The notes under the pieces: generated by a model
The model's database searches: none
What the model was told of the DNA's origin: nothing
What the model saw: the letters and a program-made list of their open reading frames with translations, nothing else
Program-made: the position numbers and the translations under genes
In this document: in pieces, positions 1-64,000 of the stretch
Position numbering within the stretch: the stretch's first letter is position 1
Layout of the letters: every line of letters starts with the position of its first letter
NCBI GenBank assembly: GCA_946187325.1
Contig: CAMHQC010000006.1
Location: 1-64,000 of the forward strand
Length of the DNA: 64,000 nucleotides
Direction of reading: 5' to 3'
Source: an uncultured Clostridia bacterium
Lineage (GTDB): Bacteria; Bacillota; Clostridia; Oscillospirales; Acutalibacteraceae

Positions 1-10
1 AAATACTGGT

Positions 11-1432
11 GTGGTTTCATGTGCTTATAAAGAAGGATATGCTCCATTTTCGAAAGAAGCTACGAAGATATTGCAAAAACGCCAAGAGAATATGAAAGAT
101 TGGATTGATAGAATTAATCCCGAAGAAGATTGTACAGATGAAGAAATGGAATTGTATTCAAGCGATGTTCTTCCTGAAGAGTATTTTGATTTTAAATATC
201 CTAATGATTTATTGGAGCTTGTAATAAGAGAACATAGCGATGAAATAAACCAAAGATTTCAATCATTCAAATCTATTTGTAATAACCAAAACAACTGTCC
301 AGTAATTTTATCTCTTATACCCATTAAAATGAGTTTTAGTGATACTGGATATATTTATTGCCCAATTGATGTAATTGTACATAATAGTGGACTTTGTATG
401 TTAACATTTAGTGCTAAGCTATTAGATGTGGATATTGATGATTTTTCTTGTATCCCTTTAAAGCGTTGGTATGATAGTATTAGGGTTTATGATACTATTC
501 TATCGGATAGTTCTATAAACAATGTGGATAGTAAGTTTAAAATAATAGGTGTTAGTAAAAAAACGCATGGTGAAATATCTGATATCGTTGATGTTTTAAT
601 GGAGTATATTAAGCACTTGTTCGATCACTATTTATCTGAACAAAGAAGTTATACTTGCTTCGAAAGTATTCTGATTGAACAAGCAGATGTAGATATAAAA
701 AACCAAAATGATAATATAATAGTTGGCATATTAAATAATTTATTATATCCTATACATTCTTTTGGAAACAAAAATGATTTAGATATGCAATTTGCAATGG
801 GAAATAGTCTTAATCTATATGGACTTAAATTTTTTAAAGGCTTTCCGGCTAGGTTGATTGTGATGAACCATGGTTACTTAGAAAATGTACAAAATAAAAC
901 AGCGCAGGATATAAATAGATTTTTTAAAGCTAATTTTGAATTATATGTTTTTATAGCATTATGTAAAAAGGAGGTGGAAACGGCAACATATACTCAATCA
1001 TTTGAAAAAAAGAAGTCGGTTATTGAAAATATTATAAAATATAATTCCGATTTAGTTTTATTAGAAGATATAATGTATGCTTCATCATACTCCAAAAGAC
1101 TTTTCTATCAGTATGTTAATGATATAATTGAGAATACATTTGAAAATTATTCTGAAAAAATAAAGCGGTTGGAGTTAATAGAAAACAGCAAAAAAGAACT
1201 TAGAAATAGGCGGATTTCTAGTTTGTTGCAAATTATTACGTTGATTTTTACAGCTATGTTTGGATTGCCAGCTATAACGCAGACCATAAAAATTATTAGA
1301 AGTCTTTTTGATACAAAACAGGATTTAATTCCATTTTTTTCAGTAAGTTTATTATCTGTAGTTATATGGGCTTTGATTCTATTTGTAATATCAGTAAGGT
1401 ATTTTCGTTTGTTTAGAAAAGAAAAACAATAG
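11..1432 (+). CDS. Hypothetical protein with two C-terminal TM helices; 5' end may lie outside the window
   Basis: Long ORF, AT-rich; hydrophobic segments LLQIITLIFTAMFGLPA and FFSVSLLSVVIWALILFVISV near the C-terminus; no upstream stop before the window edge. Confidence 0.6.
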   Translation: MVSCAYKEGYAPFSKEATKILQKRQENMKDWIDRINPEEDCTDEEMELYSSDVLPEEYFDFKYPNDLLELVIREHSDEINQRFQSFKSICNNQNNCPVILSLIPIKMSFSDTGYIYCPIDVIVHNSGLCMLTFSAKLLDVDIDDFSCIPLKRWYDSIRVYDTILSDSSINNVDSKFKIIGVSKKTHGEISDIVDVLMEYIKHLFDHYLSEQRSYTCFESILIEQADVDIKNQNDNIIVGILNNLLYPIHSFGNKNDLDMQFAMGNSLNLYGLKFFKGFPARLIVMNHGYLENVQNKTAQDINRFFKANFELYVFIALCKKEVETATYTQSFEKKKSVIENIIKYNSDLVLLEDIMYASSYSKRLFYQYVNDIIENTFENYSEKIKRLELIENSKKELRNRRISSLLQIITLIFTAMFGLPAITQTIKIIRSLFDTKQDLIPFFSVSLLSVVIWALILFVISVRYFRLFRKEKQ

Positions 1433-1524
1433 TAATTGATAAAACCATAGTTAAATAGAACTATTAGCCGACTAAAGAATAAAAACCATACACAGGCGAT
1501 TTGTCGCGAAATGTGGGCAAAATA

Positions 1525-1573
1525 AAGCGCAGGCGCGGAGTCCGTTTGAATTGGAAACCACGCCTGCACTTTT
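1525..1573 (+). terminator. Intrinsic terminator-like hairpin
   Basis: AAAGCGCAGGCGcgg...CCACGCCTGCACTTTT inverted repeat. Confidence 0.5.
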
Positions 1574-1755
1574 GATTATGTCGCAATACCGAGGCATTGT
1601 TTTGTGTGACAGCAACGAGCTATGTAAGGTGGTTGTATATTAGCTTACAAAATCTGAAATTGCAAGTCTTTTGAAAATGTTTTAATCTTTCAGTTTTGGT
1701 CTGGACTTCGTGCAGGTTGTGTGATAGTCTTCCTTGTTAAAGGAGGCGAATCACA

Positions 1756-2148
1756 ATGAAAAGATTTGTGGTAATATTGCTCGCGCTGATCGCGTTTAAT
1801 TCTTCTGTTGCACTCAATAGCGCTGAAGCGAAAACAACGATCAATACAACAAAAATCGTTCGGACTGTTAAGCGTCAGAAGAAAAAGATTAACCGTAAGT
1901 TAATTAGGAAAAGACTAAATTTATACGGTAAGAAAAAAGGAATGAATCATAATCCGAATCTGAAAGTGAACAACTCAAGCTGGCTCCCGCCGTTAACTAT
2001 AAAATACTACATAAATAACAAAGAATTAATCTCAGCGGGGAAAGAAGCGATTAAAGATTTGCTTGATTATTTTGAACGATATGAACCGAGTGATATTTCA
2101 TTCAATGTAATAATGAGCAAGAAATACTTATACATAGTCTACGGATGA
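1756..2148 (+). CDS. Small secreted basic protein
   Basis: RBS AAAGGAGGCG; signal peptide MKRFVVILLALIAFNSSVALNSAEA. Confidence 0.6.
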   Translation: MKRFVVILLALIAFNSSVALNSAEAKTTINTTKIVRTVKRQKKKINRKLIRKRLNLYGKKKGMNHNPNLKVNNSSWLPPLTIKYYINNKELISAGKEAIKDLLDYFERYEPSDISFNVIMSKKYLYIVYG

Positions 2149-2163
2149 CTTTATTGACAAATA

Positions 2164-2201
2164 TAGATTAAGACTGCGAATTATCGCGGTCTTAATCTTT
2201 T
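2164..2201 (+). terminator. Intrinsic terminator
   Basis: AGATTAAGACTGCGAATTATCGCGGTCTTAATCTTTT. Confidence 0.7.
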
Positions 2202-2419
2202 GGAATAAGCATATTAAAATCTGCTATGGTGAAACAATGAAATAATAATTTTCAAATAGAACAAATTTTCTAAAAACACCTTGACAAAACCGAACAGACG
2301 TTTTATAATAAGAGCAACAATTGAATAAGATGATTTTTTAACAACCACTTGCAAATTGAATTTTGCAGATACCGCACCCCGTTTTATTCTGACAGAATAG
2401 TCAGACATATTTTTGTACA

Positions 2420-2931
2420 TAATCCCGTTTACTTGCTTCGGAATAGATAAAGCAAAACCCCGGGATTATTGCGTCCGAAAGTATGTCTGGCTATTTTTAT
2501 GTGATAGGAAATAACCCAATTCGGACGTTTGAAAACTGAATAACCTCAGACAAAGTACATTCTCTTTGATCGCGAGCTACAGAAGCGGACGTTCATATGT
2601 ATGAATCTCCAGGACTTCGACCAAGCGAGGTAAACGCAAGGAAAGCCACGACCGACAGAGAGGACAATGATACTTCTGCTCAGCCACAGTCCGAGCGTTA
2701 AAAGCGTCGCAGGCAATGGGAGCAGCCGTCCAAGGAGACGGTGGTGGAATTCCAATGGAGCTATATGCAATAGCCGCTTTGTCTGATAGAAATAAATAGA
2801 GAGCAAAAATCGGTAAGTTTAGTGCGCTGACTTTAGTCAGCGGCAAGCAGAGTGCTCGGCTGTCCGCCGCAGCACTATATAATCGGGCGGAAGCCCGAAC
2901 CCACTTACAATAACAAGGAAAGGAGAAAAAT
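2420..2931. other. Candidate oriT / mobilization regulatory region
   Basis: Long non-coding stretch immediately upstream of mobC-relaxase; inverted repeats ATAATCCCG...CGGGATTAT (about 2420-2469) and CGTCCGAA...TTCGGACG (about 2472-2527). Confidence 0.45.
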
Positions 2932-3243
2932 ATGGAGAACAGAAAAAGAAATATTACGCTCTCAATTCGCCTCACAGCTGAGGAAAAAGAAGCCCTCAAA
3001 AAGAAAGCTGAACAGGCTAATTTGTCTATGACTGACTATCTTCTGCGGTGCTCCTCGCGGAAGAAAATCAGAGTTGTTAATATGAATAAGGTCATAGTTG
3101 AGATGAAGCGCGTCGGGAATAATCTCAATCAAATCACCCGAAGAATCAACTCAGGTGATTTTAAATCATATAACTTTGAAAAAGTAATTGAAGAGCAACG
3201 AAAAATATATGACCTGCTGCTCTCGATGATGAACAATAGCTGA
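2932..3243 (+). CDS. MobC-like plasmid mobilization relaxosome protein (ribbon-helix-helix)
   Basis: RBS AAAGGAG; 'ITLSIRLTAEEKEALKKKAEQANLSMTDYLLRCS...VEMKRVGNNLNQITRRIN'; TGATG overlap with the relaxase. Confidence 0.85.
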   Translation: MENRKRNITLSIRLTAEEKEALKKKAEQANLSMTDYLLRCSSRKKIRVVNMNKVIVEMKRVGNNLNQITRRINSGDFKSYNFEKVIEEQRKIYDLLLSMMNNS

Positions 3244-4781
3244 TGGCAACGGTATCATATATTCAGGAGCATCATCAAAGTCCCGCGGCGATGAAAGCGG
3301 TTATAGATTACTGCGGGCAGGATAAGAAGGTCTATGATGAAAATACAAACCGTCGTTTCGTAAGCGGAGTTAACTGTGACGGCGAAAACGCCTACAAAGA
3401 ATTTATGGCGACCAAGAGAGCTTATCAAAAAACCACAGGAGTATTCTTCTATCAGTACACACAATCATTCTCTCCTAAAGAAGATATTACTCCTGAGCAA
3501 GCTCACGAAATTGCTTTGGAGTTCGCGGAAAAAGCTTGGAAAGGTCATGAGGTTATGGTAACTACTCACTGTGACCGCGAACATATCCATTCGCATTTTA
3601 TAATTAATTCCGTTAATTTTGAAAACGGTTTGAAGCTCAGACAAAGCCCGAATACTCTTAAAGAGTTGAGAAAACTGAGCGATGAAATTTGTAAAAGCCG
3701 CGGCTACTCGGTGCTTGAACCATACGAGAAAAGCGGCTTGAAAATGTCGACTCGGGAGTACCGCGTAGCGACAGAAGGTAATAGTTGGAAATTTAAGTTA
3801 ATGAATGATATCGAAACCGCAATGGAGTACAGCGGCAACAGACAGGATTTCATCGACAATATGTCCTCGCTCGGTTACTCGATGGCGTGGACACCCCAAA
3901 GAAAGTATATTACATTTCATTGCCCGAACGGAATGAAATGCAGAGATATTAAATTACATGAAAATAAATTTTTGAAGGAGAAAATAGAATATGAATTACA
4001 ATTCAGGGAAGCCAAATATTATGGATTCGTTGAAACAGAAGAACAAAAAATCGCTCAACGGCATAGAGATGTCGCTGGGCGAAACGAAGATAATTACAAT
4101 TCCGACTCAGGTCAGAGAGGAGGAAATAAACCTGCTCAGGACTGCGGTGAATTTTCAGCCGGAGCTGTACGAGAAGATTTCTATGATTCCAACCCGCAAG
4201 GAAATGGACGTATATATGAAAGAAGTTCTGAACATCGACGTAGATTATTATCAGAAGATGGTAGACGCTTATCAGAAAGAGCTGACGACTCTGAGGAAGG
4301 ATATATTCTCAAATATGGAACAGACGGAGAAGAATATCCGCACAATACAGTCGGAAATGCAGGCGAGTATCAAACAGGCTGGGAAGAATCAAGAGAGCTA
4401 TTTGAAAGACACCTTGCAGAAAGGCAGCGAGCTGGAGAAGCGTTTAGCCGAGCAAGCGAAGAAAGCGGGAGCGTTTACAGCGGTGAAGTGGATACTGATT
4501 TCAGTCCTGTCCTCGACGGTCTCGACTCTCTTGCTTCATCTGTTTCTAAAATAGTTGATGATAGCTCGGAGGACGAAGAAGAACGCAGACGGAGGATTGA
4601 GGCGGAGGAAAACTCAAGCAACATCGGCGCGGTTCTCGGAACGGTAATTGGCTTGGCGGGTGAAGCATTAAGGTCCCGCAAGCCAAAACCTGAGCCCGAA
4701 CCCGAGCAGGAATATGAAGATTATAATGATGAATATATTGAAGACGAGCCCGAAGCACTAGACTTCGGACTCAGTATGTAG
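3243..4781 (+). CDS. Relaxase / mobilization nuclease (MobA/VirD2 family)
   Basis: HUH motif context 'VMVTTHCDREHIHSHFIINSVNFENGLKL'; low-complexity charged C-terminal half. Confidence 0.9.
   Translation: MATVSYIQEHHQSPAAMKAVIDYCGQDKKVYDENTNRRFVSGVNCDGENAYKEFMATKRAYQKTTGVFFYQYTQSFSPKEDITPEQAHEIALEFAEKAWKGHEVMVTTHCDREHIHSHFIINSVNFENGLKLRQSPNTLKELRKLSDEICKSRGYSVLEPYEKSGLKMSTREYRVATEGNSWKFKLMNDIETAMEYSGNRQDFIDNMSSLGYSMAWTPQRKYITFHCPNGMKCRDIKLHENKFLKEKIEYELQFREAKYYGFVETEEQKIAQRHRDVAGRNEDNYNSDSGQRGGNKPAQDCGEFSAGAVREDFYDSNPQGNGRIYERSSEHRRRLLSEDGRRLSERADDSEEGYILKYGTDGEEYPHNTVGNAGEYQTGWEESRELFERHLAERQRAGEAFSRASEESGSVYSGEVDTDFSPVLDGLDSLASSVSKIVDDSSEDEEERRRRIEAEENSSNIGAVLGTVIGLAGEALRSRKPKPEPEPEQEYEDYNDEYIEDEPEALDFGLSM
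3991..4554 (+). CDS. Nested overlapping gene inside the relaxase: coiled-coil protein with C-terminal TM helix (MobB-like arrangement)
   Basis: Separate frame; GAAGGAG RBS 10 nt before ATG; coiled coil then 'AVKWILISVLSSTVSTLLLHLFLK'. Confidence 0.75.
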   Translation: MNYNSGKPNIMDSLKQKNKKSLNGIEMSLGETKIITIPTQVREEEINLLRTAVNFQPELYEKISMIPTRKEMDVYMKEVLNIDVDYYQKMVDAYQKELTTLRKDIFSNMEQTEKNIRTIQSEMQASIKQAGKNQESYLKDTLQKGSELEKRLAEQAKKAGAFTAVKWILISVLSSTVSTLLLHLFLK

Positions 4782-4869
4782 GAGGAATAATATGAAAAAC
4801 TACTTTAACAGCAATGATTTATAACGAAAGGTAGCGAAACGGAAAAACAATATGAACCTGTGATGCCTT

Positions 4870-5016
4870 ATGGCATCAAAAGAATATAATATACCTAAAA
4901 GTGAATATGAAAAACTGGCTCGAACTTTTCTGCCTGATATAATTGCTTTCTATGAAAGCGAAGAAGGTAAAAAAGAGTTTGAGGAATGGAAACAGCAAAG
5001 AGAAACGAAAGAATAA
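4870..5016 (+). CDS. 48-aa small conserved-looking ORF (MASKEYNIPKSEYEKLARTFLPDIIAFYESEEGKKEFEEWKQQRETKE), absent from the ORF track
   Basis: Direct translation; lies between the relaxase and a terminator; charged amphipathic sequence. Confidence 0.6.
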   Translation: MASKEYNIPKSEYEKLARTFLPDIIAFYESEEGKKEFEEWKQQRETKE

Positions 5017-5019
5017 AAA

Positions 5020-5046
5020 GTGCAGGGTGTTTTGCACCCTGCACGA
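5020..5046 (+). terminator. Intrinsic terminator hairpin
   Basis: GTGCAGGGTGttttGCACCCTGCAC. Confidence 0.7.
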
Positions 5047-5096
5047 TAGATTAAAAACTAGGTAATTAAACAAATGATTCATTTTGGAACAACTTA

Positions 5097-6323
5097 TTAG
5101 TTTTCAAACGCAGAATAAATTGATACTAACAATTGATTCATCTCTTTCCAATTTTCCTTAGTGTATTGTTTTGATTCCAGACAGGAAGATAACTTAGTTT
5201 TAAATCGATTTTGTATTTCACCTTTTTTCATAATTTCTCCTTGATATGTCTTAGTTTTTTCAATATATCCATTCCACTGAATTGGAATAAACTCGTCATT
5301 GTTTTTTAATAATTCTTCACCTAAAAAGAATTCGATTGAACAAGCCAACCCGTTAATATTCATTGCTTCATTACCGCTCGGACCAAGTGTAGGATAATTG
5401 TTCGCAATCTCTATATCTGGTAAAGTCAAAATTTTAAATCTACTCGGAATTTGCAGACTGCTTAGATTTATTAACTCAGCCTTTCCTGCAGAATCATTAT
5501 CGTAAATTGCGATTACTCGATTTTGAACGCCAGCAGCAATAAATGCTTTTATGTAATGTGTTAAAAAGTTGGTGCTCCCGTTTACTTTGTATTCTGTGAA
5601 ATTCATAAAAGAGAAACACTTGCATAATTCGGGATATAGCAGTTTCATTGCGCCGCTTATTACTTCAATATCAAATTTGCCTTCTGTTAGTATTATAGTT
5701 TTTGAAACTTCAAATTCTTCATTGCTTGGAGTTTCTTCACACCATCCACCTAAATACAAATCCGTATAATCGAGAACAACCTTCGTCGTGTCATCGAACG
5801 CATCTAAAATAACTCTAAAAATACTAAATGGATTAGCGTAATCATAATCAATTCCGAAATAACTATCAACCATAAACGCTAATGAATCAAGCACAAAGGA
5901 CTCGGCTATGGAAGTGCATCCCTTCTTTTCTTTTTCTGCTGTATCATAATAATCGTAGCCGTAAATAGATAAAAGTCTAGCGTATTTCTTAACGGCTTCA
6001 GTCCATAAATCAAATGTAAAACTAGACAGAATCTCTTCAAGTGTGAAATTCGTGAACTCATATCCATCTTCTTGAGTTAGGTAATTGAAATACTCATTAA
6101 AACATTCCTGGGTCGATTTAATTGAATACCCAATAACATCTAATACTCGCTTAACTTTTTCCACCGTCGATTGATAATAGTAGTTTTTATTATCTTCACC
6201 ATCTTCATTAACAGTTTCAACAAGTTGGTCTTCTTTTGAAAAAAACTGAAGTAAACCTCCAAAAGAGTTTTTGTTCATTAAAAAATCATAATTCCCAATT
6301 TTTATACATGCATATGAACCCAT
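5097..6323 (-). CDS. HEPN/Toprim-associated domain protein
   Basis: N-terminal MGSYACIKIGNYDFL; Toprim motifs 'TIILTEGKFDIEVISGAM' and 'VIAIYDNDSAG'; RBS TTAGGAG. Confidence 0.7.
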   Translation of the reverse strand: MGSYACIKIGNYDFLMNKNSFGGLLQFFSKEDQLVETVNEDGEDNKNYYYQSTVEKVKRVLDVIGYSIKSTQECFNEYFNYLTQEDGYEFTNFTLEEILSSFTFDLWTEAVKKYARLLSIYGYDYYDTAEKEKKGCTSIAESFVLDSLAFMVDSYFGIDYDYANPFSIFRVILDAFDDTTKVVLDYTDLYLGGWCEETPSNEEFEVSKTIILTEGKFDIEVISGAMKLLYPELCKCFSFMNFTEYKVNGSTNFLTHYIKAFIAAGVQNRVIAIYDNDSAGKAELINLSSLQIPSRFKILTLPDIEIANNYPTLGPSGNEAMNINGLACSIEFFLGEELLKNNDEFIPIQWNGYIEKTKTYQGEIMKKGEIQNRFKTKLSSCLESKQYTKENWKEMNQLLVSIYSAFEN

Positions 6324-6382
6324 TGTAACATCTCCTAAGAACATATTTGGCTTGCCTTTTTAAAAGATTAGACTCCCGGTAT

Positions 6383-7174
6383 TTACAATTCGTCTTTCGA
6401 AACTGATTTATAGTTGACTGAAAAAATCAAATCTTTTAGTTTTTCGGCTTCTATGTAGGCGGCCGCAGTAAGTTTCCCAACTCGGATGAAGTTATCTTCT
6501 GGGATTTCTATTGCAATAGCAATTCTATATTCTCTTTGATATGCTAAATCTGTGTTCTTATATAGAAATCTCTCTTTTACGCCTGTTCGGAAGGCTTCTA
6601 TTCTATCGATTCTGTTTTGATCGCAGTATTCAACTTTATCAAACAGATAATCATATCCATTCATGCAACAATAATTCCTTATTTTTTCTTCAAGCTCTGC
6701 TCCACCAATTATAACACAATATTTTCCAAACTTTTCTCGCATAGAATCATACTCTTCTTGGGTAAATGGCAACGTAAAAGTGGTATGTTTTTCATCTGCA
6801 TCAATAATTCTCATTTGATCAAAAGGAATTCCCACAAAGGATACAATTGGAATTAGTTTATCAACCCCGAACTTAACGGTTAAGGCTCCTTTCGGTGCAG
6901 TTAATAAAGTATTACCCGTCTTGCTATCTACTGCAGTAATGTTTTCGGTTTGAAGCTTTAAAATAGTTTCAAATCTATCCCCCTGACCGCGTTCACCGCT
7001 TTTTATCTCTTGTTGCCTAAAATACTCTGCTGTATTTGCAAACAAATTGCCATCGCATACATCTTGCGCAAACTTTTCCTCGCTACAAAACTTCATATAG
7101 AAAAGAGGGCGGTTGTTTGTCTGAATGTTGATTTCATTAATCAGATGAGCTTTATTCTCTGGTGTTAACTCCAT
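6383..7174 (-). CDS. Hypothetical protein in operon with the Toprim gene
   Basis: RBS GAAGGAGAAG; starts about 60 nt upstream of the Toprim start codon; motif 'LYKNTDLAYQREYRIAI' resembles DUF2971-like C-termini (weak). Confidence 0.6.
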   Translation of the reverse strand: MELTPENKAHLINEINIQTNNRPLFYMKFCSEEKFAQDVCDGNLFANTAEYFRQQEIKSGERGQGDRFETILKLQTENITAVDSKTGNTLLTAPKGALTVKFGVDKLIPIVSFVGIPFDQMRIIDADEKHTTFTLPFTQEEYDSMREKFGKYCVIIGGAELEEKIRNYCCMNGYDYLFDKVEYCDQNRIDRIEAFRTGVKERFLYKNTDLAYQREYRIAIAIEIPEDNFIRVGKLTAAAYIEAEKLKDLIFSVNYKSVSKDEL

Positions 7175-7404
7175 TTTTCTTCTCCTTCATTTAGTTTTGG
7201 TTTTTAGTTTTTATATTATTTTATAGAGAAAATGCTAACTCATAAATCACATCCGTCAACAACTTGTAAAACAGTGACTGTCTCTCTTGTTTTATTATAA
7301 CAAGAGTTATTATTTTTTTCAATTATTTTAAAGTTTTGTTTTTACTTTAATAAGAAAGTTGAAATATCATAACCATAGGAAAAAGGAACTATCTCCAAAT
7401 AAAC

Positions 7405-7446
7405 ACCGCCGAAGCATACTGAAATACTTCGGCGGTAATTTTTTAT
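7405..7446. terminator. Intrinsic terminator hairpin
   Basis: ACCGCCGAAGcatactgaaataCTTCGGCGGTaatTTTTT. Confidence 0.6.
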
Positions 7447-7476
7447 TGTTCTATAAGATAACTGCAAAAAACCAAA

Positions 7477-7515
7477 AATCCGAACGTATCACCTTTAAGG
7501 TAAATGTTCGGATTA
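7477..7515 (-). terminator. Terminator downstream of tRNA-Tyr
   Basis: Minus strand ATCCGAAC...GTTCGGATTTTTGGTTTTT. Confidence 0.6.
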
Positions 7516-7523
7516 TTTTGGTT

Positions 7524-7608
7524 TGGTGGGAGAGGATGGATTCGAACCATCGAAGCGAAACGCAACAGATTTACAGTCTGCCCCCTTTGGCCACTCGGGA
7601 ACTCTCCC
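7524..7608 (-). tRNA. tRNA-Tyr(GTA)
   Basis: GGGAGAG acceptor, class II variable arm, GTA anticodon, encoded CCA. Confidence 0.95.
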
Positions 7609-7651
7609 ACATTTTAAATTGTAATTGCTACAGGCTGAACCTGTAGCAACT

Positions 7652-7727
7652 TGGAGCTGGTGGACGGACTTGAACCCCCGACCTGCTGATTACAAATCAG
7701 CTGCTCTACCAACTGAGCTACACCAGC
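7652..7727 (-). tRNA. tRNA-Thr(TGT)
   Basis: GCTGGTGTAGCTCAGTTGG...CTGATTTGTAATCAG...TTCAAGTCC...CCA. Confidence 0.95.
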
Positions 7728-7921
7728 GTTTTCACAGCTAGATTATAATATCATAAATATAATGTCGTGTCAAGATGTTTTTTAAAAAATCCTGTTTTAT
7801 GATAAAAATTTTTTATCTAATTTGTGAAAAAACTTGTTTGCGGATTCTTTCACCATTCATTAATTGACAATTAAATCCAATTATTATATAATACGAACAT
7901 AATTTAACAGGAGGTATTACC

Positions 7922-8455
7922 ATGAAAAATATGGAGAATAATAATCAGAATTATAATCCCGAGAACAACGCCCGCCCCGCTCAGAGCTATGAGCCGCAGC
8001 CCGTTCAGGCACAGCCTGATCAGAACTTTGAGCCGCAGCCCGCTCAGGCACAGTCTGCTCAGAATTTTGAACCCCAGCCTGCTCCGAATTATACTCAGCA
8101 GTCCAATCAGGTTTATGAAGCTCAGCCTTTCCGGCCTCAGACTCAGGTTAATCAGAGTAATAACGAGCCTAAGGCTATCGCTTCGCTTATCTGCGGTATT
8201 GTGTCTATAGTATGCTGTTGTTCGGTTGTTTTAGGTCTCGGCTCGGGTGTAGCCGCGATTATCACAGGTGTTTTATCCAGAAAAACTAAGCCTGAGAATA
8301 ACACAATGGCAAACGTGGGTCTTATTTTAGGTATAGTAGGCGTTGTGTTCTCGATTGCAGCTATTATTTTTTATGTTATTGGAATAATTAATAACAGCAA
8401 TCATCCCCAGACGATTGCGTATTCTACGCAAGATTTTCCTCCTTATTTCAATTGA
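7922..8455 (+). CDS. DUF4190-like membrane protein with N-terminal Q/P-rich repeats
   Basis: RBS AGGAGG; 'KAIASLICGIVSIVCCCSVVLGLGSGVAAIITGVLSRK' DUF4190-type pattern; repeated EPQPxQAQxxQNF. Confidence 0.8.
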   Translation: MKNMENNNQNYNPENNARPAQSYEPQPVQAQPDQNFEPQPAQAQSAQNFEPQPAPNYTQQSNQVYEAQPFRPQTQVNQSNNEPKAIASLICGIVSIVCCCSVVLGLGSGVAAIITGVLSRKTKPENNTMANVGLILGIVGVVFSIAAIIFYVIGIINNSNHPQTIAYSTQDFPPYFN

Positions 8456-8488
8456 TATTTTTAGGATAAAGTAAAGGAATCTCAAAGG

Positions 8489-8552
8489 GGTCGGTCCAAA
8501 ACAAGTTTTGAGCCGGCCCCGAGTTGTAAGTGTGAAGTGGTAAGCGGGAAGT
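8489..8552 (+). repeat. Copy 1 of dispersed terminator-linked intergenic repeat
   Basis: GGTCGGTCCAAAACAAGTTTTGAGCCGGCCCCGAGTTGTAAGTGTGAAGTGGTAAGCGGGAAG; homologous to the reverse complement of 16434-16501. Confidence 0.7.
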
Positions 8553-8746
8553 CGTTTTCAGGAAAACAATCAGTAAAAGACCGACGATAGACAGCGTCTA
8601 AAAAGTTGTTTTTTTAACTTTCGTTTTTTTAAATTTTCTTACCACTTATCACTTTCCATTTCAAACTGTTGTTGCAGCTTTTTAACTGAGGGGTGACTTT
8701 CTTTGAATTATGAGCCGCCCTCTTTTGAACTTTAATAAGTGTTTTT

Positions 8747-9154
8747 ATGGTTAAATTAAAAAACGTAAAACTGAAAAGAATAATCGTCTGCGCGGCTCCG
8801 TTTATATTATTAGCGCTATTGGCTTTAGGGGCTTTGTTTGTAGTGCGGTTTATAACCCTGCCCGAGTGTTTTTATCACCGCAATCTGCATTTTTATTGCC
8901 CCGGCTGCGGAATGACCCGCGCGGTAGAGGCGCTTTTAAAGGGCGATATTCTGCTTTCGTTGAGGAACAATATTATGTTAATCGGCGGGCTGATTTTAGG
9001 CGCTTCTTATTACATAGGGTACATATCTAGAGTTTTCGGCAAGAGCTTCCGAATAAGCTTTATCTATAAACCAACTTTTATTTATTCACTTCTGGGGGTA
9101 TTGGCGGTATATTATACAGCGAGAAATTTTATCCCCGCAATCGCTCCCGTGTAA
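8747..9154 (+). CDS. DUF2752 domain-containing membrane protein
   Basis: 'FYCPGCGMTRAVEALLKGDILLSLRNN' signature. Confidence 0.85.
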   Translation: MVKLKNVKLKRIIVCAAPFILLALLALGALFVVRFITLPECFYHRNLHFYCPGCGMTRAVEALLKGDILLSLRNNIMLIGGLILGASYYIGYISRVFGKSFRISFIYKPTFIYSLLGVLAVYYTARNFIPAIAPV

Positions 9155-9237
9155 CTAAATCTTTCAAGGCGTCGGTAAATTACGGCGCCTTATTGTTTTA
9201 TTCTACGAAATATGATATTATTCTTACGGGTGAAACT

Positions 9238-10074
9238 ATGAATAAGATAAAGCTTATAGGAATAGATTTAGACGGCACCGCCCTCAACAGCGAAAAAAAG
9301 CTTACCGAAAGGAACAAAAAGGTATTCTCTTACTGTAAAGAAAAGGGAATATACGTAGTTCCCGTTACGGGCAGACCTTATTCGGGCATTTACGAGGAAT
9401 ACAAGCGCGGTATGCTGTGCGATTACACGATTAATACCAACGGCGCGGCGGTTATGGAGGTTAAAAGCGATAAGCGTATTATCTCCCATACTATGAACGA
9501 TAAAACCTCGCTCGAGGTTATGGATATTCTCGGGAATTTCGATTGTTACTACGGTATGTTTTACGACGGTTACGGCTATTTAAAGCCGTCCGATTTAGAA
9601 AACGAGAAAAATAAGTATAAGAACACGCCCCTGTTCGAGTATATTTCACGGACGAGAAAAACCGTGGATGATCACTACGAGCTTATCAAAAAAATCCGCA
9701 AGTGCGACAATATATACGTAATCGCTAAAAACGGCAAAATACGTTCCGAAATATGCGAGTCTATCGGTAACGTGTCCGATATATATTTTACCTGTTCCGA
9801 TTATAACGACGTTGAAATCGGCGGTAACTGTTCCAAGGGCAGAACTCTTATTGAGCTTGCCGAATATCTAGGTATAGATAAAAGCGGGGTTATGGCGATA
9901 GGCGACAGCGGTAACGACATAAAAATGCTAGAATCCGCGGGAGTTTCCGTAGCTATGGAAAACGCCGACGAAAGAGTAAAGTCGGTTTGCGGTTTTGTTA
10001 CAAAGTCGTGCGAGGACAGCGGAGTCGCTTACGCTATAGAAAAAATTGTGTTTAACGGAGATAAAGTGTTGTAA
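9238..10074 (+). CDS. Cof-type HAD-IIB family hydrolase
   Basis: 'LIGIDLDGTALNSEKKLTERN', 'VMAIGDSGNDIKMLESAGVSVAMENA'. Confidence 0.92.
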   Translation: MNKIKLIGIDLDGTALNSEKKLTERNKKVFSYCKEKGIYVVPVTGRPYSGIYEEYKRGMLCDYTINTNGAAVMEVKSDKRIISHTMNDKTSLEVMDILGNFDCYYGMFYDGYGYLKPSDLENEKNKYKNTPLFEYISRTRKTVDDHYELIKKIRKCDNIYVIAKNGKIRSEICESIGNVSDIYFTCSDYNDVEIGGNCSKGRTLIELAEYLGIDKSGVMAIGDSGNDIKMLESAGVSVAMENADERVKSVCGFVTKSCEDSGVAYAIEKIVFNGDKVL

Positions 10075-10092
10075 TACACTTATGTATGTATT

Positions 10093-11532
10093 ATGGTTTA
10101 CTTAACAAATTTACTGTGGGTATTCGTAACCTTTTCCTTTTTAGGATGGCTTTTACAGTTTATCCCCGGAAGTATAAGAAAACGCAGACCTGTCAACCCG
10201 GGTTTTATAACGCTTCCGTTTTTTCCGTCGAACGGTATCGGAATGATTCTTGTTTTTATACTTTTTTACAATATTGAGAACTACTTTATCTCGTTCGTCG
10301 CTTCGGCGTTATTGTTGACTTTGTATAAATACGTTTTATCGAACATTTTTGAGCGTTCTTTCGGGTTTAAATGGAAGGATTATTCTAAAAAGCGTTTCAA
10401 TATTAACGGTTACGTAAGCGTATGGGAACCGTTCGTTTACGGAGCGGTCGGTTTTGTGTCTGTACGCTTCGTGATATGCCCCGCACTCAGTTTATTATCG
10501 GGGTTACCGTTATGGTTAGCTTTTCTTATTCCCGCGGTAATTACGGGAATGATTTTAACCGACTGTATTATCTCGCTTATAACCGTCGTTAGTCTTTGGA
10601 AAAACCTAAAAAAGATGAAAAACATCTCCGAGTTAATCGGAAAAGACAAGAGCTCTATTCCCGACAGGGAGCTTAGGAAAAGCTACGAACGGCGTATTTT
10701 AAAAAGCAAGCGTTTTAGGCTTAGACTTGTAAAAGCCTTCCCCGATATGCAGTCGCTCAATTACGAAAAACAGCTCCAGGATATAAAAAAGCAGTTCGAT
10801 ATTATTAGGGAACGTAATAACGAAACCTACGAGAGAAAAATCGAAAATGAGGTTGAAAAGCCCTTCGCTTTCGGACTTTGCTTTTCTAAGCTTTTTTGGC
10901 TGTTTTTTATCGGGAGCTTATTCGGTACTGTTTTAGAAACTGTATGGGGATTGATTATGGACGGCTGTTTCCAGATGCGCGTCGGAATGGTCGCGGGTCC
11001 GTTTATTCCCGTTTACGGCGGGGGAGCGGTCGCTATAACGCTCTGTCTTTATAAGCTCCATCGAAAAGGAGATTTAGTGGTTTACGCGGCTTCAGCCGCT
11101 ATCGGCGCTACTTTCGAGTATTTATGTTCATATTTCCAGGAGATGTTTTTGGGAACTATCAGCTGGGATTACAGCGATTCACCCTTTAACCTCGACGGAA
11201 GAACTAACCTCACTTACGCGTTGATTTGGGGATTTTTAGGGCTTGCGTGGCTGAGATACATTTACCCGTTTATGAGCCGTTTAATCGAAAAAATTCCCCA
11301 AAAGCCCGGAAGAATAATTACCGCTGTGTTGTGTGTGTTTATGGCGTTAGACGCGGTGTTTTCAGTTATAGCCGTTGTGAGAAAAAATCAGCGCGCCGAG
11401 CATATTCCGCCTAAAACCGTTATCGGCGAGACGGTGGACTATGTGTTTAACGACGATTATATGAATTTTGTATTCCCTAATATGAAAACTGCAAAAAATT
11501 TAAAAACTTATAATAAAAAGCTTGACAAATAA
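10093..11532 (+). CDS. Putative ABC transporter permease (CmpB-like), two tandem homologous halves
   Basis: 'WVFVTFSFLGWLLQFIPGSIRKRRPVNPGFITLPFFP' and 'LFGTVLETVWGLIMDGCFQMRVGMVAGPFIPVYGGGAV'. Confidence 0.75.
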   Translation: MVYLTNLLWVFVTFSFLGWLLQFIPGSIRKRRPVNPGFITLPFFPSNGIGMILVFILFYNIENYFISFVASALLLTLYKYVLSNIFERSFGFKWKDYSKKRFNINGYVSVWEPFVYGAVGFVSVRFVICPALSLLSGLPLWLAFLIPAVITGMILTDCIISLITVVSLWKNLKKMKNISELIGKDKSSIPDRELRKSYERRILKSKRFRLRLVKAFPDMQSLNYEKQLQDIKKQFDIIRERNNETYERKIENEVEKPFAFGLCFSKLFWLFFIGSLFGTVLETVWGLIMDGCFQMRVGMVAGPFIPVYGGGAVAITLCLYKLHRKGDLVVYAASAAIGATFEYLCSYFQEMFLGTISWDYSDSPFNLDGRTNLTYALIWGFLGLAWLRYIYPFMSRLIEKIPQKPGRIITAVLCVFMALDAVFSVIAVVRKNQRAEHIPPKTVIGETVDYVFNDDYMNFVFPNMKTAKNLKTYNKKLDK

Positions 11533-11603
11533 AAAACAAATGGTATAATAAATACAGTTAGTCTTTACTAACTATTGTACTAATCCCTTAAATTATTACT
11601 AAG

Positions 11604-11631
11604 ATCCCGCCTAAAAAGGCGGGATTTTAGT
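11604..11631 (+). terminator. Intrinsic terminator
   Basis: ATCCCGCCTaaaaAGGCGGGATTTTAG. Confidence 0.7.
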
Positions 11632-11677
11632 TGCTATAGAGTTTTATTTATGGTAAAATCAGACAGCAGGTGATAAT

Positions 11678-12232
11678 ATGGGATTGTTCCGTAAAAGAAA
11701 TATAAGTAAAAAGACGCTCAACGATATTAAACGTTACATAAGCGTGAATTATATTGATACTCCGGTTGCCTTCGCGGGCTCCGCTCCTAAACTCAAGAGT
11801 GAAGCGCCGCTTTGCGCGCCGTCTATGGCAGCTCCCGCTATGGATGATTTCAGCGAGGTAAAAGCCGGCAGAAATTTATCGGATATATTGGATAATCTCG
11901 ATGAGAGCTTTTGCGAGATGTTGTTTCGGAAAATCGACGAAAAGGGTATAACCGACGCCGAGTGCTATAAGAAAGCTGATATTGACCGAAAGCTTTTCTC
12001 TAAAATCCGAAGCAATCCTCTCTATAAGCCGTCCAAAAATACCGCGCTGGCTTTGGCTGTCGCCTTGGAGCTTGATTTAGACGAAACTAAAAGTCTGCTC
12101 GAAAAGGCAGGCTACGCCTTATCGCACAGCAGTAAATTCGATATTATTGTAGAATATTTTATTCTGAATAAGAATTATAATCTTATTGAAATAAATGAAG
12201 CTCTCTACGAATTTGACCAAAAGCTTCTTTAA
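11678..12232 (+). CDS. HTH-like protein partnered with downstream VWA gene
   Basis: C-terminal helix-turn-helix-like '[49 protein letters not shown]'. Confidence 0.65.
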
Positions 12233-12336
12233 AAATGTCGCCTTATAAGCGACCATATCTGTGATTAACTCCGATATAATATAGCCGTAAGCTAAAGAAA
12301 CGCTTACGGTTATTAATATATCAGGAGGACATTAAG

Positions 12337-12936
12337 ATGAAAAACAATATCACAGAATTAGTATTTATACTCGACCGCAGCGGTTCGATGGGCGGACTTG
12401 AGAGCGACACTATCGGCGGCTTTAACTCGCTGATTGAAAAGCAGAAGAAAGAGTACGGAAAATGCTTTGTAACTACCGTTCTTTTCGATAACCATATCGA
12501 AACCATACATGACAGAGTTGAGCTTTCCGAGATAAAAAAGCTCACCGAAAAGGAGTATTATGTAAGAGGATGTACGGCGCTTGTCGACGCTATCGGATAC
12601 AGCGTATCCCATATAGAAAATATCCATAAATACGCTCGCGCGGAAGACGTTCCCGAAAACACAATGTTTGTTATAATTACCGACGGAATGGAGAACGCGA
12701 GCCGTAAATACTCGAGCGCTGAGGTAAAGAGAAAAATCAAACAGCATAAGGAAAAGGACGGCTGGGAATTTCTTTTTATCGGGGCTAATATTGACGCTGT
12801 GGAAACCGCGGGGCATTTCGGTATAGAAGAGGAAAAAGCCGTCAACTATAACGCCGACCGTGAAGGCACCGACGTTGTGTATGAGTCAGTTGCCCGGGCG
12901 GTAGGTAAGGTGAGAGCCTGTGTTCCGTTAAGCTGA
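12337..12936 (+). CDS. VWA domain-containing protein
   Basis: MIDAS 'FILDRSGSMGGLESDTIGGFN', 'VIITDGMENASRKYS'; RBS AGGAGG. Confidence 0.9.
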   Translation: MKNNITELVFILDRSGSMGGLESDTIGGFNSLIEKQKKEYGKCFVTTVLFDNHIETIHDRVELSEIKKLTEKEYYVRGCTALVDAIGYSVSHIENIHKYARAEDVPENTMFVIITDGMENASRKYSSAEVKRKIKQHKEKDGWEFLFIGANIDAVETAGHFGIEEEKAVNYNADREGTDVVYESVARAVGKVRACVPLS

Positions 12937-13056
12937 GAATGGAAAAAGGATATCAACGCCGATTTCGAAAACCGTAAATAAACTTTTAACTATATTCGCG
13001 TACAAGCATAGTATATAGTATCCGCTGAGGCGGAAATACACAAAAAGGATTTTTGT

Positions 13057-13566
13057 ATGAATACTATTAATTGCTCGTGCGGAAAACCCGATAACTGCGG
13101 TTGTTGCGGATGCTGCAAAAGCTGTCAGTTTAATCCCTGCGCGGTAACCTGCGCTCCCGTGTGTGAATTAGGCGCCGACTACGCCTATATTTACAATACC
13201 GCGGCTCAGACCGTCGCGGCGGATACAGCCGTATCTTTCTCGGGAAACGGACTGCTTTCGGGTACTATTACCCATACCGCGGGAACCGCTGAAATCGTGA
13301 TCGGTAAAACAGGCGTTTATCTTATAAACACATTCGTTTCTCCGACAGGCGCCGCTCAGTTTACGGTTTATCGTAACGGTACAGCCGTAGAGGGTTCGAC
13401 CTACGCTTCGGATACCGCCTTTGACGGTAACGTTATAATCTCCGCCCAGATAGGCGACGTGCTCACTGTCGTTAATACGGGTACAGCCGAAATGACTCTC
13501 GAAGCCGAGGGTACGGCTCCCGAAGCTGTGGTGAACGGTGCCGTGACTATTACAAGACTATTTTAA
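13057..13566 (+). CDS. Cys-rich N-terminus plus BclA/TNF-like beta domain surface or spore-type protein
   Basis: 'CSCGKPDNCGCCGCCKSCQFNPC' followed by a beta-rich domain 'VIGKTGVYLINTFVSPTGAAQFTVYRNG'. Confidence 0.55.
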   Translation: MNTINCSCGKPDNCGCCGCCKSCQFNPCAVTCAPVCELGADYAYIYNTAAQTVAADTAVSFSGNGLLSGTITHTAGTAEIVIGKTGVYLINTFVSPTGAAQFTVYRNGTAVEGSTYASDTAFDGNVIISAQIGDVLTVVNTGTAEMTLEAEGTAPEAVVNGAVTITRLF

Positions 13567-13586
13567 TTCTAAAATAGAATTAAATG

Positions 13587-13617
13587 AAACTCCGTGAATT
13601 GTTTTCGCGGAGTTTTT
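13587..13617 (+). terminator. Intrinsic terminator
   Basis: AAACTCCGTGAATTGTTTTCGCGGAGTTTTT. Confidence 0.75.
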
Positions 13618-13691
13618 GATTTTTTATTGATTATTTTACACTTTTATATTACAATGTAGGCAATAAAAAATCTACCGAAGGAGATGACTAA

Positions 13692-16040
13692 ATGAAAAAC
13701 GCAAGAAGAATTTTAAGCGTGATTCTCTGCGCTGTTTTAGTGTGTTCCGTGTTTACTGTAAGCGTCGGCGCTAAAAAGAAAGCTAAGAGTTACGTAAAAA
13801 GCGTCAGTGTGAAAAGTAAGGCTGCTATTACTATTCCCGCCGGCAAGAAAACCGCGGTAAAATCCTATAAGGTAACCGTAAAGGTTAAAGGCAATGTTTC
13901 AAAGAAATTTACCGCTAAATCGAGCCAAGCTTCCGTAGCCTCGGTAAAGGTCAGCGGTACAAAGATTAAGGTTACAGCAAAAAAAGCGGGTTCGGCTAAA
14001 ATCACCGTTACCTCTAAGGCAAAGAACGCTTTGGGTAAAAAGCTCAAAAAAACTCTGAAAATCACAGTTAAAAAGGGCTTAATTCCTGCCTCGCTTGACG
14101 AGTATTATTACGATACTCATTTGAGCTATAGTGATTATGTTGAAGGCGCGGATATGTGGGGCGGTCATACAGCCGTAGAAGAGATGATCGTTGACGCGAA
14201 CAGCAAGGCTAAGTATTACGCGGCTACCGCTGATGCTTCCGTCGCGAAAACACTTGACGGCGGAAAAGTTATCGCGTCTTCCAAAGCGGGTTCAACCAAA
14301 GCCGATATTTTCGAGAATTTAAACGGCAAGGTAAGAAAACTCGGCACAATTAAAATATCCGTTAATCGCATTGATATGGCACAAGCCGCCGAAAATGTTC
14401 TTTTGGATTACGAGGATATAGATTTTTCTAATCTTTGGATTAAAGCTAACCTTGGTAAGACGGAGTTGAATCTCAAGAACCTCTATAAGAAAGTATTCGG
14501 CGAGAAAACGAAGTTTGCCGAGAGCGACTATTCTTTCAGCTTTATTCCGGATGACGAAAAAGTAGCTTCCGTAAATAAAGACGGTGTTATCACAGGCGTT
14601 AAAAACGGCTCGACTAATATCGAGACCGGTATAGAATTTTCGGACGGCTCCAAGGACGAGGAGCGTCCCTTTGTTAACGTTTCCGGTTTCGCGATTGAAA
14701 AGGTTGACGGCTACAGTATTGATAATATCAGAGAGTTCGTAGTCGGCTTAGATACTCCCGTAGAGCTTATCGACGGCACAACCACGCCTATGATTAACTT
14801 TGATAACGCCGCTACAACTCCCGCGCTCAAGGCGGTTAAGGACGCTATCGATAAGGAGCTTGAAATGTACGGTTCAATCGGACGCGGCTTCTCCCAGAAA
14901 TCCAACCACTCGACCGATATTTATAATAGTGTAAGGGATAAGGTTATCGATTTTCTCGGAGCCGACCCCGAAACCTATACCTGCTTCTATACTAACAGCA
15001 CAACCGACGGTCTCAATAAGCTCGCTTCCGCTCTTATCACAAGCAAGAACGACATAGTGCTCACCACAAGAATTGAGCACCACGCTAACGACTTGAGCTG
15101 GCGTGAAAGAGTAAATAAAGTGCTTTACGCCGAGGTTGATGAAAAGGGCAGAGTTATTTATGAGGATCTTGAAAAATTATTAAAGAATAATAAGGTGAAA
15201 ATTGTTTCTGTTTCAGCCGCGTCAAACGTTACAGGTTACGTAAACGACGTGCACAGAGTTGCTAAGCTTGCCCATAAGTACGGCGCTCAGCTCGTAGTAG
15301 ACGGCGCTCAGATTGTCGCCCACAGAAAATTCTCTATGCTCGGCGACTTAAACGACAGCACCGATGATATCGACTATATCGCGTTCTCGGCTCATAAGAT
15401 GTATTCGCCTTACGGCGGCGGAGCAGTTGTCGGTATTACAAAGGAGCTTAATAAGCATATGCCGACCTTCTACGGCGGCGGTACAATCAAGGTTGTAGGC
15501 GATTATTGGAGCGTATACAAAAACGCCCCCGCGGCTTATGAGGCGGGATCTCCGAACTATCCCGGCGTTGTCGGCTTAGGTAAGGCGATTGACGTCCTTT
15601 CGACAGTAGGCATGGATAAAATCGAAGCTCACGAAAAGGTTCTCAACCGCAAGATTATCGACGGACTTAAAAAGCTCCCGAACGTCATTCTTTACGGTGA
15701 TACCGAGAATATCGACGACAGGGTAGGTGTTGTTACCTTTAACTTCAGCGATATTAACAGCTACTATATCTCCGAGAAGCTCTCCGAGCTCGGCGGAGTA
15801 GCCACTCGCCGCGGCGCGTTCTGCGCTCATCCTTATGTATGGCGTCTTATGGGAATATCCGATGAGAAAGCGAAAAGCTTTGAAACCTGCACCGACGTAA
15901 ATACTGCCGGAATGGTGCGTGTAAGCTTCGGAATTTATAATAATGAGGAAGATGTTGATAAGTTCTTAGAGCTTATGCCAAAGGTTATGAAAGAAGCTAT
16001 GGAGGTTCAGAAAGTCAGCCCCGCGGAACCCGCGTACTAA
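13692..16040 (+). CDS. Secreted BIG2-like domain protein fused to an aminotransferase class V / SufS-like cysteine desulfurase
   Basis: Signal peptide; PLP lysine 'DYIAFSAHKMYSPYGGG'; 'YEAGSPNYPGVVGLGKAID'; catalytic Cys loop 'ATRRGAFCAHPYVWRLMG'. Confidence 0.88.
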   Translation: MKNARRILSVILCAVLVCSVFTVSVGAKKKAKSYVKSVSVKSKAAITIPAGKKTAVKSYKVTVKVKGNVSKKFTAKSSQASVASVKVSGTKIKVTAKKAGSAKITVTSKAKNALGKKLKKTLKITVKKGLIPASLDEYYYDTHLSYSDYVEGADMWGGHTAVEEMIVDANSKAKYYAATADASVAKTLDGGKVIASSKAGSTKADIFENLNGKVRKLGTIKISVNRIDMAQAAENVLLDYEDIDFSNLWIKANLGKTELNLKNLYKKVFGEKTKFAESDYSFSFIPDDEKVASVNKDGVITGVKNGSTNIETGIEFSDGSKDEERPFVNVSGFAIEKVDGYSIDNIREFVVGLDTPVELIDGTTTPMINFDNAATTPALKAVKDAIDKELEMYGSIGRGFSQKSNHSTDIYNSVRDKVIDFLGADPETYTCFYTNSTTDGLNKLASALITSKNDIVLTTRIEHHANDLSWRERVNKVLYAEVDEKGRVIYEDLEKLLKNNKVKIVSVSAASNVTGYVNDVHRVAKLAHKYGAQLVVDGAQIVAHRKFSMLGDLNDSTDDIDYIAFSAHKMYSPYGGGAVVGITKELNKHMPTFYGGGTIKVVGDYWSVYKNAPAAYEAGSPNYPGVVGLGKAIDVLSTVGMDKIEAHEKVLNRKIIDGLKKLPNVILYGDTENIDDRVGVVTFNFSDINSYYISEKLSELGGVATRRGAFCAHPYVWRLMGISDEKAKSFETCTDVNTAGMVRVSFGIYNNEEDVDKFLELMPKVMKEAMEVQKVSPAEPAY

Positions 16041-16433
16041 GAACTGCTAAGTAATAAACCAGCCACTCTGTTTTCGCAGGGCGGCTGATTTACGTCTATG
16101 TAGCTTTAGTGTGAAAGCTTACACTATTTCAGATTAGTATTACCCGCTCAGTTGCGCGCTGCGCGCAAGAGCTATGACAATTATTATGACAGATGACGGA
16201 TTGGTGACGGATGTAATTTTTTAATCCGTCACTCAAAAAACTCAGTATTTATCAGGGTTATAACCCTTAGTGACGGATGTGACGGATTAAATCGCGGAAA
16301 CTATATAACTATAAAAAAGAATATATTTTATTATAGTTTATAAACAATAGGAAACAATGTGTCATCTGTCACTGTGTAAACGTGCAATTTTGCTTTGTCA
16401 CAGTAGGGAACACCCTCCGCGGTGTTCCGAGGC

Positions 16434-16501
16434 GGGCTTCCCCCTTTCCGCTTCACACTTACAACTCAGGGCCGGCTCAAAACTTGTTTTGAGCCGGCCC
16501 T
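16434..16501 (-). repeat. Copy 2 (inverted) of dispersed terminator-linked repeat; doubles as the glnQ-operon terminator
   Basis: GGGCCGGCTCAAAACTTGTTTTGAGCCGGCCC plus CTTCCCCC..CTTCACACTTACAACTC, the reverse complement of the 8489-8552 copy. Confidence 0.7.
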
Positions 16502-16509
16502 TGTTATAA

Positions 16510-17259
16510 TTATAAAACTTTCTTTAAAAAGTCCTGAGTACGCTCGTTTTGCGGATTACCGAAAATCTGCTCGGGAGTACCTTCTTCCTTAATTCCGCCG
16601 TCAGCCATAAACAGCACTCTGTCGGAAACCTCTCTCGCGAATCCCATCTCGTGAGTTACGACTACCATAGTCATACCCTCTTTAGCGAGTTCCTTCATAA
16701 CGTCGAGAACTTCGCCTACCATCTCGGGATCGAGCGCCGAGGTCGGTTCGTCGAAAAGCATAATATCGGGGTTCATAGCGAGCGCTCTCGCTATAGCGAC
16801 GCGCTGCTGCTGTCCGCCCGAAAGCTCTCCTGGGTAAGCGGACGCCTTATCCGCTAAGCCTACGCGCTCTAAAAGCTGCATAGCTTTTTTCTCCGCCTCT
16901 AACGGCTTCATTTTTTTTAGCTCAACGGGAGCCATCATAATGTTTTTCTTAACCGTCATATTGGGGAAGAGGTTGAACTGCTGGAATACCATTCCGATAT
17001 TCTCTCTAACCTTATTTATATTGACTTTTTTATCGGTTATATCGTAACCGTCCACAATAATTTTACCCGAAGTAAGCTCCTCAAGCTTATTAAGACATCT
17101 TAAAAATGTACTTTTACCCGAACCCGACGGGCCGATTACACATACAACCTCGCCCTCGTGAATAACGGCGTCTACGCCTTTAAGAACTTCGTTATCTTCG
17201 AAATACTTATGAAGGTTGGTTACAACAATTTTTTCGTCGGATTTATTAGTATTACTCAT
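16510..17259 (-). CDS. Amino acid ABC transporter ATP-binding protein (GlnQ-type)
   Basis: Walker [10 protein letters not shown], signature [15 protein letters not shown], '[19 protein letters not shown]'. Confidence 0.95.
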
Positions 17260-17262
17260 ATG

Positions 17263-17940
17263 TTATTTCTTCCCTTCGTATTTAAGCTTTTTTTCTATAT
17301 GATTCGAAAGCAGCATAAGTAACGAGATTATCGCCAGATACATCAGCGCTACTATCGAATATGTCTCGAAATATACGAAGGTCGAGCCTACGTACTGCTG
17401 GGCTTTGTTTACAACCTCAGCCATACCGATTACCGTGAGGATAGAAGTATCCTTAATAGTAATGATAAACTGGTTTACAAGGGAAGGAACCGAGAACTTG
17501 AACGCCTGCGGTAAGATTACCTTTCTCATTGTTTTTGATTTCGATAATCCGAGCGAACGCGCCGCCTCGCTCTGTCCCTTGGGCACAGCCATAATACCAC
17601 CGCGGTAAATCTCTGCTAAGTAAGCGCCAGCGTTCAGCGACAGGGTAATTATACCCGCTGTAACCGCGTCGAAGCGGAAGCTCGGAATAACTACCTGAAT
17701 CAACTGGGGAACGCCTAAGAATATGATTAACGCTTGTACGAGCATAGGCGTTCCTCGGATAATCCAAATATACACGCCCGCTATAGCGCGCGGTACGACG
17801 TTTTTCGACATCTTCATCAGACAAATAAAAAGTCCGATTATCATTCCTATCGCGATAGAAGCCAGCGAAACAAGCGCGGTCAGCTTTAGACCGTCCAGTA
17901 AAAGCGGCATCGCTTCGTTAAAAACTCTGCTAAAATCCAT
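17263..17940 (-). CDS. Amino acid ABC transporter permease (His/Glu/Gln/Arg family)
   Basis: 'EAARSLGLSKSKTMRKVILPQAFKFSVPSLVNQFIITIKDTSI'. Confidence 0.95.
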   Translation of the reverse strand: MDFSRVFNEAMPLLLDGLKLTALVSLASIAIGMIIGLFICLMKMSKNVVPRAIAGVYIWIIRGTPMLVQALIIFLGVPQLIQVVIPSFRFDAVTAGIITLSLNAGAYLAEIYRGGIMAVPKGQSEAARSLGLSKSKTMRKVILPQAFKFSVPSLVNQFIITIKDTSILTVIGMAEVVNKAQQYVGSTFVYFETYSIVALMYLAIISLLMLLSNHIEKKLKYEGKK

Positions 17941-18031
17941 TATACAACAACTGCCTTACATAAATTCAGCACGATAAGAAACCTATCATGCTGAATAAAA
18001 ATTTTCAACTTTTAAACTTAGCTAAACCGAA

Positions 18032-18820
18032 TTAATAACCGTATTTAGCGAGGATTTTCTTTAACTCGCCGCTCTTTTTGATGTTAGCTAAACCTGCGTC
18101 AAATTTCTCGAGAAGCTCGGAATTCTGACCTTTTTTAACCGCGAAGCCATAGCCTTTTACGTTAAAGGGCTTGTCGTTAACCATCTCGAGTTTAACCTCG
18201 CCTGTCTTAATTGAGTAAGCGATTACCGAGAAATCCTCGAAGCAAGCAATATCTACGCCTGTCTTAACCGCCTGATACATAGAGGGAGAATCCTTATAGT
18301 AGTTGATAGAGAATCCGTACTTATCCTTAACGGACTCAGCGTAATCTTTACCGGCAGTGCCGTTTTTAACAGCTACGGATTTACCCTTAAGGTCGTCCGT
18401 CTTTGTGCCTTTCTTAGCTACGATAACCTGACCGTCCTCGAAGTAGGGCTTAGAGAAATCAAAAGTTTTCTTTCTCTCGTCGTTAATAGTCATACCCGCG
18501 ATCATAGCGTCAGCCTGTCCCGACTGTACAGCGCCCATCGAAGCGTCGAAGCCTTCGTTGTGCATATCGTATTTAAAGCCCTGATCCTTGGCGACAGCTT
18601 CCATAATATCCATATCTACGCCGACATATTTCTTTGTCTTAGCATCGAGATACTCGAAAGGAGCGAACGCGTTATCTGAATAAATAACGTATGTCTTATC
18701 CGCCTTTTTGTCAGCAGCCCCGCTTGCGGTTGAGCCTGAGTTAGAGCTTGAGCAACCCGCGAACACGCAGATTGACGCAACCATTAACGCAACAAGTGTT
18801 ATTGATAAAAATCTTTTCAT
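18032..18820 (-). CDS. Amino acid ABC transporter substrate-binding lipoprotein
   Basis: Lipobox VFAGCSSS; SBP_bac_3 pattern. Confidence 0.95.
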   Translation of the reverse strand: MKRFLSITLVALMVASICVFAGCSSSNSGSTASGAADKKADKTYVIYSDNAFAPFEYLDAKTKKYVGVDMDIMEAVAKDQGFKYDMHNEGFDASMGAVQSGQADAMIAGMTINDERKKTFDFSKPYFEDGQVIVAKKGTKTDDLKGKSVAVKNGTAGKDYAESVKDKYGFSINYYKDSPSMYQAVKTGVDIACFEDFSVIAYSIKTGEVKLEMVNDKPFNVKGYGFAVKKGQNSELLEKFDAGLANIKKSGELKKILAKYGY

Positions 18821-18904
18821 TATTTACCTCTCCTTTAGTACATAATAACACCAAATTATTATATATTATATAAATATTTTTGTCAATCATTACTTAACCT
18901 AACG

Positions 18905-19069
18905 TCGAATTATTTTAGATTATGTGAATTATAGCCGGCTTTTGCCGGCCGGTAGAAAAGAACCTGCATAAAAAGTGAAAAAAGATTGTAATACGCGAAA
19001 GAGCGGGCTTTAAACCGCAAACGAGCGAACTGCTTTTTACCCTCGGCTTTAAGTCCTGCCTCCGCAACC
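18905..19069 (-). repeat. tRNA-tail mirror unit F2 (fMet locus), degenerate
   Basis: Starts with inverted tRNA-fMet 3' end TTAAGTCCTGCCTCCGCAACC (19049-19069); follows a second copy of the tail plus terminator. Confidence 0.55.
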
Positions 19070-19117
19070 TTTATGTAAAGTAAAAAAAGGTATCCCATTT
19101 GGAATACCTTTTTGATT

Positions 19118-19294
19118 GGTTGCGGAGACATAGTTCTATCTCCGGAAAATACCTGCCTCGCCTTTTACGGCTTGTTTAGGGGATAGTTTCATCTGCGCGG
19201 CGGTCTAAAAACGCTTACCCGAAGCGTTTTTACCTTCGATTTTCGCTGACGCTTAAATCTCGGTACGACCTGTTCAAGTCCTGCCTCCGCAACC
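19118..19294 (-). repeat. tRNA-tail mirror unit F1 (fMet locus)
   Basis: Bounded by GGTTGCGGAGA (19118-19128) and inverted TTCAAGTCCTGCCTCCGCAACC (19273-19294); contains hairpin TAAAAACGCTT..AAGCGTTTTTA and AAACAAGCCGTAAAAGG. Confidence 0.6.
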
Positions 19295-19340
19295 TTTATG
19301 TAAAGTAAAAAAGGTATCCCATCTGGAATACCTTTTTGAT

Positions 19341-19416
<76 letters not shown>

Positions 19417-19612
19417 ATATCTGCAACGTTAAATTGTACATATATTATAGCGCAGTATGTTCACTTTGTCAAGTGTAATTATGTGTAATGTTTTGTCGAT
19501 AATAAAAATTCGCTAAAATTTGAGAATAAAATTGATTTTTTACCGACACTTGTGTTATACTTATTTAGTATTTTATTTCTATAATTATATTTATGTTTAT
19601 GGAGTGGTTTAT

Positions 19613-21574
19613 ATGTGTAAAAATTGTAAAGGAAAGCCGTATTATATTACGACCGCTATCGCGTACACCTCCCGAAAGCCTCATATCGGAAACAGCTACG
19701 AGATAGTGCTCACCGACGCTATCGCGCGTTATAAACGTATGCTCGGATATGATGTATTTTTCCAGACGGGAACCGACGAACACGGTCAGAAAATTGAAAT
19801 CTACGCTCAGTCCGAGGGCTGTTCTCCTAAGGAATATGTCGATAAGGTAGCGGGGGAAATCCGCGATATCTGCGATGTTCTCAACACTTCCTACGATTAT
19901 TTTATCCGAACTACAGACGAAAAGCATGAAAAAACCGTACAGAAGATTTTTAAGAAGCTCTATGAGCAGGGCGATATTTATAAGGGAAGCTACGAGGGAC
20001 TTTACTGTACTCCGTGCGAAAGCTTCTGGACAGAGAGCCAGCTTGTTGACGGAAAATGTCCCGACTGCGGACGTGAGGTAAAAGCCGCTAAAGAGGAAGC
20101 GTACTTCCTCAAGCTCTCTAAATATCAGAAACAGCTCGAGGATTATATCGAGTCGCACCCTGACTTTATCTATCCCGAAAGCCGTAAAAAAGAAATGCTC
20201 AACAACTTTATCAAACCCGGACTCCAGGATTTATGCGTATCGCGTACAAGCTTTAAATGGGGTATTCCCGTCGATTTCGACGAGGGACACGTTGTGTACG
20301 TTTGGATTGACGCTCTCTCTAACTATATCACTTCTCTGGGCTACGATCCCGACGGAAGCTCCGAGCAGTATAAAAAATACTGGCCCGCGGACGCGCATAT
20401 TATCGGTAAGGACATTGTGCGTTTCCATACTATCTACTGGCCGATTATGCTTCTCGCTTTAGGCGAGCCTTTGCCCAAGCAGGTCTACGGACATCCCTGG
20501 CTTCTTTTCGGCGAGGATAAAATGAGTAAGAGCCGCGGTAACGTAATCTACGCCGACGAACTCGTTAAGCTTATCGGCGTTGACGCGGTAAGGTATTATC
20601 TGCTTTCCGAGATGCCTTTCGCTAATGACGGCTCTATTACTTACGAAACTATTATCGAGCGTTATAACTCCGACCTCGCTAATACTCTCGGAAACCTCGT
20701 TAACCGAACTATCGCTATGAATAACAAGTATTTCGACGGCGTTATCCAGACTCCCGATACCGCCGAGGAAGTTGATGAGGACTTAAAGAAATGCTGTTTC
20801 GATACCGTCAAAAAGGTTGACGAGTGTATAGACGCGTTCCATATGAGCGACGCTGTAGAAGCCGTTATCAACCTCGCTAAGCGTTGTAACAAATATATTG
20901 ACGAAACTACACCTTGGGTACTCGCCAAGGACGAAAGCACTAAGTCAAGACTCGGCACAGTATTATATAATCTTTTAGAGGCTATAAGATTTGTAGCCGT
21001 TTTAATCGAGCCGTTTATGCCTGATACGAGCAAGGCGATTTTCGAGCAGATGAATTGCAGTGAAAACTCCTACGACAGTCTCGAGAGCTTCGGCGCGGTT
21101 AAAGCCGGCGAAAAAGTCGGCAAAGCCGTTCCGATTTTCGCGAGAATTGATCCCGAGAAGCTCTACGCCGAAATCGACGAAATGCAGAAAAAGAATGCCG
21201 AAAACGAACATTCTATAGAGGAAGTAGAGGAGGAGATTGAGGAAATCGCTCCCGAAATCTCTATTGATGACTTCGCGAAAGCGGATATCAGAGTCGGCGA
21301 GGTTAAGGCATGCGAAAAGATTAAGAAATCCAAAAAGCTTCTTAAATTCGATATCGACGACGGAATGGGCGGACGCACTATCGTAAGCGGTATTGCGCAG
21401 TATTATAAGCCCGAGGAGCTCGTCGGAAAGAAAGTTCTTTTCGTAGCGAACTTAAAGCCTGTTAAACTATGCGGAGTTGAGAGCCGTGGTATGATACTGT
21501 CCGCTGAGTGCGGAGATGATTTACAGGTTATTACTGTAGACGAAAAGAAAGTTAACGGAAGTAAACTGTGTTAA
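19613..21574 (+). CDS. metG: Methionyl-tRNA synthetase with C-terminal tRNA-binding domain
   Basis: 'YITTAIAYTSRKPHIGNSYE', KMSKS 'DKMSKSRGNVIY', C-terminal EMAP-like 'DFAKADIRVGEVKACEKI'. Confidence 0.97.
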   Translation: MCKNCKGKPYYITTAIAYTSRKPHIGNSYEIVLTDAIARYKRMLGYDVFFQTGTDEHGQKIEIYAQSEGCSPKEYVDKVAGEIRDICDVLNTSYDYFIRTTDEKHEKTVQKIFKKLYEQGDIYKGSYEGLYCTPCESFWTESQLVDGKCPDCGREVKAAKEEAYFLKLSKYQKQLEDYIESHPDFIYPESRKKEMLNNFIKPGLQDLCVSRTSFKWGIPVDFDEGHVVYVWIDALSNYITSLGYDPDGSSEQYKKYWPADAHIIGKDIVRFHTIYWPIMLLALGEPLPKQVYGHPWLLFGEDKMSKSRGNVIYADELVKLIGVDAVRYYLLSEMPFANDGSITYETIIERYNSDLANTLGNLVNRTIAMNNKYFDGVIQTPDTAEEVDEDLKKCCFDTVKKVDECIDAFHMSDAVEAVINLAKRCNKYIDETTPWVLAKDESTKSRLGTVLYNLLEAIRFVAVLIEPFMPDTSKAIFEQMNCSENSYDSLESFGAVKAGEKVGKAVPIFARIDPEKLYAEIDEMQKKNAENEHSIEEVEEEIEEIAPEISIDDFAKADIRVGEVKACEKIKKSKKLLKFDIDDGMGGRTIVSGIAQYYKPEELVGKKVLFVANLKPVKLCGVESRGMILSAECGDDLQVITVDEKKVNGSKLC

Positions 21575-21647
21575 TGTAAACGGAGCGAAAGCTCCGTTTC
21601 TTTAGTTAATAGTTAATAGTTGGATTTTTTTATAAGAGGAAGTAGAA

Positions 21648-22421
21648 TTGAGTAAATACAAAAACATCTTTGACGCGCATTGTCATTATGACGACGACTG
21701 GTTTAACGACGACAGGGAAGAACTGCTCTCGACCTTGCGGGACTTCGGAATTTCGGGCGTAGTGTGTAACGCGGTCGATTTATTATCCGCCGAGGTTATA
21801 AAAGATTACGCCGAGCGGTACCCGTATATTTACTATACGGCGGGATTCCATCCCGAGAATTTAACCGACATTCCCGAGGATTACAAAGAGGGTATAGCAC
21901 GTTTTCTTGAACATAAAAAATGCGTCGCTATCGGCGAAATCGGTCTCGATTACCACTGGGATATCCCAAAGGATATTCAGCTTAAAATGTTCGAGGAACA
22001 GCTAAAGCTCTCAAAGGAGCTCGACGTTCCCGTAGTTGTTCACGACCGTGAAGCCCACGGCGATACTATGGATTTACTCAGAAAATACAAGCCTAAAGGC
22101 TTAATGCACTGCTTCAGCGGAAGTGTAGAGCTTATGCGCGAGGTGATTAAACTCGGAATGAGTATAAGCCTCGGCGGAGTGGTAACGTTCAAAAATGCCC
22201 GCCACAGCGTCGAATGCGCTAAGGAAGTTCCGCTCGACAGGCTTTTACTCGAAACAGACGCTCCGTATATGAGCCCTGTGCCGAACCGGGGCAAGCGAAA
22301 CGACAGCAGAAATATCGTATATGTCGCTGAAAAAATTGCCGGACTACGCGGTATAGACACTCAAAAGCTATTGGATATTACGGCTGAAAACGCCTTGAAA
22401 TTATACGAAATAGGGGATTGA
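21648..22421 (+). CDS. TatD family hydrolase
   Basis: 'FDAHCHYDD', 'AIGEIGLDYHWD', 'LLETDAPYMSPVPNRGKRN'. Confidence 0.95.
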   Translation: MSKYKNIFDAHCHYDDDWFNDDREELLSTLRDFGISGVVCNAVDLLSAEVIKDYAERYPYIYYTAGFHPENLTDIPEDYKEGIARFLEHKKCVAIGEIGLDYHWDIPKDIQLKMFEEQLKLSKELDVPVVVHDREAHGDTMDLLRKYKPKGLMHCFSGSVELMREVIKLGMSISLGGVVTFKNARHSVECAKEVPLDRLLLETDAPYMSPVPNRGKRNDSRNIVYVAEKIAGLRGIDTQKLLDITAENALKLYEIGD

Positions 22422-22423
22422 CT

Positions 22424-23590
22424 ATGAAAAAATTTATTTCAATTATTTTATCGGTATTACTGGGGGTAACTTTTATGGCTTCGTGTTCAAATTCAAAGAC
22501 CGCAAATAAAACAAAAACTCAGACAGGTCATAAAATCTATATACGCGACGATTACGCGGCGGAGGATTTAAAGGTCAAGTTTTTAAACACTCAGTCGGGA
22601 GCTAAGGAAACCGTAAAGCCCGAAAAGCTTAAAGAAAACGACGACTATACCACCTACAGCGTGTGCGGCGACACTAAAAAGTACGACCGCCTTATTATTT
22701 CGAGCGACGGTACAGACAGCATACAGCTCGCCTTTAACGATTACGTAAACGGCTGGCATATTTCTATGTACGGAATGACTCCTTTTACTTATGATGAAAA
22801 GGAAGAACCCGTCGATTACGCCGTAAAGTCCTTTAAGTACGATAAGGATAATAACAAGGACGTTTATATCCATACTCCCAAGGGCTATAAAAAGGATTCT
22901 AAAGAAAAGTATCCTGTTATATATATGACCGACGGTCAGAATCTTTTCGACAACGGCGCGACCTCTCACGGCTGTTGGAGCGTAGCCGAAAGCGTAAGAA
23001 GTATGCAGAAAAATGTCGGCAAAAGCGCGATTATCGTCGGAATCGATGACAGCACCTCTAACCGCGACAGCGAGCTTACTCCGAATATCGGCAAGGTTGT
23101 AGACGTAAGCTCGGTTGACGGCGGTTCGTTCGAAAACGGTACCGGTAAGTTTTACAGCGATTTTGTCGTGAATACCGTTATGCCGTATGTCGAGAAGAAT
23201 TACAACGTCTATACCGACCGTGAACATACCGCGATCGCCGGAAGCTCCTCGGGCGGAATCGAGAGCTTCTATATCGGTATGGAGCATCCCGATAAATTCG
23301 GCGCGGTAGGCGCGCTCTCGCCCGCGTTCTCGCTGTTCTCGGATAAAACCTGGGTTAAATATCTTAAATCGAAGAACCTCGGTAAGAACAAACCGTTCGT
23401 GTACATCTATAACGGTGACAGCGACGACCTCGAAAAATACCTTAAAAAAGGCGCTGTAAGTATGGTTGATAATCTTAAAAAGGCAGGCTATACCGACAAG
23501 GATATTATGCTTAGAGTTTACGATAAAGGTATGCATACCGAGAAATTCTGGCGCGCGGTATTTCCCGAGTTCTTAAATATGTTTATTTAA
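22424..23590 (+). CDS. Secreted alpha/beta hydrolase (Fes/esterase D-like) lipoprotein
   Basis: Lipobox-like FMASCSNS; 'KYPVIYMTDGQNLFD', nucleophile 'AIAGSSSGGIES'. Confidence 0.85.
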   Translation: MKKFISIILSVLLGVTFMASCSNSKTANKTKTQTGHKIYIRDDYAAEDLKVKFLNTQSGAKETVKPEKLKENDDYTTYSVCGDTKKYDRLIISSDGTDSIQLAFNDYVNGWHISMYGMTPFTYDEKEEPVDYAVKSFKYDKDNNKDVYIHTPKGYKKDSKEKYPVIYMTDGQNLFDNGATSHGCWSVAESVRSMQKNVGKSAIIVGIDDSTSNRDSELTPNIGKVVDVSSVDGGSFENGTGKFYSDFVVNTVMPYVEKNYNVYTDREHTAIAGSSSGGIESFYIGMEHPDKFGAVGALSPAFSLFSDKTWVKYLKSKNLGKNKPFVYIYNGDSDDLEKYLKKGAVSMVDNLKKAGYTDKDIMLRVYDKGMHTEKFWRAVFPEFLNMFI

Positions 23591-23942
23591 TATTCTTCGT
23601 TAAAGGCTTGCCCGAACGGCGAGCCTTTTGTCGTTTGGTTACAGTAAAAGGTAAAATTTCACAAATTTACACCGAAAACTTTGTGCAGAAAGTAGAAACT
23701 GAAATATGTTATAATTTTTTTGGAAAACCTGTATAAAATCGCGCGTTTATTTCGTCTATATTAATAGGCGGTTATTAGCCTTTATAATTGTCACAAAATT
23801 AAGAAATATAGGTTATTAGTAAGTGTAAAGTTATTTTTACCTTAATTATCATTCGCGCAAAAGAATTTATCCGTGAAAAATATTGAAAACTCATCTGTAA
23901 AATGGTAGAATAAGCTATATACTTTGTTATAGGAGAAAGAAT

Positions 23943-26900
23943 ATGAAAAAATCACTCGCGGTTTTATTATCTTCTATTATGATACTCTCGTCGGCTTGCG
24001 TTCCCGCGTCGGCGTTAAGCAGCGGAAAGAAGGATAATAAAACGAAAAATTATGTTGAGGGAGAGGCGATTGTCGTACTCAGAGACAGCGCCGATTTTAA
24101 TTACACAAAAGCCTCGAAAGCGTCCGTACTTTACGGAAACGGCGTAAAGCTTAAGGAGTCCTACTCGTTTAAAAAGAAATCGGGTAATCTCCGTGTAGCT
24201 GTGCTGAAATCAGCTACTCTTTCGACTAAGGAGATTATCTCGGGACTTAAAAAGAACAGCAAGATAAAGTACGCGTTCCCGAACTATAAGAAAAAGGCTT
24301 CCGCTATTACCGAGGATACCTATAGCAAATTCCAGTGGCCTTTAGAGAATGTCGGTCAGAATAACGGTAAAGCGGGAGTGGATATTAAGGCTGACGAGCT
24401 GTGGAGTAAAGCCGGCAAGGCTCAGAACGAAAACGTCGTTGCCGTACTCGATACGGGTATTGATATTAAGAACGATGAGTTTAAGGACGTTCTCTGGAAG
24501 AATCCTTACGGAAATAAGCTTCTCGGCCCGTGCGGTATCGACCTTACGGGTACATACAGCGACTATAAGCCTATAGACGACCACGGACACGGTTCTCACA
24601 TCGCGGGCGTTATAGCCGCTAAATCGGGGAACAAGACGGGTATCAGCGGAGTTAATAAATCCAACGTAAAGATTATGGCGGTTAAAATACTGAACTCTAT
24701 GGGCGGAGGAACCGACGACGGAATTCTCGCCGGCTTTGAGTATGTCCAGAGAGCTATCGAGCTGGGAACTAAAGTAACCGCGGTTAACTGTTCTTTCGGC
24801 GGCGAGGGCGACGAAACCGAGCGCGCCGCTTACGACGAGGTTATAAACGCGCTTGGTGAAAAGGGCGTTATTACCTGTATCGCCTCGGGTAATGAGGAAT
24901 TGAACCTCAACGATTTAGACGACCCCGAATCCGATAATTATTTTTACGGCGAGGTTGTAGTTCCCGCGTGCAGTAAAAGCCCTTACGCTATTACAGTTAC
25001 CGGCGCTAACGAAAACGGTGATATCCCGAGCTACGCTAACGTCGGCGACCATTATGTAGACGTAGCCGCCCCCGGCACAAATATACTCTCGACTGTATCC
25101 TATAATTGCTTTAACCCGTCAATTTATAATTCCTCGGAGATTGAAAAGCTTTGTTCTCATTATCAGAATTATGACGGCGGCTTAAAGAGCGGGGATTTCG
25201 GATACCCCGAGATTATTACTGAATTAAAAAACGCTTCTCCGTATAAAAATTTAAAGGTCGAGTCCTCAGACTCTTACTTTGGACTTTCGGGTAAAAGCGT
25301 TAAAATCACCCCCGAGGGTAAAAAGGCTTCCCAAACCGTTACCTGTGTGTTTGAAGTGCCGTTTACTCTTGATGACGCTGATAAAAACTACAGCGTAAGC
25401 CTTATGATGAAAGCTGACGGATACGCCGAGGGCTATTGTATGGATATTCCCGCCGACAGCGATGTTGACGAAGCTATAGAGGACAGCGAGTCTTATTTTG
25501 ATATTATGGCTTACGGAGACAACGATTGGATCCATATTTACTCCGATGTGGATGTTAAAAAAGATATTTACGATAAAGATAAAGACAGAAAGCTTGTTTT
25601 CGTGTTACGCAGCGACAGCTCGGTTTATATCGACGACCTGGCAGTAAGTAACCAGTCGGCTTGTGAGGACGATTTCGGTAAGTACGATTTCTGTTCGGGA
25701 ACTTCTATGGCGACCTCATTTGTAACGGCTTCCGTAGCGTTAGCCAGAAACGCTTATCCCGAGGCTTCAACCTTAGAGCTCGTTAATATGGTAGCTAACT
25801 CAGGCGAGGTTCATCCCGAGTACGAGGGCAAGGTAAAGCATAATAACTTCCTAACTCTCGACAGTTTGGAAAATATCCCGCCGATGATCAGTAAGGCATC
25901 GTATAACGACGGCGGTAACGTTAAACTCGAGGGCTCGTTTAGGAATGTTGAAAAAGCCTATGTAAACGATAAAGAGGTTGATATTCTGAGTCAGGACGCT
26001 GTGTCCGTAGTAATTCCGGATAATAAGTACAGCACTCATAACGTAAATATAAAGCTTGAAAACTCCGCGGGAAGCGATAGTATAGACGTTTTACTTTCCA
26101 AGAAAAATGCTCTTGCCGAAACTAAAAAGGTTCTCGGTAAGCCCGAGGATACCAGCACAGCGTTATTTGTTCCCGCGGGTTATAAAGCCTACTTAATCGA
26201 CACATATTACGGCTCGGTAGGCGAGCTTAGTACCGTATCCGCTAAGAAGTCCTATACCTATGAGGATGAGAGATACACTATGGGCTTAAACAAGCTGTTT
26301 GACAGCGAGTTTTATCTAGTTCACTCAGCCGTGTATTATAATAATAAGATTTATATAACGGTCAGCAATAATATTGTATCATCCGCTAAGACCCACACTC
26401 TCGGTTATGATTCAATCCTCGCGTGCTTCGACCCGAAAACCGAAAAGACCGTTAAGGTTTGTGACTTGCCCGACGAGTGTCTTTTAGGCTCGAGCCTCGC
26501 GGTTTATAATAACAGCCTGTATCTTATCGGCGGTTATGAAATCAATGAGCTTGAATTTGTGGACAGTGTTTACAAGTTTAACGCTTCTAAAAAAGTCCTC
26601 GCTAAAACCGACACCCCTATGCCGGAGGGCAGAGCTTATACTCAGTTTATTGAGTTGGGCGGTAAGCTTGTCGGCTTCTACGGAAGCATAGAGAGTACCG
26701 AAATGCCGCCGGCTATTGTATTCGACGGTAAAAGCTGGAAAACTTCTTCCGTAAAGCTCGAAAGTACCGACTGTACTACCTACACTTACTCGGGCGGCAA
26801 GACCGTTAAACAGTATGTCGGTAATGTCGGTATTGATAAAAACGGCGTTTTCTGTAACGGCGCTTATGTTTCGGGTTACGGCGATACGTTTACCTACGAC

Positions 26901-27656
26901 GCCGCTAACGATAAGATTATCGAAAACAAGTATTGTTCGAGATTTAATACCACAGACGCGAGACTTATCGGAACTACCGTCCCCGGCGCGTTTATCGGAT
27001 TTACCGTAGTCGATATGGACGCTGATTACGACGACGATGACGATTACGATTTTGATTCGTCGTTCGATATGAGCTCTATAAGCTACCCCGGTTTTGACGA
27101 TTTCAGCGGAGTAAAATCATATATGATTGAGCTCGATAATACTTCCCGTTACTCCGCCTCGCCTAAAACTCCTAAGCTCTCCGCAACCTCGGCGTCGCTA
27201 AAAGCGGGAGCGGTTAAGACCGTCAAGGTGACTAACGGCACAGCTGTCAGCTGGAGTTCTTCGAAGAAGTCGGTCGCAACCGTTAAAAACGGTAAGATTA
27301 CCGCCTTAAAGAAAGGCTCGGCTAAAATTACCGCGACGCTCTCAGACGGCAGTAAGCTTACCTGTAATGTCAAGGTAACCACCAGCCCGGCGATTAAAGC
27401 CGGCGGTAAAAAGTTCAGCTCAAGAACAACCTACTCTCTTAAAAAGGGCGGTTACTTAAAGGTTAAAATTACGGGAAAAGCCGATTCGGTAAATAACGTT
27501 TATAAGACGTCTAATAAAAAAGTCGCTAAGGTTACTTCGTCTAAGTCTGCTAAAACCGTTAAGATTAAAGGTGTTAAAGCCGGTAAAGCCGTTATCACAG
27601 TTAAGGTAAACGGCGTAAGCTTTAAGATAAAAGTTAGGGTAACAGGAGTAATCTGA
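23943..27656 (+). CDS. S8 family subtilisin-like serine protease with Kelch-like and C-terminal BIG2 domains
   Basis: Catalytic D 'VVAVLDTGIDI', H 'DHGHGSHIAGVIA', S 'SGTSMATSFVTAS'; C-terminal Ig-like repeats. Confidence 0.93.
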   Translation: MKKSLAVLLSSIMILSSACVPASALSSGKKDNKTKNYVEGEAIVVLRDSADFNYTKASKASVLYGNGVKLKESYSFKKKSGNLRVAVLKSATLSTKEIISGLKKNSKIKYAFPNYKKKASAITEDTYSKFQWPLENVGQNNGKAGVDIKADELWSKAGKAQNENVVAVLDTGIDIKNDEFKDVLWKNPYGNKLLGPCGIDLTGTYSDYKPIDDHGHGSHIAGVIAAKSGNKTGISGVNKSNVKIMAVKILNSMGGGTDDGILAGFEYVQRAIELGTKVTAVNCSFGGEGDETERAAYDEVINALGEKGVITCIASGNEELNLNDLDDPESDNYFYGEVVVPACSKSPYAITVTGANENGDIPSYANVGDHYVDVAAPGTNILSTVSYNCFNPSIYNSSEIEKLCSHYQNYDGGLKSGDFGYPEIITELKNASPYKNLKVESSDSYFGLSGKSVKITPEGKKASQTVTCVFEVPFTLDDADKNYSVSLMMKADGYAEGYCMDIPADSDVDEAIEDSESYFDIMAYGDNDWIHIYSDVDVKKDIYDKDKDRKLVFVLRSDSSVYIDDLAVSNQSACEDDFGKYDFCSGTSMATSFVTASVALARNAYPEASTLELVNMVANSGEVHPEYEGKVKHNNFLTLDSLENIPPMISKASYNDGGNVKLEGSFRNVEKAYVNDKEVDILSQDAVSVVIPDNKYSTHNVNIKLENSAGSDSIDVLLSKKNALAETKKVLGKPEDTSTALFVPAGYKAYLIDTYYGSVGELSTVSAKKSYTYEDERYTMGLNKLFDSEFYLVHSAVYYNNKIYITVSNNIVSSAKTHTLGYDSILACFDPKTEKTVKVCDLPDECLLGSSLAVYNNSLYLIGGYEINELEFVDSVYKFNASKKVLAKTDTPMPEGRAYTQFIELGGKLVGFYGSIESTEMPPAIVFDGKSWKTSSVKLESTDCTTYTYSGGKTVKQYVGNVGIDKNGVFCNGAYVSGYGDTFTYDAANDKIIENKYCSRFNTTDARLIGTTVPGAFIGFTVVDMDADYDDDDDYDFDSSFDMSSISYPGFDDFSGVKSYMIELDNTSRYSASPKTPKLSATSASLKAGAVKTVKVTNGTAVSWSSSKKSVATVKNGKITALKKGSAKITATLSDGSKLTCNVKVTTSPAIKAGGKKFSSRTTYSLKKGGYLKVKITGKADSVNNVYKTSNKKVAKVTSSKSAKTVKIKGVKAGKAVITVKVNGVSFKIKVRVTGVI

Positions 27657-27661
27657 ACCTC

Positions 27662-27890
27662 GGTTTTGTCGGACAGATTTCCGCCTACCCTTTGTTAAAA
27701 TGCTCGGAAACCCGTCAGGGTTTCCTGTGCTTTTGCCGCGGCTAGACGAAAATCTGCCTCGGCAAAACTCCTTTGGACTTTAAACGGTTGAAATTTTAGG
27801 CGATTTGCGGTGCGGAGAATGTTAGCAGGCTGGCGCCTGCTGACGTTCGACAAGCCGTAAAGAGTCAAAATCACTCCGTTTAAAGCGTGG
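27662..27890 (+). ncRNA. Candidate structured RNA of unknown class
   Basis: Nested stems GTTTTGTCGGaCAGATTT/AAATCTGcctCGGCAAAAC, GGAAACCC/GGGTTTCC, TTTAAACGG/CCGTTTAAA, GTTAGCAGGC/GCCTGCTGAC. Confidence 0.35.
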
Positions 27891-27929
27891 TTCGGATTGC
27901 TTCTGTTACCCTAAGGTAAAATAAACAGT

Positions 27930-27963
27930 AAGCAGGAGAGGGGGGGGCTCTCCTGCTTATTTC
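27930..27963 (+). terminator. Intrinsic terminator
   Basis: AAGCAGGAGAGgggggggCTCTCCTGCTTATTT. Confidence 0.7.
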
Positions 27964-28054
27964 TGTATTAGAATTAAAAAAGTAATTGTATATATCCTTT
28001 ATTTGTGGTATAATTTAGAAGTTGAAAAACTTTAGAAAGGCTAAGGTAATCATT

Positions 28055-29338
28055 ATGAGCAATTTTAAAAATGGTACAAAGTGCGTACAGGCGGGCTATA
28101 CTCCCAAAACAGGCGAGCCGAGAGTTCTGCCGATTATCCAGAGTACGACTTTTAAATACGATACGAGCGAGGCTATGGGCGAGCTTTTTGATTTACAGAA
28201 AAGCGGTTACTTCTATACACGCCTTGCTAATCCTACCGCCGACTGTGTAGCAAAAAAGCTGTGCGAGCTTGAGGGCGGTTCAGCGGGAATGTTACTTTCA
28301 TCCGGTCAGGCGGCCAACTTCTTCGCTGTGTTTAATATAGCCTCCGCAGGCGACCATATTGTATCCAGCGCGGCGATTTACGGAGGAACATTTAACCTGT
28401 TCTCAGTTACTATGAAAAAAATGGGAATCGAGTTTACCTTTGTCGATCCCGATTGCAGCGAGGAAGAGTTAAGAGCGGCGTTTAAACCTAATACAAAGGC
28501 GCTGTTCGGCGAGACTATCGCTAACCCCGCTTTAGCGGTTTTAGATATCGAGATGTTCGCCAAAGTAGCTCACGAAAACGGAGTTCCGCTTATTATAGAT
28601 AATACTTTCGCTACTCCGGTAAACTGTCGTCCGTTTGAATGGGGAGCTGATATCGTAACCCATTCTACCACCAAGTATCTTGACGGACACGCTACCTCCG
28701 TAGGCGGAGCGATTGTAGACAGCGGTAATTTTAATTGGATGGATTACGCTGATAAATTCCCGGGACTCACTACTCCCGACGAAAGCTATCACGGAATCGT
28801 TTACTGCGAGCAGTTCGGTATAGGCGGAGCGTATATTACTAAATGCGTAGCCCAGCTTATGCGTGACTTCGGAAGCTCTCCCTCCGCGTTTAACGCTTTC
28901 CTGCTCAACGTCGGTATGGAAACTCTCCACGTTCGTATGCCAAAGCACTGCGCTAACGCTCAGGCTGTTGCCGAGTATTTAAACGCTCACGAAAAGGTAG
29001 CCTGGGTTCAATACTGCGGACTTAAAGGCGATAAATACTACGAGCGCGGTCAGAAATATCTCCCCAACGGCTCCTGCGGAGTTCTTTCGTTCGGAGTTAA
29101 AGGCGGTAGAAAAGCTGCCGAGGAGTTTATGAAGAACCTTAAACTCTGCGCTATCGTTACTCACGTTGCCGACGCGAGAACTTCTATTCTTCATCCCGCG
29201 AGCTCAACCCACCGCCAGATGAGCGATGAGGAGCTTTTAGCGGGCGGCGTTGCTCCTGATATGATGCGTTTGAGCGTAGGTATCGAGGATGTAGAGGATA
29301 TTATCGCCGATATCGAAAACGCGCTTAAATCAATCTAA
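28055..29338 (+). CDS. O-acetylhomoserine aminocarboxypropyltransferase / PLP Cys-Met metabolism enzyme
   Basis: 'PIIQSTTFKYDTSEAMGELFDL', 'YTRLANPTADCVAKKLCELEGG', PLP Lys 'THSTTKYLDGHATSVGG'. Confidence 0.93.
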   Translation: MSNFKNGTKCVQAGYTPKTGEPRVLPIIQSTTFKYDTSEAMGELFDLQKSGYFYTRLANPTADCVAKKLCELEGGSAGMLLSSGQAANFFAVFNIASAGDHIVSSAAIYGGTFNLFSVTMKKMGIEFTFVDPDCSEEELRAAFKPNTKALFGETIANPALAVLDIEMFAKVAHENGVPLIIDNTFATPVNCRPFEWGADIVTHSTTKYLDGHATSVGGAIVDSGNFNWMDYADKFPGLTTPDESYHGIVYCEQFGIGGAYITKCVAQLMRDFGSSPSAFNAFLLNVGMETLHVRMPKHCANAQAVAEYLNAHEKVAWVQYCGLKGDKYYERGQKYLPNGSCGVLSFGVKGGRKAAEEFMKNLKLCAIVTHVADARTSILHPASSTHRQMSDEELLAGGVAPDMMRLSVGIEDVEDIIADIENALKSI

Positions 29339-29369
29339 AAATCCAATAAAATAATATTCTAATAAAGAA

Positions 29370-29404
29370 TTAACCTCCGTCTGTAAAAAGGCGGAGGTTT
29401 TTAA
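29370..29404 (+). terminator. Intrinsic terminator
   Basis: AACCTCCGTCTGTAAAAAGGCGGAGGTTTTT. Confidence 0.75.
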
Positions 29405-29439
29405 AATATTATTTTTTCGTTACATTGATATATCTATGA

Positions 29440-29620
29440 ACACTCGCTTCGAATCTCTTGCCTCAATCAAAAAAATAAGGAACCAACTCCAAAGAGCTAG
29501 TTCCTTATTTGGCGGAGGACAAGAGTATATCATAAATGCGAGGACTTTGTTCTCGAACCTTACGGCTTGTTCAAAGCTAAAGTATCATAAACGCTCCTCG
29601 TTAAAAATGCTCCACAGGAC
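29440..29620 (-). repeat. Truncated tRNA-tail mirror unit plus terminator (copy A), near-identical to 30509-30690
   Basis: CTTCGAATCTCTTGCC...AATAAGGAACCAACTC..GAGCTAGTTCCTTATTTGGCGGAGGACAAGAG...CGAACCTTACGGCTTGTTCAAAGCTAAAGTATCATAAACGCTCC. Confidence 0.8.
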
Positions 29621-29652
29621 ACACTCAATAAAGAATGTACCCTGTGTGATGT

Positions 29653-30240
29653 TTATACATTTCCCATTTTTACAGCTTGTAAAAAATCTTTAGCTTCATT
29701 ATTGGGATTTGCTTTTTTTGTTGCCTCAATATCATACCAAACATATTCTAATCCGTGAACAATAATAGGAATACTATTTCCAAATTTGTTCTTGATAAAT
29801 CCCTCAGATTGTAATCGGTTGGCAACTTCTGCTGCGATATTTACAAGTTCATAATGACCTACGGGACCCTTACCAACATATTCGTCATTTTCATCATACT
29901 CATCTTCTTCGGACTCATAACCGATATCGGTGATTCCGTTTTCATTATACCAATCAAAAAGCGCGTCAGTTATTCTGTTCGGTTCAAGCGGATCTATTAC
30001 AGATGTCTCATCTTGGCTCCAAAAGGCGTAATTCCAGCGTTCTTCGTCATATTTGCCCGCACCGTCACAAAAATCTTCGGTATTGTAACTTACAGCTAAA
30101 GAAGAAACGTTTTCGAATCCACTATATTGAAAATCCTCATTTGAATATACAAAAAACGATATAGCGTAAATTCCGTTATCATCCCAATCGGATACGATTT
30201 CTTTAATTCTATTATATATTATTTCTATTATATCTGTCAT
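29653..30240 (-). CDS. Hypothetical protein, DUF4303-like
   Basis: ORF with start MTDIIEIIYNRIKE after AGGTGAT; acidic globular sequence; family call is tentative. Confidence 0.55.
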   Translation of the reverse strand: MTDIIEIIYNRIKEIVSDWDDNGIYAISFFVYSNEDFQYSGFENVSSLAVSYNTEDFCDGAGKYDEERWNYAFWSQDETSVIDPLEPNRITDALFDWYNENGITDIGYESEEDEYDENDEYVGKGPVGHYELVNIAAEVANRLQSEGFIKNKFGNSIPIIVHGLEYVWYDIEATKKANPNNEAKDFLQAVKMGNV

Positions 30241-30303
30241 GTTATCACCTAAAAACAAATATATCACTTTTTTAAGTTATTGTCAAAAAAACATCTTTAT
30301 GTA

Positions 30304-30349
30304 GTGTGTCCCACCGGACTGTTTTATTAACGCCCTTTCGAATCCCTTA
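30304..30349 (-). repeat. Truncated tRNA-tail mirror unit S3
   Basis: Minus strand GGGATTCGAAAGGGCGTTAATAAAACAGTCCGGTGGGACAC, matching the Arg-locus unit start. Confidence 0.5.
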
Positions 30350-30389
30350 CTCAGAAAACAAAAACGACCCGATGGGTCGTTTCTGTTTT

Positions 30390-30531
30390 GGCTGAGCTGG
30401 CGTACTTTTTAAGTAATAAAGAATTATATCTCGAATCGTACGGCTTGTTAAAAGGATAGTGTGATAAACGCTCCTCCCTAAAAATGTCCCACTGGGACAT
30501 TTTCTTTACGGTCGGCTTCGAATCTCTTGTC
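30390..30531 (-). repeat. tRNA-tail mirror unit S2
   Basis: Hairpin AAATGTCCCagtGGGACATTTTT; AACAAGCCGTACGATTCGAGA; tail CTTCGAATCTCTTGTC. Confidence 0.65.
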
Positions 30532-30578
30532 TCAATCAAAAAAAATAAGGAACCAACTCAAAAGAGCTAGTTCCTTAT

Positions 30579-30724
30579 TTGGCGGAGGACAAGAATATAT
30601 CATAAATGCGAGGACTTTGTTCTCGAACCTTACGGCTTGTTCAAAGCTAAAGTATCATAAACGCTCCTCGTTAAAAATGCTCCACTGGAGCATTTTCTTA
30701 ACACTCGGCTTCGAATCTCTTGTC
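30579..30724 (-). repeat. tRNA-tail mirror unit S1
   Basis: TGGCGGAGGACAAGA (30579-30593) to inverted CTTCGAATCTCTTGTC (30709-30724); hairpin AAATGCTCCagtGGAGCATTTTT. Confidence 0.75.
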
Positions 30725-30774
30725 ATAAACCAAAATATAAAAGCCATATAGCCTAATAGGCTATATGGCTTTTA

Positions 30775-30864
30775 TGGCGGAGGACAAGAGATTCGAACTC
30801 TCGCGCCGGTCACCCGACCTACTCCCTTAGCAGGGGAGCCTCTTCACCACTTGAGTAATCCTCC
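30775..30864 (-). tRNA. tRNA-Ser(GCT)
   Basis: GGAGGAT acceptor, long variable arm, anticodon CTGCTAA, CCA. Confidence 0.95.
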
Positions 30865-30881
30865 GTATTTGGTGAACTTAT

Positions 30882-30970
30882 TGGCGGAGAGGAAGGGATT
30901 CGAACCCTTGGTCCCTCGCGGGATCACTAGTTTTCAAGACTAGCTCCTTAAACCACTCGGACACCTCTCC
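30882..30970 (-). tRNA. tRNA-Ser(TGA)
   Basis: GGAGAGGTGTCCGAGTGG...CTTGAAA...CTCTCCGCCA. Confidence 0.95.
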
Positions 30971-31038
30971 GTGCTTATTTCAGCAAATGTAATAATATCA
31001 TATTTAGAGTATTTTGTCAATACAAGAGCGTGGATTTC

Positions 31039-31068
31039 TTGACAAATTATATGACATATTATAAAATA
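31039..31068 (+). promoter_or_regulatory. Sigma70-like promoter for the tRNA-Arg locus
   Basis: TTGACA (31039-31044), 17-nt spacer, TAAAAT-type -10, followed by tRNA at 31085. Confidence 0.6.
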
Positions 31069-31084
31069 TACAGTATAGATAATT

Positions 31085-31123
31085 GCGCCAATAGCTCAGT
31101 AGGATAGAGCGTTCGCCTCCTAA
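31085..31123 (+). pseudogene. 5' half of tRNA-Arg(CCT), interrupted at the anticodon loop
   Basis: GCGCCAATAGCTCAGTAGGATAGAGCGTTCGCCTCCTAA; continues at 37516. Confidence 0.85.
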
Positions 31124-31197
31124 TACTTTGTTCGACCATACACTTTTGGGGTAAAAGTGATTGTTACCCTGTCAAAATTTAATTAAGTTTTTTACAC

Positions 31198-31274
31198 GCG
31201 TCAATAGCTCAGTTGGATAGAGCGCAAGCCTCCTAAGCCTGAGGTCGGGGGTTCGAGCCCCTCTTGGCGCGCCA
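31198..31274 (+). tRNA. tRNA-Arg(CCT), complete, island-borne
   Basis: GCGTCAATAGCTCAGTTGGATAGAGCGCAAGCCTCCTAAGCCTGAGGTCGGGGGTTCGAGCCCCTCTTGGCGCGCCA. Confidence 0.93.
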
Positions 31275-31278
31275 CGAA

Positions 31279-31320
31279 ACGCCGATAAATACTGATTTTT
31301 TCAGATTTATCGGCGTTCAT
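31279..31320 (+). terminator. Terminator downstream of island tRNA-Arg
   Basis: CGCCGATAAATACTGATTTTTTCAGATTTATCGGCGTTCATTTT. Confidence 0.7.
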
Positions 31321-31368
31321 TTTATTTTTTGATAAATTCTTTGCCTTTTTAAAGCAAGCTCAAAAAAC

Positions 31369-31488
31369 TTGCTAATAAAGGTGTAAGGTCTTGCTAATAA
31401 AAATTAGCAAAAAAACGGAAAATCTGCTAATAAAAAACGTCGATTTGCTAATAAGCTGTTTTTAAAAATTTGCAATATTTGCTAATAA
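31369..31488. repeat. Left-end iteron cluster TTGCTAATAA
   Basis: Copies at 31369, 31391, 31424 (CTGCTAATAA), 31445 and 31479, plus inverted TTAGCAA at 31404. Confidence 0.85.
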
Positions 31489-31587
31489 AAAGGTGATAGG
31501 TCACTTGTTGGAATTACGTTTTTTACTTGTAACTGAATATAAATGATAATAAAAAAAGCAGTTCACATTTGAACTGCTTTTTTTATC

Positions 31588-31775
31588 ATAATGATTTGGC
31601 TAATGTTTTTAATAGTGAAAGTGCTTCGGGATTTCCGATTAGCTTCGTCAATAATTCTATATCTGAGGTATCTTTGTTCTTTTCTGTTTGAGGTGTTTCT
31701 ATTGGTTGTTCTTCCTCAAAGTCAGTTTTCTTATCTCTAACCTCGTAAGTATTAAAGTCAGGTATAACAAAGCTT
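31588..31775 (-). pseudogene. 3' remnant of a gene (…VIPDFNTYEVRDKKTDFEEEQPIETPQTEKNKDTSDIELLTKLIGNPEALSLLKTLAKSL*)
   Basis: Open frame without start codon, in-frame TAA just upstream. Confidence 0.5.
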
Positions 31776-31781
31776 TAAGCC

Positions 31782-33910
31782 TTATTTTACTTTAACCTTA
31801 ACAGTCTTGACAACGGACTTTGATTTGTAATTTGCGTTACCATTTGCCTTTACCGTTACTTTGATGGTGTATTTACCCTTCTTGGCTTTCTTCCATTTCT
31901 TGATTTTAAGTACGCCCTTCTTGGAGATCGTGAGATACTTTTTGATTGTCTTTTTGGCGGACTTGATTTTAAAGCTGAGCTTACCCTGCGCCTTTTTAAC
32001 AGTAAATGTCGCGGCTTTTTGGGCAGCCTTCTTAACCTTTTTGAGCTTGACCGTCTTAGTCTTTGAAGTCACTTTGATCGGGTTGGCTTTCTTTTTGGTG
32101 ACGGTTTTAGCGGGTTCATCCTTTGCGGGCTCGTCCGCGGGCTTTACGCCGTAGAACTCGTCGATCATTTTGCTGTAAGCTTCTACATCATACAAGCCTG
32201 AATAGTCGATACCGCTTCCATCGCTTGCCTGCTTAGTCAGGTCATAATCGAGCTCGGCGCCGTTGTCAACATCCTTGTTATCCTTGGTGATGAACTTATT
32301 ATAACTTGACAGCGTGTAGAAGAACGTCTCGGGAGTGTACGCGATAAACAGTGAGCAGGCTCCGCCTCCGCTTCTTTCGCCGAGGATCGGGAAGCCCTCG
32401 TCCTTCGCGATACAGGGAAGCAGATTTCCGCAGGAATACGAGATGTTGGATGTGATAAAGGCGTATTCAAAATCATAATATACGCTCTTGTCGAGGTCGT
32501 TGATCTCTCCGTCTAAATTCATATCAACTTCGTTATCCATTCTTGTGATGTTTCCTGTAAGCGTCTGAATTTTTCTGTATGCAACAACATTGCTGTCCTT
32601 GTTTTTATTGGTGATCATAGCCATGATATACATAACGACCGCCGCGTTACCGCCGCTGTTGCAGGAAATATCTATAACAAAACGCTTAATGCCCTTTTCC
32701 TTAGCGTAGTCAAGAGACCATTTAAAATTATAAACCGCCTCGTTAACAAACGAATCAAATGCGAAAACAGCTGTATCTCCCGTAACATAAAGCTTTGATG
32801 CCGACTTGTCATCCCACGACTTTACAAGATCATAATCTTTGTATTTATCGCTTCTTAATTCCGACATAGCCCTGCTTTTCTGACTTGAGGCGAGAGTGCT
32901 CATCGCATAGTTTGCCGCAGTTCTGTCACGGAAATCCTCTGACTCGGCAAGTCTGCCAAGCTCATTATATACAGCGGTCCCGGGGGTAATAAACGATAAT
33001 ACCGCAGGGTAGTTTACCGCCGTATGACCTCCGTCGGAGAATACTTTTCCTAGATAAGCAGTTCCGAGAACATAATCAACCATATTTTCCGATAGAAGCA
33101 ATTCTTTTGCTCTACGGGTATCGTCGTTGTACTCGTCCAGCGCTTCGTCAAAGCTTTTTTCTTCGAGCATCGACGCGATTTCAGCCTGAGCGGGTCTGCC
33201 GTAAAGCTTATCAACCGCGAAGCACAGGTCGTTATAAGCCAACTCGACCAGATCCTTGCTGCGCTTGAGAGTATCATAAACCTTAGTGTTTTTGAAGTAA
33301 CAGTCTCTCATTACTATATCGGAGCTATGGATAAAATAAACGTTGTCTTCGCAATACACCGCTGTATTATAGGTCGCGCCGAAAAGGAGTCCGATTGTTG
33401 ACACAGGGAAATAGGTCTTTCCGTCGTACTCGATAATATCGATTTTATAAGACGAAAAGTCAAGATCGAGACCTTTTATTTCTCCCTCGGTGACAGACTC
33501 GTGCTCCTTAATGTAATCCACGTCCAGTTCGGTGCCCTCCGATTTTTCCTTAGCCGCGATAAAGTCCTCGAAATTATCGAAGTGAAGCGTATCCTTTTGA
33601 GCGTCGATTACCATTGTTCCATTAGGATTGGTAACCGTGTAAGTGCCGTCCGCGTTCTTAACCTCGGTCGGCTCGTCAACATAGATATGCTTCAGATAAT
33701 CAACGGTAGATATAAACGCCATATCAGGCATACTGCTTTTGAAAACGCACTTAAGCGTTTCGGTATTCTCCATATTGAAGATATACGCCGTGGTGTCTTT
33801 AGCGCTGATTTCGTCCTCAGCCGCGGACGCGGTCATCGGCAGAGCCGCGCTGATAAGGATCAAAAGCGCAAGAACCACACTGATTGGTGATAATACTTTT
33901 AACCTCCGTA
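31782..33910 (-). CDS. S41 peptidase-like secreted protein with C-terminal Lys-rich Ig-like domain; start codon unclear
   Basis: 'KRFVIDISCNSGGNAAVVMYIMAMI', 'FITSNISYSCGNLLPCIAKDEGFPILGERSGGGA'; signal peptide-like SVVLALLILISAALPMTASAA. Confidence 0.65.
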
Positions 33911-33964
33911 TAAAAATAAACGGCGTTACAGCATTCGATAGGTGCAGTAACGCCGTAAAATGTT

Positions 33965-34630
33965 TTAGTTTTCTTTGAGCATCTTTTTGGCTTTGCCGAG
34001 ATAGTAAATCTGGAAAATGTAGAGGAATACGGTAAAGCAAAGCGATAAGCCCGATAACCAGTTGACGATAGAGCCGAAAACTGTCGCTTCGGCGCCCCAA
34101 CGGCCAATGAAATTCAGAACAAATGTCAAAATGTATAAGATAACCAGAGTCGTGAGTATATCTTTGCCGCGCTTAACCATATCTTGTCTGCCGCATTTTA
34201 CAGACAGAGCCATCAGACCTAAGATAAGGAAAATAGTCGCGAGCATATTGCAAATATTTCCGGCAACCGTCAGAATAGTGTAGAGCCATCCAAAGAAACC
34301 TGTCTGGTTTGCGAAGAAAGACGCCGCAACGGTAAATACAATACTGAAAATCACACATAAAATAGCTTTCTTAAAGTCGGCTTCGTCCTTGCCCGCCTGA
34401 AAATATCCGACTATACTCATAATTCCCGCAACGGCAATTACAATACCCGCAACAAGCGTCAAAGCGCCCGTAACGATAAAAAGAGTTTTTGAAGCGCCTT
34501 GATCGACGTTTCCCGATACCGCGATAAAGCTCAGTATCATACCGACTCCGCCAAGCAGAGCGGCGATCAATGAGATGATTTCGGCGTTAAAAATCTTGCT
34601 AACGCCTTTTGCTGCGTTTGGAAATTTCAT
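33965..34630 (-). CDS. Multi-TM membrane protein, paralogue of 61606-62340
   Basis: RBS AAGGAGAG; MKFPNAAKGVSKIFNAEIISLIAALL compared with MEFPNTARGLKKIFAGEIIGLISVALL. Confidence 0.7.
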   Translation of the reverse strand: MKFPNAAKGVSKIFNAEIISLIAALLGGVGMILSFIAVSGNVDQGASKTLFIVTGALTLVAGIVIAVAGIMSIVGYFQAGKDEADFKKAILCVIFSIVFTVAASFFANQTGFFGWLYTILTVAGNICNMLATIFLILGLMALSVKCGRQDMVKRGKDILTTLVILYILTFVLNFIGRWGAEATVFGSIVNWLSGLSLCFTVFLYIFQIYYLGKAKKMLKEN

Positions 34631-34742
34631 GTTTTTCTCTCCTTAGAATGAAATAATTATAATAAAACGTGAAACGTTTATTACCTATAACAGATGAATA
34701 TAGTCGTACTGTACAGAGCAAGGCGCTTGTTTTGCGTAACCA

Positions 34743-34940
34743 TTACTTCTTTTTATTTCTGAGAAACAACAACCAGCCTACTGTGATCGCCATGGCAAGC
34801 GGAACGACCAGATCGATGATCGGCGAAAACTGATAGCCGCTTCTTGTAATGAAGGTGGTGTAAAGGAAGTCAAGGAGCTGCCACAGGGCAAAACACAATA
34901 CTAAGAATATACAAAATGCCACATACTTGTTCTTTATCAT
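34743..34940 (-). CDS. Small two-TM membrane protein
   Basis: RBS AAAAGGTGAT; hydrophobic segments. Confidence 0.6.
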   Translation of the reverse strand: MIKNKYVAFCIFLVLCFALWQLLDFLYTTFITRSGYQFSPIIDLVVPLAMAITVGWLLFLRNKKK

Positions 34941-35164
34941 CAAATCACCTTTTCCGATATTTGTTTTTTTCTCTCCTTAGACAAATTAAGAATAATAAAC
35001 CAGTCTCCTGTTTATTACCTGACCTTGTAATTCTATCATAAATACGCCATAAGACAATAAGATGTGTCAGAGCGTGACATCTTCTTTTGGAATGGTGTTG
35101 TATTTCAAAGGTACTTCCCTTATAATATAATAGATACAGTATACTTCCATGAGAGGAAAAGCAC

Positions 35165-35758
35165 ATGAAGGATTCCTTTGCCGATACCCTGAAACAATTC
35201 AGAACTGAAAAAAATCTGTCCCAGCAGCAGCTCGCCGATATGCTGTTTGTGGAACGCAGCACGATAGCAAACTGGGAGACGGGACGGCGGATCCCCGACG
35301 CTGTTCTGCTGCTGAGGATCTCCAAATGTTTAGATATGGACATCAACATTTTATTGGAAACGATCGACAACACCGTAGAGGAACCAAACATCATTATGGT
35401 TGATGACGAGAGTATCATTCTAAAGGGCGGTATGTCGGTGATCGGTCATTTGCTTCCCAACGCTTTGGTCACAGGCTTTACTTCTCCGACAGAAGCGCTG
35501 TCATTCGCTCGGTCCAACCGCGTACATCTGGCTTATATCGATATCGAAATGGGAAAACTAAACGGGCTTGAGTTGTGCCGTGAACTGCTGAAAATCAATC
35601 CGCGAACAAACGTCATCTATCTGACCGCCTATCCCGATTACGCACTGGAGGCGTGGAATACCGGCGCCTGCGGCTTTGCCGTAAAACCCCTTTCCGCAAA
35701 ACAGGTGCGCGATCACCTAACGAGACTGAAGTTTCCAATAAGGGGGTTGCGGCTATGA
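35165..35758 (+). CDS. Response regulator with N-terminal XRE HTH and C-terminal REC domain
   Basis: 'LKQFRTEKNLSQQQLADMLFVERSTIANWETGRRIP' then 'IIMVDDESIILKGG...HLAYIDIEMGKLNGLELCREL..NVIYLTAYPDYALEA..GFAVKPLS'. Confidence 0.9.
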   Translation: MKDSFADTLKQFRTEKNLSQQQLADMLFVERSTIANWETGRRIPDAVLLLRISKCLDMDINILLETIDNTVEEPNIIMVDDESIILKGGMSVIGHLLPNALVTGFTSPTEALSFARSNRVHLAYIDIEMGKLNGLELCRELLKINPRTNVIYLTAYPDYALEAWNTGACGFAVKPLSAKQVRDHLTRLKFPIRGLRL

Positions 35759-36960
35759 TGGATTGGACGACATATTTTTCTGCTGTGATAGATTTGACGA
35801 CCTTATTGCTCGGTGTGCTCGGAATACTGATCACTTTTATCCTGCGTGATACCGAAAGTCAGTGGCGGAAATTTTGTGTTTTCTTCTTTTCTGTAATGAT
35901 ATTAAAAACGGTTGCCGCTCTGATCGGTCAGCTTGCCGCTCTGTATTGGAAAAATATACCGCTTAAAACAGCGTGTGATTTCCTCGGCGTTTTGTTTTCA
36001 TCTACCATTATTCCGCTGTTGACGCTTTACATCTTACGCTGTTGTTCGCAGGAGCCCCGCCAATCATTCCTGTGGAAGCTTATCCTCATCCTTTGGGGAT
36101 TATCCGCAGCGGCAGCCATCGGCGACCTGCTGGAACGTACTCTTTTTACAGCCCCGACGCAGGACGGTACAGAGCATAAGCGCTGGTTGATACTGATTTA
36201 TCTGCTTTTTACGGCAATCAGCCTGATCGTCTGCTTTGTCGCGGTGATCCGCAGAAGAAAACAGCTTTCAAAATTCCAATTCATTCTCATATTGGTTTAT
36301 TTGTTGGCGCCTGTTTCTGTTATGCTGCTTGCGATGGAACTGATGCTGTTTGTCGATCAGGGAAAGCGCTATCTCGAGCAAAAGGAAGAAATCGCTAACC
36401 AGAAGGTAAGTCTTGCCGTACTGCAAATGCGTCCGCATTTCATCTACAACACAATGACGAGCATTTACTATCTGATTGATCAGGATGCGGCTAAAGCGCA
36501 AAAGGTAACGCTGAACTTCACCAATTATCTCAGAAAGAATTTTACTGCAATCGCCAAGGAGAGAACCATCCCGTTTACCGAGGAGTTGGAACACACAAAA
36601 GCGTATTTGTCAGTTGAGCAGGTGCGTTTTGAGGGTAAACTGTTTGTGGAGTTTGATACCGATTACACGAATTTCAGACTGCCTCCGCTTACCATTCAGC
36701 CAATTGTGGAAAACGCCGTCAAGCACGGAGTTGATCCCGACCTTGATCCGCTTACCATCTATATTCAAACCCGAGAAGTAAAGAACGGCGTTGAAATAAC
36801 CGTTGCCGACACCGGACCGGGCTTCGGCGCGAAGGACAACGACGAGCCGCATATCGCTTTAGGGAATATCCGCGAAAGGCTCGAAATGATGTGTAAGGGA
36901 AAAATGGAGATCGCTCCGCGCGACAGCGGAACCATAGTCAAAATATATATACCTCAATAA
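35755..36960 (+). CDS. LytS/YpdA-type sensor histidine kinase
   Basis: ATGA overlap with the regulator; TM helices; 'LQMRPHFIYNTMTSIYYLI', 'PIVENAVKHGV', 'VADTGPGFG'. Confidence 0.9.
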   Translation: MMDWTTYFSAVIDLTTLLLGVLGILITFILRDTESQWRKFCVFFFSVMILKTVAALIGQLAALYWKNIPLKTACDFLGVLFSSTIIPLLTLYILRCCSQEPRQSFLWKLILILWGLSAAAAIGDLLERTLFTAPTQDGTEHKRWLILIYLLFTAISLIVCFVAVIRRRKQLSKFQFILILVYLLAPVSVMLLAMELMLFVDQGKRYLEQKEEIANQKVSLAVLQMRPHFIYNTMTSIYYLIDQDAAKAQKVTLNFTNYLRKNFTAIAKERTIPFTEELEHTKAYLSVEQVRFEGKLFVEFDTDYTNFRLPPLTIQPIVENAVKHGVDPDLDPLTIYIQTREVKNGVEITVADTGPGFGAKDNDEPHIALGNIRERLEMMCKGKMEIAPRDSGTIVKIYIPQ

Positions 36961-37002
36961 CGAAGCTGCGTTTACACCGATATATTACAACAAAACTACA
37001 GT

Positions 37003-37039
37003 TAAAAAGTCACTCTCCTAATCAAACAGAGAGTGACTT
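37003..37039 (+). terminator. Intrinsic terminator
   Basis: AAAGTCACTCTCctaatcaaacaGAGAGTGACTTT. Confidence 0.7.
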
Positions 37040-37051
37040 TAATTTTGTATC

Positions 37052-37156
37052 CTATTTACCTTTACTGTTAAGGTCGTTTTTTAGATTTATAAGTGATTGT
37101 ATTAGTTTGCTTTGTTTATTCGCTGTTAAATAAACGCGATACTTCTTATTGGTCAT
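37052..37156 (-). CDS. 34-aa ORF MTNKKYRVYLTANKQSKLIQSLINLKNDLNSKGK, possibly truncated
   Basis: RBS GGAAAGGATTG; resembles the N-terminus of small ORFs carried by Firmicutes integrative elements (recollection). Confidence 0.45.
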   Translation of the reverse strand: MTNKKYRVYLTANKQSKLIQSLINLKNDLNSKGK

Positions 37157-37364
37157 ATAATTCAATCCTTTCCTTGCTTTTTTATACTATTATAAAGTAC
37201 AATATATTTACAGGAAAGTATGCGATAATTCAGTATTATAAGTTGATGTTCGTTCAGTATTAAATTATGTTTTTTGCTTTGAAAAATACAGTAGTCATTT
37301 AGTGATAAAAAATCATTTTTATCACGTTTTTAACAGGGAAACATACAACTTGCAAAACGGCTTT

Positions 37365-37414
37365 TTGCTAATAATCTGCTAATAAGACTATTTGAAAACG
37401 GTTGATATTAGCAA
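37365..37414. repeat. Right-end iteron cluster TTGCTAATAA
   Basis: Copies at 37365, 37376 (CTGCTAATAA) and inverted at 37408. Confidence 0.8.
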
Positions 37415-37515
37415 GTTTTAGTTAAAATCAGATTAACACCCAAACATTGTGAAACCCGCATAAATACTGAATTATTTGGCATTGTTTAAGTCTGAAAAAT
37501 CCGATGCGGGAGGTG

Positions 37516-37559
37516 CTCCTAAGCGAAAGGCCGGGGTTCGAATCCCTTTTGGCGCGCCA
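37516..37559 (+). pseudogene. 3' half of the disrupted tRNA-Arg(CCT)
   Basis: CTCCTAAGCGAAAGGCCGGGGTTCGAATCCCTTTTGGCGCGCCA; GCGAA pairs with TTCGC of 31085-31123; TTGGCGC pairs with GCGCCAA. Confidence 0.85.
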
Positions 37560-37563
37560 AAAC

Positions 37564-37704
37564 AAAAGGGATTCGAAAGGGCGTAAATAAAACAGTCCTG
37601 TGGACTGTTTTTAGCCCGTAGCGTTTATGATATTTTAGCTTTGAACAAGCCACAAGGTTCGAGATTAATCGTTTTATATATATTAATTGTACTTTTGGCG
37701 CGCC
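37564..37704 (+). repeat. tRNA-tail mirror unit U1 (Arg locus)
   Basis: AAAAGGGATTCGAA...CAGTCCtgtGGACTGTTTTT...GAACAAGCCACAAGGTTCGAGA...CTTTTGGCGCGCC. Confidence 0.8.
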
Positions 37705-37742
37705 AAAACAAAAGAGCCTTAACGGCTCTTTTTGTTTTGCTC

Positions 37743-37880
37743 AAAAGGGATTCGAAAGGGCGTAAATAATACAGTCCTGTGGACTGTTTTTAGCCCGTAG
37801 CGCTTATGAGTATTTCAGCAATGAACAAGCCGCAAGGTTCGAGATTAATCGTTTTATATATATTAATTGTACTTTTGGCG
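37743..37880 (+). repeat. tRNA-tail mirror unit U2 (Arg locus), near-identical to U1
   Basis: Near-identical repeat with GAACAAGCCGCAAGGTTCGAGA core, ending CTTTTGGCG. Confidence 0.8.
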
Positions 37881-37916
37881 AAAAAAAGCAGACAGTTTAA
37901 TAGCTGCCTGCTTTTT
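37881..37916. terminator. Bidirectional terminator
   Basis: AAAAAAAGCAGACAGtttaatagCTGCCTGCTTTTT. Confidence 0.65.
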
Positions 37917-38763
37917 AAGTATCTAAGAACTGTTTTAATTTGTTAAGATTCTTTTCGGCGACGCTCCTGCCGATATTATAAACCTTCCTTAAAACCTCCG
38001 CGTCGTGTTCAATACGACCGATAGGGAGCTTTTCTTCGGGGCAGATGATAAACGCGCTATTATTATTTTCCTGTTCAAAAACATATTCGCGTTGTTTATT
38101 GTACATTTCGTGGCGGTTTTCTATACATTTTATCATATTAGGGTACTTTCTGAGCGAGAATCTCATAAGCCCCATAGCCGAAGCCTTTTCCTTGGTAAAG
38201 TCCCTCGGTTGAGTGAGGATAACTACATTTTTCTCGAAGCCTTTATTTACCATAAACTCGAGCGGTATAGAGTCCGACATTCCGCCGTCGAGCATAGTCC
38301 GCCCGCCGACCTTTACGGGTTTAGATACCATCGGCATTGACGCCGAAGCCCTGAACCATTCGTATGTATCGTCCGTGACTTTATTGCAAAGCTGATAGAC
38401 AGGCTTGCCTGTGTAAACATCAGTACATACAACGTAAAATTCTATATTAGAATTATTATAAGTTTCTTTGTCGAATTTATCGAGCTTATCGGGGATAGTA
38501 TGGTAACAAAATTCCGCGCCGAAAATGTCGCCCGTTTTAATCAGCGAGCGCACACTGCAATAGCGTTTATCCTTACAGTATTTCGTATTATATCGGATAA
38601 CCCTGCCGATTTGCTTTGATTTAAAGTTACATCCGAAAGCCGCTCCCGCCGATACCCCGACGCAACCGTCAAAATCTATTCCGTTTTCCATAAGAACATC
38701 GCATACCCCCGCGGTAAACATTCCGCGCATAGCTCCGCCCTCAAGCACTAAACCTGTTCTCAC
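37915..38763 (-). CDS. Patatin-like phospholipase family protein
   Basis: 'GLVLEGGAMRGMFTAGV', 'CVGVSAGAAFGCNF', 'LDGGMSDSIP'. Confidence 0.93.
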   Translation of the reverse strand: MRTGLVLEGGAMRGMFTAGVCDVLMENGIDFDGCVGVSAGAAFGCNFKSKQIGRVIRYNTKYCKDKRYCSVRSLIKTGDIFGAEFCYHTIPDKLDKFDKETYNNSNIEFYVVCTDVYTGKPVYQLCNKVTDDTYEWFRASASMPMVSKPVKVGGRTMLDGGMSDSIPLEFMVNKGFEKNVVILTQPRDFTKEKASAMGLMRFSLRKYPNMIKCIENRHEMYNKQREYVFEQENNNSAFIICPEEKLPIGRIEHDAEVLRKVYNIGRSVAEKNLNKLKQFLDT

Positions 38764-38815
38764 AAGCCGTCACCTCTTTAGTTTGATAAACTATTATATC
38801 ATACTTCTAAGAAAA

Positions 38816-39016
38816 TTAAAAGTTGTAGTCGGTGAGATAGTTCTCGAGAATATCGGGGAAGAAATCAAGGTCAACGTCACAGCGGTTACAGGTATCGACT
38901 AAGTTTTTAACTGCTTCATAATCGCCCGCGATATCCTCGTAAACGATAACCTTTGTCGCTTTTAATCCGTAACCCTTGCTTTTATCTTTAGGTTTTATCA
39001 ATTCGTAGGTTGTCAT
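38816..39016 (-). CDS. DUF6514-like small protein
   Basis: Intact ORF after GGTGATAATATG; 'TYELIKPKDKSKGYGLKATKV' (family call tentative). Confidence 0.6.
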   Translation of the reverse strand: MTTYELIKPKDKSKGYGLKATKVIVYEDIAGDYEAVKNLVDTCNRCDVDLDFFPDILENYLTDYNF

Positions 39017-39229
39017 ATTATCACCCGTTAAAGTATGATAATTATATTATAGTCAATAATATTCACAAATCAACTTTCTTTACACAATTGTAAATGAGTT
39101 GATATTTTATTTTGATAAATCTTTATAAAAGTGACAAATATTTACATAATAATTAAGTATATGAACTAAATGTAATACTCCCTGTACATTCTTGTGAACA
39201 TACAGGGAGCTTTTATTTCTTTTAAAGAA

Positions 39230-39817
39230 CTATATTTCTATTATACAATAGTTAAACGCGTTTACAACTGTAGTTGTTTCTACGTTAGTTTTCTGCGGAA
39301 TAAACGCGCCGTAGTTGCGGTGAATATGTCCGTGGAAAAAGAGCTTCGGGTGGTATTTATGTATAAGCTTGTTGAAACATTCGAACCCTCGGTGAGCCGT
39401 ACTGTCGAAATCGTTTAAGTGTCTCGCGGGAGCGTGGGTTACGAGTATATCGAACCCTTTGTGCTTAAACAGCGAAAACTTCAGACGGAGGATTTTACGT
39501 TTCATCTGCTTTTCCGTATACATATATTTTCCTTTTCGGTATCGGTAAGAACCTCCGAGCCCGAGTATCCTTAGACCTTTGTATTCGAAAATTTTGTTAT
39601 CAATACAGATACATCCCTCGGGAACGCGCTTGAAGTTTTCATCGTGATTGCCGTGAATATATACAAGCGGACATCCCGCCATAGTGACGAGAAACTCGAG
39701 GTACTCTTCCGATAAATCACCGCATCCGATTATAAGGTCAAATCCGCTGAGCTTACCGGGGGAGTAGTGGTCGTAAAAATACTCCGACTCAACATCGGCG
39801 ACAGCTAATATCCTCAC
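39230..39817 (-). CDS. Metallophosphoesterase
   Basis: 'ILAVADVES', 'IGCGDLSEEYLEFL', 'YIHGNHDE', 'FHGHIHRNYG'. Confidence 0.92.
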   Translation of the reverse strand: MRILAVADVESEYFYDHYSPGKLSGFDLIIGCGDLSEEYLEFLVTMAGCPLVYIHGNHDENFKRVPEGCICIDNKIFEYKGLRILGLGGSYRYRKGKYMYTEKQMKRKILRLKFSLFKHKGFDILVTHAPARHLNDFDSTAHRGFECFNKLIHKYHPKLFFHGHIHRNYGAFIPQKTNVETTTVVNAFNYCIIEI

Positions 39818-41781
39818 TCGTCGTCACCGCCCTTATCGCTCAGGCTCGCGCCGGCTTTTTTGGACTTATCTATCCCCGCCGTCTCGACCGTAGCTTTACC
39901 CATATCGGTAAGTTCTTCATAACGGGGGATAGAGCCGATGACATTTTCGACCAGGTAGTCCATATTTATAATTTGTTCAAGGCTTAACGACTTCTGTGAT
40001 TCGCCGATTTTTTCGCCTTTCTGATTTATAAGCGGAGTTAAAAACGGAATACAAACATCGTGCTTGATGCTTTCTTTAAGAAGATCGCAAAATCTCTTTG
40101 ACGCGGTTGAGAGAGTTTCTGAGTACACGATATCCACAACGTCAGACGACATACCCAAGAAGTAGTTTAGCGCCTTACTGCTGCTTTCGTATTCGGATTT
40201 AAGAGTTTTACTGAAAACTCTCCTGAGAATAGTCTCGTAGTAAATACCCCATCTCCAAACCGGGTTCGCGATTAACTCAAGCGTATCGCCGTTAACGTAG
40301 GACAGACCGTAGCTGTTTCGGTCGTCGTTTAAGAAACGAGCCGTGTCCTGTGACGAAATAAAATGCACGCCTTGATTTTTAAGAGCCAAAGCCGCGTCTT
40401 TGGCGCCCTTAATAGCCGACCATTCAAGGTATACCTTAGCGCGCGGATTTGTCATCTGAGCGCCGAGAGCGAACGCGTTAATCGCGGCGATTTGTCCGTA
40501 TATCGGATAGTCGCATACGTAACCGAGTTTACCGCTTTCGCTGAGCGTACCCGCAAGAGCGCCGAGTATAAACTTAGCTTCGTACATACGCGTGTAATAG
40601 GTGCGGATATAGCGGTGCGATGTGTTCAGCGAGCAGTTCATTATAATAACGTTAGGATGGTCTACAGCGGCTCTCAAGCTAGCCTGAAGCAGCCGCGGAG
40701 TAGTGGTAAAGATAATGTCGCTTTTATCGTCTACAGCTTGTTTAATCACCTTTAGCGGATCATCCGCCATAGCGTTAGTGTAGGCTTTAGTTTCAATCTT
40801 TCCGTCAAAAATCTGCTGTACATATTTTCTGCCTTTTTCGTGTTCGTGAACCCAGCCCGAGCTTTCAGGAGTACCGTCGTAGATAAACGCCGCTTTTAAA
40901 ACGGACGGATTTATTACAGGCAGAACCTTCGATAAAACGCTCGGCTTCTTTTCCTCGGGAGGATCGGTTTTAATTTCGATAGGAGCCTCGTCCTGCTGGA
41001 GCGAAACTTCCTCCCATATTTTAGAGAGGTTTTTCTTTATAATATCGGAATCGCTGTGTTTAAGCTCATTGTAGCCGTAAACCTTGATGTAGCTGAGTAT
41101 CGCGTCACCGATAGTGGACTGGAGCTTTTCGCCGCCCTTAGCGATATACGCCTTTTTAAAGCGGTAATATACGGCGGAAAAACCGCTTATTTCATCATCG
41201 TTCCACTGCTCGTCGGCTTCTTTACCCAACAGCTTTTGGAGCTGGGCGAAACGCCCTTTTTTACTGAACTCAATAAAATTAATTTTGCTGAGTTTATAGA
41301 AATCCAAAAACTCGTAATAAAGCGTAGTTTCGTAATCGTCGGTTTTTTCGGGCAAAATACGAGTTACGTGTCCGACAATTGTTTCCGCCTTAAAGTATTT
41401 CAGCACGCTTACGCGCTTGTTGCCTTCCTGAACATAAAAACGGTTCATATATTCGTAAGCGGTAATCGGATCGCGGATACCTTCGTTAAGGTGAGCGTCG
41501 CAAAGCCGTTTCCATTTATCGGCGAACTCGGTTTTTTCCTCGAGTATAGGCATAAAATTCGCCGCGAAAGCGTTCGAGCGTCCTTTTGTTTTAGTACCGA
41601 CAATTTTCTCGGCGGGAATCTGTACAAGCCCGAGGTCTATCCCTGAGGAAGTGTTTTCAGACGAAATAAACTCGTCCAGAACAGGTAAAAACGGAGATTT
41701 ACCCTTGCTGACGCAAGCGCGGTATTCTTTTTGAGCAAGCTTCAGAGCTTCTTTATAATATGTTTCAGGCATATCATTCAC
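39814..41781 (-). CDS. BMP/PnrA-like protein with ParB-like N-terminal domain, no signal peptide
   Basis: 'RFYVQEGNKRVSVLKYFKA' (ParB-like) and a PBP1-type domain 'KAAFIYDGTPESSGWVHEHEKGRKYV...FILGALAGTLSESGKLGYVCDYP'. Confidence 0.8.
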   Translation of the reverse strand: MNDMPETYYKEALKLAQKEYRACVSKGKSPFLPVLDEFISSENTSSGIDLGLVQIPAEKIVGTKTKGRSNAFAANFMPILEEKTEFADKWKRLCDAHLNEGIRDPITAYEYMNRFYVQEGNKRVSVLKYFKAETIVGHVTRILPEKTDDYETTLYYEFLDFYKLSKINFIEFSKKGRFAQLQKLLGKEADEQWNDDEISGFSAVYYRFKKAYIAKGGEKLQSTIGDAILSYIKVYGYNELKHSDSDIIKKNLSKIWEEVSLQQDEAPIEIKTDPPEEKKPSVLSKVLPVINPSVLKAAFIYDGTPESSGWVHEHEKGRKYVQQIFDGKIETKAYTNAMADDPLKVIKQAVDDKSDIIFTTTPRLLQASLRAAVDHPNVIIMNCSLNTSHRYIRTYYTRMYEAKFILGALAGTLSESGKLGYVCDYPIYGQIAAINAFALGAQMTNPRAKVYLEWSAIKGAKDAALALKNQGVHFISSQDTARFLNDDRNSYGLSYVNGDTLELIANPVWRWGIYYETILRRVFSKTLKSEYESSSKALNYFLGMSSDVVDIVYSETLSTASKRFCDLLKESIKHDVCIPFLTPLINQKGEKIGESQKSLSLEQIINMDYLVENVIGSIPRYEELTDMGKATVETAGIDKSKKAGASLSDKGGDDE

Positions 41782-41838
41782 TCCTAAATGTGTATATAAA
41801 TAGTATAATACAAATCTCGTTTGTTGTCTATAGAAAAC

Positions 41839-41868
41839 GGTCGGGAAAACTTGCGTTTACCCGACCGA
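41839..41868. terminator. Terminator hairpin between convergent or tandem genes
   Basis: CGGTCGGGaaaacttgcgtttaCCCGACCG. Confidence 0.5.
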
Positions 41869-41886
41869 ATAATTCAGTTGTTTAGT

Positions 41887-42894
41887 TTAATTAACCTTAA
41901 CGCTCTTATCGAACGCCTTGTCGTTAACGTTACAGCTCTTGGGAACAGTAACCTTACTGATAGCGCAATTCGCGAAAGCGTTACTGCCGATGCTTGTAAT
42001 GCTGTCGGAGAAGGTAACGTCGGAGAGCTTTTTACATCCGTAGAAAGTAAAGTTGCCGATAATCGTAACGTTCTTCGGGAAACTGAGCTTTTTAACGCTC
42101 TCGCAACTCTCGAATACTCTTACGCCGATATTGCTGACGCCCTTACCGAAGTCGATTTCCTCTAAAGCCTTACAATCCTTGAAAGCGTATCCGCCGAGCA
42201 TAAAGAGGCTGTCGGGGAGTTTAATTTTTTCAAGAGAAGTACATCCCTCAAAGATGTTACTGCCCATTCTTGTGATATTCTCGGAAAGTGTAACTTCCTC
42301 AAGACCTGTACATCCGTTGAAAGTATTGTCGTTTAAGAGAGATACTGTGTCGGGAATAGTGATTTCCTCGATAGAAGTACAACCCGCGAACGCCTGCATA
42401 GCGATGCTCTCGAGTTTACCGGGTAGCTCGATATCGGAAAGCTTCTTACAACCCTCGAAAGCGAATCCGCCTATACTTTTAACGGTATCGGGAAGGTCAA
42501 CTTCCTCGAGCTTAGCGCAGTTCTTAAACGCGCTTGCGCCGATATTATCGATACCCTCGAGAATCTCAACTTCCTTGAGCGACTTATTATTCTCGAAAGC
42601 GTTAGCCGAAATTCTCGTAACGGCGTTACCTTTAATAAAAGAGGGAACGGTAAGCTTCTTTAAGCTCTTATCCTTAAGACCGGTAATACTGGCCTCGCCC
42701 TCAACTACCTCGTACTTAACCTTTTTGTAATCGCCGTTATTATCGACAGCTTTTACGGTAGCGGCTTCGGTAGCTTTTACCTCGGCTTTAGTTTCTTTCT
42801 CTACGCTCGCGGACTGATTAGAACCGCCGCAGCCTGAGAAAATCATCATAACCGCTAAGCCCGCGGTCAAGGCGCCTGTTAGTAATTTTTTCAT
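41887..42894 (-). CDS. BspA-like leucine-rich repeat (LRR_5) lipoprotein
   Basis: Lipobox IFSGCGGS; repeats 'ASAFKNCAKLEEVDLPDTVKSIGGFAFEGCKKLSDIELP'. Confidence 0.93.
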   Translation of the reverse strand: MKKLLTGALTAGLAVMMIFSGCGGSNQSASVEKETKAEVKATEAATVKAVDNNGDYKKVKYEVVEGEASITGLKDKSLKKLTVPSFIKGNAVTRISANAFENNKSLKEVEILEGIDNIGASAFKNCAKLEEVDLPDTVKSIGGFAFEGCKKLSDIELPGKLESIAMQAFAGCTSIEEITIPDTVSLLNDNTFNGCTGLEEVTLSENITRMGSNIFEGCTSLEKIKLPDSLFMLGGYAFKDCKALEEIDFGKGVSNIGVRVFESCESVKKLSFPKNVTIIGNFTFYGCKKLSDVTFSDSITSIGSNAFANCAISKVTVPKSCNVNDKAFDKSVKVN

Positions 42895-43299
42895 AATTTC
42901 ACACTCCTAAAATAGTATACTTTAATAATACAGAGATTTTCGCTAAAAATCAATACCTATTTGATAAAGAGTTTATTATTTTGGGACTTAAAAAACTTGT
43001 ACCCCTTATTAAAGAGGTCAAAATCGCTGCGTAAAAAAGCATAAAAAACCGCAATTTTCCGATATGGAAAAATGCAGTATTTATATCACAATTTTTACTT
43101 TTTATTTTTGTTATAATTCTTCGAAATCTCTTGACAAAGTATCATTATTTATAGTAAAATGTTCAATAAGTAGGTACGCTTATTATAACAATTAGTGTCT
43201 ATATTGGCAGTAAATACCAATTTGATGATAATTTTACACAAAAACTGCGTAGTTATTTACACATTTTTTAATTCAAACAGAGAGGCTGTGGCTGTATTT

Positions 43300-43776
43300 A
43301 TGCGGCTATATATAAAGAAAAGGACAATCGCCCTGCTTATCGGCACGGTTGTGTCCGCGGTAATTCTATCGTCTTGCGGTTGCGCGGGAGGTAATGTTAC
43401 AAAAAACACCTCCGCCGTTTCCAAAACGACTTCCGAAGCTTCCGCCGGCGGTACAAACGTTACCAAGGATAAAGACGGTAACACTGTCACCAAGGATAAA
43501 AACGGCGAGATTGTCTCGGTTAAGGACAAAAGCGGTAAGAGCGTTGATGTAAAAAAATACATCGCCTCGCATCCCTCGGCGAAGGTATCTAAGTCCGATA
43601 CTTCTAAGAGTAAATCCGCGTCCAAGGGTTCAGTTAAGACTAATTCCTCTAAAACTAAGTCAAGCTCAAAGACCAATAAATCCACTTCATCTAAAAACGG
43701 CGTAGAAAAGGAAATTCCCCGCATAGTAGAAACTTCTCCCAAGGCAACTTCTAAGGAAACTTTTCCCGATTTTTAG
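43300..43776 (+). CDS. Lys/Ser-rich lipoprotein
   Basis: 'MRLYIKKRTIALLIGTVVSAVILSSCGCAGG' lipobox; low-complexity KSTSSK tail. Confidence 0.65.
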   Translation: MRLYIKKRTIALLIGTVVSAVILSSCGCAGGNVTKNTSAVSKTTSEASAGGTNVTKDKDGNTVTKDKNGEIVSVKDKSGKSVDVKKYIASHPSAKVSKSDTSKSKSASKGSVKTNSSKTKSSSKTNKSTSSKNGVEKEIPRIVETSPKATSKETFPDF

Positions 43777-43794
43777 TTCATATAAAAGGAAATT

Positions 43795-43933
43795 ATTGTA
43801 AGCAAAGCTTTTTCCAAAGCGAAAACCACACTTGGCAGACGAATCGGCTCAACTGGTTCGTGCGTAAATGTCAGGCTTGGGTTTAATTACGTAGGTCAGA
43901 CGTAAAGCTAAGGCGAAAGCGGCTGCTTGCAAC
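43795..43933 (+). ncRNA. Candidate structured 5' leader RNA upstream of the giant surface protein
   Basis: Closing stem ATTGTAAGCA/TGCTTGCAAC; internal hairpins ACGAATC/GGTTCGT and TACGT/ACGTA; followed by GAAAATTGAAA/TTTCAATTTTC and GCGGG/CCCGC before the RBS. Confidence 0.4.
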
Positions 43934-44013
43934 TTCAATATAAAGAAAATTGAAAAATATTCTGTTTCAATTTTCTAATGCGGGTGAATCCCGCGGATCG
44001 GAGGTTATAATTT

Positions 44014-47000
44014 ATGAAAACGAAAGTAAAGCGACTTTCAAAAAGAACATTAGCTATGCTCTTGTCGGTACTTATGATGGTTTCGATTGTTACGGTCGGA
44101 ACTATTTCGGCGAGTGCGTGGTGGTGGACTAATGGTGACTATCGCTTAATTGGTGATTTTAATAATTGGGCTTGGGATAGTAATTATCTCACGTTATCCG
44201 AGTCCTCGGGTACTTATACTGGAACTATGTACCTTTACGGAAGTGCTTCGACTTCCAATTTCAAATTCTCATTTTTAAATAGGAATGATAGTGGTACAAG
44301 GTTCAATCCCTATGGTGATTCTGATTATAAACTGACAGATAACACTAATTATGGCACGGATGGTCCGCAGAATGGAAAGTGCTTTTATCTCGAAAGAAAA
44401 ACTCAATTAGGCAGCTCTGCGTCTGATCTTTACCAAGTTGATTTTACTATCAAAGCGAATCAGAATAAACCAGATGTAAAATTCCATAAAGTTGGTAAGG
44501 TTTCCGCTATTTCTCCTTCTGCTACTACTAAAAAGGGCTCTACCGCGACTAACAGCTTTGAAACTGGAGACACTGTTACGATAGTACCGTCATATTCGGG
44601 TACGGCTATCGGTACGATTTCTTATACTTATGAGTATAAACTTTCTACAGCCAGTTCTTATACAAGTTTAGGTTCAACCGCTACTTTCACTCCTACAACT
44701 GCGGGTACTTATAATGTGCGAGTTAAAGCTTCTGATAATGGTATCAAGACTTCAGGAGATGGTACAACTAACGGTACTGAAGCCCGTAAAACTGAAACTT
44801 CTTCGGCTTATAATATTACTGTAGCAGCTCCCGCTTGCACACCTGCAATCAGGGGTACGTCGGGTACTGACGAGTTAGCTGATACGACAATCAACTCGCA
44901 TCAGACCCTGCAATTCAAGGTGTATGATCCCAACAGTCATACTTCCTCCCTTTCGATCACAAAGGACGGTACCGCTCAGACCGCGTCTACCTATTTAAGC
45001 GCGACATCGAATATCGCAAGCGGTACGACCGTTACCTTTACTCCTACAGCCGACGCGGCCGCAACCTACGTTATTACGCAGTCTTGTTCCGGCGGCGGTT
45101 CCGATAGTGTGACAATCACAGTAACGAATCCTGATATTTATTTCAAGCGCGGTGGACAGACAGCTATTCAAGGCGGACAAGACGGTGATAAGTCCACGAA
45201 GATGACATACGATTCAGCTGCAACCACTACCCTCGGCGGTACTGCAGGTCACGCCGTCTATTCATTAAAGGACTATAGCTTCGGCGGTACTTCGGCTACC
45301 TACTGGGCGATCTATAACGGAACAAACAATAAGTCGTATAACACGGCGATCACCAGTTCTACCGCGAACGCGAAGCTCGGCCAGACCGGTATCAGTACGG
45401 TCAATATCTCTAGCAGTTCCAAAACAATTACTCCTTCCGGAACAAAAGATCATTACAATCTGTACTATGATCTGATTACAGATAAGTTCTATATCGAATA
45501 TCCGGTCGCCATGACGACAAAATACGTCAAAGGACCGACATACAATTCAACTAATACAGTTAATATAGGAACTACCTATATCGCATATAATACGGTGTTT
45601 GCTCAGCCGTCGAATCCGACTGCTCCCACAGGCTACACCTTTGAGACAAACGGCTGGTACACCAATAATGCGTGTACGACAAAAGCCAGCTTCACATCAG
45701 CAAGAACGGCTAACGCAACATTCTACGCTAAAATGGTCGCAAAGCAAGCGACTGTGACTTTTGATACTAACGGCGCAACTTCTAACGGTACTCAGACAGT
45801 ATCCGGAAAAGCTACTTACGGCGTAGCTATGCCTTCCTTTACGACATATACCGCGCCCACTAAGACAGGTTATTCCTTAGACGGTTGGTATGACGCTTCG
45901 ACAAGCGGCACAAAGTATTATAATGCCGACGGTACCAGCGCGAAGAGCTGGGATAAGAACACCACAAACTCTACTCCTCTTTATGCTCACTGGATAGAGG
46001 TTAAAGCCGGCGCGACTATAAAGGCTTACACTAACGGTTCTGCTTCCGGCACTGGCGGTACGGTCAAGGTTGGTTCTTCCGGCACAGCCGGCGCGACCGC
46101 GACGATTGATAACAATAATACATTTGGTATTGATACCGCGAGCCCCGCGATCATCAAAGCGTCGACTGCTTCGGGATATACCTTCAAAGGTTGGGAGACC
46201 GGCGGTACATACGGCAGTCACGTCAGGCTGTATATCGACTCCGCGTGTACGACTCTCTACGACAAAGCGACTTACGGCGGAACCATTTCCACCGTTTATG
46301 CTAAGACTGACGGTTATACTGCTAATTCAATGACGACGGTGAACACTGAGATCCGTGCGATGTTTGAATCGGCGAAGTACACCATCACTTATTCCGGTAA
46401 GTATACTGATAACGGTACGACTCAGAACGCTATCACCGCTACTCAGGGTACCTTTACCGTGACCAACAACTCTAACAGCGGCGCCAATGTTGCCTCCGGT
46501 TCTACGGTCAATTATCAGAATAAGCTGACTGTTACCGCGACCCCCGCGGCAGGCTATGTTGTCGACGGTATCTATTACAAGACTACCTCTGACGGCACTT
46601 GGAACAAGATGACGACCGCTACCAATACTTCTACCGGCGCTGTTTACAATAACAACTTTAATGTAGAGAGCAACTGGTTCTTTGAAGCACGCTTCAAGAA
46701 GATCTACCACATCTCTCTGTACAATACAACAGAGGAAGTCGGTGGAGACTTTAGGTATATTTCCGGACCTCCTATGAGAGTTACCGTGACCCCCGAGGGT
46801 GGAACAGCTGTCACCTATACTTATAAGAAAAATGTTGCCGCTACCTCTGAAGGCGCAACTCGCACGGAATCCGGCAACTATAATGAGGGCGATCTGCTGA
46901 CCGTCTATGCAGGTGACACCGTCGTGCTGACATACGCGGCGCTCGCGTCCTCCGATACGATCACAGGCGTATTCTTCAATAACAGTAAAAGATATACCTG

Positions 47001-50000
47001 TGAGGGTCAAGAAGACAACCTTTACAAAAACCGTGAATATAAAGCGGCAGGCTGGGGCACTGACGGTGACGATAGCTGGGACTATGACTACATGGCGGCT
47101 ACCACCCTCTACGCGAACGAGAACTATTATGAGGGTTCTGTTGCCACTACGATTGCCGGTCAGAAAGCAAACTATCAGGCGAAGGACGGCGTAGACAACA
47201 ACATGCACACCGTCACCTTCGTAGCAAAGAGCGATTATCTCAACATCGACCTTGAGATCGCAACCAAGCGCCAGTTCATCTTCACCGATGAGACCGGTCT
47301 TGATATCCGCTCTGAGATGATGGATAACTACTACAATCCGCTCTCTGAGGTTTCCGCTTCTTCAGCAACCACCAAGTTCGGTATCAAGCTCGCGACCTCC
47401 GATACATGCTCTTACGCTTGGGGCACCGGAGCTAAGGTGAAGTTCTATCGTGACGCTGCCTGCACCAACGAAGTGACCGGCGTCTTCACTGTCGCAAGTT
47501 CTGCTGATTCGAGTGGCTACTTCGTCATCAGCGGCACCATGCCGAACTACAACGTCTATATTAAGCCGAACATTGTGACGAAGTATCAGGTGTCTCTCGG
47601 TACCGTCATGCTCGCCGATGTATCTACCAACAACTACAGTTATTGGAACCAGGCGGCTGACGTATCGCTGAATTACGGCGGAACGAAGTACAAGAATGAA
47701 AAATACGACGGGATCACCGCTCCCGACAACTGTATCAAAGCGATCACAAAGGGCGATACCGTCACCTTTATCTCTTCGAATTATAACGATAAAACCCAGT
47801 ACACCTTCCTCGGATGGTACAAGGGCACTGCGGAAGGTCCGGACTATAAGAACGGTCTGCTCTCCGAGAAAGAGACCTTCAACTTTATCCCCAGAGCAAA
47901 TACCTATGTCTATGCAGTAGGTACACGTGACCTGTTTATCAACGGTAGTAAGTATATTACCGGCGCGACCAACGACTGGAACAGAACCGGTAGTAACGAT
48001 CCCGTCAACTTCAAGATGGAGTTCGATCCCACCAAGGGAACAAAGGGTATGTACTATTGGGAGCTTGACGCTGATACGCTCTATGCTGCAGTTTCTTCTA
48101 CCGGATATACCAACGGCGGCGGCGTTACTGAAAACGGATCGCATTGGTATTGGAATAATAACACCAACATGGGTAACTCATGGTTCCAGATTATGGACAG
48201 CCCGACCGGTTGGGATAGATCGGCTGTTTGGGGCGCTAACGATGACTCCGACTTTAAGACGACTGAAACCAATAAAATCGAATACGGTAAAATCAGAAAA
48301 GGCACTTCCGGAAATGATTGGAAAGCTGTAGAAGCCTGTGGTTATATCAAATTCAAAGAGTCTGATTATCCCGGCTGGAGCGCTCCGCTGAGGATCTATG
48401 TTGATCCTACTGCAACAGGCGTCAATAAGGGCAGATTCACGGTTGAGCCTACACCGACCTACTCGAATCTCTATGTATCCAACGGCTTTGATGTCGGCGG
48501 TACCTCGAGAAATACTGCGACAACAGTTACAGTTCCTACCGGCGAGACTTCATTCACCATTAAGTCAGAGGGCGCCGGCTGGAATCCCGACCACGAGGGT
48601 CATGTTCAACATTATATTCCTCAGAAGAAGAACGCGAAAGTTCGCATCACTAAGACCTGCTCCGCGAACGAGAAGATCGTCGCATTCGATATTTATGATA
48701 TCGATAACGATACTTTCTATTCCCGTACCGATGTAACGGCAAGCGAAAATAACTATTACATCGACCTCCAGTGCACGATGCAGCAAAATCTGTATATCGT
48801 ACCTGTTGTTCAGGAAAAATCTGCTGATCTGACTATCAACTTCGACGGTACTCAGTTGAACAAGGCTCAGTGGGGCGAGATCGTTACCGCTTATGCTTGG
48901 TACAGCGACGGCAGCTCTACCCATGCGCTGGGAGCATATCCCGGTCAGCCGATGGTTGTATCCGATGACGGCAACACATGGACAGCTGCCATCCCGTCTA
49001 CAAGAACGATCAGCGGTACGAAGTATACACTTGCCGGTATCCTCTTTACCAACTATGTTGACGGTAACCACTCATGGCTCGGATGCGGCAGTGTTATGGG
49101 TACTGAACAGAACGCCGGAACTCAGAGTATTAGTACTACCGGCGGTATCATTACTCAGTATAATATCATGAAGGATACTGACTATAGAAAGAACGATACC
49201 ACCGGTGAGTATCAATACTACGGCACCTATAACAAGGCAAACTTCAAGGCTCAGACCTACGACTACCGCGAGCCAGTCGCTATCTACAACAACGCTCCCA
49301 AGGGAGATGGCGTTAAGACTACCATCACCTTCGCAATGAAGGATGGCGATTCCTCTCTGATCTCGTGGAGACACAGCGAACTTACCGGTAATAATATTTT
49401 GAATCTGCCCTCTGGCTGGACTCCTCTCAGATGGGAATATCTGACCAACAGTACCGGTAAAAAGTATTCCGATTTGAACGGTCAACCGATGGAGGGTAAA
49501 CCTACCGCGACCTACTACATCGCGGCGAAGGGTCAGGTCATATATAAGGATGACAGCATGACTAAGGTCTACTATGGCGGTAAAGATTCAGACGCCCCGT
49601 CGCCTGCTGTCAGCTACGGTTTGTCCGGTACCAGCATCGACTTTAACTACGCTGTTCAGTGGTATGTCTATGACGCACAGGGCAACTACATCACCAACGT
49701 GCTTTCTTCTGCGTTTGCCGATCAGAAGGACGGTATGTCCTATATCGCAAAACAGCTCGACGACCTCGGTTATGCAGTCGACGGCAAATCTGTCGCTATC
49801 TGCTACGATAAGCCGAGATATATGTACACAGATGATGGTGGTGTTATCAACTCCGGCGCAAACTTCGACGCTTATCGTTTTGAGGGTCAGTGGTACTCGA
49901 CCGTTCAGACCGAGCCTGTTACCGTATCTGTTGGCGTCGGTATGATGACGGAGAACGGTGAAGTGATCGCTGACACCAACCATCCCGGTTACGGCGATGC

Positions 50001-51231
50001 TACCGCGGCATACAGCACGACCTACGGTACCGCATCATATGCTCATAGCAGCGACGGTGATAAGAGCGTTACGGTTGCTCTTGCCGACGCAAGTAAGCGT
50101 CTGGTCAAGCTCGACGCAAACGCTACTAACTTCGTCGGCTGGTATTACTACGACGCCAACACCAATAAGTTTACGAAAGCATCCTATAAGAATGCAACTG
50201 ACTTCTATCCGAACTTTAGCGCGGATGTAACCTACTACGCTATGTATGAGGCTAAAGCAGTTTACCAGTATAATTACAACGGCCGTGAGGACGCTAAGAG
50301 CTACAGCGTAGACGGCGGCGATCTGACCGATGCCGAGATGTCGAACGGTAATAAGGTTTCGACCGAACGCACTGATTTCGCATCTAAAGCCCCCGGCGAG
50401 GATAAAATCAGTATATTTAAGAAAACAATTGACTTTAATACTTGGACAGCCGCTGACAACAACACACCGTATATCTTACAGAAATCCATAGAAGCGTCTG
50501 TTGCCGAATACACTTTGACCTACTACTATCCCGAGAGTAAAGGCGGAAATGTTGTAGATCATTCCATAACTCAGAAATATAATACAACCGTTGACTTAGC
50601 TTCGTGTAATGTAGGCAATCTTGCTCCTGACGGAAAGGTATTTATGGGTTGGTATGAGTACTACCCGTCTAAGCCAGACGACGAGAAATACGGCAAGCTC
50701 CTGACTACTCAGGGTAACTACGGCTTCGTTATGACTAAGGATCAGACTGTAGCCGCAAGATACGGCGATGCTGCCGCTACCGATACAGGCTGGAAAGCGT
50801 TTATCGACGACAGCGAAGTTAATAAGGAAATGACCAGTGATTCCGCGGGTACTTACTACAACGATACTATAGTTCGTTTCCGTAACGGTGTAAACGCCGC
50901 TGAATCGTTACCTAATAACGCGGAGTATGGCGTACTCATTATTAACGACGGTAAGAGCGACCTGAGTGTTACACCGCCGGTATCGAATCGTGAAGCCTAT
51001 GCCAACGCGTTGACTAACGGTCAGAAGCGTGCTATAGGCTCCGGCGGAAGAACTGTAACCAAGCTTTGTAAGACAGTCAGTGATAAACCATTAACTTATT
51101 ATAATCGTTCCGACTTTGCGTTAAGAAGTGATTATGTAGCATATAACAGAACCAATTACGCTACTTACGCTTATGTAAAGATCGGTGATACGTACTACTG
51201 GAGTGACGTTGCCGAAGGTACATATGATTGA
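44014..51231 (+). CDS. 2405-aa secreted multidomain surface protein (starch-binding-like N-terminus, InlB-type repeats)
   Basis: RBS CGGAGG; signal peptide LLSVLMMVSIVTVGTISASA; 'YRLIGDFNNWAWDSNYLTL'; InlB-type 'ATVTFDTNGATSNGTQTVSGKATYG...GYSLDGWYDASTSGTKY..PLYAHW'. Confidence 0.85.
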   Translation: MKTKVKRLSKRTLAMLLSVLMMVSIVTVGTISASAWWWTNGDYRLIGDFNNWAWDSNYLTLSESSGTYTGTMYLYGSASTSNFKFSFLNRNDSGTRFNPYGDSDYKLTDNTNYGTDGPQNGKCFYLERKTQLGSSASDLYQVDFTIKANQNKPDVKFHKVGKVSAISPSATTKKGSTATNSFETGDTVTIVPSYSGTAIGTISYTYEYKLSTASSYTSLGSTATFTPTTAGTYNVRVKASDNGIKTSGDGTTNGTEARKTETSSAYNITVAAPACTPAIRGTSGTDELADTTINSHQTLQFKVYDPNSHTSSLSITKDGTAQTASTYLSATSNIASGTTVTFTPTADAAATYVITQSCSGGGSDSVTITVTNPDIYFKRGGQTAIQGGQDGDKSTKMTYDSAATTTLGGTAGHAVYSLKDYSFGGTSATYWAIYNGTNNKSYNTAITSSTANAKLGQTGISTVNISSSSKTITPSGTKDHYNLYYDLITDKFYIEYPVAMTTKYVKGPTYNSTNTVNIGTTYIAYNTVFAQPSNPTAPTGYTFETNGWYTNNACTTKASFTSARTANATFYAKMVAKQATVTFDTNGATSNGTQTVSGKATYGVAMPSFTTYTAPTKTGYSLDGWYDASTSGTKYYNADGTSAKSWDKNTTNSTPLYAHWIEVKAGATIKAYTNGSASGTGGTVKVGSSGTAGATATIDNNNTFGIDTASPAIIKASTASGYTFKGWETGGTYGSHVRLYIDSACTTLYDKATYGGTISTVYAKTDGYTANSMTTVNTEIRAMFESAKYTITYSGKYTDNGTTQNAITATQGTFTVTNNSNSGANVASGSTVNYQNKLTVTATPAAGYVVDGIYYKTTSDGTWNKMTTATNTSTGAVYNNNFNVESNWFFEARFKKIYHISLYNTTEEVGGDFRYISGPPMRVTVTPEGGTAVTYTYKKNVAATSEGATRTESGNYNEGDLLTVYAGDTVVLTYAALASSDTITGVFFNNSKRYTCEGQEDNLYKNREYKAAGWGTDGDDSWDYDYMAATTLYANENYYEGSVATTIAGQKANYQAKDGVDNNMHTVTFVAKSDYLNIDLEIATKRQFIFTDETGLDIRSEMMDNYYNPLSEVSASSATTKFGIKLATSDTCSYAWGTGAKVKFYRDAACTNEVTGVFTVASSADSSGYFVISGTMPNYNVYIKPNIVTKYQVSLGTVMLADVSTNNYSYWNQAADVSLNYGGTKYKNEKYDGITAPDNCIKAITKGDTVTFISSNYNDKTQYTFLGWYKGTAEGPDYKNGLLSEKETFNFIPRANTYVYAVGTRDLFINGSKYITGATNDWNRTGSNDPVNFKMEFDPTKGTKGMYYWELDADTLYAAVSSTGYTNGGGVTENGSHWYWNNNTNMGNSWFQIMDSPTGWDRSAVWGANDDSDFKTTETNKIEYGKIRKGTSGNDWKAVEACGYIKFKESDYPGWSAPLRIYVDPTATGVNKGRFTVEPTPTYSNLYVSNGFDVGGTSRNTATTVTVPTGETSFTIKSEGAGWNPDHEGHVQHYIPQKKNAKVRITKTCSANEKIVAFDIYDIDNDTFYSRTDVTASENNYYIDLQCTMQQNLYIVPVVQEKSADLTINFDGTQLNKAQWGEIVTAYAWYSDGSSTHALGAYPGQPMVVSDDGNTWTAAIPSTRTISGTKYTLAGILFTNYVDGNHSWLGCGSVMGTEQNAGTQSISTTGGIITQYNIMKDTDYRKNDTTGEYQYYGTYNKANFKAQTYDYREPVAIYNNAPKGDGVKTTITFAMKDGDSSLISWRHSELTGNNILNLPSGWTPLRWEYLTNSTGKKYSDLNGQPMEGKPTATYYIAAKGQVIYKDDSMTKVYYGGKDSDAPSPAVSYGLSGTSIDFNYAVQWYVYDAQGNYITNVLSSAFADQKDGMSYIAKQLDDLGYAVDGKSVAICYDKPRYMYTDDGGVINSGANFDAYRFEGQWYSTVQTEPVTVSVGVGMMTENGEVIADTNHPGYGDATAAYSTTYGTASYAHSSDGDKSVTVALADASKRLVKLDANATNFVGWYYYDANTNKFTKASYKNATDFYPNFSADVTYYAMYEAKAVYQYNYNGREDAKSYSVDGGDLTDAEMSNGNKVSTERTDFASKAPGEDKISIFKKTIDFNTWTAADNNTPYILQKSIEASVAEYTLTYYYPESKGGNVVDHSITQKYNTTVDLASCNVGNLAPDGKVFMGWYEYYPSKPDDEKYGKLLTTQGNYGFVMTKDQTVAARYGDAAATDTGWKAFIDDSEVNKEMTSDSAGTYYNDTIVRFRNGVNAAESLPNNAEYGVLIINDGKSDLSVTPPVSNREAYANALTNGQKRAIGSGGRTVTKLCKTVSDKPLTYYNRSDFALRSDYVAYNRTNYATYAYVKIGDTYYWSDVAEGTYD

Positions 51232-51255
51232 TTAAGGGATTAGGAGGTATGAATA

Positions 51256-51405
51256 ATGAAAAAGATATATAAATCTCCCGATTTTGAGTACAGAAAAATC
51301 AGTATGATAGATGCTATTATGGCAAGTACTGAAAGCGAAATCCCTGAGATTATTGAACCCGGCGAGGGCGGCGGGGATACTCCCGGCACATTCGAAGATT
51401 TCTAA
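51256..51405 (+). CDS. 49-aa peptide MKKIYKSPDFEYRKISMIDAIMASTESEIPEIIEPGEGGGDTPGTFEDF (not in ORF track)
   Basis: RBS TAGGAGG; immediately downstream of the giant ORF. Confidence 0.65.
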   Translation: MKKIYKSPDFEYRKISMIDAIMASTESEIPEIIEPGEGGGDTPGTFEDF

Positions 51406-51491
51406 AACTTTATTAAAACCCTATGCCGTAGCGCTTTACCGTTACGGCATAGGAAGATGCAGTAACACCGTATTGATGAAAGGAGTAAGCT

Positions 51492-52376
51492 ATGAAAAAA
51501 CTAATTACATTATTGCTTATTGTTTTAATTGCGGTTAGTTCTACTGTTTACGCCTCATCCGCTACTGCTGATAAACTAAAAACAGGAAAAACAGTAGTAA
51601 CTATAGGCGATTGGGTATATGAAAAAATCAACAAAGATACGCAGTGGGAGCTTGATAAATATATCGGTTCCGGAAGTGAGGTTATAACTCCGAGATTTCT
51701 TTCGGATTTGTTAATTGTTTCGTTCGGAGACCATTGCTTCGCTAATAATTCGACCGTTAAAAGTGTAGTGACAAGCTCGCCTCTTTGGACTATAGGCGAA
51801 TACGCTTTTATCGACTGTACGTCACTCGAAAGTATAGAGCTCAACTTCGCGCTTGATAAAATAGGCGTGGGAGCGTTTTCGGGTACTTCTTCACTTAAAA
51901 ACATCAACCTTGAGGATACTGTTGTTACGAAGATTAACAGCTATACCTTTTTAAATTCGGGAATAGAAAAAGTTGTACTGCCGAATACCTGTAAGGAGAT
52001 TTCTTCCTACGCGTTCGGCCAGTGTTCAAAGCTTACCGAGATAACTATTCCTTATACCGTAACAAATATTGCCGGCGACGCGTTTAAAGGCTGTACTAAT
52101 CTTAAGATTAAGGGACACTTGAATTCTTACGCGCAAAAATACGCGAAAGAAAATGGTTTTACATTCGAACCGCTTGAAACACTCTACGGTGACGCAAATG
52201 GTGACGGTAAGATTGGTATCCTTGATGTAACAGCCATCCAAAAGTACAAGATTGGCGAACAGGAGTTATCCGACTACGGTTTAAGGTGCGCTGATGTTAA
52301 TCACGACGGAAAAGTTACAGTTCGTGACGCGACGTTAATACAGATGAAAATAGCAAAATACGATGTAGACTTTTAA
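51492..52376 (+). CDS. LRR_5 plus type I dockerin secreted protein
   Basis: Signal peptide; LRR 'IGEYAFIDCTSLESIELN'; dockerin 'YGDANGDGKIGILDVTAIQKYKIGEQELSDYGLRCADVNHDGKVTVRDATLIQMKIA'. Confidence 0.93.
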   Translation: MKKLITLLLIVLIAVSSTVYASSATADKLKTGKTVVTIGDWVYEKINKDTQWELDKYIGSGSEVITPRFLSDLLIVSFGDHCFANNSTVKSVVTSSPLWTIGEYAFIDCTSLESIELNFALDKIGVGAFSGTSSLKNINLEDTVVTKINSYTFLNSGIEKVVLPNTCKEISSYAFGQCSKLTEITIPYTVTNIAGDAFKGCTNLKIKGHLNSYAQKYAKENGFTFEPLETLYGDANGDGKIGILDVTAIQKYKIGEQELSDYGLRCADVNHDGKVTVRDATLIQMKIAKYDVDF

Positions 52377-52417
52377 ATTGATTTCTACTTTTTTGTTTTC
52401 ATAAATTTCTCAACAAG

Positions 52418-52444
52418 AGGAGCTGCTAGTAACAGCTCCTTTTG
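52418..52444 (+). terminator. Intrinsic terminator
   Basis: AGGAGCTGctagtaaCAGCTCCTTTT. Confidence 0.7.
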
Positions 52445-52525
52445 TTTTGCGTAGAAAAGCCGGCTCGTTTGAGCCGGCTTAAACTTTGTTTTTTACATTA
52501 GCTGATTGCGCGTGATTTCTTGGTT

Positions 52526-53380
52526 TTAAAAATCTTCCGTATCATCGGGGAAAAGGTTGTCGTGGGTATTGCAGTAAATGTCCGTAAGCTCCTCGAGCCA
52601 GTTTGCCGCGAGGGTGATTTTTTTTGTCGTTTTTTCGTCTTGATATATCGAGCATAGCATAGAGGATAAAAGCGCCAGGGTAGAGGCGCTCTCTATAGCG
52701 GGAGCCGCGATTCCGTAATCGCTTCGGCGGGAGCTTGTATCCGAGCCGTCCTGAGAGCCTAATCGTCCGAACGTTCCCTGTGGTGAGGCGTGTACCGTCT
52801 GATTAGCCGCGGTATAACCTTCTTTCCATGCGTCGTTATCTATATCGCATAATCTTAAAATATCGCCGAAAGTTACGTGACGTTTAGTTTCGGGGAATTC
52901 TCCGCTTGCCATCGCCCAGTCGTAGCGATCCTGAGTGCCTGAAGCTTCTATGAATTTCTCGGCTACAGCTTCGCCGTATTTAAGTATAAACGAGCCGATT
53001 ACCGAAAGCTCATACATCGAACGCCATCTGGCAAACGCGCCGTCGGGAAAGCCGTGCTTTATAAGCGTTAAAATCTCTAAATACTGCTGAGCCGCGCGTC
53101 TTTGCAGTTCGTCTAGGGCTGTAAAGGTGTTGATTTTAGAATTCTTTTCCTGTTCGTCGAGTGTATCTATATGATTTAAACAAGTATTCACCGCTTCTGT
53201 TATTAATACATAAAAGCATTCCGAAGCGATAAATGCCTCGCTCCAGTCTTTTTCAAATTTATTCGAGAAGCTTTTTTCTTCCGCTCGGATTTTAGCTATA
53301 CCCGTGTATACTGCTTGAATATCGGAATTTAAAAATCCTGCTTTCTCAAAGCTCGATTTAATATTATCACCATTTTTCAT
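52526..53380 (-). CDS. DUF5677-like domain protein
   Basis: 'ARWRSMYELSVIGSFILKYGEAVAEKFIEASGTQDRYDWA...YTAANQTVHASPQGTFGRLG'. Confidence 0.75.
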   Translation of the reverse strand: MKNGDNIKSSFEKAGFLNSDIQAVYTGIAKIRAEEKSFSNKFEKDWSEAFIASECFYVLITEAVNTCLNHIDTLDEQEKNSKINTFTALDELQRRAAQQYLEILTLIKHGFPDGAFARWRSMYELSVIGSFILKYGEAVAEKFIEASGTQDRYDWAMASGEFPETKRHVTFGDILRLCDIDNDAWKEGYTAANQTVHASPQGTFGRLGSQDGSDTSSRRSDYGIAAPAIESASTLALLSSMLCSIYQDEKTTKKITLAANWLEELTDIYCNTHDNLFPDDTEDF

Positions 53381-53538
53381 TTTAATAAATCACCTTGCAA
53401 TCCGTACATTAAATATATTTTATTATCGGTAATTTGTCAATGTTTTTAAGCAATATATTAGTTTTTAAGATTATAAGCCAATGTGGATAATGACAATTAC
53501 CGCTATGTGTGATATAATGTCTCCGTGGAGTGAGATTT

Positions 53539-54795
53539 ATGGGAAATACATTACTGAAAAAACTTAAAGATATATTTAAGCCTGAGCTTACCGACGATCT
53601 GATTGCGGAAATCGACCGTTCAAACAAGAACTCTATAAAGGTGATTTCGTGCTTGGTTATTACCTTCGAAACAATCGGTCTTTTTTTGCTTTTTACGGGA
53701 GTGAGCCGTGTTTCTGATTTGGGCAGAAGCTTGAAGTCGGTATTGTTCTGTATAGCGGTTTGTGTTTTAGCGGTAATCTTTGTAAAAGTATTTGAGCGAA
53801 AGGGTAAAATAAACCACAGAGTTTTCGTAGCTGTAATATTTTTATCTACAACGCTGCTGATACTTTGGGGTATGGATGTATCCTTAAATCACTACAAAAA
53901 TAACGGACAAATTTTGACATTCTATGTTGTGATTACAGTTTATGTATGTTTTTTTACGGTGCGTCCGTATATCGGTGTTTCGGTTATATTGGGTTCGTTT
54001 ACGTTATATTATATTTTTCTGTTTTGGTGCGACGGAGCTAAGGCTGTGCAGGATTTTAACTATTTTACGTTTGCTATAGTATGTGCCGCCGGAAGCGTTA
54101 CCCGTTATAATGTATATCTGCACCAGATTAAAAGCAACAGGGAAATAGTCCGCCTTAATAAAGAGCTGAAAAGAGAAAATCAAAATGTAAAAGATGAGGT
54201 TGTTGAGAAAGAGCTTGAGCTTTCTAAAACGAGAATCCGCCTTATGCAGAGCCAGATTTCACCTCATTTTATCTTTAACGCGCTCGGAATAATCAAATCG
54301 CTTATTTGGGAGGACAGGGAGAAAGCCGATAGCAGTATCAGCGATTTTTCGGTTTATCTCAGGCGTAATATCGAGGCGCTCGAGACGGACAAGCTGATTG
54401 ACTTCGAAACTGAAATCGAACACGTAAAGGCGTTTCTGGCTATAGAAACCGCTGACGATACAGTTGATATCGCTGTTGAGTATGATTTTAAGGAATCGCA
54501 TTTTAAACTCCCCGCGCTTACTGTTGAACCTTTGGTCGAAAACGCCGTTATTCACGGAGTCAGCAAGCTCAGCGGAAGCGGAAAGATAGTTATTTCTTCG
54601 AGGCTCGAAGCTGATAATTATGTTATCAGGGTTATGGATAACGGTAAGGGGTTTGATACCGAAGCGGTTACAAATCGTGTCGGTATCAAAAATGTACGCA
54701 CTAGACTTGAGTATCAATGCAAAGGTCAGCTTAAAATCGAAAGTAACTCGAGCGGTACTACAGCGACCATATTTATTCCTAAGGAGGAAATATAA
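53539..54795 (+). CDS. LytS/YpdA-type sensor histidine kinase
   Basis: 'SQISPHFIFNALGIIKSLI', 'EPLVENAVIHGV', 'VMDNGKGF'. Confidence 0.9.
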   Translation: MGNTLLKKLKDIFKPELTDDLIAEIDRSNKNSIKVISCLVITFETIGLFLLFTGVSRVSDLGRSLKSVLFCIAVCVLAVIFVKVFERKGKINHRVFVAVIFLSTTLLILWGMDVSLNHYKNNGQILTFYVVITVYVCFFTVRPYIGVSVILGSFTLYYIFLFWCDGAKAVQDFNYFTFAIVCAAGSVTRYNVYLHQIKSNREIVRLNKELKRENQNVKDEVVEKELELSKTRIRLMQSQISPHFIFNALGIIKSLIWEDREKADSSISDFSVYLRRNIEALETDKLIDFETEIEHVKAFLAIETADDTVDIAVEYDFKESHFKLPALTVEPLVENAVIHGVSKLSGSGKIVISSRLEADNYVIRVMDNGKGFDTEAVTNRVGIKNVRTRLEYQCKGQLKIESNSSGTTATIFIPKEEI

Positions 54796-55373
54796 TGAAC
54801 GTTCTTGTACTTGACGACAAAAGTCTTATTGTTAAGGATACAATTCGTACGGTAAAAGCTGTGGAAGAATGCGCGGTATGTTTCGGTTTTACCGACGCCA
54901 ACGAGGCGCTCGGTTTTTCCGATAGTACGAGAATTGATATCGTAATTCTTGATATAGATATGCCTCAGATTAACGGAATAGAATTTGCCGAAAAGCTGAC
55001 CAAAAAACAGCCTTGGGTAAATATTATATTTGTAACGGGATTCCCAAAATACTCTCTCGACGCTTTTAAGGTATTCGCCAGCGATTTTCTCTTAAAACCG
55101 CTGAAAAAGTCATCGCTGAAAAAGTCTTTCGAAAATCTACGAAATCCTGTAAGGAGCTTTAACTCGGGTAAAGTTAACCCGAAAAAGATAGGCGATAATA
55201 TACGCAAAAACCGTGAAAAATCGGGTATGAGCGTTAGAGAGCTTGCGGATGAGATGGACGTTAGTTTTCAGACAGTTTATAGATGGGAGTCGGGGGAAAG
55301 GCTCCCCGAAACCGTGAATATGGTAAGAATAGCGAAAATCTTAAATGTAACGGTGGACGAGCTGTTGATTTAA
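54795..55373 (+). CDS. Response regulator with N-terminal REC and C-terminal XRE HTH
   Basis: 'VLVLDDKSLIVKDT..IVILDIDMPQINGIEFAEKL..IIFVTGFPKYSLDAF..DFLLKPLK' then 'GDNIRKNREKSGMSVRELADEMDVSFQTVYRWESGERLPE'. Confidence 0.92.
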   Translation: MNVLVLDDKSLIVKDTIRTVKAVEECAVCFGFTDANEALGFSDSTRIDIVILDIDMPQINGIEFAEKLTKKQPWVNIIFVTGFPKYSLDAFKVFASDFLLKPLKKSSLKKSFENLRNPVRSFNSGKVNPKKIGDNIRKNREKSGMSVRELADEMDVSFQTVYRWESGERLPETVNMVRIAKILNVTVDELLI

Positions 55374-55471
55374 CTATAAAATATTAAAATTCACCGCTAC
55401 GGTGATTTACACATAATCTCCTTAATGTTAAAATATCAACGAATATTTTGTAACACTGAGGGATTAGTATT

Positions 55472-55933
55472 ATGAAGGAAAGGATTAAGATTATTATTAA
55501 TGATGAGCAAGAAGTCATAAAGGTTCCTAAGGGGCTTCGTATGCTTGTTAGGAGATGTTGCAACGCTGTTTTAGCGACTGAAGGTTATAGCGGTTCTGCT
55601 GATATTTATATAACTTTTACCGATAACGAGAAGCTCTCTAAGCGTCAAGACGGAATTCAAGAAGCGGACGGCGTTGTAGTAATGTCTGAAAATAATTATT
55701 CCAACGAATCAGAAAGTAATCTCGGCAAAATTTATATTTCTCTTGAATTCGCCGAATCGCAGAGCATAGCAAGAAATAATACCTTTGAATCCGAAGCTTC
55801 GCTTTTGGCGGCATACGGAGTGTTAATGCTTTTAGGCTATGTGGATAAAAGCAAATACGAGAAAGTGATTATCAGGGATAAAGAGGAAAATATCCTTAAA
55901 CTTCTCGGCTTAACTTATATAAGACATATTTGA
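55472..55933 (+). CDS. YbeY-fold paralogue lacking metal-binding histidines (putative pseudoenzyme)
   Basis: 'IKVPKGLRMLVRRCCNAVLATEGYSGSADIYITFTDNEKL' YbeY-like; active-site segment reads ASLLAAYGVLMLLGYVD instead of H-x3-H-x5-H. Confidence 0.75.
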   Translation: MKERIKIIINDEQEVIKVPKGLRMLVRRCCNAVLATEGYSGSADIYITFTDNEKLSKRQDGIQEADGVVVMSENNYSNESESNLGKIYISLEFAESQSIARNNTFESEASLLAAYGVLMLLGYVDKSKYEKVIIRDKEENILKLLGLTYIRHI

Positions 55934-55935
55934 TT

Positions 55936-55967
55936 TTTCCGCGCGTTATATACGCGCGGTTTTTTCT
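55936..55967 (+). terminator. Intrinsic terminator
   Basis: CCGCGCGTtatatACGCGCGGTTTTTTC. Confidence 0.75.
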
Positions 55968-56037
55968 TGACTTTTTACGACAGATTGATACAATTTAATT
56001 ATAGTAATAATTAATAAAGAAAGATAAGGTTTTTAGT

Positions 56038-56673
56038 ATGAATAAAAAGATTTTAACTGCTTTAATAATTAACATATTCGTTGTGTTAGCGACAGCGTCT
56101 ATCGCGGTTTCATATTATTTTTACAGCAACAATCCGCTCGTAGAATCAGGTCTGGATTCGTATAAGTTTTTTACTACCGATTCAAATATCTTGGCGGCTA
56201 TTTCTTCGCTTGTAATTATTCCGTATGAGATTCAAATTTTACGTAATAAACGTGACAAGCTTCCGCGCTTCGCGGTTGTGTTTAAATATATCGGAATGGT
56301 GTCGGTAATGCTGACGTTTTTTACGGTTATGTTTGTACTTCTTCCTGTATACAACGTTTCGTTCTTGCTGTTGGGTACGGCGTTCCATATGCACCTCTCA
56401 GGGCCAATCGCGGCGCTTGTTACCGTGCTGTTTCTCGAGACTGATTCAAAGATTAAGTTCCGTGAAACATTCTTAGCGCTGATACCCGTAGTCATATACG
56501 GAGCGGTTTATCTTACGGAAGTTTTGATTGTAGGTGAGAAAAACGGCGGATGGAGCGACTTCTACACGTTCAATAAAGGCGGATATTGGTATATCTCAAT
56601 GCCCGTGATTTTTATGTCCACTTATTTAATCGCCGTAGTTACAAGGCTGATTCATAATAAATTTGCAAAATAA
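56038..56673 (+). CDS. Pr6Pr-like multi-TM membrane protein
   Basis: 'YKFFTTDSNILAAISSLVIIPYEI', 'YWYISMPVIFMSTYLIAVVTRL'. Confidence 0.7.
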   Translation: MNKKILTALIINIFVVLATASIAVSYYFYSNNPLVESGLDSYKFFTTDSNILAAISSLVIIPYEIQILRNKRDKLPRFAVVFKYIGMVSVMLTFFTVMFVLLPVYNVSFLLLGTAFHMHLSGPIAALVTVLFLETDSKIKFRETFLALIPVVIYGAVYLTEVLIVGEKNGGWSDFYTFNKGGYWYISMPVIFMSTYLIAVVTRLIHNKFAK

Positions 56674-56719
56674 TTAACGCCTCTGAGTTTTATCAGAGGC
56701 GTTATTCATAGATGTGATT

Positions 56720-57721
56720 TTATTTAAGATATTTTGTAAAGAAACTCTCGAGCTTATCGAACGGAATAACCTTGTCTTTACCGCCGTCGTATAGGTCGGT
56801 ATGAGAGGCTCCCTCAATAATAAGAAGCTCCTTGTTATCGGTGTATTTACTGTCCTTAATCATATCCGCGTAAGCGTCCTTGCCGAAGTAACAGGAGTGA
56901 GCTTTATCGCCGTGCATAATCATAACAGCGCTCCTGATTTCGTTAGAGTATTTTAATATAGGTTGATTTATAAAAGACTGACACCCTATCACATTCCATC
57001 CGCCGTTTGAGTTGAGCGAGCGTGAATGAAATCCTCTGTCGGTCTTATAATAATCATGGTAATCTTTTACGAAATACGGAGCGTCATCGGGGAGAGGGTC
57101 TATTACGCCGCCGCCGAGCTTATACTCGCCGTTTTTTAAGTCCTCGAGTCTTTGAGCGCACATAGATTTTTTCTTTTCGAAGCGGGCTTCTTCGCTATCC
57201 TCGCTGTCAAAATATCCCTTAGCGTTAACTCTCGTCATATCGTACATAGTAGAAGCGACAGTTGCCTTAATCCTTGTATCGAGAGCGGCTGTATTTACAG
57301 CCATACCGCCCCAGCCGCAGATTCCGATAATACCGATTCGCTCGGGGTCAACCTTATCGTTGAGCGAAAGGAAATCTACCGCCGCCATAAAATCCTCGGT
57401 GTTAATATCGGGAGAAGCCATATATCTCGGCGTACCGCCCGACTCGCCTGTAAACGACGGGTCAAACGCGATAGTTAAAAATCCTCTCTCCGCCATAGTC
57501 TGCGCGTATAAGCCCGAGCATTGTTCTTTAACAGCGCCGAACGGCCCGCATACCGCGATAGCGGGCAGCTTATCCTCAGCGTTTTTAGGTACATACATAT
57601 CGCCCGCGAGAGTGATTCCGTAACGGTTTATGAAAGTTACCTTGCTGTGAACTACCTTATCGCTTTTCGGGAAAGTCTTATCCCATTCCTGAGTGAGTTT
57701 AAGTTCTTCTTTTTTGATCAT
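56720..57721 (-). CDS. Alpha/beta hydrolase (dienelactone hydrolase-like)
   Basis: RBS AGGAGG; 'IGIIGICGWGGMAVNTAALDTRIKATV'. Confidence 0.88.
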   Translation of the reverse strand: MIKKEELKLTQEWDKTFPKSDKVVHSKVTFINRYGITLAGDMYVPKNAEDKLPAIAVCGPFGAVKEQCSGLYAQTMAERGFLTIAFDPSFTGESGGTPRYMASPDINTEDFMAAVDFLSLNDKVDPERIGIIGICGWGGMAVNTAALDTRIKATVASTMYDMTRVNAKGYFDSEDSEEARFEKKKSMCAQRLEDLKNGEYKLGGGVIDPLPDDAPYFVKDYHDYYKTDRGFHSRSLNSNGGWNVIGCQSFINQPILKYSNEIRSAVMIMHGDKAHSCYFGKDAYADMIKDSKYTDNKELLIIEGASHTDLYDGGKDKVIPFDKLESFFTKYLK

Positions 57722-57841
57722 AATGTCCTCCTAATTATTGACAACCATAATTAAACTTTATATAATAAGTTTAAGTTAATTATATAACTTAAAGTTAACT
57801 TTAAGTCAATAGTTTATTTGAAAATTTTTCCGGAGGTTTTT

Positions 57842-58300
57842 ATGTTATATACTGTAGGTGAAATGGCTAAGGTCTTAGGCGTACAACCATCGACTTTGAG
57901 GTACTACGATAAAGAAGGACTCTTGCCCTTTATTGAGCGTTCCGAGGGCGGAATACGTATGTTTACGCAAAAGGACTATGAAGCGTTAAAAGTAATCGGC
58001 TGTCTGAAACAATCGGGACTTTCGATAAAGGAAATCAAGTCGTTTATAGAAATGGCGGGTAAAGGCGACGAAACTATCGAGGAACGCTTGAAGCTTTTTC
58101 AAACCAGACGTGAAGCTGTTAAAAAGCAGATGGACGAGCTGAAGGAAACCCTCGATATGCTGAATTTTAAATGTTGGTATTACGAAACCGCGAAAAAAGA
58201 CGGTACCGAGGAAAATGTAAGCAAAATAAATCCCGAGGATATTCCGGCGCATTTACAGCAGGCGAAAAAGAAACTCGACATGCTATATTCCGAAAAATGA
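57842..58300 (+). CDS. MerR family transcriptional regulator, divergent from the hydrolase
   Basis: 'YTVGEMAKVLGVQPSTLRYYDKEGLLPFIERSEGGIRMFTQKDYEAL'. Confidence 0.93.
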   Translation: MLYTVGEMAKVLGVQPSTLRYYDKEGLLPFIERSEGGIRMFTQKDYEALKVIGCLKQSGLSIKEIKSFIEMAGKGDETIEERLKLFQTRREAVKKQMDELKETLDMLNFKCWYYETAKKDGTEENVSKINPEDIPAHLQQAKKKLDMLYSEK

Positions 58301-58311
58301 AAGGCGGTATT

Positions 58312-58980
58312 ATGAAAAAATTAGTTTTATCGGTTATTTTAACCGTTACGATTTTGATAACAGCGGTATCCTGTGCCGAGGCTAAGACGGGAATTAAACT
58401 TAATTCAAAAAAACTCACTATTACGGAGGGCTCGAGTAAGATTTTAAAGCTAAACGGAACTAATAAAAAGGTAAGATTTAAGATAACTTCGGGCAAAAAG
58501 TACATCAGTATTAAACGTAAGTCTAATACCTCGGTAAAAATAACAGCCTTAAAAAAGGGTTCGGCTAAGGTAAAGGCATCTCTCGGGAAGAAATCTTATA
58601 CCTGCTTTGTAACCGTAAAGGCAAAGGCTTCGAGTACGATAAAGATTAAAGTAAACGGTAAGAGCTTTACCGCTAAGCTTAACGGAAGCGAAGCTTCTAA
58701 GAAGCTTAAATCAATGCTTCCGATGACGATTAATATGAGCGAGCTTAACGGTAACGAAAAGTATCACTATTTTGATACAGATTTTTCAGGCATTGAAAAA
58801 ACTTTTTCAACAATTCACGCGGGCGATCTTATGGTGTTCGGAGGAGATTGTCTGGTTCTGTTTTATGACGAAATCAAAAACTCTCCATACGAATATATTA
58901 AACTCGGCTCACTAACCTCAACAAAAGGCTTAAAGAGCGCGCTCGGCAATAATAGTGTAAAGGTGGAATTTAAGAAATGA
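58312..58980 (+). CDS. Secreted BIG2-like domain protein with cyclophilin-like C-terminus
   Basis: Signal peptide [20 protein letters not shown]2-like repeat; '[33 protein letters not shown]'. Confidence 0.75.
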
Positions 58981-59549
58981 ACACAAAGGAATTTATAGAA
59001 ATTATGGACAGCGGCGCAGAGGTAATCGCGTTCAGCGAGGTACATCAGTATATGACCTATCTTTCCAACGAGGCTATGAAAATAACCTGTGAGCTTAATA
59101 ATTCTTATCATATCCCAGAGGAGATTAAGGAGCTTATGGAAAAGCTTACCGGAAGAAAGTTTCCCGAGGGAGCGTATATGTTTCCGCCGTTTTATACCGA
59201 CTGCGGTAAGAATATTAAACTAAGCAAGGGCGTATTTATAAACTCCGGCTGTCAGTTTCAGGACCAGGGCGGAATAACTATCGGCGAGGGTACTTTAGTC
59301 GGTCCTAAAACCGTTATCGCTACTCTTAACCACCATATGAATCCCGAAAAACGCGCGAATCTTATCCCTAAGCCTGTTAAAATAGGCGCTAAGGTTTGGA
59401 TAGGCGCGAACGTTACGATACTTCCCGGAGTAAGTATCGGCGATGGAGCGATTATCGCCGCTGGAGCTGTAGTGACTAAGGATGTAGCTCCTAATACCGT
59501 AGTAGGCGGTGTACCCGCGAAGTTTATAAAAAATATCGAGATTGACTGA
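58977..59549 (+). CDS. Maltose/galactoside O-acetyltransferase-like hexapeptide acyltransferase
   Basis: '[59 protein letters not shown]'. Confidence 0.93.
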
Positions 59550-59596
59550 TAGTTTTAATTTTATTTTAATTATACTGTCAGAGGAGTTGGTTACCA

Positions 59597-60213
59597 ATTA
59601 AAACAGTAAAGATTAAAAACAGGTCGTTTTTACGCCGTTTAATGATAATGCTCTTGTGCTTTGAGGTAATAGTTTTTACTATAGTAGGAGTGTTTGTACA
59701 TATGTACACGGAGAAATCGCTCGAGCTCGACGTTCAAAGCAGTTTATCCCGCCAGATAACCAGCCTATCCGACGCGATTGTAGAGGAGGAAAATGACCTC
59801 GTTATAGACGAAAACAAAATTGAAAAGAACTTCCCGAATATGTATGTGTCGATTATCAATTACAAAGGCGAAGTGCAGTGGGGAAAAACTCCCGAGGGCA
59901 ACAATGTAGACAGTAAGCAGAGTATGGCTCCGCGGCTAAACAGAACGCGGGAAGTCTTATCGTAAACAACGGCTATAAGTACAGCTTAAAGGGTACGTTC
60001 AACAGGTTTACGGGCGACTACGGCAGTTCCGATTTAACCTCGACGCCTTATAAATACGTTACTCTCGCGGTCAACAACATTACCGACGAAAACACGACGG
60101 TACTCGCGAGATTCTATGTTCAAACTTCCGATAAAACTTACTACTCGAGTTATATTGACGCTACAGGTGCCGAGTTTAACGGCTGCGCTGTAAGATGGAG
60201 CGAGTTAAAATAA
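59597..60213 (+). pseudogene. Chimeric remnant: sensor-kinase N-terminus abutting the C-terminus of an unrelated protein
   Basis: Kinase-like TM plus extracytoplasmic segment to about 59910, then a different frame AEYGSAAKQNAGSLIVNNGYKYSLKGTF...AVRWSELK*. Confidence 0.65.
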
Positions 60214-60225
60214 AATATAGTATAA

Positions 60226-60259
60226 GAATACAGTCGTAGAAATACGGCTGTATTTTTTG
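60226..60259 (+). terminator. Intrinsic terminator
   Basis: AATACAGTCGTAGAAATACGGCTGTATTTTTTG. Confidence 0.7.
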
Positions 60260-60324
60260 CTGGACTTTTTGGAATTATCGTATTATAATAGTTGTGTCAA
60301 ATTAAAACATAGGAGGAATCTATT

Positions 60325-61449
60325 ATGGAAAAGAAAAAAAGCGCGGCTCCTTGGAAGATTGCGTCAGTAGTTTTAGCTGTAGCTTTAATCGCTGTATCAT
60401 GCACATGGGCGTTTACCGCTAATAACAAAGCTCCCGTGACTTCCAGCATTTTTGCGGCCGACACAGCTAAGAAGGACAGCGCTGATGTGTTATCGCTCTG
60501 GACTAAGGGCGCTAAGCTTAAATCTCAGCTTACCGACTATATGAAGACTATTACCGATAAAAGCTCTTCGGATTTTATTCCCGTAGAGAGCAGAATCGCT
60601 GTTTTCGATATGGACGGTACACTTTGCTGTGAAACCGACCCGGGGTACTTCGACCACAAGCTCCTTTACCATCGAGTAATGGAAGATCCCGATTATAAGG
60701 ACAAGGCGAGCGCCGAAGAGAAAGCAACCGCTAAGGAAATCGAAAAGTATTTCGAAACAGGTGAATATCCCGAGGGTATGGACTTAAAGCATGGTAAAGC
60801 TGTCGCTACCGCGTTTAAGGGTATGACCTTAAAGCAGTTTGACGACTATGTAAAAGCTTACAGAGATACCGCTATGGAGAGTTATTCCAATATGACTAAC
60901 GGTCAGGCGTTCTATAAGCCGATGCTCCAGGTTATCGACTATTTACAGGCCAACGACTTTAAAGTTTATATAGTAAGCGGTACAGATCGTCTTATTACAC
61001 GCGGACTCGTAGATGGAGCGATTGACATTCCTTTAGCCCAGATGATCGGCTCTGACGAAAGCTTAGTCGCGAGCAACCAGGGCGGCAAGGACGGACTCGA
61101 ATATACATTCGAGAAAAACGATAAGGTTATTACAGGCGGTAAGTTCCTTATTAAGAACTTAAAGATGAACAAGGTAAGCGTTATCGAGCAGGAAATCGGA
61201 CAGCAGCCCGTACTTTCTTTCGGAAACAGCTCGGGCGACGGCGCTATGGCTAACTTCGTTATTAACAATAACAAGTATAAGAGCGCGGCGTTTATGCTCT
61301 GCTGCGACGATACCGAGAGAGAAAACGGTAACGTTAAAAAAGCCGATAAGATGTACAAACTCTGTAAAGAGAACGGTTGGACAGCAGTATCTATGAAGAA
61401 CGACTGGACTACTATCTACGGCGATAATGTTACTTATAATAAAAAGTAA
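60325..61449 (+). CDS. Membrane-anchored HAD superfamily phosphatase
   Basis: N-terminal TM; 'IAVFDMDGTLCCETDPG', 'KVYIVSGTDRLITRGLV', 'PVLSFGNSSGDGAM'. Confidence 0.88.
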   Translation: MEKKKSAAPWKIASVVLAVALIAVSCTWAFTANNKAPVTSSIFAADTAKKDSADVLSLWTKGAKLKSQLTDYMKTITDKSSSDFIPVESRIAVFDMDGTLCCETDPGYFDHKLLYHRVMEDPDYKDKASAEEKATAKEIEKYFETGEYPEGMDLKHGKAVATAFKGMTLKQFDDYVKAYRDTAMESYSNMTNGQAFYKPMLQVIDYLQANDFKVYIVSGTDRLITRGLVDGAIDIPLAQMIGSDESLVASNQGGKDGLEYTFEKNDKVITGGKFLIKNLKMNKVSVIEQEIGQQPVLSFGNSSGDGAMANFVINNNKYKSAAFMLCCDDTERENGNVKKADKMYKLCKENGWTAVSMKNDWTTIYGDNVTYNKK

Positions 61450-61605
61450 ATAAACTTTAAGGAGAGCGGCTCAAATTGAGCCGCTTTTCTGTATCTAAAA
61501 ATAAATTAAAAAATTGATAAATTGGGTAGATATATTGTATTTCGTTATGCTATAATTAGTAATCATTAATATTTGTTATTAAAAAATCTGTCGGGAGATG
61601 AATCT

Positions 61606-62340
61606 ATGGAATTTCCAAATACAGCGAGAGGCTTAAAAAAAATATTTGCAGGTGAAATAATAGGGTTGATCAGCGTCGCTCTACTGCTTATGGCGTCGAT
61701 ACTTATGGTGCCTAAGGCGGGAGAAAAGGAAGTTAACGATGACGCGGTTGCCGTGTTAATCTTTTTTGTCTCGTTTATAGTAGGCTCCTTTATTTCGACC
61801 ATAGTAAACGGTATAGGATTATTTAATCTTCGCAAAGATGACAAATACTTTAAAAGAGCGTTTATGTTTTTTGTGATAAGTCTGTCGATAAACGCTTTCG
61901 GTTTTTTTGTTGTACCTGTTTTTTTTATTTTTGTGAGATTTTTCATAAGTATTATACCGACTGAAATGATTGAACACGCGCGCAGTATTACGTCGGATCT
62001 TATTACCGTTCTTGTAAGCGCGGCAGACGCGATAATAAAGATTATGGTAATGCAGGGGATTATGAGTATATTTAAAAAATTAGGTGACCGCGAGTCCTCA
62101 AAACACGGTAAGAAATCTATATACGCGCTTGCGATATTAACTTTTGTTCATGTTCTGATAAACTTTATAGTTCCCTTTTTAGGCGGTAAAACAAATTCGA
62201 TAGAAGCTCTGCTTTTATCACTTCCGTCGCTGGCGCTGATTATAGCTGAATACGTTATTTATTTATCGTATATAAAACGGATGATTACAGTATTGAAACC
62301 GAGCGAAATAAATAAGCTTGAATCTCGGTTAAGCGAATAA
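61606..62340 (+). CDS. Multi-TM membrane protein, paralogue of 33965-34630
   Basis: MEFPNTARGLKKIFAGEIIGLIS; hydrophobic. Confidence 0.7.
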   Translation: MEFPNTARGLKKIFAGEIIGLISVALLLMASILMVPKAGEKEVNDDAVAVLIFFVSFIVGSFISTIVNGIGLFNLRKDDKYFKRAFMFFVISLSINAFGFFVVPVFFIFVRFFISIIPTEMIEHARSITSDLITVLVSAADAIIKIMVMQGIMSIFKKLGDRESSKHGKKSIYALAILTFVHVLINFIVPFLGGKTNSIEALLLSLPSLALIIAEYVIYLSYIKRMITVLKPSEINKLESRLSE

Positions 62341-62377
62341 AACAGATAATAACCGTAAGTAGAAAAGAGGAGATTTT

Positions 62378-63043
62378 TTGAATATTTATATGATTTCAAA
62401 TACATTTATCTGGATTTGTTCGCTTGTAAGCTTTATAGTCGGAGCGATTATGTTTTTTAAGCCGAGCAAACCCTTATTCGCCAAGATGATTACAATGGCG
62501 GTAGGTTGTATAGCATTCGGAAGGATATTTCAGGTATTGAGGATAGCGATTGCTCCCGACACAATGTCGGGCTTCCAGCTTGGCTTTCTCGGAGTTATCG
62601 GAAGCTTGGTGTTTCTATTCGCCGTCAATTACTGTATTATCGATAAGGCTGTTGATGACCACTCGCCGAAAAACCAAAAATACAGATTTATTCCGATTGT
62701 GTTTCCGATTTTAGCGACCGCTTTTTATATGATATTTATAGGCTTTGCCGATGTTAATTTAATTGTCAAAATATGCGGAGCGGTGTTAACGCTTTTTGTA
62801 GTTCAAAGCATTTATTTCAACGCAAAGCATATATTCTTTCCCGACCTGGAAACAGGTGTTTTAGGCGCTTTAAAGCCGTACAACATTTTGGCTTTAATTT
62901 ACGCGTATTTATGTCTTGCGGAGATAATTGCGTTAAGCGGAGATTATTATATTTTAGACTTAGCGCTGAGTTTTGTTATGGGTATTGTGATTATTCTGTT
63001 AATACCCGCTGTCGCGAAGGGGGTTAAGAAATGGAAAACTTAA
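62378..63043 (+). CDS. Multi-TM membrane protein overlapping the PrsW-like gene
   Basis: Start MNIYMISNTFIWICSLVSFIVGAIMFF; overlaps the next ORF. Confidence 0.75.
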   Translation: MNIYMISNTFIWICSLVSFIVGAIMFFKPSKPLFAKMITMAVGCIAFGRIFQVLRIAIAPDTMSGFQLGFLGVIGSLVFLFAVNYCIIDKAVDDHSPKNQKYRFIPIVFPILATAFYMIFIGFADVNLIVKICGAVLTLFVVQSIYFNAKHIFFPDLETGVLGALKPYNILALIYAYLCLAEIIALSGDYYILDLALSFVMGIVIILLIPAVAKGVKKWKT

Positions 63044-63690
63044 TTTATGTTCTTTTCCTTTGCATTGTAGCGCCTATGATTTTGCTGGTGCTGCTTACTA
63101 AAAAGAAATCGAAGCTCATAACAGGTTATATGGTTGCCGGTATAACCTGCGCGCTTTTTGTATCTGAGCTGAACAGTATTATATTGAGCTATTTTGATAA
63201 CGACGGATTCTTTGTATCAACCACCATTACGCCTATTACCGAGGAGATAATTAAGGCTTTGCCTGTATTGTTTTTCGCTTATATGTTTTACGATAATCTC
63301 GAAATACTTTTGCCGTTGTCCTTTTCTACAGGTATAGGTTTCGCGCTTTTCGAGAATATGGTATTACTGCTTAAAATGAATACCGATATGCCTATTGAGC
63401 TTGCGGCGGTTAGGGGACTTGCTACCGCGTTAATGCACGGAGTATGTACGGCTGCCGTCGGGTTGGGTATGAGCTATGTTAAGAAAAAGAAGGAGCTTTT
63501 TTACTGCGGAACCTTAGGACTGCTTATAATTGCGATACTCTATCACGGACTATACAATATGCTTGTGCAGTCGTCTTTAAGCGTTTTAGGATTTATTCTT
63601 CCCGTAATTACCTATATTCCGCTTCTTCTCAGGCAGTATAATTATATTAAAACTAAAAGGAATAAAGAGGTAGAACATAATTCACAATAA
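63031..63690 (+). CDS. PrsW-like intramembrane metalloprotease
   Basis: 'ITEEIIKALPVLFF', 'GFALFENMVLL', 'LMHGVCTAAVG', 'YHGLYNML'. Confidence 0.85.
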   Translation: MENLIYVLFLCIVAPMILLVLLTKKKSKLITGYMVAGITCALFVSELNSIILSYFDNDGFFVSTTITPITEEIIKALPVLFFAYMFYDNLEILLPLSFSTGIGFALFENMVLLLKMNTDMPIELAAVRGLATALMHGVCTAAVGLGMSYVKKKKELFYCGTLGLLIIAILYHGLYNMLVQSSLSVLGFILPVITYIPLLLRQYNYIKTKRNKEVEHNSQ

Positions 63691-63810
63691 AAATATTAAT
63701 TTTTTTGAATTAACATATTGACAACGTATGAATAATATGATATAGTGTAGTCAACAGGTTAATTACTGATGTAGATAACCAAATAAAAATAACAAAGAGA
63801 GGTACTGAAA

Positions 63811-64000
63811 ATGACTAAAACAAGAACAAGAGTAATCGCGTTTATTCTCGCGATTATAACGGCAATTTCTGTTGGATCATCATTAGTATTTACAGCTACA
63901 GCCGTTACAACTAAGTCAACAGTCTCAACATCTAAAGAAAACGAGGATGAAGACGAAAATGATGACTTAGACGAGGATGACGACGAAAAGCTTTTCTATG
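63811..64000 (+). CDS. Secreted acidic protein, truncated by window end
   Basis: Signal peptide MTKTRTRVIAFILAIITAISVGSSLVFTATA, acidic stretch EDEDENDDLDEDDDE. Confidence 0.6.
   Translation, partial: MTKTRTRVIAFILAIITAISVGSSLVFTATAVTTKSTVSTSKENEDEDENDDLDEDDDEKLFY

Follow-up and report, generated by a model that had tools for sequence, protein, structure and literature searches.

The window (the whole 64,000-nucleotide stretch of DNA from an uncultured Clostridia bacterium that was analysed here) contains a gene predicted to encode an exported protein in which Ig-like domains are fused to a class V PLP enzyme. At the level of sequence, comparison with its relatives suggests that this protein belongs to a clade of exported PLP enzymes with a cysteine desulfurase-type active site, whose chemistry would be used outside the cell. 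As to the reaction itself, we lean towards a dedicated extracellular, partner-independent cysteine desulfurase-type enzyme that would release alanine together with persulfide or sulfide.

Gene and N-terminal modules

The open reading frame starts with ATG, contains no internal stops, and has a ribosome-binding site (AAGGAGATG) 5' of the start (Table 1). A hairpin further upstream, detected in a scan whose overall count was not above that of shuffled sequences, would end the preceding gene and weakly suggests that the enzyme gene probably has a transcript of its own.

Table 1. Features of the exported enzyme gene and its upstream region (positions in the window)
Feature	Position	Strand	Basis and remarks
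Intrinsic-terminator-like hairpin of upstream gene	13586..13616	+	13 bp stem and T run; weak
Possible sigma-70 promoter, TTGATT-17-TACAAT	13627..13655	+	consensus match only; weak
Whole gene, exported Ig-like and class V PLP enzyme, 782 aa	13692..16040	+	ORF, Pfam
Predicted Sec-type signal peptide, residues 1-27, cleavage VGA/KKK	13692..13772	+	sequence, rule-based check
Lys-rich Big_2-like cassette, residues 28-130	13773..14081	+	Pfam, sequence
Two further Ig-like domains, residues 131-345	14082..14726	+	predicted structure; fast-evolving or replaced
Class V (fold type I) PLP domain, type II cysteine desulfurase-like	14751..16037	+	Pfam, predicted structure
Cys431, invariant in exported clade, nearly absent from cytoplasmic sisters	14982..14984	+	alignment
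His463, equivalent to PLP-stacking His121 of B. subtilis SufS; invariant	15078..15080	+	alignment
Lys569, equivalent to Schiff-base Lys224 of B. subtilis SufS; invariant	15396..15398	+	alignment
Cys711, equivalent to catalytic Cys361 of B. subtilis SufS, in RGAFCAHPY; invariant	15822..15824	+	alignment
Cys733, in segment inserted after catalytic loop; invariant in exported clade, absent from sisters and SufS compared	15888..15890	+	alignment
Arg743, equivalent to substrate-carboxylate Arg376 of B. subtilis SufS; invariant	15918..15920	+	alignment

The N-terminus of the protein (MKNARRILSVILCAVLVCSVFTVSVGA, followed by KKK after the predicted cut) could be divided into n, h and c regions (MKNARR, ILSVILCAVLVCSVFTV and SVGA, respectively) with a V-G-A cleavage site, which is the pattern of a Sec signal under the rule-based prediction. 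A lipoprotein identity for the window protein itself was rejected, as it has no lipobox and neither Cys13 nor Cys18 fits one. The adjoining cassette contains 31 Lys and no Asp or Glu, and its residues 35-110 match Big_2 (PF02368) with 35.3 bits (gathering cut-off 22.8). In the source genome, an S41 peptidase and two uncharacterized proteins also begin with this signal and cassette, and a related genome (G018) encodes a histidine-acid-phosphatase-like protein that does so too. It is possible that this Lys-rich cassette binds anionic wall polymers. When residues 131-345 were folded alone, the model reached pLDDT 94 and its best single-domain matches were Ig-like surface proteins with modest Z scores of 8 to 10, which adds two Ig-like domains to Big_2 and gives three in all, a refinement of the signal peptide and BIG2-like domain that the sequence-only reading had proposed and that were both recovered here.

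Catalytic domain and active site

Residues 368-758 match Aminotran_5 (PF00266) with an E-value of 1.3e-81 (274.9 bits, cut-off 21.5), and the AlphaFold model of all 782 residues has a mean pLDDT of 93.6. B. subtilis SufS is both the best sequence match in the PDB (2.2e-59) and the closest solved relative, and the catalytic part of the predicted model superposes on it over 397 residues (Z 47.4, rmsd 1.6 Å), indicating a complete class V fold. In addition to the equivalences listed in Table 1, R706, N512, D537 and Q540 correspond to R356, N173, D198 and Q201 of B. subtilis SufS in the alignment; K569, C711, H463, R706, R743, N512, D537 and Q540 were invariant in 54 of 54 aligned sequences, including four SufS. 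The codons previously assigned to the PLP lysine and the catalytic cysteine are exactly those of K569 and C711, and the earlier reading of the sequence as coding for an intact PLP enzyme that combines a desulfurase-type active site with an export signal stands.

The motif around the catalytic Cys, refined here from AFCAHPY to RGAFCAHPY (RRGAFCAHPY in its longest form), differs from the RxGHHCxxP of SufS, in which HHC was present in all rows compared, and, relative to SufS, ~20 residues are inserted after the catalytic Cys, ahead of the substrate Arg. The mature exported proteins have three invariant cysteines (C431, C711 and C733). Outside the exported clade, C733 was present in none of the rows (cytoplasmic sisters and SufS) and C431 in one, and it is conceivable that C431 and C733 could form a disulfide or that C733 could act as an internal sulfur acceptor. 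The SufU-contacting His342 of SufS, which is Tyr345 in E. coli, marks the SufU/SufE docking position (PMC11408855). This position is Tyr691 in the window protein and Y, F, M, H, K, T or D among its relatives in the alignment; Tyr691 by itself could fit a SufE-type partner.

The fold and the catalytic Lys and Cys, stacking His and substrate arginines are those of SufS, so that the SufS-like class V fold suggested earlier was upheld in the predicted structure; identity with SufS itself was not. The SufS model TIGR01979 gave 281.2 bits against a curated cut-off of 475.1, the PvdN model NF051467 gave 27 against 650, and no curated NCBIfam cut-off was reached by the window protein in the profile comparison. 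SufS is cytoplasmic and encoded with Suf genes, whereas the window protein has a predicted signal peptide, lacks the RxGHHCxxP motif, and has the SUFBD gene of its genome on another contig (C7). Judged by profiles and phylogeny, the window protein is not SufS proper and is a member of a separate FCAHPY-type clade.

Distribution and predicted export across the clade

Among 85,000 species genomes scanned, 26 loci were recovered at 64-97% identity. Nearly all of them are in records labelled Ruminococcus-like or Clostridia, many of which bear sample names from the rumen; the others are in Ruminococcaceae bacterium P7 (record FMUA01000020, a dockerin form; Oscillospiraceae; an isolate-style name) and in one member each of Lachnospiraceae, Eubacterium and Coriobacteriia. 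In the genus of the window the distribution is patchy (8 of 36 genomes). A second search of 391 genomes of the same class added one exported member (L089) and ~50 relatives at roughly 39-47% identity, in which the signal was absent from all those read, and the genus genomes contributed a cytoplasmic relative at 52% identity (L087). In the phylogenetic tree, the exported proteins formed one clade (support 100/99) inside a cytoplasmic family of Clostridia and apart from SufS, which points to a single origin of the exported state.

Export was assessed in a 54-row alignment by our own sequence-based rule, which required a positively charged N-terminus followed by a hydrophobic core and either a lipobox or a cleavage site. 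An export signal was found in all 27 exported-clade rows (complete sequences, at least about 64% identity) and in none of the 27 outgroup rows, and the 12-residue mean hydropathy was 1.9-3.25 in the former versus 0.78 at best in the latter. Homologues lacking the signal, which the sequence-only reading had named as one observation that would speak against it, were thus confined to the more distant cytoplasmic sisters and SufS. The attached modules vary considerably: 12 of the 27 rows have the signal with the Lys-rich Big_2-like cassette, two have the signal with Ig-like domains only (L058 and L059), eight have the signal with a dockerin (PF00404 confirmed by Pfam in L042 and L060, the others recognized by a visible GDVDGDG...IQ motif), L061, L062, L063 and L089 are of the lipobox form, and L064 has a Tat-like signal with lipobox. 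The lipoprotein forms branch early and one dockerin group is nested among the Big_2 forms, so that attachment modules have been swapped more than once while export and the active site were retained. The Tat-like lipoprotein of L064 belongs to the Coriobacteriia locus, whose GC content is 60%, suggesting transfer between phyla.

Selection and a probably replaced middle segment

The catalytic domain is under purifying selection, with dN/dS of 0.05-0.07 in seven pairs, six of which give rough ratios because dS is above 1 and near saturation; the closest pair (dS 0.40) gave 0.047. Together with the retention of the fusion in relatives, this indicates that the fusion is no chance event. The Ig-like middle is the fastest evolving part (mean identity 35% versus 84% for the catalytic domain). 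Compared with the nearest relative (L039), residues 131-345 share 43% amino acid identity and the catalytic domain 97%; at the nucleotide level, identities of 0.89 and 0.92 for the cassette and the catalytic part, respectively, contrast with 0.52 for residues 140-335 (14109-14696), with breaks near residues 135 and 340. It is probable that residues 140-335 are a segment replaced by recombination or a hypervariable surface segment.

Genomic context

A role of the exported enzyme in SufS/Fe-S housekeeping was rejected, because the gene is patchy and the source genome has, elsewhere, its own NifS/IscS-like gene followed by NifU_N, as well as the SUFBD gene. Among the 26 exported loci compared, neither a general neighbour nor an operon with sulfur genes was found. 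The adjacent amino-acid ABC transporter (16510-18820) was dismissed as a partner: it is also near the gene in L039 and not beside most other orthologues. In 4 of 20 contexts (L124, L129, L131 and L136), the cytoplasmic sister gene is immediately followed by one for a DsrE_2 (PF13686) sulfurtransferase, likely forming a sulfur-transfer pair, which offers indirect support for the desulfurase reaction.

Several other genes were observed in the window and at related loci. An exported HAD phosphatase, in some cases with a lipobox, is encoded in the window (60325-61449) and in L041 (3761-4885), L049 (4342-5460), L053 (3715-4905) and L085 (12729-13862). Its gene adjoins that of the exported enzyme, upstream or downstream, in L041, L049, L053, G018 and apparently G007. 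Within the genus, the phosphatase was present in all 8 genomes that have the desulfurase and in 6 of the 28 that lack it (Fisher p 1e-4, kinship ignored); its closest solved structure by sequence is 4ovy. The window is also rich in exported peptidases, such as a secreted subtilisin-like protease with an Ig-like tail (23943-27656) and an S41-like peptidase (31782-34100), and encodes a PLP enzyme of Cys/Met metabolism that is MetY-like by sequence (28022-29338), a possible sulfide consumer.

Proposed reaction and alternatives

In the favoured model, the protein would be exported by Sec and would pick up PLP outside the membrane during folding, while the basic Ig-like cassette, or a dockerin or lipid anchor in relatives, would hold it at the cell envelope. 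PLP on Lys569 would then form an aldimine with free extracellular L-cysteine, the carboxylate being held by Arg743; the sulfur would pass to Cys711, forming a persulfide, with release of alanine. The sulfur might be freed as H2S or polysulfide by small thiols or by the sulfide of the strongly reducing rumen, and could then be assimilated. A SufU/SufE partner would seemingly not be needed, a view based on the variability of the SufU-contacting position in relatives. More tentatively, the enzyme might be a self-sufficient, sulfur-releasing extracellular enzyme in which Cys733 and/or Cys431 form a built-in second cysteine, for instance an internal persulfide acceptor replacing SufU/SufE, and which in some species would be attached by dockerin to cellulosome-like complexes.

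Several points count against a desulfurase reaction: class V enzymes of the same fold also catalyze beta-elimination, epimerisation and decarboxylation, a Sec-exported apoenzyme would need some way of acquiring PLP, and a conserved operon with sulfur genes is lacking. In addition, the substrate may differ from that of SufS because the residues beside Cys711 have changed from HHC to AFC. This replacement, the insertion after the catalytic Cys, and the failure to reach any curated cysteine desulfurase cut-off would all suit an exported PLP enzyme with another substrate or reaction (tailoring, beta-lyase or aminotransferase-like, acting on a peptide or a derivative of an amino acid), for which PvdN of the Pseudomonas periplasm sets a precedent, being a class V enzyme that is exported and whose chemistry is not that of a desulfurase. 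We nevertheless regard such a reaction as rather unlikely, since the alignment, SufS included, shows no exception at the catalytic Cys or at either substrate arginine, residues that class V enzymes other than desulfurases are not bound to retain, and the PvdN model itself matches so poorly.

The folds of E. coli SufS/CsdB structures labelled as selenocysteine lyase are also close, which raises the idea of an extracellular selenocysteine lyase or cysteine sulfinate desulfinase preferring Se or sulfinate substrates. These reactions do not strictly need the catalytic Cys, which is retained here, and free selenocysteine is rare outside cells, making this activity improbable. The variable Ig-like part, typical of surface proteins, might be taken to mean that, behind a genuine signal peptide and genuine Ig-like domains, the enzyme part is an inactive relic serving as a surface domain; however, conservation is highest in the catalytic domain, its catalytic residues are invariant, and its dN/dS is about 0.05, so that a relic seems very improbable. 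Finally, as the relatives are mostly metagenome assemblies, a mis-assembly or frameshift might have fused a surface protein to a cytoplasmic desulfurase, an artefact with hardly any probability left and refuted by independent recurrence: the same architecture is present in many independent assemblies, including that of Ruminococcaceae bacterium P7, and in differing architectural forms.

Significance and comparison with known systems

Cysteine desulfurases are regarded as internal enzymes, from which the persulfide is handed on under protection. An extracellular, partner-free desulfurase, if real, would provide rumen bacteria with a new route to sulfide or persulfide from the amino acids of digesta, would bear on rumen sulfide, redox potential and the sulfur supply of neighbours, and would pose the problem of how a PLP enzyme that leaves the cell unfolded acquires its cofactor on the outside. 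In the open-access library that was searched, no earlier report was found of a secreted cysteine desulfurase or of one with a dockerin; both the fold and the chemistry that the enzyme probably performs are familiar, and it is the exported, modularly anchored clade that is absent from the literature searched.

Among known systems, B. subtilis SufS (5j8q/5xt5) shares the fold, the Schiff-base Lys, the catalytic Cys, the stacking His and both substrate arginines; unlike SufS, the window protein is predicted to be exported, is fused to Ig-like domains, and has RGAFCAHPY, the insertion with Cys733, and a docking residue that is not conserved. The cytoplasmic FCAHPY/GCFCAHPY family of Clostridia (L087 and L090-L117; no curated name) is nearest on the tree and shares the subfamily and catalytic motif at 39-52% identity, but is devoid of the signal peptide and Cys733, and its position 709 is mostly Cys (GCFC), whereas the exported clade has Ala. 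PvdN of the pseudomonad periplasm is likewise a class V PLP enzyme at work outside the cytoplasm, although it is exported by Tat and serves pyoverdine tailoring in a Gram-negative periplasm. The cysteine desulfurase cargo of family 2A encapsulins also places a SufS-like domain behind an N-terminal targeting extension, which directs it to a nanocompartment; the window protein scored 221 bits, far under the cut-off of 800, and is predicted to be exported rather than nanocompartment-bound.

What the first reader, a model, noticed from the sequence alone, without database searches (positions are those of the whole stretch)
18905..19340. Third instance of mirrored tRNA tails, downstream of initiator tRNA-fMet beside metG
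After tRNA-fMet and its terminator (AAAAAGGTATTCC..GGGATACCTTTTTT), the sequence GGTTGCGGAGGCAGGACTTGAAC is an inverted copy of the tRNA 3' end. It is followed by a unit with hairpin TAAAAACGCTT/AAGCGTTTTTA and AAACAAGCCGTAAAAGG, then a second tail, a near-identical terminator and a second inverted tail. This parallels the Ser and Arg loci with a different tRNA sequence, supporting a general mechanism.
Basis: partly seen in the sequence, partly recalled or inferred. Interest (0 to 1): 0.7.

Follow-up and report, generated by a model that had tools for sequence, protein, structure and literature searches.

The report
Mobile RNA-like units behind tRNA genes
Behind the initiator tRNA sits a roughly 220-base inserted unit with no gene in it, which carries both a mirror-image and a true copy of that tRNA's 3' end; the same kind of unit follows most types of tRNA gene across a whole genus of gut and rumen bacteria and resembles, on a far larger scale, the unexplained repeats behind one E. 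coli tyrosine tRNA.

Summary
Downstream of tRNA-fMet lie a terminator (T1), an inverted copy of the tRNA 3' end (antitail), a structured core, a direct copy of the tRNA 3' end (tail') and a second, partial unit. The family occurs in 152 of 161 genomes of the genus, at 28 anticodons, and in other families of the order. Boundaries are sharp: the antitail complements tRNA nt 54-63, and tail' copies nt 63-76. Both follow species-specific tRNA variants. The core has covarying stems. A filled and an empty site in one genome show a precise 188-bp insertion with a 14-bp direct repeat. Best explanation: a protein-free insertion element that targets tRNA 3' ends, with a structured RNA core and a base-pairing guide. 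How it moves, and what the guide does, are inferred. No Rfam family matches the units. The nearest known thing is E. coli RtT (tyrT repeats), which I found here to have the same antitail-core-tail plan. Neither Cas1 nor reverse transcriptase is present in all carriers.

The parts
19341..19416 (-). tRNA-fMet (CAT); its nt 54-76 (TTCAAGTCCAGCCTCCGCAACCA) are the source of the mirrored and copied tails
   Evidence: ARAGORN; Rfam
19295..19340 (-). T1: terminator-like hairpin between CCA and the antitail
   Evidence: CC..GG apex in 50/80 T1 hairpins of occupied loci vs 5/50 of unoccupied tRNAs
19272..19294 (-). antitail: complement of tRNA nt 54-75 with one mismatch at nt 63
   Evidence: inverted repeat I2
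19131..19271 (-). core: P1 GGTC (19270-19267)/GACC (19205-19202), extra hairpin 19265-19231, P3 hairpin 19231-19207, conserved AACAAGCCGTAA motif
   Evidence: (hit 19244-19189)
19117..19130 (-). tail': TGTCTCCGCAACCA, copy of tRNA nt 63-76 (exact for nt 66-76)
19070..19116 (-). second copy of T1
   Evidence: direct repeat D1
19048..19069 (-). second antitail
   Evidence: inverted repeat I3
18990..19047 (-). start of a truncated second core (GCCGAGGGT...), no tail copy; left end approximate
   Evidence: by eye
30595..30724 (-). Ser unit 1: antitail 30724-30710 and core
30580..30594 (-). Ser unit 1 tail' TCTTGTCCTCCGCCA
30403..30531 (-). Ser unit 2: Ser antitail 30531-30517 and core
30389..30402 (-). 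Gln-type tail (CGCCAGCTCAGCCA) ending Ser unit 2: a chimera of Ser and Gln units
   Evidence: Gln tail in L074
29510..29617 (-). 3' half of a further Ser unit, separated from a Gln-type 5' half by an ORF
37537..37559 (+). tRNA-Arg 3' end (nt 54-76) of a truncated gene
37564..37705 (+). Arg unit 1: antitail 37564-37577, core, tail' 37692-37705
37743..37880 (+). Arg unit 2: antitail 37743-37756, core, truncated tail copy

Best explanation
The fMet unit is one copy of an undescribed family of protein-free insertion elements that sit at tRNA 3' ends. Shown: an element is T1 hairpin + antitail + structured core, flanked by a direct repeat of tRNA nt 63-76 (14 bp), inserted directly after CCA in the sense direction. 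The core contains a covarying stem P1 with tandem G.A pairs around hairpin P3. The antitail complements nt 54-63 of the local tRNA and tail' copies nt 63-76, so together they specify the whole nt 54-76 end. Because T1 terminates and nt 63-76 are duplicated, the tRNA gene stays intact. Inferred: the element acts as a folded single strand, probably RNA. The antitail works as a guide that pairs with the tRNA T-arm strand, and the 62/63 point is where tail and tail' are exchanged, so that joining or excision there restores a correct tRNA end. Cores spread between loci by insertion or recombination, while the ends are set by, or selected to fit, the local tRNA. The mobilising enzyme, if any, acts in trans and is not identified.
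For: Filled and empty sites in one genome (G098 tRNA-Trp): exact 188-bp insertion, 14-bp repeat, flanks nearly identical. Empty and filled fMet loci across the genus, with the ancestral terminator displaced downstream in L194. Sharp boundaries in 116 and 87 units: antitail complementarity 97-100% at nt 54-63, falling to 25% by nt 71; tail' identity 94-100% at nt 63-76 and background at nt 62 and below. Ends follow species variants of the same tRNA: antitail 49/52, tail' 44/45. In six Gly-TCC units sharing an odd antitail, both ends are 100% identical while the 3' half of the core is 51% identical. Core covariation: 10 of 17 pairs change on both sides, 0/500 shuffles; 62 cores, G-U 53 vs A-C 0. 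Cores resemble each other more within a genome at different tRNAs (0.691 vs 0.652, 0/1000 permutations). L153 (Arg) and L241 (Ser) share 102/119 core positions but have different, locally matching ends.
Against: No transcript, excision product or movement has been observed. T1 and P3 both look like terminators, so transcription into the core may be rare. No associated protein found; Cas1 is in only 6/20 and reverse transcriptase in 10/20 carriers. The guide role rests on comparative data only; gene conversion or template switching could also keep the antitail matched. In three discordant units (window fMet and Pro, L220) the antitail agrees with tail' rather than with the tRNA at nt 63 and beyond.
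Confidence: 0.5

Rival explanations
1. Host regulatory RNA: read-through of T1 yields a structured RNA whose antitail pairs with the unfolded tRNA T-arm or with tail', controlling tRNA output or a stress response, as proposed for E. coli RtT. Insertion was only the origin.
For: Ends conserved in units whose cores have diverged; conserved core structure; the tRNA tail and antitail form a very stable alternative fold; presence in 152/161 genomes; RtT shares the plan.
Against: Presence is patchy per tRNA: most of the ~30 fMet loci read have no unit. Copy number per locus varies from 0 to 3. No consistent downstream gene and no promoter identified. T1 should block most transcription of the unit.
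Confidence: 0.3
2. Passive DNA element mobilised by tyrosine integrases of co-resident ICEs or prophages that use the same tRNA 3' ends; tail and tail' are attL and attR cores.
For: Direct repeat of the tRNA 3' end is typical of such sites; longer att-like copies of the same tRNA-Trp end occur at other integrated elements in G098 (L309, L310).
Against: Does not explain the antitail, the RNA-like covarying core, or why ends fit 28 anticodons; no integrase gene in the 188-bp insert.
Confidence: 0.2
3. The antitail match is maintained passively: polymerase template switching homogenises the arms of the tail-T1-antitail inverted repeat, and tail' is a direct repeat kept by recombination. No guide function.
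For: Template switching is reported to create and maintain RNA hairpins (PMC8794818) and to homogenise inverted repeats (PMC8604942); chimeric Ser/Gln unit shows inter-locus recombination.
Against: Complementarity stops abruptly at nt 54 and is obligatory only to nt 63, although the rest of the arm is equally available; tail' is equally exact at all 14 positions.
Confidence: 0.15

Closest known systems
RtT RNA / tyrT operon repeats of E. coli (Rfam RF00391, rttR)
   Same: Tandem non-coding repeats directly behind a tRNA, each ending in an exact copy of the tRNA 3' end (AATCCTTCCCCCACCACCA, nt 58-76) and beginning with an inverted copy (GGGGAAGGAT, complement of nt 59-68) that closes the Rfam stem. 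A helix framing a tandem G.A is reported for it (PMC8250186).
   Different: RtT: shown here only at the E. coli tyrT/tyrV tRNA-Tyr genes; no CC..GG terminator T1; different core sequence; no RF00391 match to these units. The present family sits at 28 anticodons with locally matched ends and a 14-nt copy.
Casposons (Cas1-type transposons)
   Same: 14-bp target duplication at a tRNA 3' end (PMC6977970).
   Different: No Cas1 in 14/20 carriers; no antitail is described for them; the casposon duplication overlaps only the last 4 bp of tRNA-Leu.
Group I introns and trans-splicing ribozymes
   Same: Analogy only: a guide pairing upstream of a junction plus a downstream exon copy.
   Different: About 115-nt core, no Rfam intron match; no evidence of catalysis.
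Integrative elements in tRNA genes (tyrosine integrase)
   Same: tRNA 3' end preserved, direct repeat at both ends.
   Different: Under 250 bp, no integrase, antitail and structured core.

Membership tests
RtT (RF00391) | Match to the Rfam covariance model | tested here: not met
   No RF00391 hit in the window or related units even at permissive E-values; E. coli control hits at 133-138 bits
RtT (RF00391) | Repeat behind a tRNA, ending in a copy of its 3' end including CCA | tested here: met
RtT (RF00391) | Inverted copy at the start that can pair with the tail copy | tested here: met
   for E. coli; here; the antitail/tail' overlap is short (nt 63-69) and variable in this genus, longer in other families
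RtT (RF00391) | Stable RNA product released from the tRNA transcript | not testable with these tools
   no expression data
Casposon | 14-15 bp target duplication at a tRNA 3' end | tested here: met
Casposon | Cas1-type integrase available in the genome | tested here: not met
   6/20 carriers; absent from unit-rich G033, G198, G140
Retroelement mobilised by reverse transcriptase | Reverse transcriptase available in the genome | tested here: not met
   10/20 carriers; absent from unit-rich G168 and G198
Group I or II intron | Conserved intron core | tested here: not met
   no Rfam match
T-box riboswitch | T-box core upstream of an amino-acid gene | tested here: not met
   no Rfam match; units lie behind tRNA genes
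tRNA-integrating element (tyrosine integrase) | Integrase gene within the element | tested here: not met
   188-bp insert, sequence read whole

The most novel reading that the evidence does not exclude
The units are a new class of guide-bearing mobile RNA: the antitail pairs with nt 54-63 of a tRNA precursor, and the folded core, alone as a small ribozyme or with a host enzyme, exchanges the tRNA end at nt 62/63 for tail', so that the element excises from or enters tRNA ends and re-specifies its ends at each new tRNA.
Probability: 0.15. Interest if true: 0.93.

Novelty: new variant of a known kind. Interest (0 to 1): 0.74.

Why it matters
E. coli RtT repeats have stood as an isolated oddity of one tRNA gene. 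If they and these units are one kind of element, bacterial tRNA 3' ends host a widespread family of gene-free insertions whose two ends are written to fit each tRNA. With up to 40 units per genome, 28 anticodons and many species, how such an element finds its target and rewrites its ends becomes directly testable. It would also change how tRNA 3' flanks and terminators are annotated in gut Clostridia.

Tried and rejected
Rfam at gathering and permissive thresholds: only tRNA and weak chance hits; an apparent ylbH leader hit in L125 is two generic hairpins. Cas1 and reverse transcriptase as universal mobilising enzymes: not in all carriers. Phages, plasmids and viral contigs: no match; these are exact-pattern or blastn tests and may miss diverged units. 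Hammerhead-like CTGATGA in some cores: the C and the GAAA partner are not conserved, rejected by eye. T1 as the tRNA's own native terminator: the displaced ancestral terminator in L194 and the CC..GG apex bias argue against, although the Gly-GCC case (L040 vs L044) could be read the other way and a direct T1/T2 comparison with empty loci was only weakly informative. A coding function: no open frame is conserved by inspection. RNAalifold on whole cores found only P3; structure of the 3' half of the core is unresolved. Literature searches found nothing on this family; one query was rejected for its syntax.

Full report
Observation. On the minus strand behind tRNA-fMet (19416-19341) lie T1 (19340-19295), an inverted tRNA tail (19294-19272), a 141-nt core, a copy of the tRNA end (19130-19117), a second T1 and a second inverted tail, then a decayed core. 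Folding of 371 nt pairs the tRNA 3' half with the antitail (z -9.6).

A family, not three coincidences. The window has further copies behind tRNA-Ser (two units, plus half units around an ORF) and behind a truncated tRNA-Arg end. A covariance model (R1) from 14 Gly, Ser and Arg units has 10 of 17 pairs with changes on both sides; 0 of 500 shuffles reach this. It finds 16 places in the own genome at E<=0.1, including the fMet unit at E=4.7e-5 (the weakest place, L079, looks like coding sequence), and matches in 152 of 161 genomes of the genus, with up to 40 units in a genome with about 38 tRNA matches. Named relatives are uncultured rumen and gut Ruminococcus or Oscillospiraceae MAGs. Weaker hits in other families of the order include 13 loci where antitail and, in most, tail copy were verified.

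Anatomy. In 116 units the antitail is complementary to the local tRNA at 97-100% of cases for nt 54 to 63, then 84, 75, 72, 59, 57, 40, 46 and 25% for nt 64 to 71. In 87 units tail' is identical at 94-100% for nt 63 to 76 and at background below nt 63. Units were selected for having an inverted match somewhere in the tail, so the level inside nt 54-63 is partly conditioned, but the positions of the two boundaries are not. Cores are about 115 nt. P1 carries tandem G.A/A.G in 50 of 62 cores, replaced by Watson-Crick pairs in the rest, and P3 covaries strongly; G-U pairs 53, A-C 0, as expected for RNA of the tRNA sense strand, though most G-U cells are one column. T1 hairpins of occupied loci have a CC..GG apex in 50/80, against 5/50 for unoccupied tRNAs (p=1.6e-9), so T1 appears to belong to the element.

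Insertion. At fMet, related species lack the unit, and in L194 the terminator seen directly after CCA in empty relatives (GTCAAAARTGGCTTAAACAGTG...) instead follows tail'. In genome G098 a filled and an empty copy of the tRNA-Trp 3' end share nearly identical flanks; the difference is exactly 188 bp ending in TTCTGCCCCTGCCA, giving a 14-bp direct repeat.

Ends follow the tRNA, cores do not. Within an isotype the antitail fits the variant of its own species in 49 of 52 units and tail' in 44 of 45; for example tRNA-Gly-TCC with TTCGATTCTC (L039, L042) has a matching antitail change. Cores at different tRNAs of one genome are more alike (0.691) than cores of different genomes and tRNAs (0.652; 0/1000 permutations), while sharing the tRNA adds little (0.658, p=0.195). 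L153 (Arg-ACG) and L241 (Ser-GGA), from different genomes, share 102 of 119 core positions but have different, locally fitting ends. Six Gly-TCC units with the same odd antitail have identical ends but 51% identity in the 3' half of the core. So the ends are either constrained or continually corrected, and cores move or recombine between loci; the chimeric Ser/Gln unit in the window is a visible case.

Mechanism. Shown: precise sense-strand insertion with a 14-bp repeat, structured core, ends matched to the tRNA. Inferred: the antitail is a guide to the T-arm strand and nt 62/63 is the exchange point; the folded strand is RNA; an unknown factor acts in trans. Neither Cas1 (6/20) nor reverse transcriptase (10/20) is present in all carriers. 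Rivals are a host regulatory RNA, an integrase-mobilised DNA element, and passive arm correction by template switching (PMC8794818).

Comparison with the known. Reading the E. coli K-12 tyrT/tyrV locus gave the same plan: tRNA-Tyr tail, spacer, antitail GGGGAAGGAT, core, AATCCTTCCCCCACCACCA, repeated. Rfam RtT pairs exactly those two ends. RtT has been proposed to play a role in the stringent response (cited in PMC2965389). The present units do not match RF00391, so they are not filed as RtT; they work on the same plan. Casposons share the 14-bp duplication at tRNA ends (PMC6977970) but not the rest.

Verdict. A real, widespread, undescribed family; new variant of a kind of which RtT is the one known example. 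Confidence is high for the family, boundaries and insertion, moderate for a pairing function, low for any specific biochemical mechanism.

Noticed in passing
window 29653-30240 (-): A 195-aa ORF without Pfam match lies between a Gln-type and a Ser-type half unit, as if carried as cargo. Similar: an HTH_3 protein between two Arg units (L251) and a DUF3232 protein plus a 296-aa protein between Trp units (L248).
   Followed up: partly
window 31085-31134 and 37510-37559 (+): The 5' half and the 3' half of a tRNA-Arg(CCT) gene lie about 6.4 kb apart, with an intact tRNA-Arg(CCT) at 31198 between them; looks like an insertion into the anticodon region that brought its own tRNA.
   Followed up: partly
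L309, L310 (G098, downstream of tRNA-Trp): Several att-like copies of the tRNA-Trp 3' half lie tens of kb downstream of the gene; one (L306) carries a unit although only nt 54-76 of the tRNA remain there.
   Followed up: partly
window 2664-2758 (+): A pemK RNA motif (RF02913) above gathering score.
   Followed up: no
window 31364-31490 (+): A run of short degenerate repeats TTGCTAATAAAA behind tRNA-Arg, also seen near 37366-37420.
   Followed up: no
L112, L114, L116, L119, L122, L123 (other families of the order): Units there have a small hairpin (such as CCCTGAGAGGG) directly after the antitail and a longer tail copy (nt 55-59 to 76) than in this genus.
   Followed up: partly

What the first reader, a model, noticed from the sequence alone, without database searches (positions are those of the whole stretch)
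29440..30775. tRNA-tail mirror repeats at the tRNA-Ser(GCT) locus
Seen directly: reading from the tRNA-Ser 3' end (minus strand), the order is tRNA tail, terminator hairpin, inverted tail (GACAAGAGATTCGAAG), a conserved unit of about 145 bp, a direct tail copy (TCTTGTCCTCCGCC), a different terminator, another inverted tail, and so on. The units share a hairpin with compensatory changes (ATGCTCC/GGAGCAT vs ATGTCCC/GGGACAT), GCGTTTATGATACTTTAGC, and the core ACAAGCCGTAAGGTTCGAGA. The unit ends match the local tRNA rather than a fixed element sequence, which does not fit a normal MITE or IS. Inference: a small tRNA-parasitising element, or an RNA family that regenerates the tRNA 3' end and terminator on each insertion, possibly by fold-back copying.
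Basis: partly seen in the sequence, partly recalled or inferred. Interest (0 to 1): 0.85.

Follow-up and report, generated by a model that had tools for sequence, protein, structure and literature searches.

The report
tRNA-tail-copying mini elements in gut bacteria
Rumen and gut bacteria carry many copies of a tiny non-coding, folded DNA element just after their tRNA genes; each copy is flanked by a direct and an inverted copy of the end of whichever tRNA it sits beside, a kind of repeat I could not match to any known family.

Summary
A covariance model built from the units gives 27 hits in this ~1.95 Mb genome (E<=1; 16 at E<1e-6), 11-12 in each of two single-contig genomes of the same genus, and hits in 42 of 295 genomes of the order but in only one genome besides this one of 300 across the phylum. 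Anatomy: tRNA (intact), terminator, inverted copy of the tRNA starting at T54, conserved unit (112-118 nt in this genus), direct copy of tRNA 63-76. Inverted copies match the local tRNA, not other tRNAs (0.90 vs 0.53 at variable positions; 0/5000 permutations). Units resemble others in the same genome at different tRNAs more than units at the same tRNA elsewhere, so they spread between tRNAs and take on the new tRNA's ends. In tRNA-Pro(GGG) the site is the anticodon arm, at the same GGTTCAA motif and 9-nt offset. No Rfam, phage or plasmid match; no enzyme identified. Best reading: non-coding mobile elements whose flanks are copied from the target tRNA. Fold-back copying is neither shown nor excluded. 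The middle of the window array (a tRNA-Gln tail and a 204-aa ORF inside a tRNA-Ser array) may be an assembly chimera.

The parts
30775..30864 (-). tRNA-Ser(GCT), intact host gene; insertion point lies between tRNA nt 62 and 63
   Evidence: ARAGORN; Rfam tRNA
30725..30774 (-). first terminator hairpin plus spacer
   Evidence: inverted repeat I3; sequence
30710..30724 (-). inverted tail 1 (GACAAGAGATTCGAA = reverse complement of tRNA-Ser nt 54-68)
30595..30709 (-). unit S1 (115 nt), model hit E=2e-26
30580..30594 (-). direct tail copy 1 (TCTTGTCCTCCGCCA)
   Evidence: D3
30532..30579 (-). second terminator (different hairpin)
   Evidence: I10
30517..30531 (-). inverted tail 2 (tRNA-Ser)
   Evidence: I8
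30403..30516 (-). unit S2 (114 nt), E=2e-24; its 5' part is identical to the unit at the tRNA-Gln locus (contig C24 end)
30389..30402 (-). direct tail copy of tRNA-Gln type (CGCCAGCTCAGCCA); possible chimera
30353..30388 (-). terminator of tRNA-Gln type
   Evidence: I12; compare C24
30337..30346 (-). inverted tail of tRNA-Gln type (GGGATTCGAA)
30312..30336 (-). unit A, 5' part (AGGGCG type, hairpin half CAGTCC)
29617..30311 (-). inserted transposon-like segment with terminal inverted repeats GGACACACTACATAAAGA / TCTTTATTGAGTGTGTCC, holding ORF 29653-30267 (204 aa, no Pfam family)
   Evidence: I7; the same terminal repeat lies in the hairpin of a tRNA-Met copy
29525..29616 (-). unit A, 3' part (nearly identical to S1's 3' part; hairpin half GGAGCA does not match its 5' half)
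   Evidence: D1
29510..29524 (-). direct tail copy (tRNA-Ser)
   Evidence: D3
29461..29509 (-). last terminator (as second)
   Evidence: I9
29448..29460 (-). last inverted tail (CAAGAGATTCGAA), array end
   Evidence: I14
37510..37560 (+). 3' fragment of a tRNA-Arg-like gene that heads the second array
37563..37577 (+). inverted tail (CAAAAGGGATTCGAA)
37578..37691 (+). unit U1
37692..37705 (+). direct tail copy (CTTTTGGCGCGCCA)
37755..37870 (+). unit U2
19341..19416 (-). tRNA-Met(CAT), third tRNA in the window with a copy
19273..19294 (-). longest inverted tail in the window (22 nt, one mismatch, opposite tRNA nt 63)
19131..19272 (-). unit at tRNA-Met, longer variant with an extra hairpin; model hit E=9e-10
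19116..19128 (-). direct tail copy (tRNA-Met)

Best explanation
These are small non-coding mobile elements whose fixed part is the unit (about 115 nt here). They insert at a GGTTCRA motif, nearly always the T-arm of a tRNA gene. Shown: the tRNA stays intact; the upstream end of the unit is joined to an inverted copy of the target starting at T54 (9-22 nt); the downstream end is joined to a direct copy starting at nt 63, usually followed by a terminator; copies at different tRNAs of one genome are related while their ends match the local tRNA. Inferred: ends are copied from the target at each new insertion (DNA- or RNA-templated strand synthesis with switching), so tRNA tail and terminator are duplicated and the tRNA survives. 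Inferred: the inverted segment also pairs with the target strand (best kept at nt 54-63, spanning the insertion point), so it may act as a guide. Arrays then grow by tandem duplication. The enzyme is unknown and probably acts in trans.
For: Local matching of the inverted tail: >=9 nt in 83/135 tRNAs of the fetched loci, against 10/135 with another tRNA and 1/135 with shuffled sequence; 0.90 vs 0.53 at variable positions, local above the mean of other tRNAs in 62/62, 0/5000 permutations. Constant unit length 112-118 nt and direct copy mostly starting at nt 63. Units resemble other units of the same genome at other tRNAs (0.663 vs 0.605, 0/2000), while the same tRNA in another genome is only background once sister genomes are merged (0.604 vs 0.600); supported clades mix tRNAs, e.g. 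Ser with Gly, and Arg, Met and Ser. tRNA-Pro(GGG): site TTCAAGAGG|CCGC in the anticodon arm, inverted copy GCGGCCTCTTGAA, which no T-arm gives. Presence and absence at tRNA-Ser(CGA) in G453 and G449. Terminator copied with the tail: L041, L153, L255, L268. Present in complete genomes.
Against: No recent insertion with a clean pre-insertion site was found; G449 has a decayed remnant, not a virgin site. Genome-wise similarity of units could partly be gene conversion. In several loci the terminators of successive copies differ, so the tail-terminator copy is not always a recent duplicate. No recombinase, transposase or reverse transcriptase could be tied to the element. Transcription is untested.
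Confidence: 0.58

Rival explanations
1. Minimal integrative elements or cassettes moved by a tyrosine recombinase: each cassette {tail 63-76, terminator, inverted tail, unit} integrates site-specifically at the tRNA T-arm and restores the tRNA end, like tRNA-targeting islands or, with the palindromic tail-terminator-inverted tail as a folded site, like integron cassettes.
For: tRNA T and anticodon arms are classic integrase sites (PMC8371274); the tRNA end is restored and displaced tails lie downstream; tyrosine-recombinase-like proteins occur in 56/60 genus genomes; terminators of successive copies can differ, as if imported.
Against: One family sits at more than 20 isoacceptors with matched tails. 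The best-kept pairing (nt 54-62) is with the tRNA part outside the cassette, not with its own tail. At tRNA-Pro(GGG) the cut is at the same sequence offset but elsewhere in the stem-loop. Terminator hairpin cores change between tandem copies with identical flanks (L160, L166), so imported terminators are not needed. No proper integron integrase (0/60 over cut-off).
Confidence: 0.25
2. A functional RNA or terminator-linked structure of tRNA operons: the inverted tail pairs with tRNA or with the tail copy to control processing, decay or termination; copies spread only by tandem duplication and gene conversion.
For: Strong covariation and a multi-helix consensus in family f17, with inverted tail and tail copy forming the closing helix; GNRA-type loops and tandem G.A motifs in several forms; ubiquity in the genus (10/10 with the model).
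Against: Patchy occupancy of each tRNA, 1-28 copies per genome; copies downstream of tRNA fragments and broken genes; anticodon-arm insertion; units lie behind strong terminators; the hairpin almost never shows G.U pairs, unusual for RNA.
Confidence: 0.14
3. Assembly artefact of metagenome-assembled genomes.
For: Many copies sit at contig ends; the tRNA-Gln piece inside the window's tRNA-Ser array is bounded by repeats.
Against: Same arrays in two single-contig genomes and a 3-contig genome.
Confidence: 0.02

Closest known systems
tRNA-targeting tyrosine-recombinase islands and prophages
   Same: insert at tRNA T or anticodon arms, leave an intact tRNA and push the old 3' end downstream
   Different: no integrase or other gene, about 190 bp, at more than 20 isoacceptors of one genus, plus an inverted copy of the tRNA end at the other side of the unit
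Integron gene cassettes and attC sites
   Same: tandem array growing from one end; folded palindromic site with small bulges
   Different: no integron integrase over cut-off, almost no genes, best-kept pairing lies outside the cassette
REP/REPIN elements with RAYT transposase, and MITEs
   Same: short, non-coding, hairpin-bearing, multicopy, themselves targets of IS insertion
   Different: ends come from the target tRNA; no fixed terminal repeats; Y1 transposase absent from several element-rich genomes
E. coli rtT repeats at tyrT (from memory)
   Same: tandem repeats after a tRNA gene that include a piece of its 3' end
   Different: single locus there; no inverted tail and no spread over many tRNAs
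RNA-guided or retro elements (group II introns, IscB/TnpB, IS110 bridge RNA)
   Same: a segment complementary to the target next to a structured core
   Different: no protein partner found; core has no Rfam match; reverse transcriptase absent in several element-rich genomes

Membership tests
MITE / IS derivative | fixed terminal inverted repeats and a constant short target-site duplication | tested here: not met
   flanks match the local tRNA; duplicated tail is 14 nt plus a terminator
REP / RAYT | Y1-type transposase in the genome | tested here: not met
   PF01797 absent from G008, G054, G018, G059, which hold 4-14 copies
Integron cassette | integron integrase | tested here: not met
   TIGR02249: 0 of 60 genomes over the cut-off
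Integron cassette | attC R boxes and a gene in the cassette | tested here: inconclusive
   nearly all units are gene-free; no attC boxes noticed by eye, no attC model was run
tRNA-integrating tyrosine recombinase element | restores the tRNA end and leaves a direct repeat | tested here: met
tRNA-integrating tyrosine recombinase element | encodes or is bordered by its integrase | tested here: not met
   no integrase in the units; the integrase gene in viral contig L117 belongs to a prophage inserted between tRNA and unit
Group II intron / retroelement | reverse transcriptase in the genome | tested here: not met
   PF00078 absent from G008, G054, G018, G059, G010 and others that carry copies; genomes partly incomplete
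IS110 bridge RNA / IscB omega RNA | partner recombinase or nuclease next to the RNA | not tested
   no such ORF seen by eye next to units; family search not run
Known Rfam family | covariance-model match over the unit | tested here: not met
   no match naming a plausible family over the units in the window at gathering score or in 14 loci at E<=1 (a sub-threshold plant microRNA model, MIR1151, overlaps the L061 hairpin and is taken as chance); the Gut-1 hit in L122 lies elsewhere and below its threshold

The most novel reading that the evidence does not exclude
A new class of non-coding parasite of tRNA genes: a structured RNA (or single-stranded DNA) whose 5' segment base-pairs with the sense strand across the insertion site, is joined to tRNA nt 63, and is fixed in the chromosome by strand synthesis that copies the target's own tail, terminator and an inverted tail, so each insertion writes itself a new guide and leaves a working tRNA.
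Probability: 0.25. Interest if true: 0.95.

Novelty: categorically new. Interest (0 to 1): 0.8.

Why it matters
A gene-free element that always carries the ends of whichever tRNA it sits beside would be a form of target choice not matched by anything I could test. It would explain hundreds of odd repeats at tRNA loci across a major gut bacterial order, and it gives a testable system for how mobile DNA uses essential genes without breaking them.

Tried and rejected
Rfam at gathering score and E<=1: nothing plausible over the units. Similar DNA in 50,697 phage and 72,556 plasmid records: none. IMG/VR: a prophage inserted in tRNA-Ser next to a unit, and a phage with two tRNA-free copies of the hairpin module only. 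Integron-like folded site: considered for the palindrome and its recurrent bulge, weakened. Gln cassette inside the Ser array as proof of cassette exchange: dropped, because the stretch may be chimeric. Imported terminators as proof of horizontal cassettes: dropped after seeing hairpin cores change between tandem copies with the same flanks. Strict assignment of each inverted tail to one of 37 pooled isoacceptors was uninformative (local strictly best in 32/67) because T-arms are shared; replaced by the test at variable positions. Literature searches in open-access PMC found no description.

Full report
What is there. On the minus strand after tRNA-Ser(GCT) the window holds an array of terminator, inverted tRNA tail, unit and direct tRNA tail, as reported. 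A DNA search and then a covariance model (R1, 38 units, 115 positions) show 27 places at E<=1 in this genome, 16 of them below 1e-6. Those whose surroundings I read follow Ser-GCT, Gly-TCC, Arg-CCG, Gln-TTG, Ser-CGA, Ser-GGA, Met (two genes), Pro and Leu genes, or the 3' fragment of a tRNA. In the same genus 24 of 60 genomes match by BLAST with up to 14-17 hits each, and with the model 10 of 10 tested genomes match, including two single-contig genomes with 11 and 12 hits. In a wider sample 42 of 295 genomes of the order have hits, against this genome and one other of 300 across the phylum. Record titles point to Ruminococcus and Oscillospiraceae from rumen and gut.

Exact anatomy. Reading with the tRNA: intact tRNA; terminator hairpin plus spacer; inverted copy of the tRNA that begins exactly at T54 (it ends ..GAA, complement of TTC) and runs 9-22 nt; unit of 112-118 nt; a direct copy that mostly starts at nt 63 and includes CCA. 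Distant relatives have a fuller inverted T-arm (about nt 51-64) and a direct copy that starts near nt 55-59. Across 62 elements the inverted copy agrees with the local tRNA at 95-100% of positions 54-63, about 70% at 64-66 and less further on. The agreement is local: at variable positions 0.90 for the local tRNA against 0.53 for others, 62 of 62 elements, 0 of 5000 permutations. The simple test on 135 tRNAs says the same (83 against 10 and 1).

Structure. The unit's first half is a hairpin with strong covariation (covariation score 0.390 against 0.127 in shuffles and at most 0.071 in slid controls) inside an outer helix with a tandem G.A pair that is sometimes replaced by Watson-Crick pairs. 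The hairpin shows one wobble among 228 cells of its six variable pairs, which is odd for an RNA and may mean a constraint or a mutational process at the DNA level. In family f17 the consensus has several helices, 23 pairs with changes on both sides, and a closing helix made of the inverted tail and the tail copy.

Mobility. Orthologous tRNA-Ser(CGA) loci differ by one unit between G453 and G449. Units are more alike within a genome at different tRNAs (0.663) than between genomes (0.605; 0 of 2000 permutations); same-tRNA similarity between genomes vanishes once sister genomes are merged (0.604 against 0.600). The tree has supported groups that mix tRNAs. So units move or are homogenised between tRNAs while ends stay local. 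In tRNA-Pro(GGG) of two genomes the same junctions lie in the anticodon arm, where the sequence GGTTCAAG recurs, with the same 9-nt offset and with an inverted copy of that odd site. This argues for recognition by sequence and for copying of the local target.

How it may work. Both ends of the unit are joined to the downstream half of the target: one at T54 (inverted), one at 63 (direct), 9 nt apart. An ordinary cut-and-paste insertion would join them to opposite halves. I take target-templated strand synthesis as most likely: one end is extended by copying the tRNA from T54 for a variable length, the other is joined at 63, and tail plus terminator end up twice. In L041, L153, L255 and L268 the terminator before and after the unit is the same. 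In other loci the two differ, but L160 and L166 show that hairpin cores change between tandem copies whose flanks stay the same. The best-kept pairing spans the insertion point, so the inverted segment could also be a guide. Which molecule and which enzyme are not known. Reverse transcriptase (PF00078) and Y1 transposase (PF01797) are missing from several element-rich genomes, and no integron integrase passes its cut-off. Tyrosine-recombinase-like proteins are nearly universal, so that rival stays open.

Limits. Most genomes are assembled from metagenomes. The stretch 30402-29617 of the window joins a tRNA-Gln tail and a split third unit into the tRNA-Ser array at two repeats that also end contigs C24 and C27, so it should not be used as evidence. 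The literature check covers open-access papers only.

Noticed in passing
window 29617-30311: A ~695-bp segment with terminal inverted repeats GGACACACTACATAAAGA / TCTTTATTGAGTGTGTCC and a 204-aa ORF without Pfam family sits in the loop of a unit hairpin; the same terminal repeat lies in the hairpin of a tRNA-Met copy in G427 (L193), as if this element family targets the hairpin, like IS elements that target REPs.
   Followed up: partly
window 30402-29617; contigs C24 end and C27 end of G000: Likely chimera (assembly or recombination) between the tRNA-Ser and tRNA-Gln arrays through two shared repeats.
   Followed up: partly
L160, L166 (families of the order): Terminator hairpin cores are replaced between tandem copies with identical flanks, always as near-perfect palindromes; hairpins in these genomes seem to turn over by an arm-copying process.
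   Followed up: no
L168 248-276 and L169 1091-1119 (IMGVR_UViG_3300029305_011737): The CGTTAAGAAAA-hairpin-TTTTTAG module occurs in a phage between genes without any tRNA, nested in other small repeats.
   Followed up: no
G000:C10:5668-5781 and G000:C2:1265-1387: The unit hairpin is replaced by the same ~100-nt hairpin-rich insert (CGCGTCCTCGTTCGCTCTGTTCAT...) in two copies; C2 copies flank a gene for a PIN-like protein (identified by eye).
   Followed up: no
L122 1105-1187 minus: Sub-threshold match to the Rfam Gut-1 RNA (43.6 bits, cut-off 50) about 40 nt downstream of tRNA-Tyr.
   Followed up: no
window 2664-2758 plus: pemK RNA (RF02913), 44.6 bits, above its gathering score.
   Followed up: no
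window 31360-31500: Several AT-rich repeats TTGCTAATAAAAA near tRNA-Arg(CCT).
   Followed up: no

Follow-up and report, generated by a model that had tools for sequence, protein, structure and literature searches.

An island without an integrase in the anticodon loop of tRNA-Arg(CCT) carries a complete replacement tRNA gene

The window analysed here, 64,000 nucleotides from an uncultured Clostridia bacterium, contains a 6.4-kb island that splits a tRNA-Arg(CCT) gene in its anticodon loop. The island is very probably a small integrative element with a deleted integrase, from a family that uses the CTCCTAA loop of tRNA-Arg(CCT) as attB and carries a whole replacement tRNA. We found no description of this Clostridia element family in the open-licence literature.

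The split gene and the complete copy inside the island

The locus begins with tRNA-Ser(GCT) and tRNA-Ser(TGA) (30775..30970, reverse strand; ARAGORN) and continues with a 5' half of tRNA-Arg ending in CTCCTAA, a 74-bp spacer, a complete tRNA-Arg(CCT), a terminator-like hairpin, cargo genes and, at the far end, CTCCTAA followed by a 3' half of tRNA-Arg. The first-pass annotation had recognised the two outer fragments as parts of one gene interrupted by an element of the tyrosine-recombinase type, and both points hold. The 5' half at 31085..31123 (forward strand, GCGCCAATAGCTCAGTAGGATAGAGCGTTCGCCTCCTAA) and the attR side at 37516..37559 (forward strand, CTCCTAAGCGAAAGG...TTGGCGCGCCA) rebuild a whole tRNA-Arg(CCT), with a perfect anticodon stem (TTCGC/GCGAA) once the outer host halves are joined. 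CTCCTAA is present as a direct repeat at 31117..31123 (attL core, forward strand) and 37516-37522 (attR core). The sequence after the attL core is TACTTTG, not GCGAAAGG, and the shared core is the 7-bp CTCCTAA.

The annotation had proposed a search of related genomes for an uninterrupted tRNA-Arg, and three genomes of the same genus provide this empty site. In G032 (locus L040), G015 (L043) and G034 (L045), both outer halves of the window, 31085-31123 and 37523-37559, are matched by one intact tRNA-Arg(CCT) at the same locus. The gene order Ser(GCT)-Ser(TGA)-Arg(CCT), which serves as a host synteny marker of the insertion locus, is common to these uninterrupted loci and to the occupied loci L143 and L305. 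Since the halves are joined as a single tRNA-Arg(CCT) at the same place in all three genomes, the split is real and not a chance resemblance. Misassembly at 31.1 or 37.5 kb is unlikely, because a 93-kb contig surrounds the island and this arrangement also occurs in isolates and in G062, a genome assembled as one contig. The 179-bp repeats beyond attR, called the U1 unit in the annotation, were considered as a part of the island and rejected: they lie outside attR and recur elsewhere in this genome and in relatives.

The complete tRNA-Arg(CCT) inside the island (31198..31274, forward strand; ARAGORN; Rfam RF00005, 62.1 bits) had been overlooked in the annotation. It contains a third CTCCTAA at 31230-31236 and is the sole CCT tRNA among the 32 tRNAs found in the genome, which is 97% complete. 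The annotation was right that the original gene stays broken, but its function need not be lost: because the island holds a complete tRNA-Arg(CCT) 75 bp inside attL, and the genome yielded no other CCT tRNA, the gene appears to have been replaced whole rather than left unrepaired. Its sole-copy status is compatible with the carried tRNA being required for viability. The anticodon stem of the carried tRNA (CAAGC/GCCTG) has one A29-C41 mismatch, which is shared by the carried tRNAs of L201, L219, L223 and L224. A terminator-like hairpin, AACGCCGATAAAT...ATTTATCGGCGTT, follows the gene at 31276..31320 (forward strand; identified from the sequence and a self-match).

The 74-bp spacer (31124..31197, forward strand) belongs to the putative attP of the element and could be aligned with the alpha, beta and gamma spacers of relatives. 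Long spacers hold promoter-like pairs with 17-bp spacing when inspected by eye, TTGAAA/TAGAAT in L150-L158 and TTGACA/TAAAAT in L164. A good sigma-70 promoter is missing from the window spacer; in the alignment its promoter-like positions are degenerate where related spacers have better ones. Short spacers of about 54 bp are too small for a full promoter, which suggests that the carried tRNA behind them is transcribed by read-through from the host promoter. Pair counts point to a possible spacer hairpin (31141-31147/31153-31159), in which two of seven pairs are changed on both sides, a signal that disappears when the pairing is slid. Folding the window sequence by itself does not predict this hairpin, and we regard it as suggestive only.

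Recurrence in the genus and in other Clostridia

Genus-wide DNA searches, carried out first with the left junction and then with the homologous L143 spacer, revealed the same anatomy in at least 16 genomes of the genus, the window included: host 5' half, CTCCTAA, a spacer of 44-87 bp, a complete tRNA-Arg(CCT), terminator, arm-like sites and integrase. One type of spacer plus tRNA, 92-100% identical between genomes, follows differing host 5' halves in G152, G114, G136, G126, G122, G169, G019, G157 and G106; in G006 the same spacer type is interrupted by the contig end. Near-identical units behind different host 5' halves mean that spacer and complete tRNA travel together as one unit, and by this comparison the unit has moved between hosts. 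Further spacer types occur in G182 and G062, in G177, and in G142 and G107. The G177 element has its partner attR on another contig, where the corresponding host 3' half adjoins a full-length integrase.

Both host halves lie on a single contig in three comparators. L118 (G142) is a whole element of about 3 kb with an intact integrase; it also has a PIN-like/RelB-like gene pair, judged by eye from the ORFs. L116 (G107) retains a frameshifted integrase remnant in two pieces in different frames. L112 (G062, assembled as one 2.38-Mb contig) is a 9.6-kb island from which the integrase is absent, and its cargo is a galactose operon (LacI, sugar transporter, galactokinase, epimerase, galactose-1-phosphate uridylyltransferase and aldose epimerase). 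The window island thus has integrase-less relatives with unrelated cargo.

We then scanned 84,980 species genomes with the integrase of Ruminococcaceae bacterium P7 (L170) and obtained 80 loci with an integrase of this type, in Lachnospiraceae, Oscillospiraceae and relatives. A tRNA lies within 1.2 kb of the integrase in 66 of the 80 loci, and all 66 of these tRNAs are tRNA-Arg(CCT), in most cases some 200 bp away from the C-terminal end of the integrase. The integrase loci contain 69 complete CCT tRNAs. In 64 cases a second CTCCTAA lies 40-82 bp upstream of the tRNA, where random positions in the same loci would give 0.18, and the core-to-tRNA distance is 60-61 bp in most loci. A host 5' half can be recognised upstream of 44 of the 69. 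The window island had been presented as an exception among elements that normally restore their tRNA; it is no one-off, as whole-gene replacement is the rule in this integrase family (64 of 69 loci) and occurs in at least 16 genomes of the genus. Isolates with the same anatomy include P7, Extibacter muris and C. asparagiforme DSM 15981. A scan of IMG/VR found no close relative of the family integrase on viral contigs.

In L155 (G169) and L158 (G106, P7), two broken 5' halves precede the complete tRNA. In P7 the attR of the second element, about 11.5 kb away, holds the 3' half of the tRNA that the first element brought, which means that the replaced tRNA itself serves as attB. Read in this way, the sequences record serial insertions that leave stacked tRNA 5' halves. 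At five further integrase loci only a 3' half lies beside the integrase, which is what a later insertion into the carried tRNA should leave. In the window, the next attB would be the CTCCTAA of the carried tRNA (31230-31236).

Integrase remnant, arm-like repeats and cargo

Neither the ORF list nor Pfam revealed an intact integrase ORF in 31124-37515; all that is left is a putative C-terminal tail of about 56 residues (31589..31756, reverse strand, ending in ELLTKLIGNPEALSLLKTLAKSL and the stop codon). The tail was found by reading the frame and then confirmed by a genus-wide protein search, in which it matched a 383-aa Pfam Phage_integrase ORF in G181 (57% identity, E 5.2e-5) and a 498-aa ORF with the same tail in G177 (E 2.9e-4). 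A tblastn comparison of the island with six integrases gave a weak, chance-level match at the tail and no other. The tail points toward the tRNA and is positioned where the integrase of intact relatives ends. Its closest sequences are integrases near attR (L183, L184); its own position near attL is like that of the L170/L118 group. The same genome encodes five other tyrosine recombinases, none of them close to the family integrases.

The heptamer TGCTAAT occurs eleven times in the window, a total at chance level, but nine of the eleven copies lie at the two ends of the island, where about 0.03 would be expected: six at the left end (31370..31486, five on the plus and one on the minus strand) and three at the right end (37366..37413). 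Comparable arm-like clusters are present at the ends of L112, L118, L116 and L039. Together, attL and attR bracket a segment lacking integrase and transfer genes, and Pfam detected no phage genes in the island. An element that keeps att sites and arm-like repeats and has no working integrase is, as judged from its gene content, non-autonomous.

Between the ends lie a secreted S41-family peptidase (31782..34100, reverse strand; PF03572; true start probably near 33905), a 221-aa membrane protein of no Pfam family (33965..34630, reverse strand) that is found beside the peptidase also in L307, L309 and L310, and a 66-aa membrane protein (34743..34943, reverse strand; identified from the ORF list and a comparison of relatives). 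These are followed by an HTH and response-regulator protein (35165..35758, forward strand; Pfam) and a histidine kinase (35653..36960, forward strand; PF06580; likely start near 35755). We considered whether the block of peptidase, 221-aa membrane protein and two-component system is specific to the island and rejected this idea: orthologues 77-91% identical (77-89% for the peptidase) occur in relatives at chromosomal sites that do not adjoin tRNA-Arg and show neither CTCCTAA cores nor arm clusters. What the island carries is therefore a block that belongs to the chromosome elsewhere.

Mode of integration, alternatives and known systems

We propose that a tyrosine integrase recombines the host loop with a circular attP, arranged as right end, CTCCTAA, spacer and tRNA. 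As attP and attB share only 7 bp, the half gene could not be repaired and the carried tRNA would take over. Where the spacer is long, the tRNA would be expressed from a promoter within it; behind short spacers, read-through from the host promoter would be followed by RNase P trimming. A later deletion would have removed the integrase in the window except for its C-terminal tail, with the peptidase and two-component block as cargo. The island would now be mobile only with a related integrase acting in trans, and otherwise fixed. A bolder extension, which we put forward tentatively and consider rather doubtful, is that the integrase-less cargo islands at tRNA-Arg(CCT) in the window and in G062 are live non-autonomous cassettes moved in trans by the integrases of resident relatives. 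Each insertion would then replace the host tRNA-Arg(CCT) and make the host dependent on the newest arrival, and the stacked 5' halves would record past integrations.

The three CTCCTAA sites invite another reading, since either pair could recombine: a tandem of a 113-bp mini-element (31124-31236) and a 6.3-kb element that restored the tRNA from a 3' half beginning at 31230. The tRNA at 31198-31274 with its terminator and arms does resemble the attL of a half-restoring element such as L039. We nevertheless consider a tandem unlikely, as spacer, complete tRNA and integrase recur as a single unit, at nearly constant spacing, in many species. Moreover, the 5' half of the carried tRNA and the host 3' half would form a badly paired stem (CAAGC/GCGAA), in contrast to the perfect stem of the two host halves.

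The annotation implied an insertion that destroyed tRNA-Arg(CCT) without replacing it and that the host tolerated, for instance through tRNA-Arg(TCT) reading AGG; this is very improbable. The original gene has in fact been cut in two, and the 5' part of a tRNA-Arg(TCT) is present at the end of contig C34, but the island supplies a complete cognate tRNA only 75 bp away, as relatives do as a rule. We give equally little credence to an origin without site-specific recombination, either as an ordinary tRNA-Arg duplication with one decayed copy or as an assembly artefact. Tandem tRNA copies and misjoined metagenome-assembled genomes do occur, and several of the relatives are fragmented assemblies of this kind; against this, the missing 3' half lies exactly at the far end, the 7-bp core is present at both junctions, and the anatomy is the same in isolates such as the three named above and in single-contig G062.

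This replacement of the host tRNA has a close parallel in the tRNA-dependent lysogeny of actinobacteriophages, shown experimentally for mycobacteriophages (Guerrero-Bustamante and Hatfull 2024, PMC10865867). There, too, integration of the tyrosine-integrase type occurs in a tRNA gene at a very short core (8-17 bp, compared with 7 bp here), the host gene stays unrepaired, and the element brings a cognate tRNA. The Clostridia elements differ in being non-phage, and the window island, having lost its integrase, is not a temperate phage with its own integrase. Their tRNA lies within the attP region, 44-87 bp from the core, and contains the same core, so that it becomes the next target and fossils stack. 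The authors of the phage study ask how common tRNA-dependent lysogeny is elsewhere and cite prophage Lj965 of Lactobacillus johnsonii (PMC10865867). Whole-tRNA replacement is thus already known for some phages; what is new is that the elements are not phages, that a whole tRNA sits in the attP region, that insertions stack serially and that derivatives without an integrase exist.

Because the replacement tRNA is the next target, the order of insertions can be read from the remains. A host may come to depend on a mobile element for a tRNA, a form of addiction without a toxin. CIME-like elements are integrase-less islands flanked by att sites that move by cis- or trans-recombination with a related element. 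The window island resembles them in keeping att sites and arm-like repeats around accessory cargo after loss of the integrase; in contrast to them, loss of its replacement tRNA would leave the host with no CCT tRNA. CALINs and MITEs offer further analogues of such islands (PMC11389934).

Islander assumes that a split tRNA is restored by a fragment in attP (PMC4383910). The islands it describes share with ours integration in the anticodon loop (attP class A in that work) and a displaced 3' tRNA fragment at the far end. They differ in that here a whole second gene is supplied, the host 5' half remains upstream as a fossil followed by non-tRNA spacer, and the window island encodes no integrase. 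Searches of the Islander type would place the island edge at the replacement tRNA, missing 113 bp and the 5' fossil. According to textbooks and databases, an island that targets a tRNA repairs the split gene with a fragment, whereas this integrase family, present in many gut Clostridia, swaps the whole gene. Half-gene repair also takes place at tRNA-Arg(CCT) in the genus: it is used in G032 by an element (L040/L041) that has an integrase and phage-like genes nearby, and in G023 by a 2.1-kb ABC-transporter island (L039).

A further stack and possible replaced tRNA genes

One locus from the scan of the tyrosine integrase family, L242, contains two consecutive decayed tRNA 5' halves upstream of a complete tRNA-Arg(CCT), and is thus an additional stack. 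One of the two halves has a different tRNA backbone. Relative to L142, the carried tRNA-Arg at L141 in the same-genus genome G126 (contig C249; locus positions 2505-2600) is missing ~30 bp from the 3' end. This is a replacement tRNA in decay or else an error in the MAG.

The tRNA-Asn gene may be a further site of whole-tRNA replacement. At L146 in another genome of the genus, G015 (contig C38; locus positions 7228-7550), a complete tRNA-Asn(GTT) is located ~200 bp downstream of a tRNA-Asn 5' fragment. The complete gene is followed by a terminator similar to that in the window and, as read by eye, by an apparent integrase C-terminus.

In the window's own genome, a tyrosine recombinase gene that is truncated and interrupted by an in-gene TGA (L109; contig C9, 59917-60426) is flanked by tRNA-Leu(GAG) and tRNA-Ala(GGC).

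The U1 repeat and the S41 peptidase tail

The U1 unit, a family of repeats, is positioned immediately 3' of tRNA genes. The window contains two copies at 37563-37880, spaced 179 bp apart, and an inverted occurrence at 30311-30735; relatives are found on contigs C36, C26, C27 and C10 of the same genome and in many same-genus genomes. The tRNA 3'-end-like sequence TTGGCGCGCCA is present within the copies.

The island's S41 peptidase ends in a C-terminal repeat (31782-32150; residues about 586-702). Many large proteins of the genus that are otherwise unrelated have tails 50-70% identical to this repeat, a pattern that looks as if a common surface domain were being shuffled.

What the first reader, a model, noticed from the sequence alone, without database searches (positions are those of the whole stretch)
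37560..37916. Same unit family downstream of tRNA-Arg, as a near-identical tandem pair
U1 and U2 (about 138 bp) are nearly identical and share GAACAAGCCRCAAGGTTCGAGA plus hairpin AACAGTCCtgtGGACTGTTTTT. Their ends are AAAAGGGATTCGAA and CTTTTGGCG(CGCC), which come from tRNA-Arg rather than tRNA-Ser. Different terminator hairpins follow U1 and U2, so the conserved part is the unit, not the terminator. A truncated Arg-type unit start (GGGATTCGAAAGGGCGTTAATAAAACAGTCC) also occurs at the Ser locus (30304-30349), suggesting exchange between loci.
Basis: partly seen in the sequence, partly recalled or inferred. Interest (0 to 1): 0.75.

Follow-up and report, generated by a model that had tools for sequence, protein, structure and literature searches.

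The report
Tiny mobile cassettes inside tRNA ends
A short non-coding DNA cassette sits, often in tandem, just behind many tRNA genes of a Ruminococcus-type gut bacterium and its relatives; each copy is bracketed by an inverted and a direct copy of the end of the very tRNA it sits behind, so it looks like an unusual small mobile element whose ends are fitted to each tRNA.

Summary
Confirmed and larger than reported. U1 (37564-37705) and U2 (37743-37880) are 131/138 identical and belong to a repeat family found in 67 of 72 genomes of the genus (Ruminococcus-type MAGs), up to 28 copies per genome, with weaker matches elsewhere in the order. Units lie after a tRNA or tmRNA gene and its terminator. 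Each starts with the reverse complement of its own tRNA's nt 54-67 (91% of 1170 positions match; 69% shuffled). Each ends with a sense copy of nt 63-76 (48 of 86 perfect). Between lie a strongly covarying hairpin, almost without G-T pairs, and a variable core. Occupied/empty comparisons fit a cassette that brings nt 63-76 plus a terminator, so the tRNA is restored. Units with similar cores at different tRNAs keep ends that match the local tRNA. Best reading: a non-coding, tRNA-fitted mobile DNA cassette, mobilised in trans; enzyme unknown. IS110 and Y1 transposases are not consistently present. The window's tRNA-Arg(CCT) is itself split by a 6.4-kb insertion that carries a complete tRNA-Arg(CCT).

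The parts
31085..31123 (+). 5' half of the split tRNA-Arg(CCT), ending in the anticodon loop CTCCTAA
   Evidence: sequence; joined to the 3' half it is called tRNA-Arg(cct) by ARAGORN
37516..37559 (+). 3' half of the split tRNA-Arg(CCT); source of the unit ends
37564..37705 (+). Unit U1
   Evidence: CM R1 7.4e-25
37564..37577 (+). U1 antisense start (reverse complement of tRNA-Arg nt 54-67)
37591..37609 (+). U1 conserved hairpin with NGN loop
   Evidence: covariation over 123 distinct rows
37643..37664 (+). U1 core GAACAAGCCACAAGGTTCGAGA
37692..37705 (+). U1 sense copy of tRNA nt 63-76 (CTTTTGGCGCGCCA)
   Evidence: 14 of 14 exact
37706..37741 (+). terminator-like hairpin between U1 and U2
   Evidence: sequence
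37743..37880 (+). Unit U2 (tandem copy of U1)
   Evidence: 131/138 identical to U1; CM 8.6e-23
37771..37787 (+). U2 conserved hairpin
37872..37880 (+). U2 truncated sense copy CTTTTGGCG
   Evidence: 9-nt exact match
37881..37917 (+). different terminator-like hairpin after U2
   Evidence: sequence
30581..30724 (-). unit S1 after tRNA-Ser(GCT)
   Evidence: CM 8.2e-25
30390..30531 (-). unit S2: Ser-type start, but its right end and following terminator are tRNA-Gln type (chimera)
30316..30348 (-). left half of a third, interrupted unit (hairpin left arm AACAGTCC)
29653..30267 (-). 204-aa ORF inside the hairpin of the interrupted unit (cargo; perhaps an orphan immunity-like protein)
29549..29644 (-). 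right half of the interrupted unit (Ser-type)
   Evidence: CM 3.8e-6
19117..19294 (-). unit M1 after tRNA-Met(CAT) (fMet locus), with a long antisense start covering about tRNA nt 53-75
   Evidence: CM 9.8e-4; sequence

Best explanation
The units are copies of a small (~190 bp), non-coding, tRNA-fitted mobile DNA cassette. The cassette is [tRNA nt 63-76 incl. CCA + terminator + reverse complement of tRNA nt 54-67 + hairpin/core ending ..GATGAACATA]. It sits in a tRNA gene between about nt 62 and nt 63. Its left end rebuilds the tRNA 3' end and supplies a terminator, so the tRNA stays functional; the original 3' end is pushed to the far side, which leaves a direct repeat. The site is regenerated, so copies can stack in tandem. 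Because the hairpin is conserved as a Watson-Crick palindrome almost without G-T pairs, and the antisense segment shows no wobble signature, I infer that it acts as DNA (folded single strand or palindrome) rather than RNA, and that a recombinase encoded elsewhere moves it. The antisense segment covers the insertion point and would either guide insertion or be a by-product of it. Shown here: anatomy, distribution, end-to-tRNA matching, uncoupling of ends from core, empty and occupied sites. Inferred: mobility as the cause, DNA rather than RNA action, action in trans. Unknown: the enzyme, and how the ends come to match each tRNA.
For: 67 of 72 genus genomes carry the family at E<=0.01, up to 28 copies. 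Antisense: 1065 of 1170 positions (90 units x 13 nt) match the own target, 69% when shuffled, and nt 57, 59, 62-66 follow the target base. Sense copy: 48 of 86 units have 0 mismatches in 14; longest exact match 14 nt in 42 of 93, against mostly 4-6 nt for other tRNAs of the same genome. Uncoupling: in the 40 unit pairs with core identity >=75% and targets differing at >=3 of 13, the antisense matches its own target 12.05/13 and the partner's 8.65/13, the sense copy 13.25/14 against 6.91/14, and only 3 of 80 comparisons are closer to the partner. Empty/occupied: G059 tRNA(CAT) has two units, then a flank 95% identical over 79 nt to what follows the same tRNA directly in G036; tRNA-Pro(GGG) in G033 carries a unit at a second GTTCAAGAGG site with matching antisense, and the same locus is empty in G000. 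Hairpin: 260 cells with double changes against 81.7 in shuffles, 0 of 500 as high (whole stored structure); 111 of 116 inner stems are fully Watson-Crick.
Against: No insertion event was seen between strains; the species compared are diverged, and an empty site could also be a deletion between the 14-nt repeats. No enzyme was identified: IS110 in 22 of 80 genus genomes (E<=1e-3), none in G000; Y1 transposase in 15 of 28 chosen genomes, absent from unit-rich G008, G015, G054 and G059. Mismatches in the antisense and sense copies of one unit do not correlate (rho -0.10), so they do not behave as one common clock. Some units are clearly inherited vertically at one tRNA (15 of 70 nearest neighbours are the same tRNA in another genome, 2.9 expected). 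One viral contig carries a unit, and there it lies outside the phage. Out-of-genus lineages have a different sense-copy start (about nt 55-63 by eye), so the exact site is not universal. The stored structure pairs the antisense start with the core (helix 1, 68.7% of cells), which an RNA reading could also use.
Confidence: 0.6

Rival explanations
1. Old, fixed repeats: units were placed at tRNAs long ago and are now only multiplied by tandem duplication and mixed by ectopic gene conversion through the shared hairpin/core; the ends stay matched because direct and inverted repeats next to the tRNA are converted by the tRNA sequence.
For: Array mates are very similar (mean 0.84); near-identical units at the same tRNA in related species; S2 in the window is a Ser/Gln chimera; core identity is only slightly higher within than between genomes (0.644 against 0.596).
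Against: Needs conversion of both an inverted 13-nt and a direct 14-nt stretch at every locus while the core drifts to ~60% identity; empty sites exist; an unusual second site in tRNA-Pro carries a matching antisense.
Confidence: 0.2
2. A functional RNA or tRNA-linked control element: readthrough transcripts pair the antisense start with the tRNA T arm, or the unit acts as a fail-safe terminator or tRNA-like decoy ending in CCA.
For: Position after tRNA and terminator; exact CCA ends; covarying hairpin with a T tract; occurrence in several families of the order.
Against: Wobble pairs are depleted among antisense mismatches (13% against 26% when shuffled) and nearly absent in the inner hairpin stem; presence per tRNA varies and many tRNAs lack units; no Rfam match.
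Confidence: 0.12
3. Remnant att sites of tyrosine-integrase elements or phages that use tRNA 3' ends.
For: Same target region; tRNA 3' end carried by the element, as in classical integrative elements; a prophage with an integrase-like gene (by eye) in tRNA-Ser next to a unit.
Against: One core family at many different tRNAs and tmRNA, whereas each integrase normally serves one site (recalled); in the prophage case the unit is chromosomal and lies outside attR; 0 to 1 hits per pattern in viral contigs.
Confidence: 0.08
4. Non-autonomous derivative of an IS110/IS1111 element with its bridge (seek) RNA.
For: An antisense segment spanning the insertion point is of the length of bridge-RNA guides (PMC11208160, passages); an IS110 gene lies beside a unit in G007.
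Against: In G007 the IS110 is inserted into a unit hairpin, so the unit is its target; IS110 is absent from G000 and found in only 22 of 80 genomes; bridge RNAs need one guide pairing with each strand, while here the segment is contiguous antisense.
Confidence: 0.03

Closest known systems
Classical tRNA-targeted integrative elements (phages, ICEs, islands)
   Same: Insert in the 3' part of tRNA genes, restore the tRNA with their own 3' end, leave a direct repeat, stack in tandem (recalled).
   Different: Only ~190 bp, no gene; one core family at many tRNAs; carries an inverted copy of the target as well.
Integron gene cassettes with attC sites (recalled)
   Same: Small cassettes in tandem, each ending in a folded, palindromic site with complementary outer ends; DNA hairpin without sequence conservation of the stem.
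   Different: No conserved R/L boxes; the outer ends are tRNA-specific; no integron integrase identified (none was searched for).
REP elements / IS200-IS605 ends with Y1 transposases (recalled)
   Same: Hairpin directly preceded by a short segment complementary to the target; intergenic, many copies per genome; used as IS targets.
   Different: Complementarity of ~14 nt to a tRNA instead of 4 nt; no Y1 gene in several unit-rich genomes.
IS110/IS1111 with bridge or seek RNA
   Same: Target-complementary segment across the insertion point.
   Different: No transposase; the IS110 found uses the unit as a target.
MITEs (recalled)
   Same: Short, non-coding, palindromic, multi-copy.
   Different: Terminal inverted repeats are not fixed but equal to the local tRNA.

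Membership tests
tRNA-targeted integrative element | inserted in a tRNA gene with direct repeat and restored 3' end | tested here: met
tRNA-targeted integrative element | own integrase gene | tested here: not met
   ~190-bp cassettes hold no room for a gene; only short ORFs overlap the U1/U2 stretch
Integron cassette | conserved RYYYAAC / GTTRRRY core boxes | tested here: not met
   the outer ends follow the tRNA sequence; box consensus recalled, compared by eye with the alignment
Integron cassette | integron integrase in the genome | not tested
   no IntI search was run
REP / Y1-mobilised element | cognate Y1 transposase in the genome | tested here: not met
   PF01797 in 15 of 28 genomes; absent from G005, G008, G015, G018, G054, G059, all with units
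IS110 derivative | IS110 transposase in the genome | tested here: not met
   22 of 80 genomes, none in G000; the adjacent IS110 of G007 is an insertion into a unit
Known Rfam RNA family | score above gathering threshold | tested here: not met
   no ribozyme family among matches up to E=5
MITE | constant terminal inverted repeats shared by copies | tested here: not met
   outer repeats equal the local tRNA

The most novel reading that the evidence does not exclude
A non-coding mobile element that rewrites its own ends at each insertion: it copies the target tRNA end once in inverted and once in direct orientation, so that a single core family can colonise any tRNA (or tmRNA) harmlessly by rebuilding its 3' end and terminator. 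The inverted copy acts as a nucleic-acid guide across the insertion point, read as folded single-stranded DNA by an enzyme not yet described.
Probability: 0.25. Interest if true: 0.92.

Novelty: new variant of a known kind. Interest (0 to 1): 0.72.

Why it matters
If the ends are rewritten or guided, this is a class of mobile DNA that is fitted to essential genes by complementarity rather than by a fixed site, and it can target many tRNAs with one core. It would also explain part of why tRNA 3' ends are such persistent hot spots in this order: the units themselves are landing sites for other cargo (an IS110, an immunity-like gene). Even in the plainer reading, a genus-wide repeat that adds a terminator and a second 3' end to many tRNA loci affects assembly, annotation and perhaps tRNA expression in gut bacteria.

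Tried and rejected
IS110 parent: suggested by a transposase next to a unit, rejected because the IS sits inside the unit hairpin and IS110 is patchy. Y1/REP mobilisation: no consistent gene. Self-cleaving ribozyme (CTGATGA and CGAAA with an NUH-like junction in some units): rejected, the supposed catalytic letters vary and cmscan to E=5 gave no ribozyme. Phage origin: three viral-contig scans gave one hit, with the unit outside the prophage. Gut-1 RNA next to an out-of-genus unit is a separate hairpin array. Synteny through the patatin-like neighbour failed: 27 loci examined, no tRNA. RNA guide by wobble signature: not supported. Ageing of both ends together: no correlation.

Rows dropped before counts: one search used 84 of 127 units (those with an ARAGORN tRNA upstream), 81 of them anchored; one search used 93 of 127 (no upstream tRNA or <60 nt downstream in the rest); one search kept 70 distinct full-length units; one search used 90 units; one search used 86, and 83 for the correlation; one search tested 51 first-in-array units, 42 with a 3' copy found, 20 of the 42 with a near-identical terminator copy; searches used the 70 units. 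One search was given 80 sources, chosen mostly from unit hits (so units are over-represented by construction).

Full report
OBSERVATION. The window lies in a 1.95-Mb genome of 45 contigs. Both start with an antisense and end with a sense piece of the tRNA-Arg 3' end at 37516-37559. That tRNA is not whole. Its 5' half is at 31085-31123, both halves share the anticodon-loop heptamer CTCCTAA, and joined they are recognised as tRNA-Arg(CCT). About 6.4 kb lies between, and it carries a complete tRNA-Arg(CCT) at 31198-31274. So U1/U2 belong to the original tRNA-Arg locus, now cut by what looks like an unrelated insertion.

THE FAMILY. A pattern search of the own genome found nine cores, and the tRNA list of the same genome shows that units or their remnants follow many of the tRNA genes listed. 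A covariance model from eight units found 18 matches at E<=0.1 in the own genome. Among relatives it found matches in 67 of 72 genomes of the genus at E<=0.01, up to 28 copies, against 6 of 46 genomes outside the genus, all weak. An exact pattern in the named genome collection gave 66 stretches, all from Ruminococcus, Clostridia, Clostridiales, Oscillospiraceae or unclassified uncultured-bacterium records, including the complete chromosome of Ruminococcus sp. FMBCY1, where three units in tandem follow a tRNA-Arg. A second model, built from 127 matches, reached E<=1e-4 in 11 of 295 genomes of the order, 9 of them outside the genus. Of the 15 out-of-genus matches, 11 have a tRNA on the same strand ending within 240 nt upstream. 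By eye, many of these show the same antisense start and sense tRNA end around very different cores; this was not scored.

ANATOMY. Over 127 units from 80 chosen sources the order is: tRNA, terminator, antisense of tRNA nt 54 to about 67, hairpin, core, sense copy of nt 63-76 including CCA, then a terminator or unique DNA. The antisense matches its own tRNA at 1065 of 1170 positions (90 units), against 69% when shuffled, and follows the tRNA base where tRNAs differ. An earlier count gave 9.3 of 14 against 6.06 of 14 for other tRNAs of the same genome. The sense copy has no mismatch in 48 of 86 units and begins right after a stretch like ..GATGAACATA; the longest exact match is 14 nt in 42 of 93. 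Units also follow what looks like tmRNA (GGGGGTTCGATTCCCCCCATCTCCACCA; named from recall). The hairpin stem covaries strongly (260 double-change cells against 81.7 in shuffles, 0 of 500 as high, nearly all of them in helix 3; G-T pairs almost absent in its inner pairs), and 111 of 116 inner stems are fully Watson-Crick (116 of 127 units have such a hairpin). Both this and the low share of wobble mismatches in the antisense (13% against 26%) point to DNA rather than RNA. Control: with no use of the core, the antisense-plus-sense architecture is found at 6 of 27 tRNAs of the own genome, 1 of 2 in G036, 1 of 14 in G316 and 0 of 27 in G079, and in 0 of 128 mismatched tRNA pairs of the own genome.

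INSERTION. In G059 the tRNA(CAT) carries two units. After the last CCA comes a sequence 95% identical over 79 nt to the one that follows the same tRNA directly in G036, which has no unit there. In G033 a unit sits at a second TTCAA site, in the anticodon region of tRNA-Pro(GGG). Its antisense fits that site, and the displaced end is followed by the terminator that follows the empty tRNA-Pro in G000 (89% over 45 nt). A third case, tRNA-Leu in G071 against L188, is weaker (78% over 126 nt). In 20 of 42 loci the terminator after the unit is a near copy of that before it; in most others it is different or absent. The parse that fits is a cassette [nt 63-76 + terminator + antisense + hairpin + core] inserted near nt 62|63, which rebuilds the tRNA. 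Deletion between the 14-nt repeats would leave the same empty site, so direction is inferred.

ENDS AND CORE ARE UNCOUPLED. Array mates are alike (mean core identity 0.84); units at different tRNAs of one genome average 0.644, and units of different genomes at different tRNAs 0.596. Nearest neighbours: 36 of 70 at another tRNA of another genome, 19 at another tRNA of the same genome, 15 at the same tRNA of another genome. In 40 pairs with core identity >=75% but different targets, the antisense fits its own tRNA at 12.05 of 13 and the partner's at 8.65; the sense copy 13.25 of 14 against 6.91. Cores therefore change place (or are converted) while the ends follow the local tRNA. Whether the ends are rewritten at insertion or converted afterwards cannot be told.

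MACHINERY. None found. An IS110 gene next to a unit in G007 (NF033542) is inserted into the unit hairpin, and IS110 is absent from the own genome. Y1 transposases are missing from several unit-rich genomes. Viral contigs gave one hit, a prophage in tRNA-Ser with the unit outside it. Rfam gave no family for the units. In the library searched I found no paper that describes such units (searches; passages of PMC10589994 and PMC7283042 read); that is a small search. PMC10589994 cites work on REP sequences as IS targets and tRNA ends as hot spots. The bridge RNA paper PMC11208160 was read in passages only; PMC2864571 was seen only in a search listing.

VERDICT. A genus-wide, probably order-wide family of non-coding, tRNA-fitted cassettes, most likely mobile DNA moved in trans. 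It works like a minute tRNA-targeted integrative element, but it lacks a gene and has an inverted copy of its target, so it does not file under any family tested.

Noticed in passing
window 31124-37515: ~6.4-kb insertion in the anticodon loop of tRNA-Arg(CCT), with CTCCTAA at both ends and a complete replacement tRNA-Arg(CCT) at 31198-31274; holds an S41-peptidase-like protein, an HTH-response regulator and a histidine kinase; no recombinase among the five ORFs tested.
   Followed up: partly
window 29653-30267 (-): 204-aa ORF inside a unit hairpin with imperfect inverted ends; 38% identical to a protein that follows what looks by eye like an RHS/YD-repeat toxin tip in G068 (L248), so perhaps an orphan immunity gene; a second partial copy sits in another unit hairpin (L052).
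   Followed up: partly
L213 (G007), about 233-1744 of the reverse strand: IS110-family element (371-aa transposase) inserted in the foot of a unit hairpin in G007.
   Followed up: yes
window 2664-2758 (+): Rfam pemK RNA match above gathering score (44.6 bits).
   Followed up: no
C7, C10, C12 of G000 (L028, L034, L032): A second palindromic repeat family (around CTCTGTTCAT..GCRATTAA..TTAATYGC..GTGAAC) interrupts or follows several units.
   Followed up: no
window 7527-7608 and L057 (C17 of G000): tRNA-Tyr of the own genome seems to have been separated from its terminator and unit, which lie on contig C17 after a mobile-element-like end; G036 keeps them together.
   Followed up: partly
L309 1689-1759: Gut-1 RNA match (48.4 bits, cut-off 50), a hairpin array directly behind an out-of-genus unit.
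   Followed up: no
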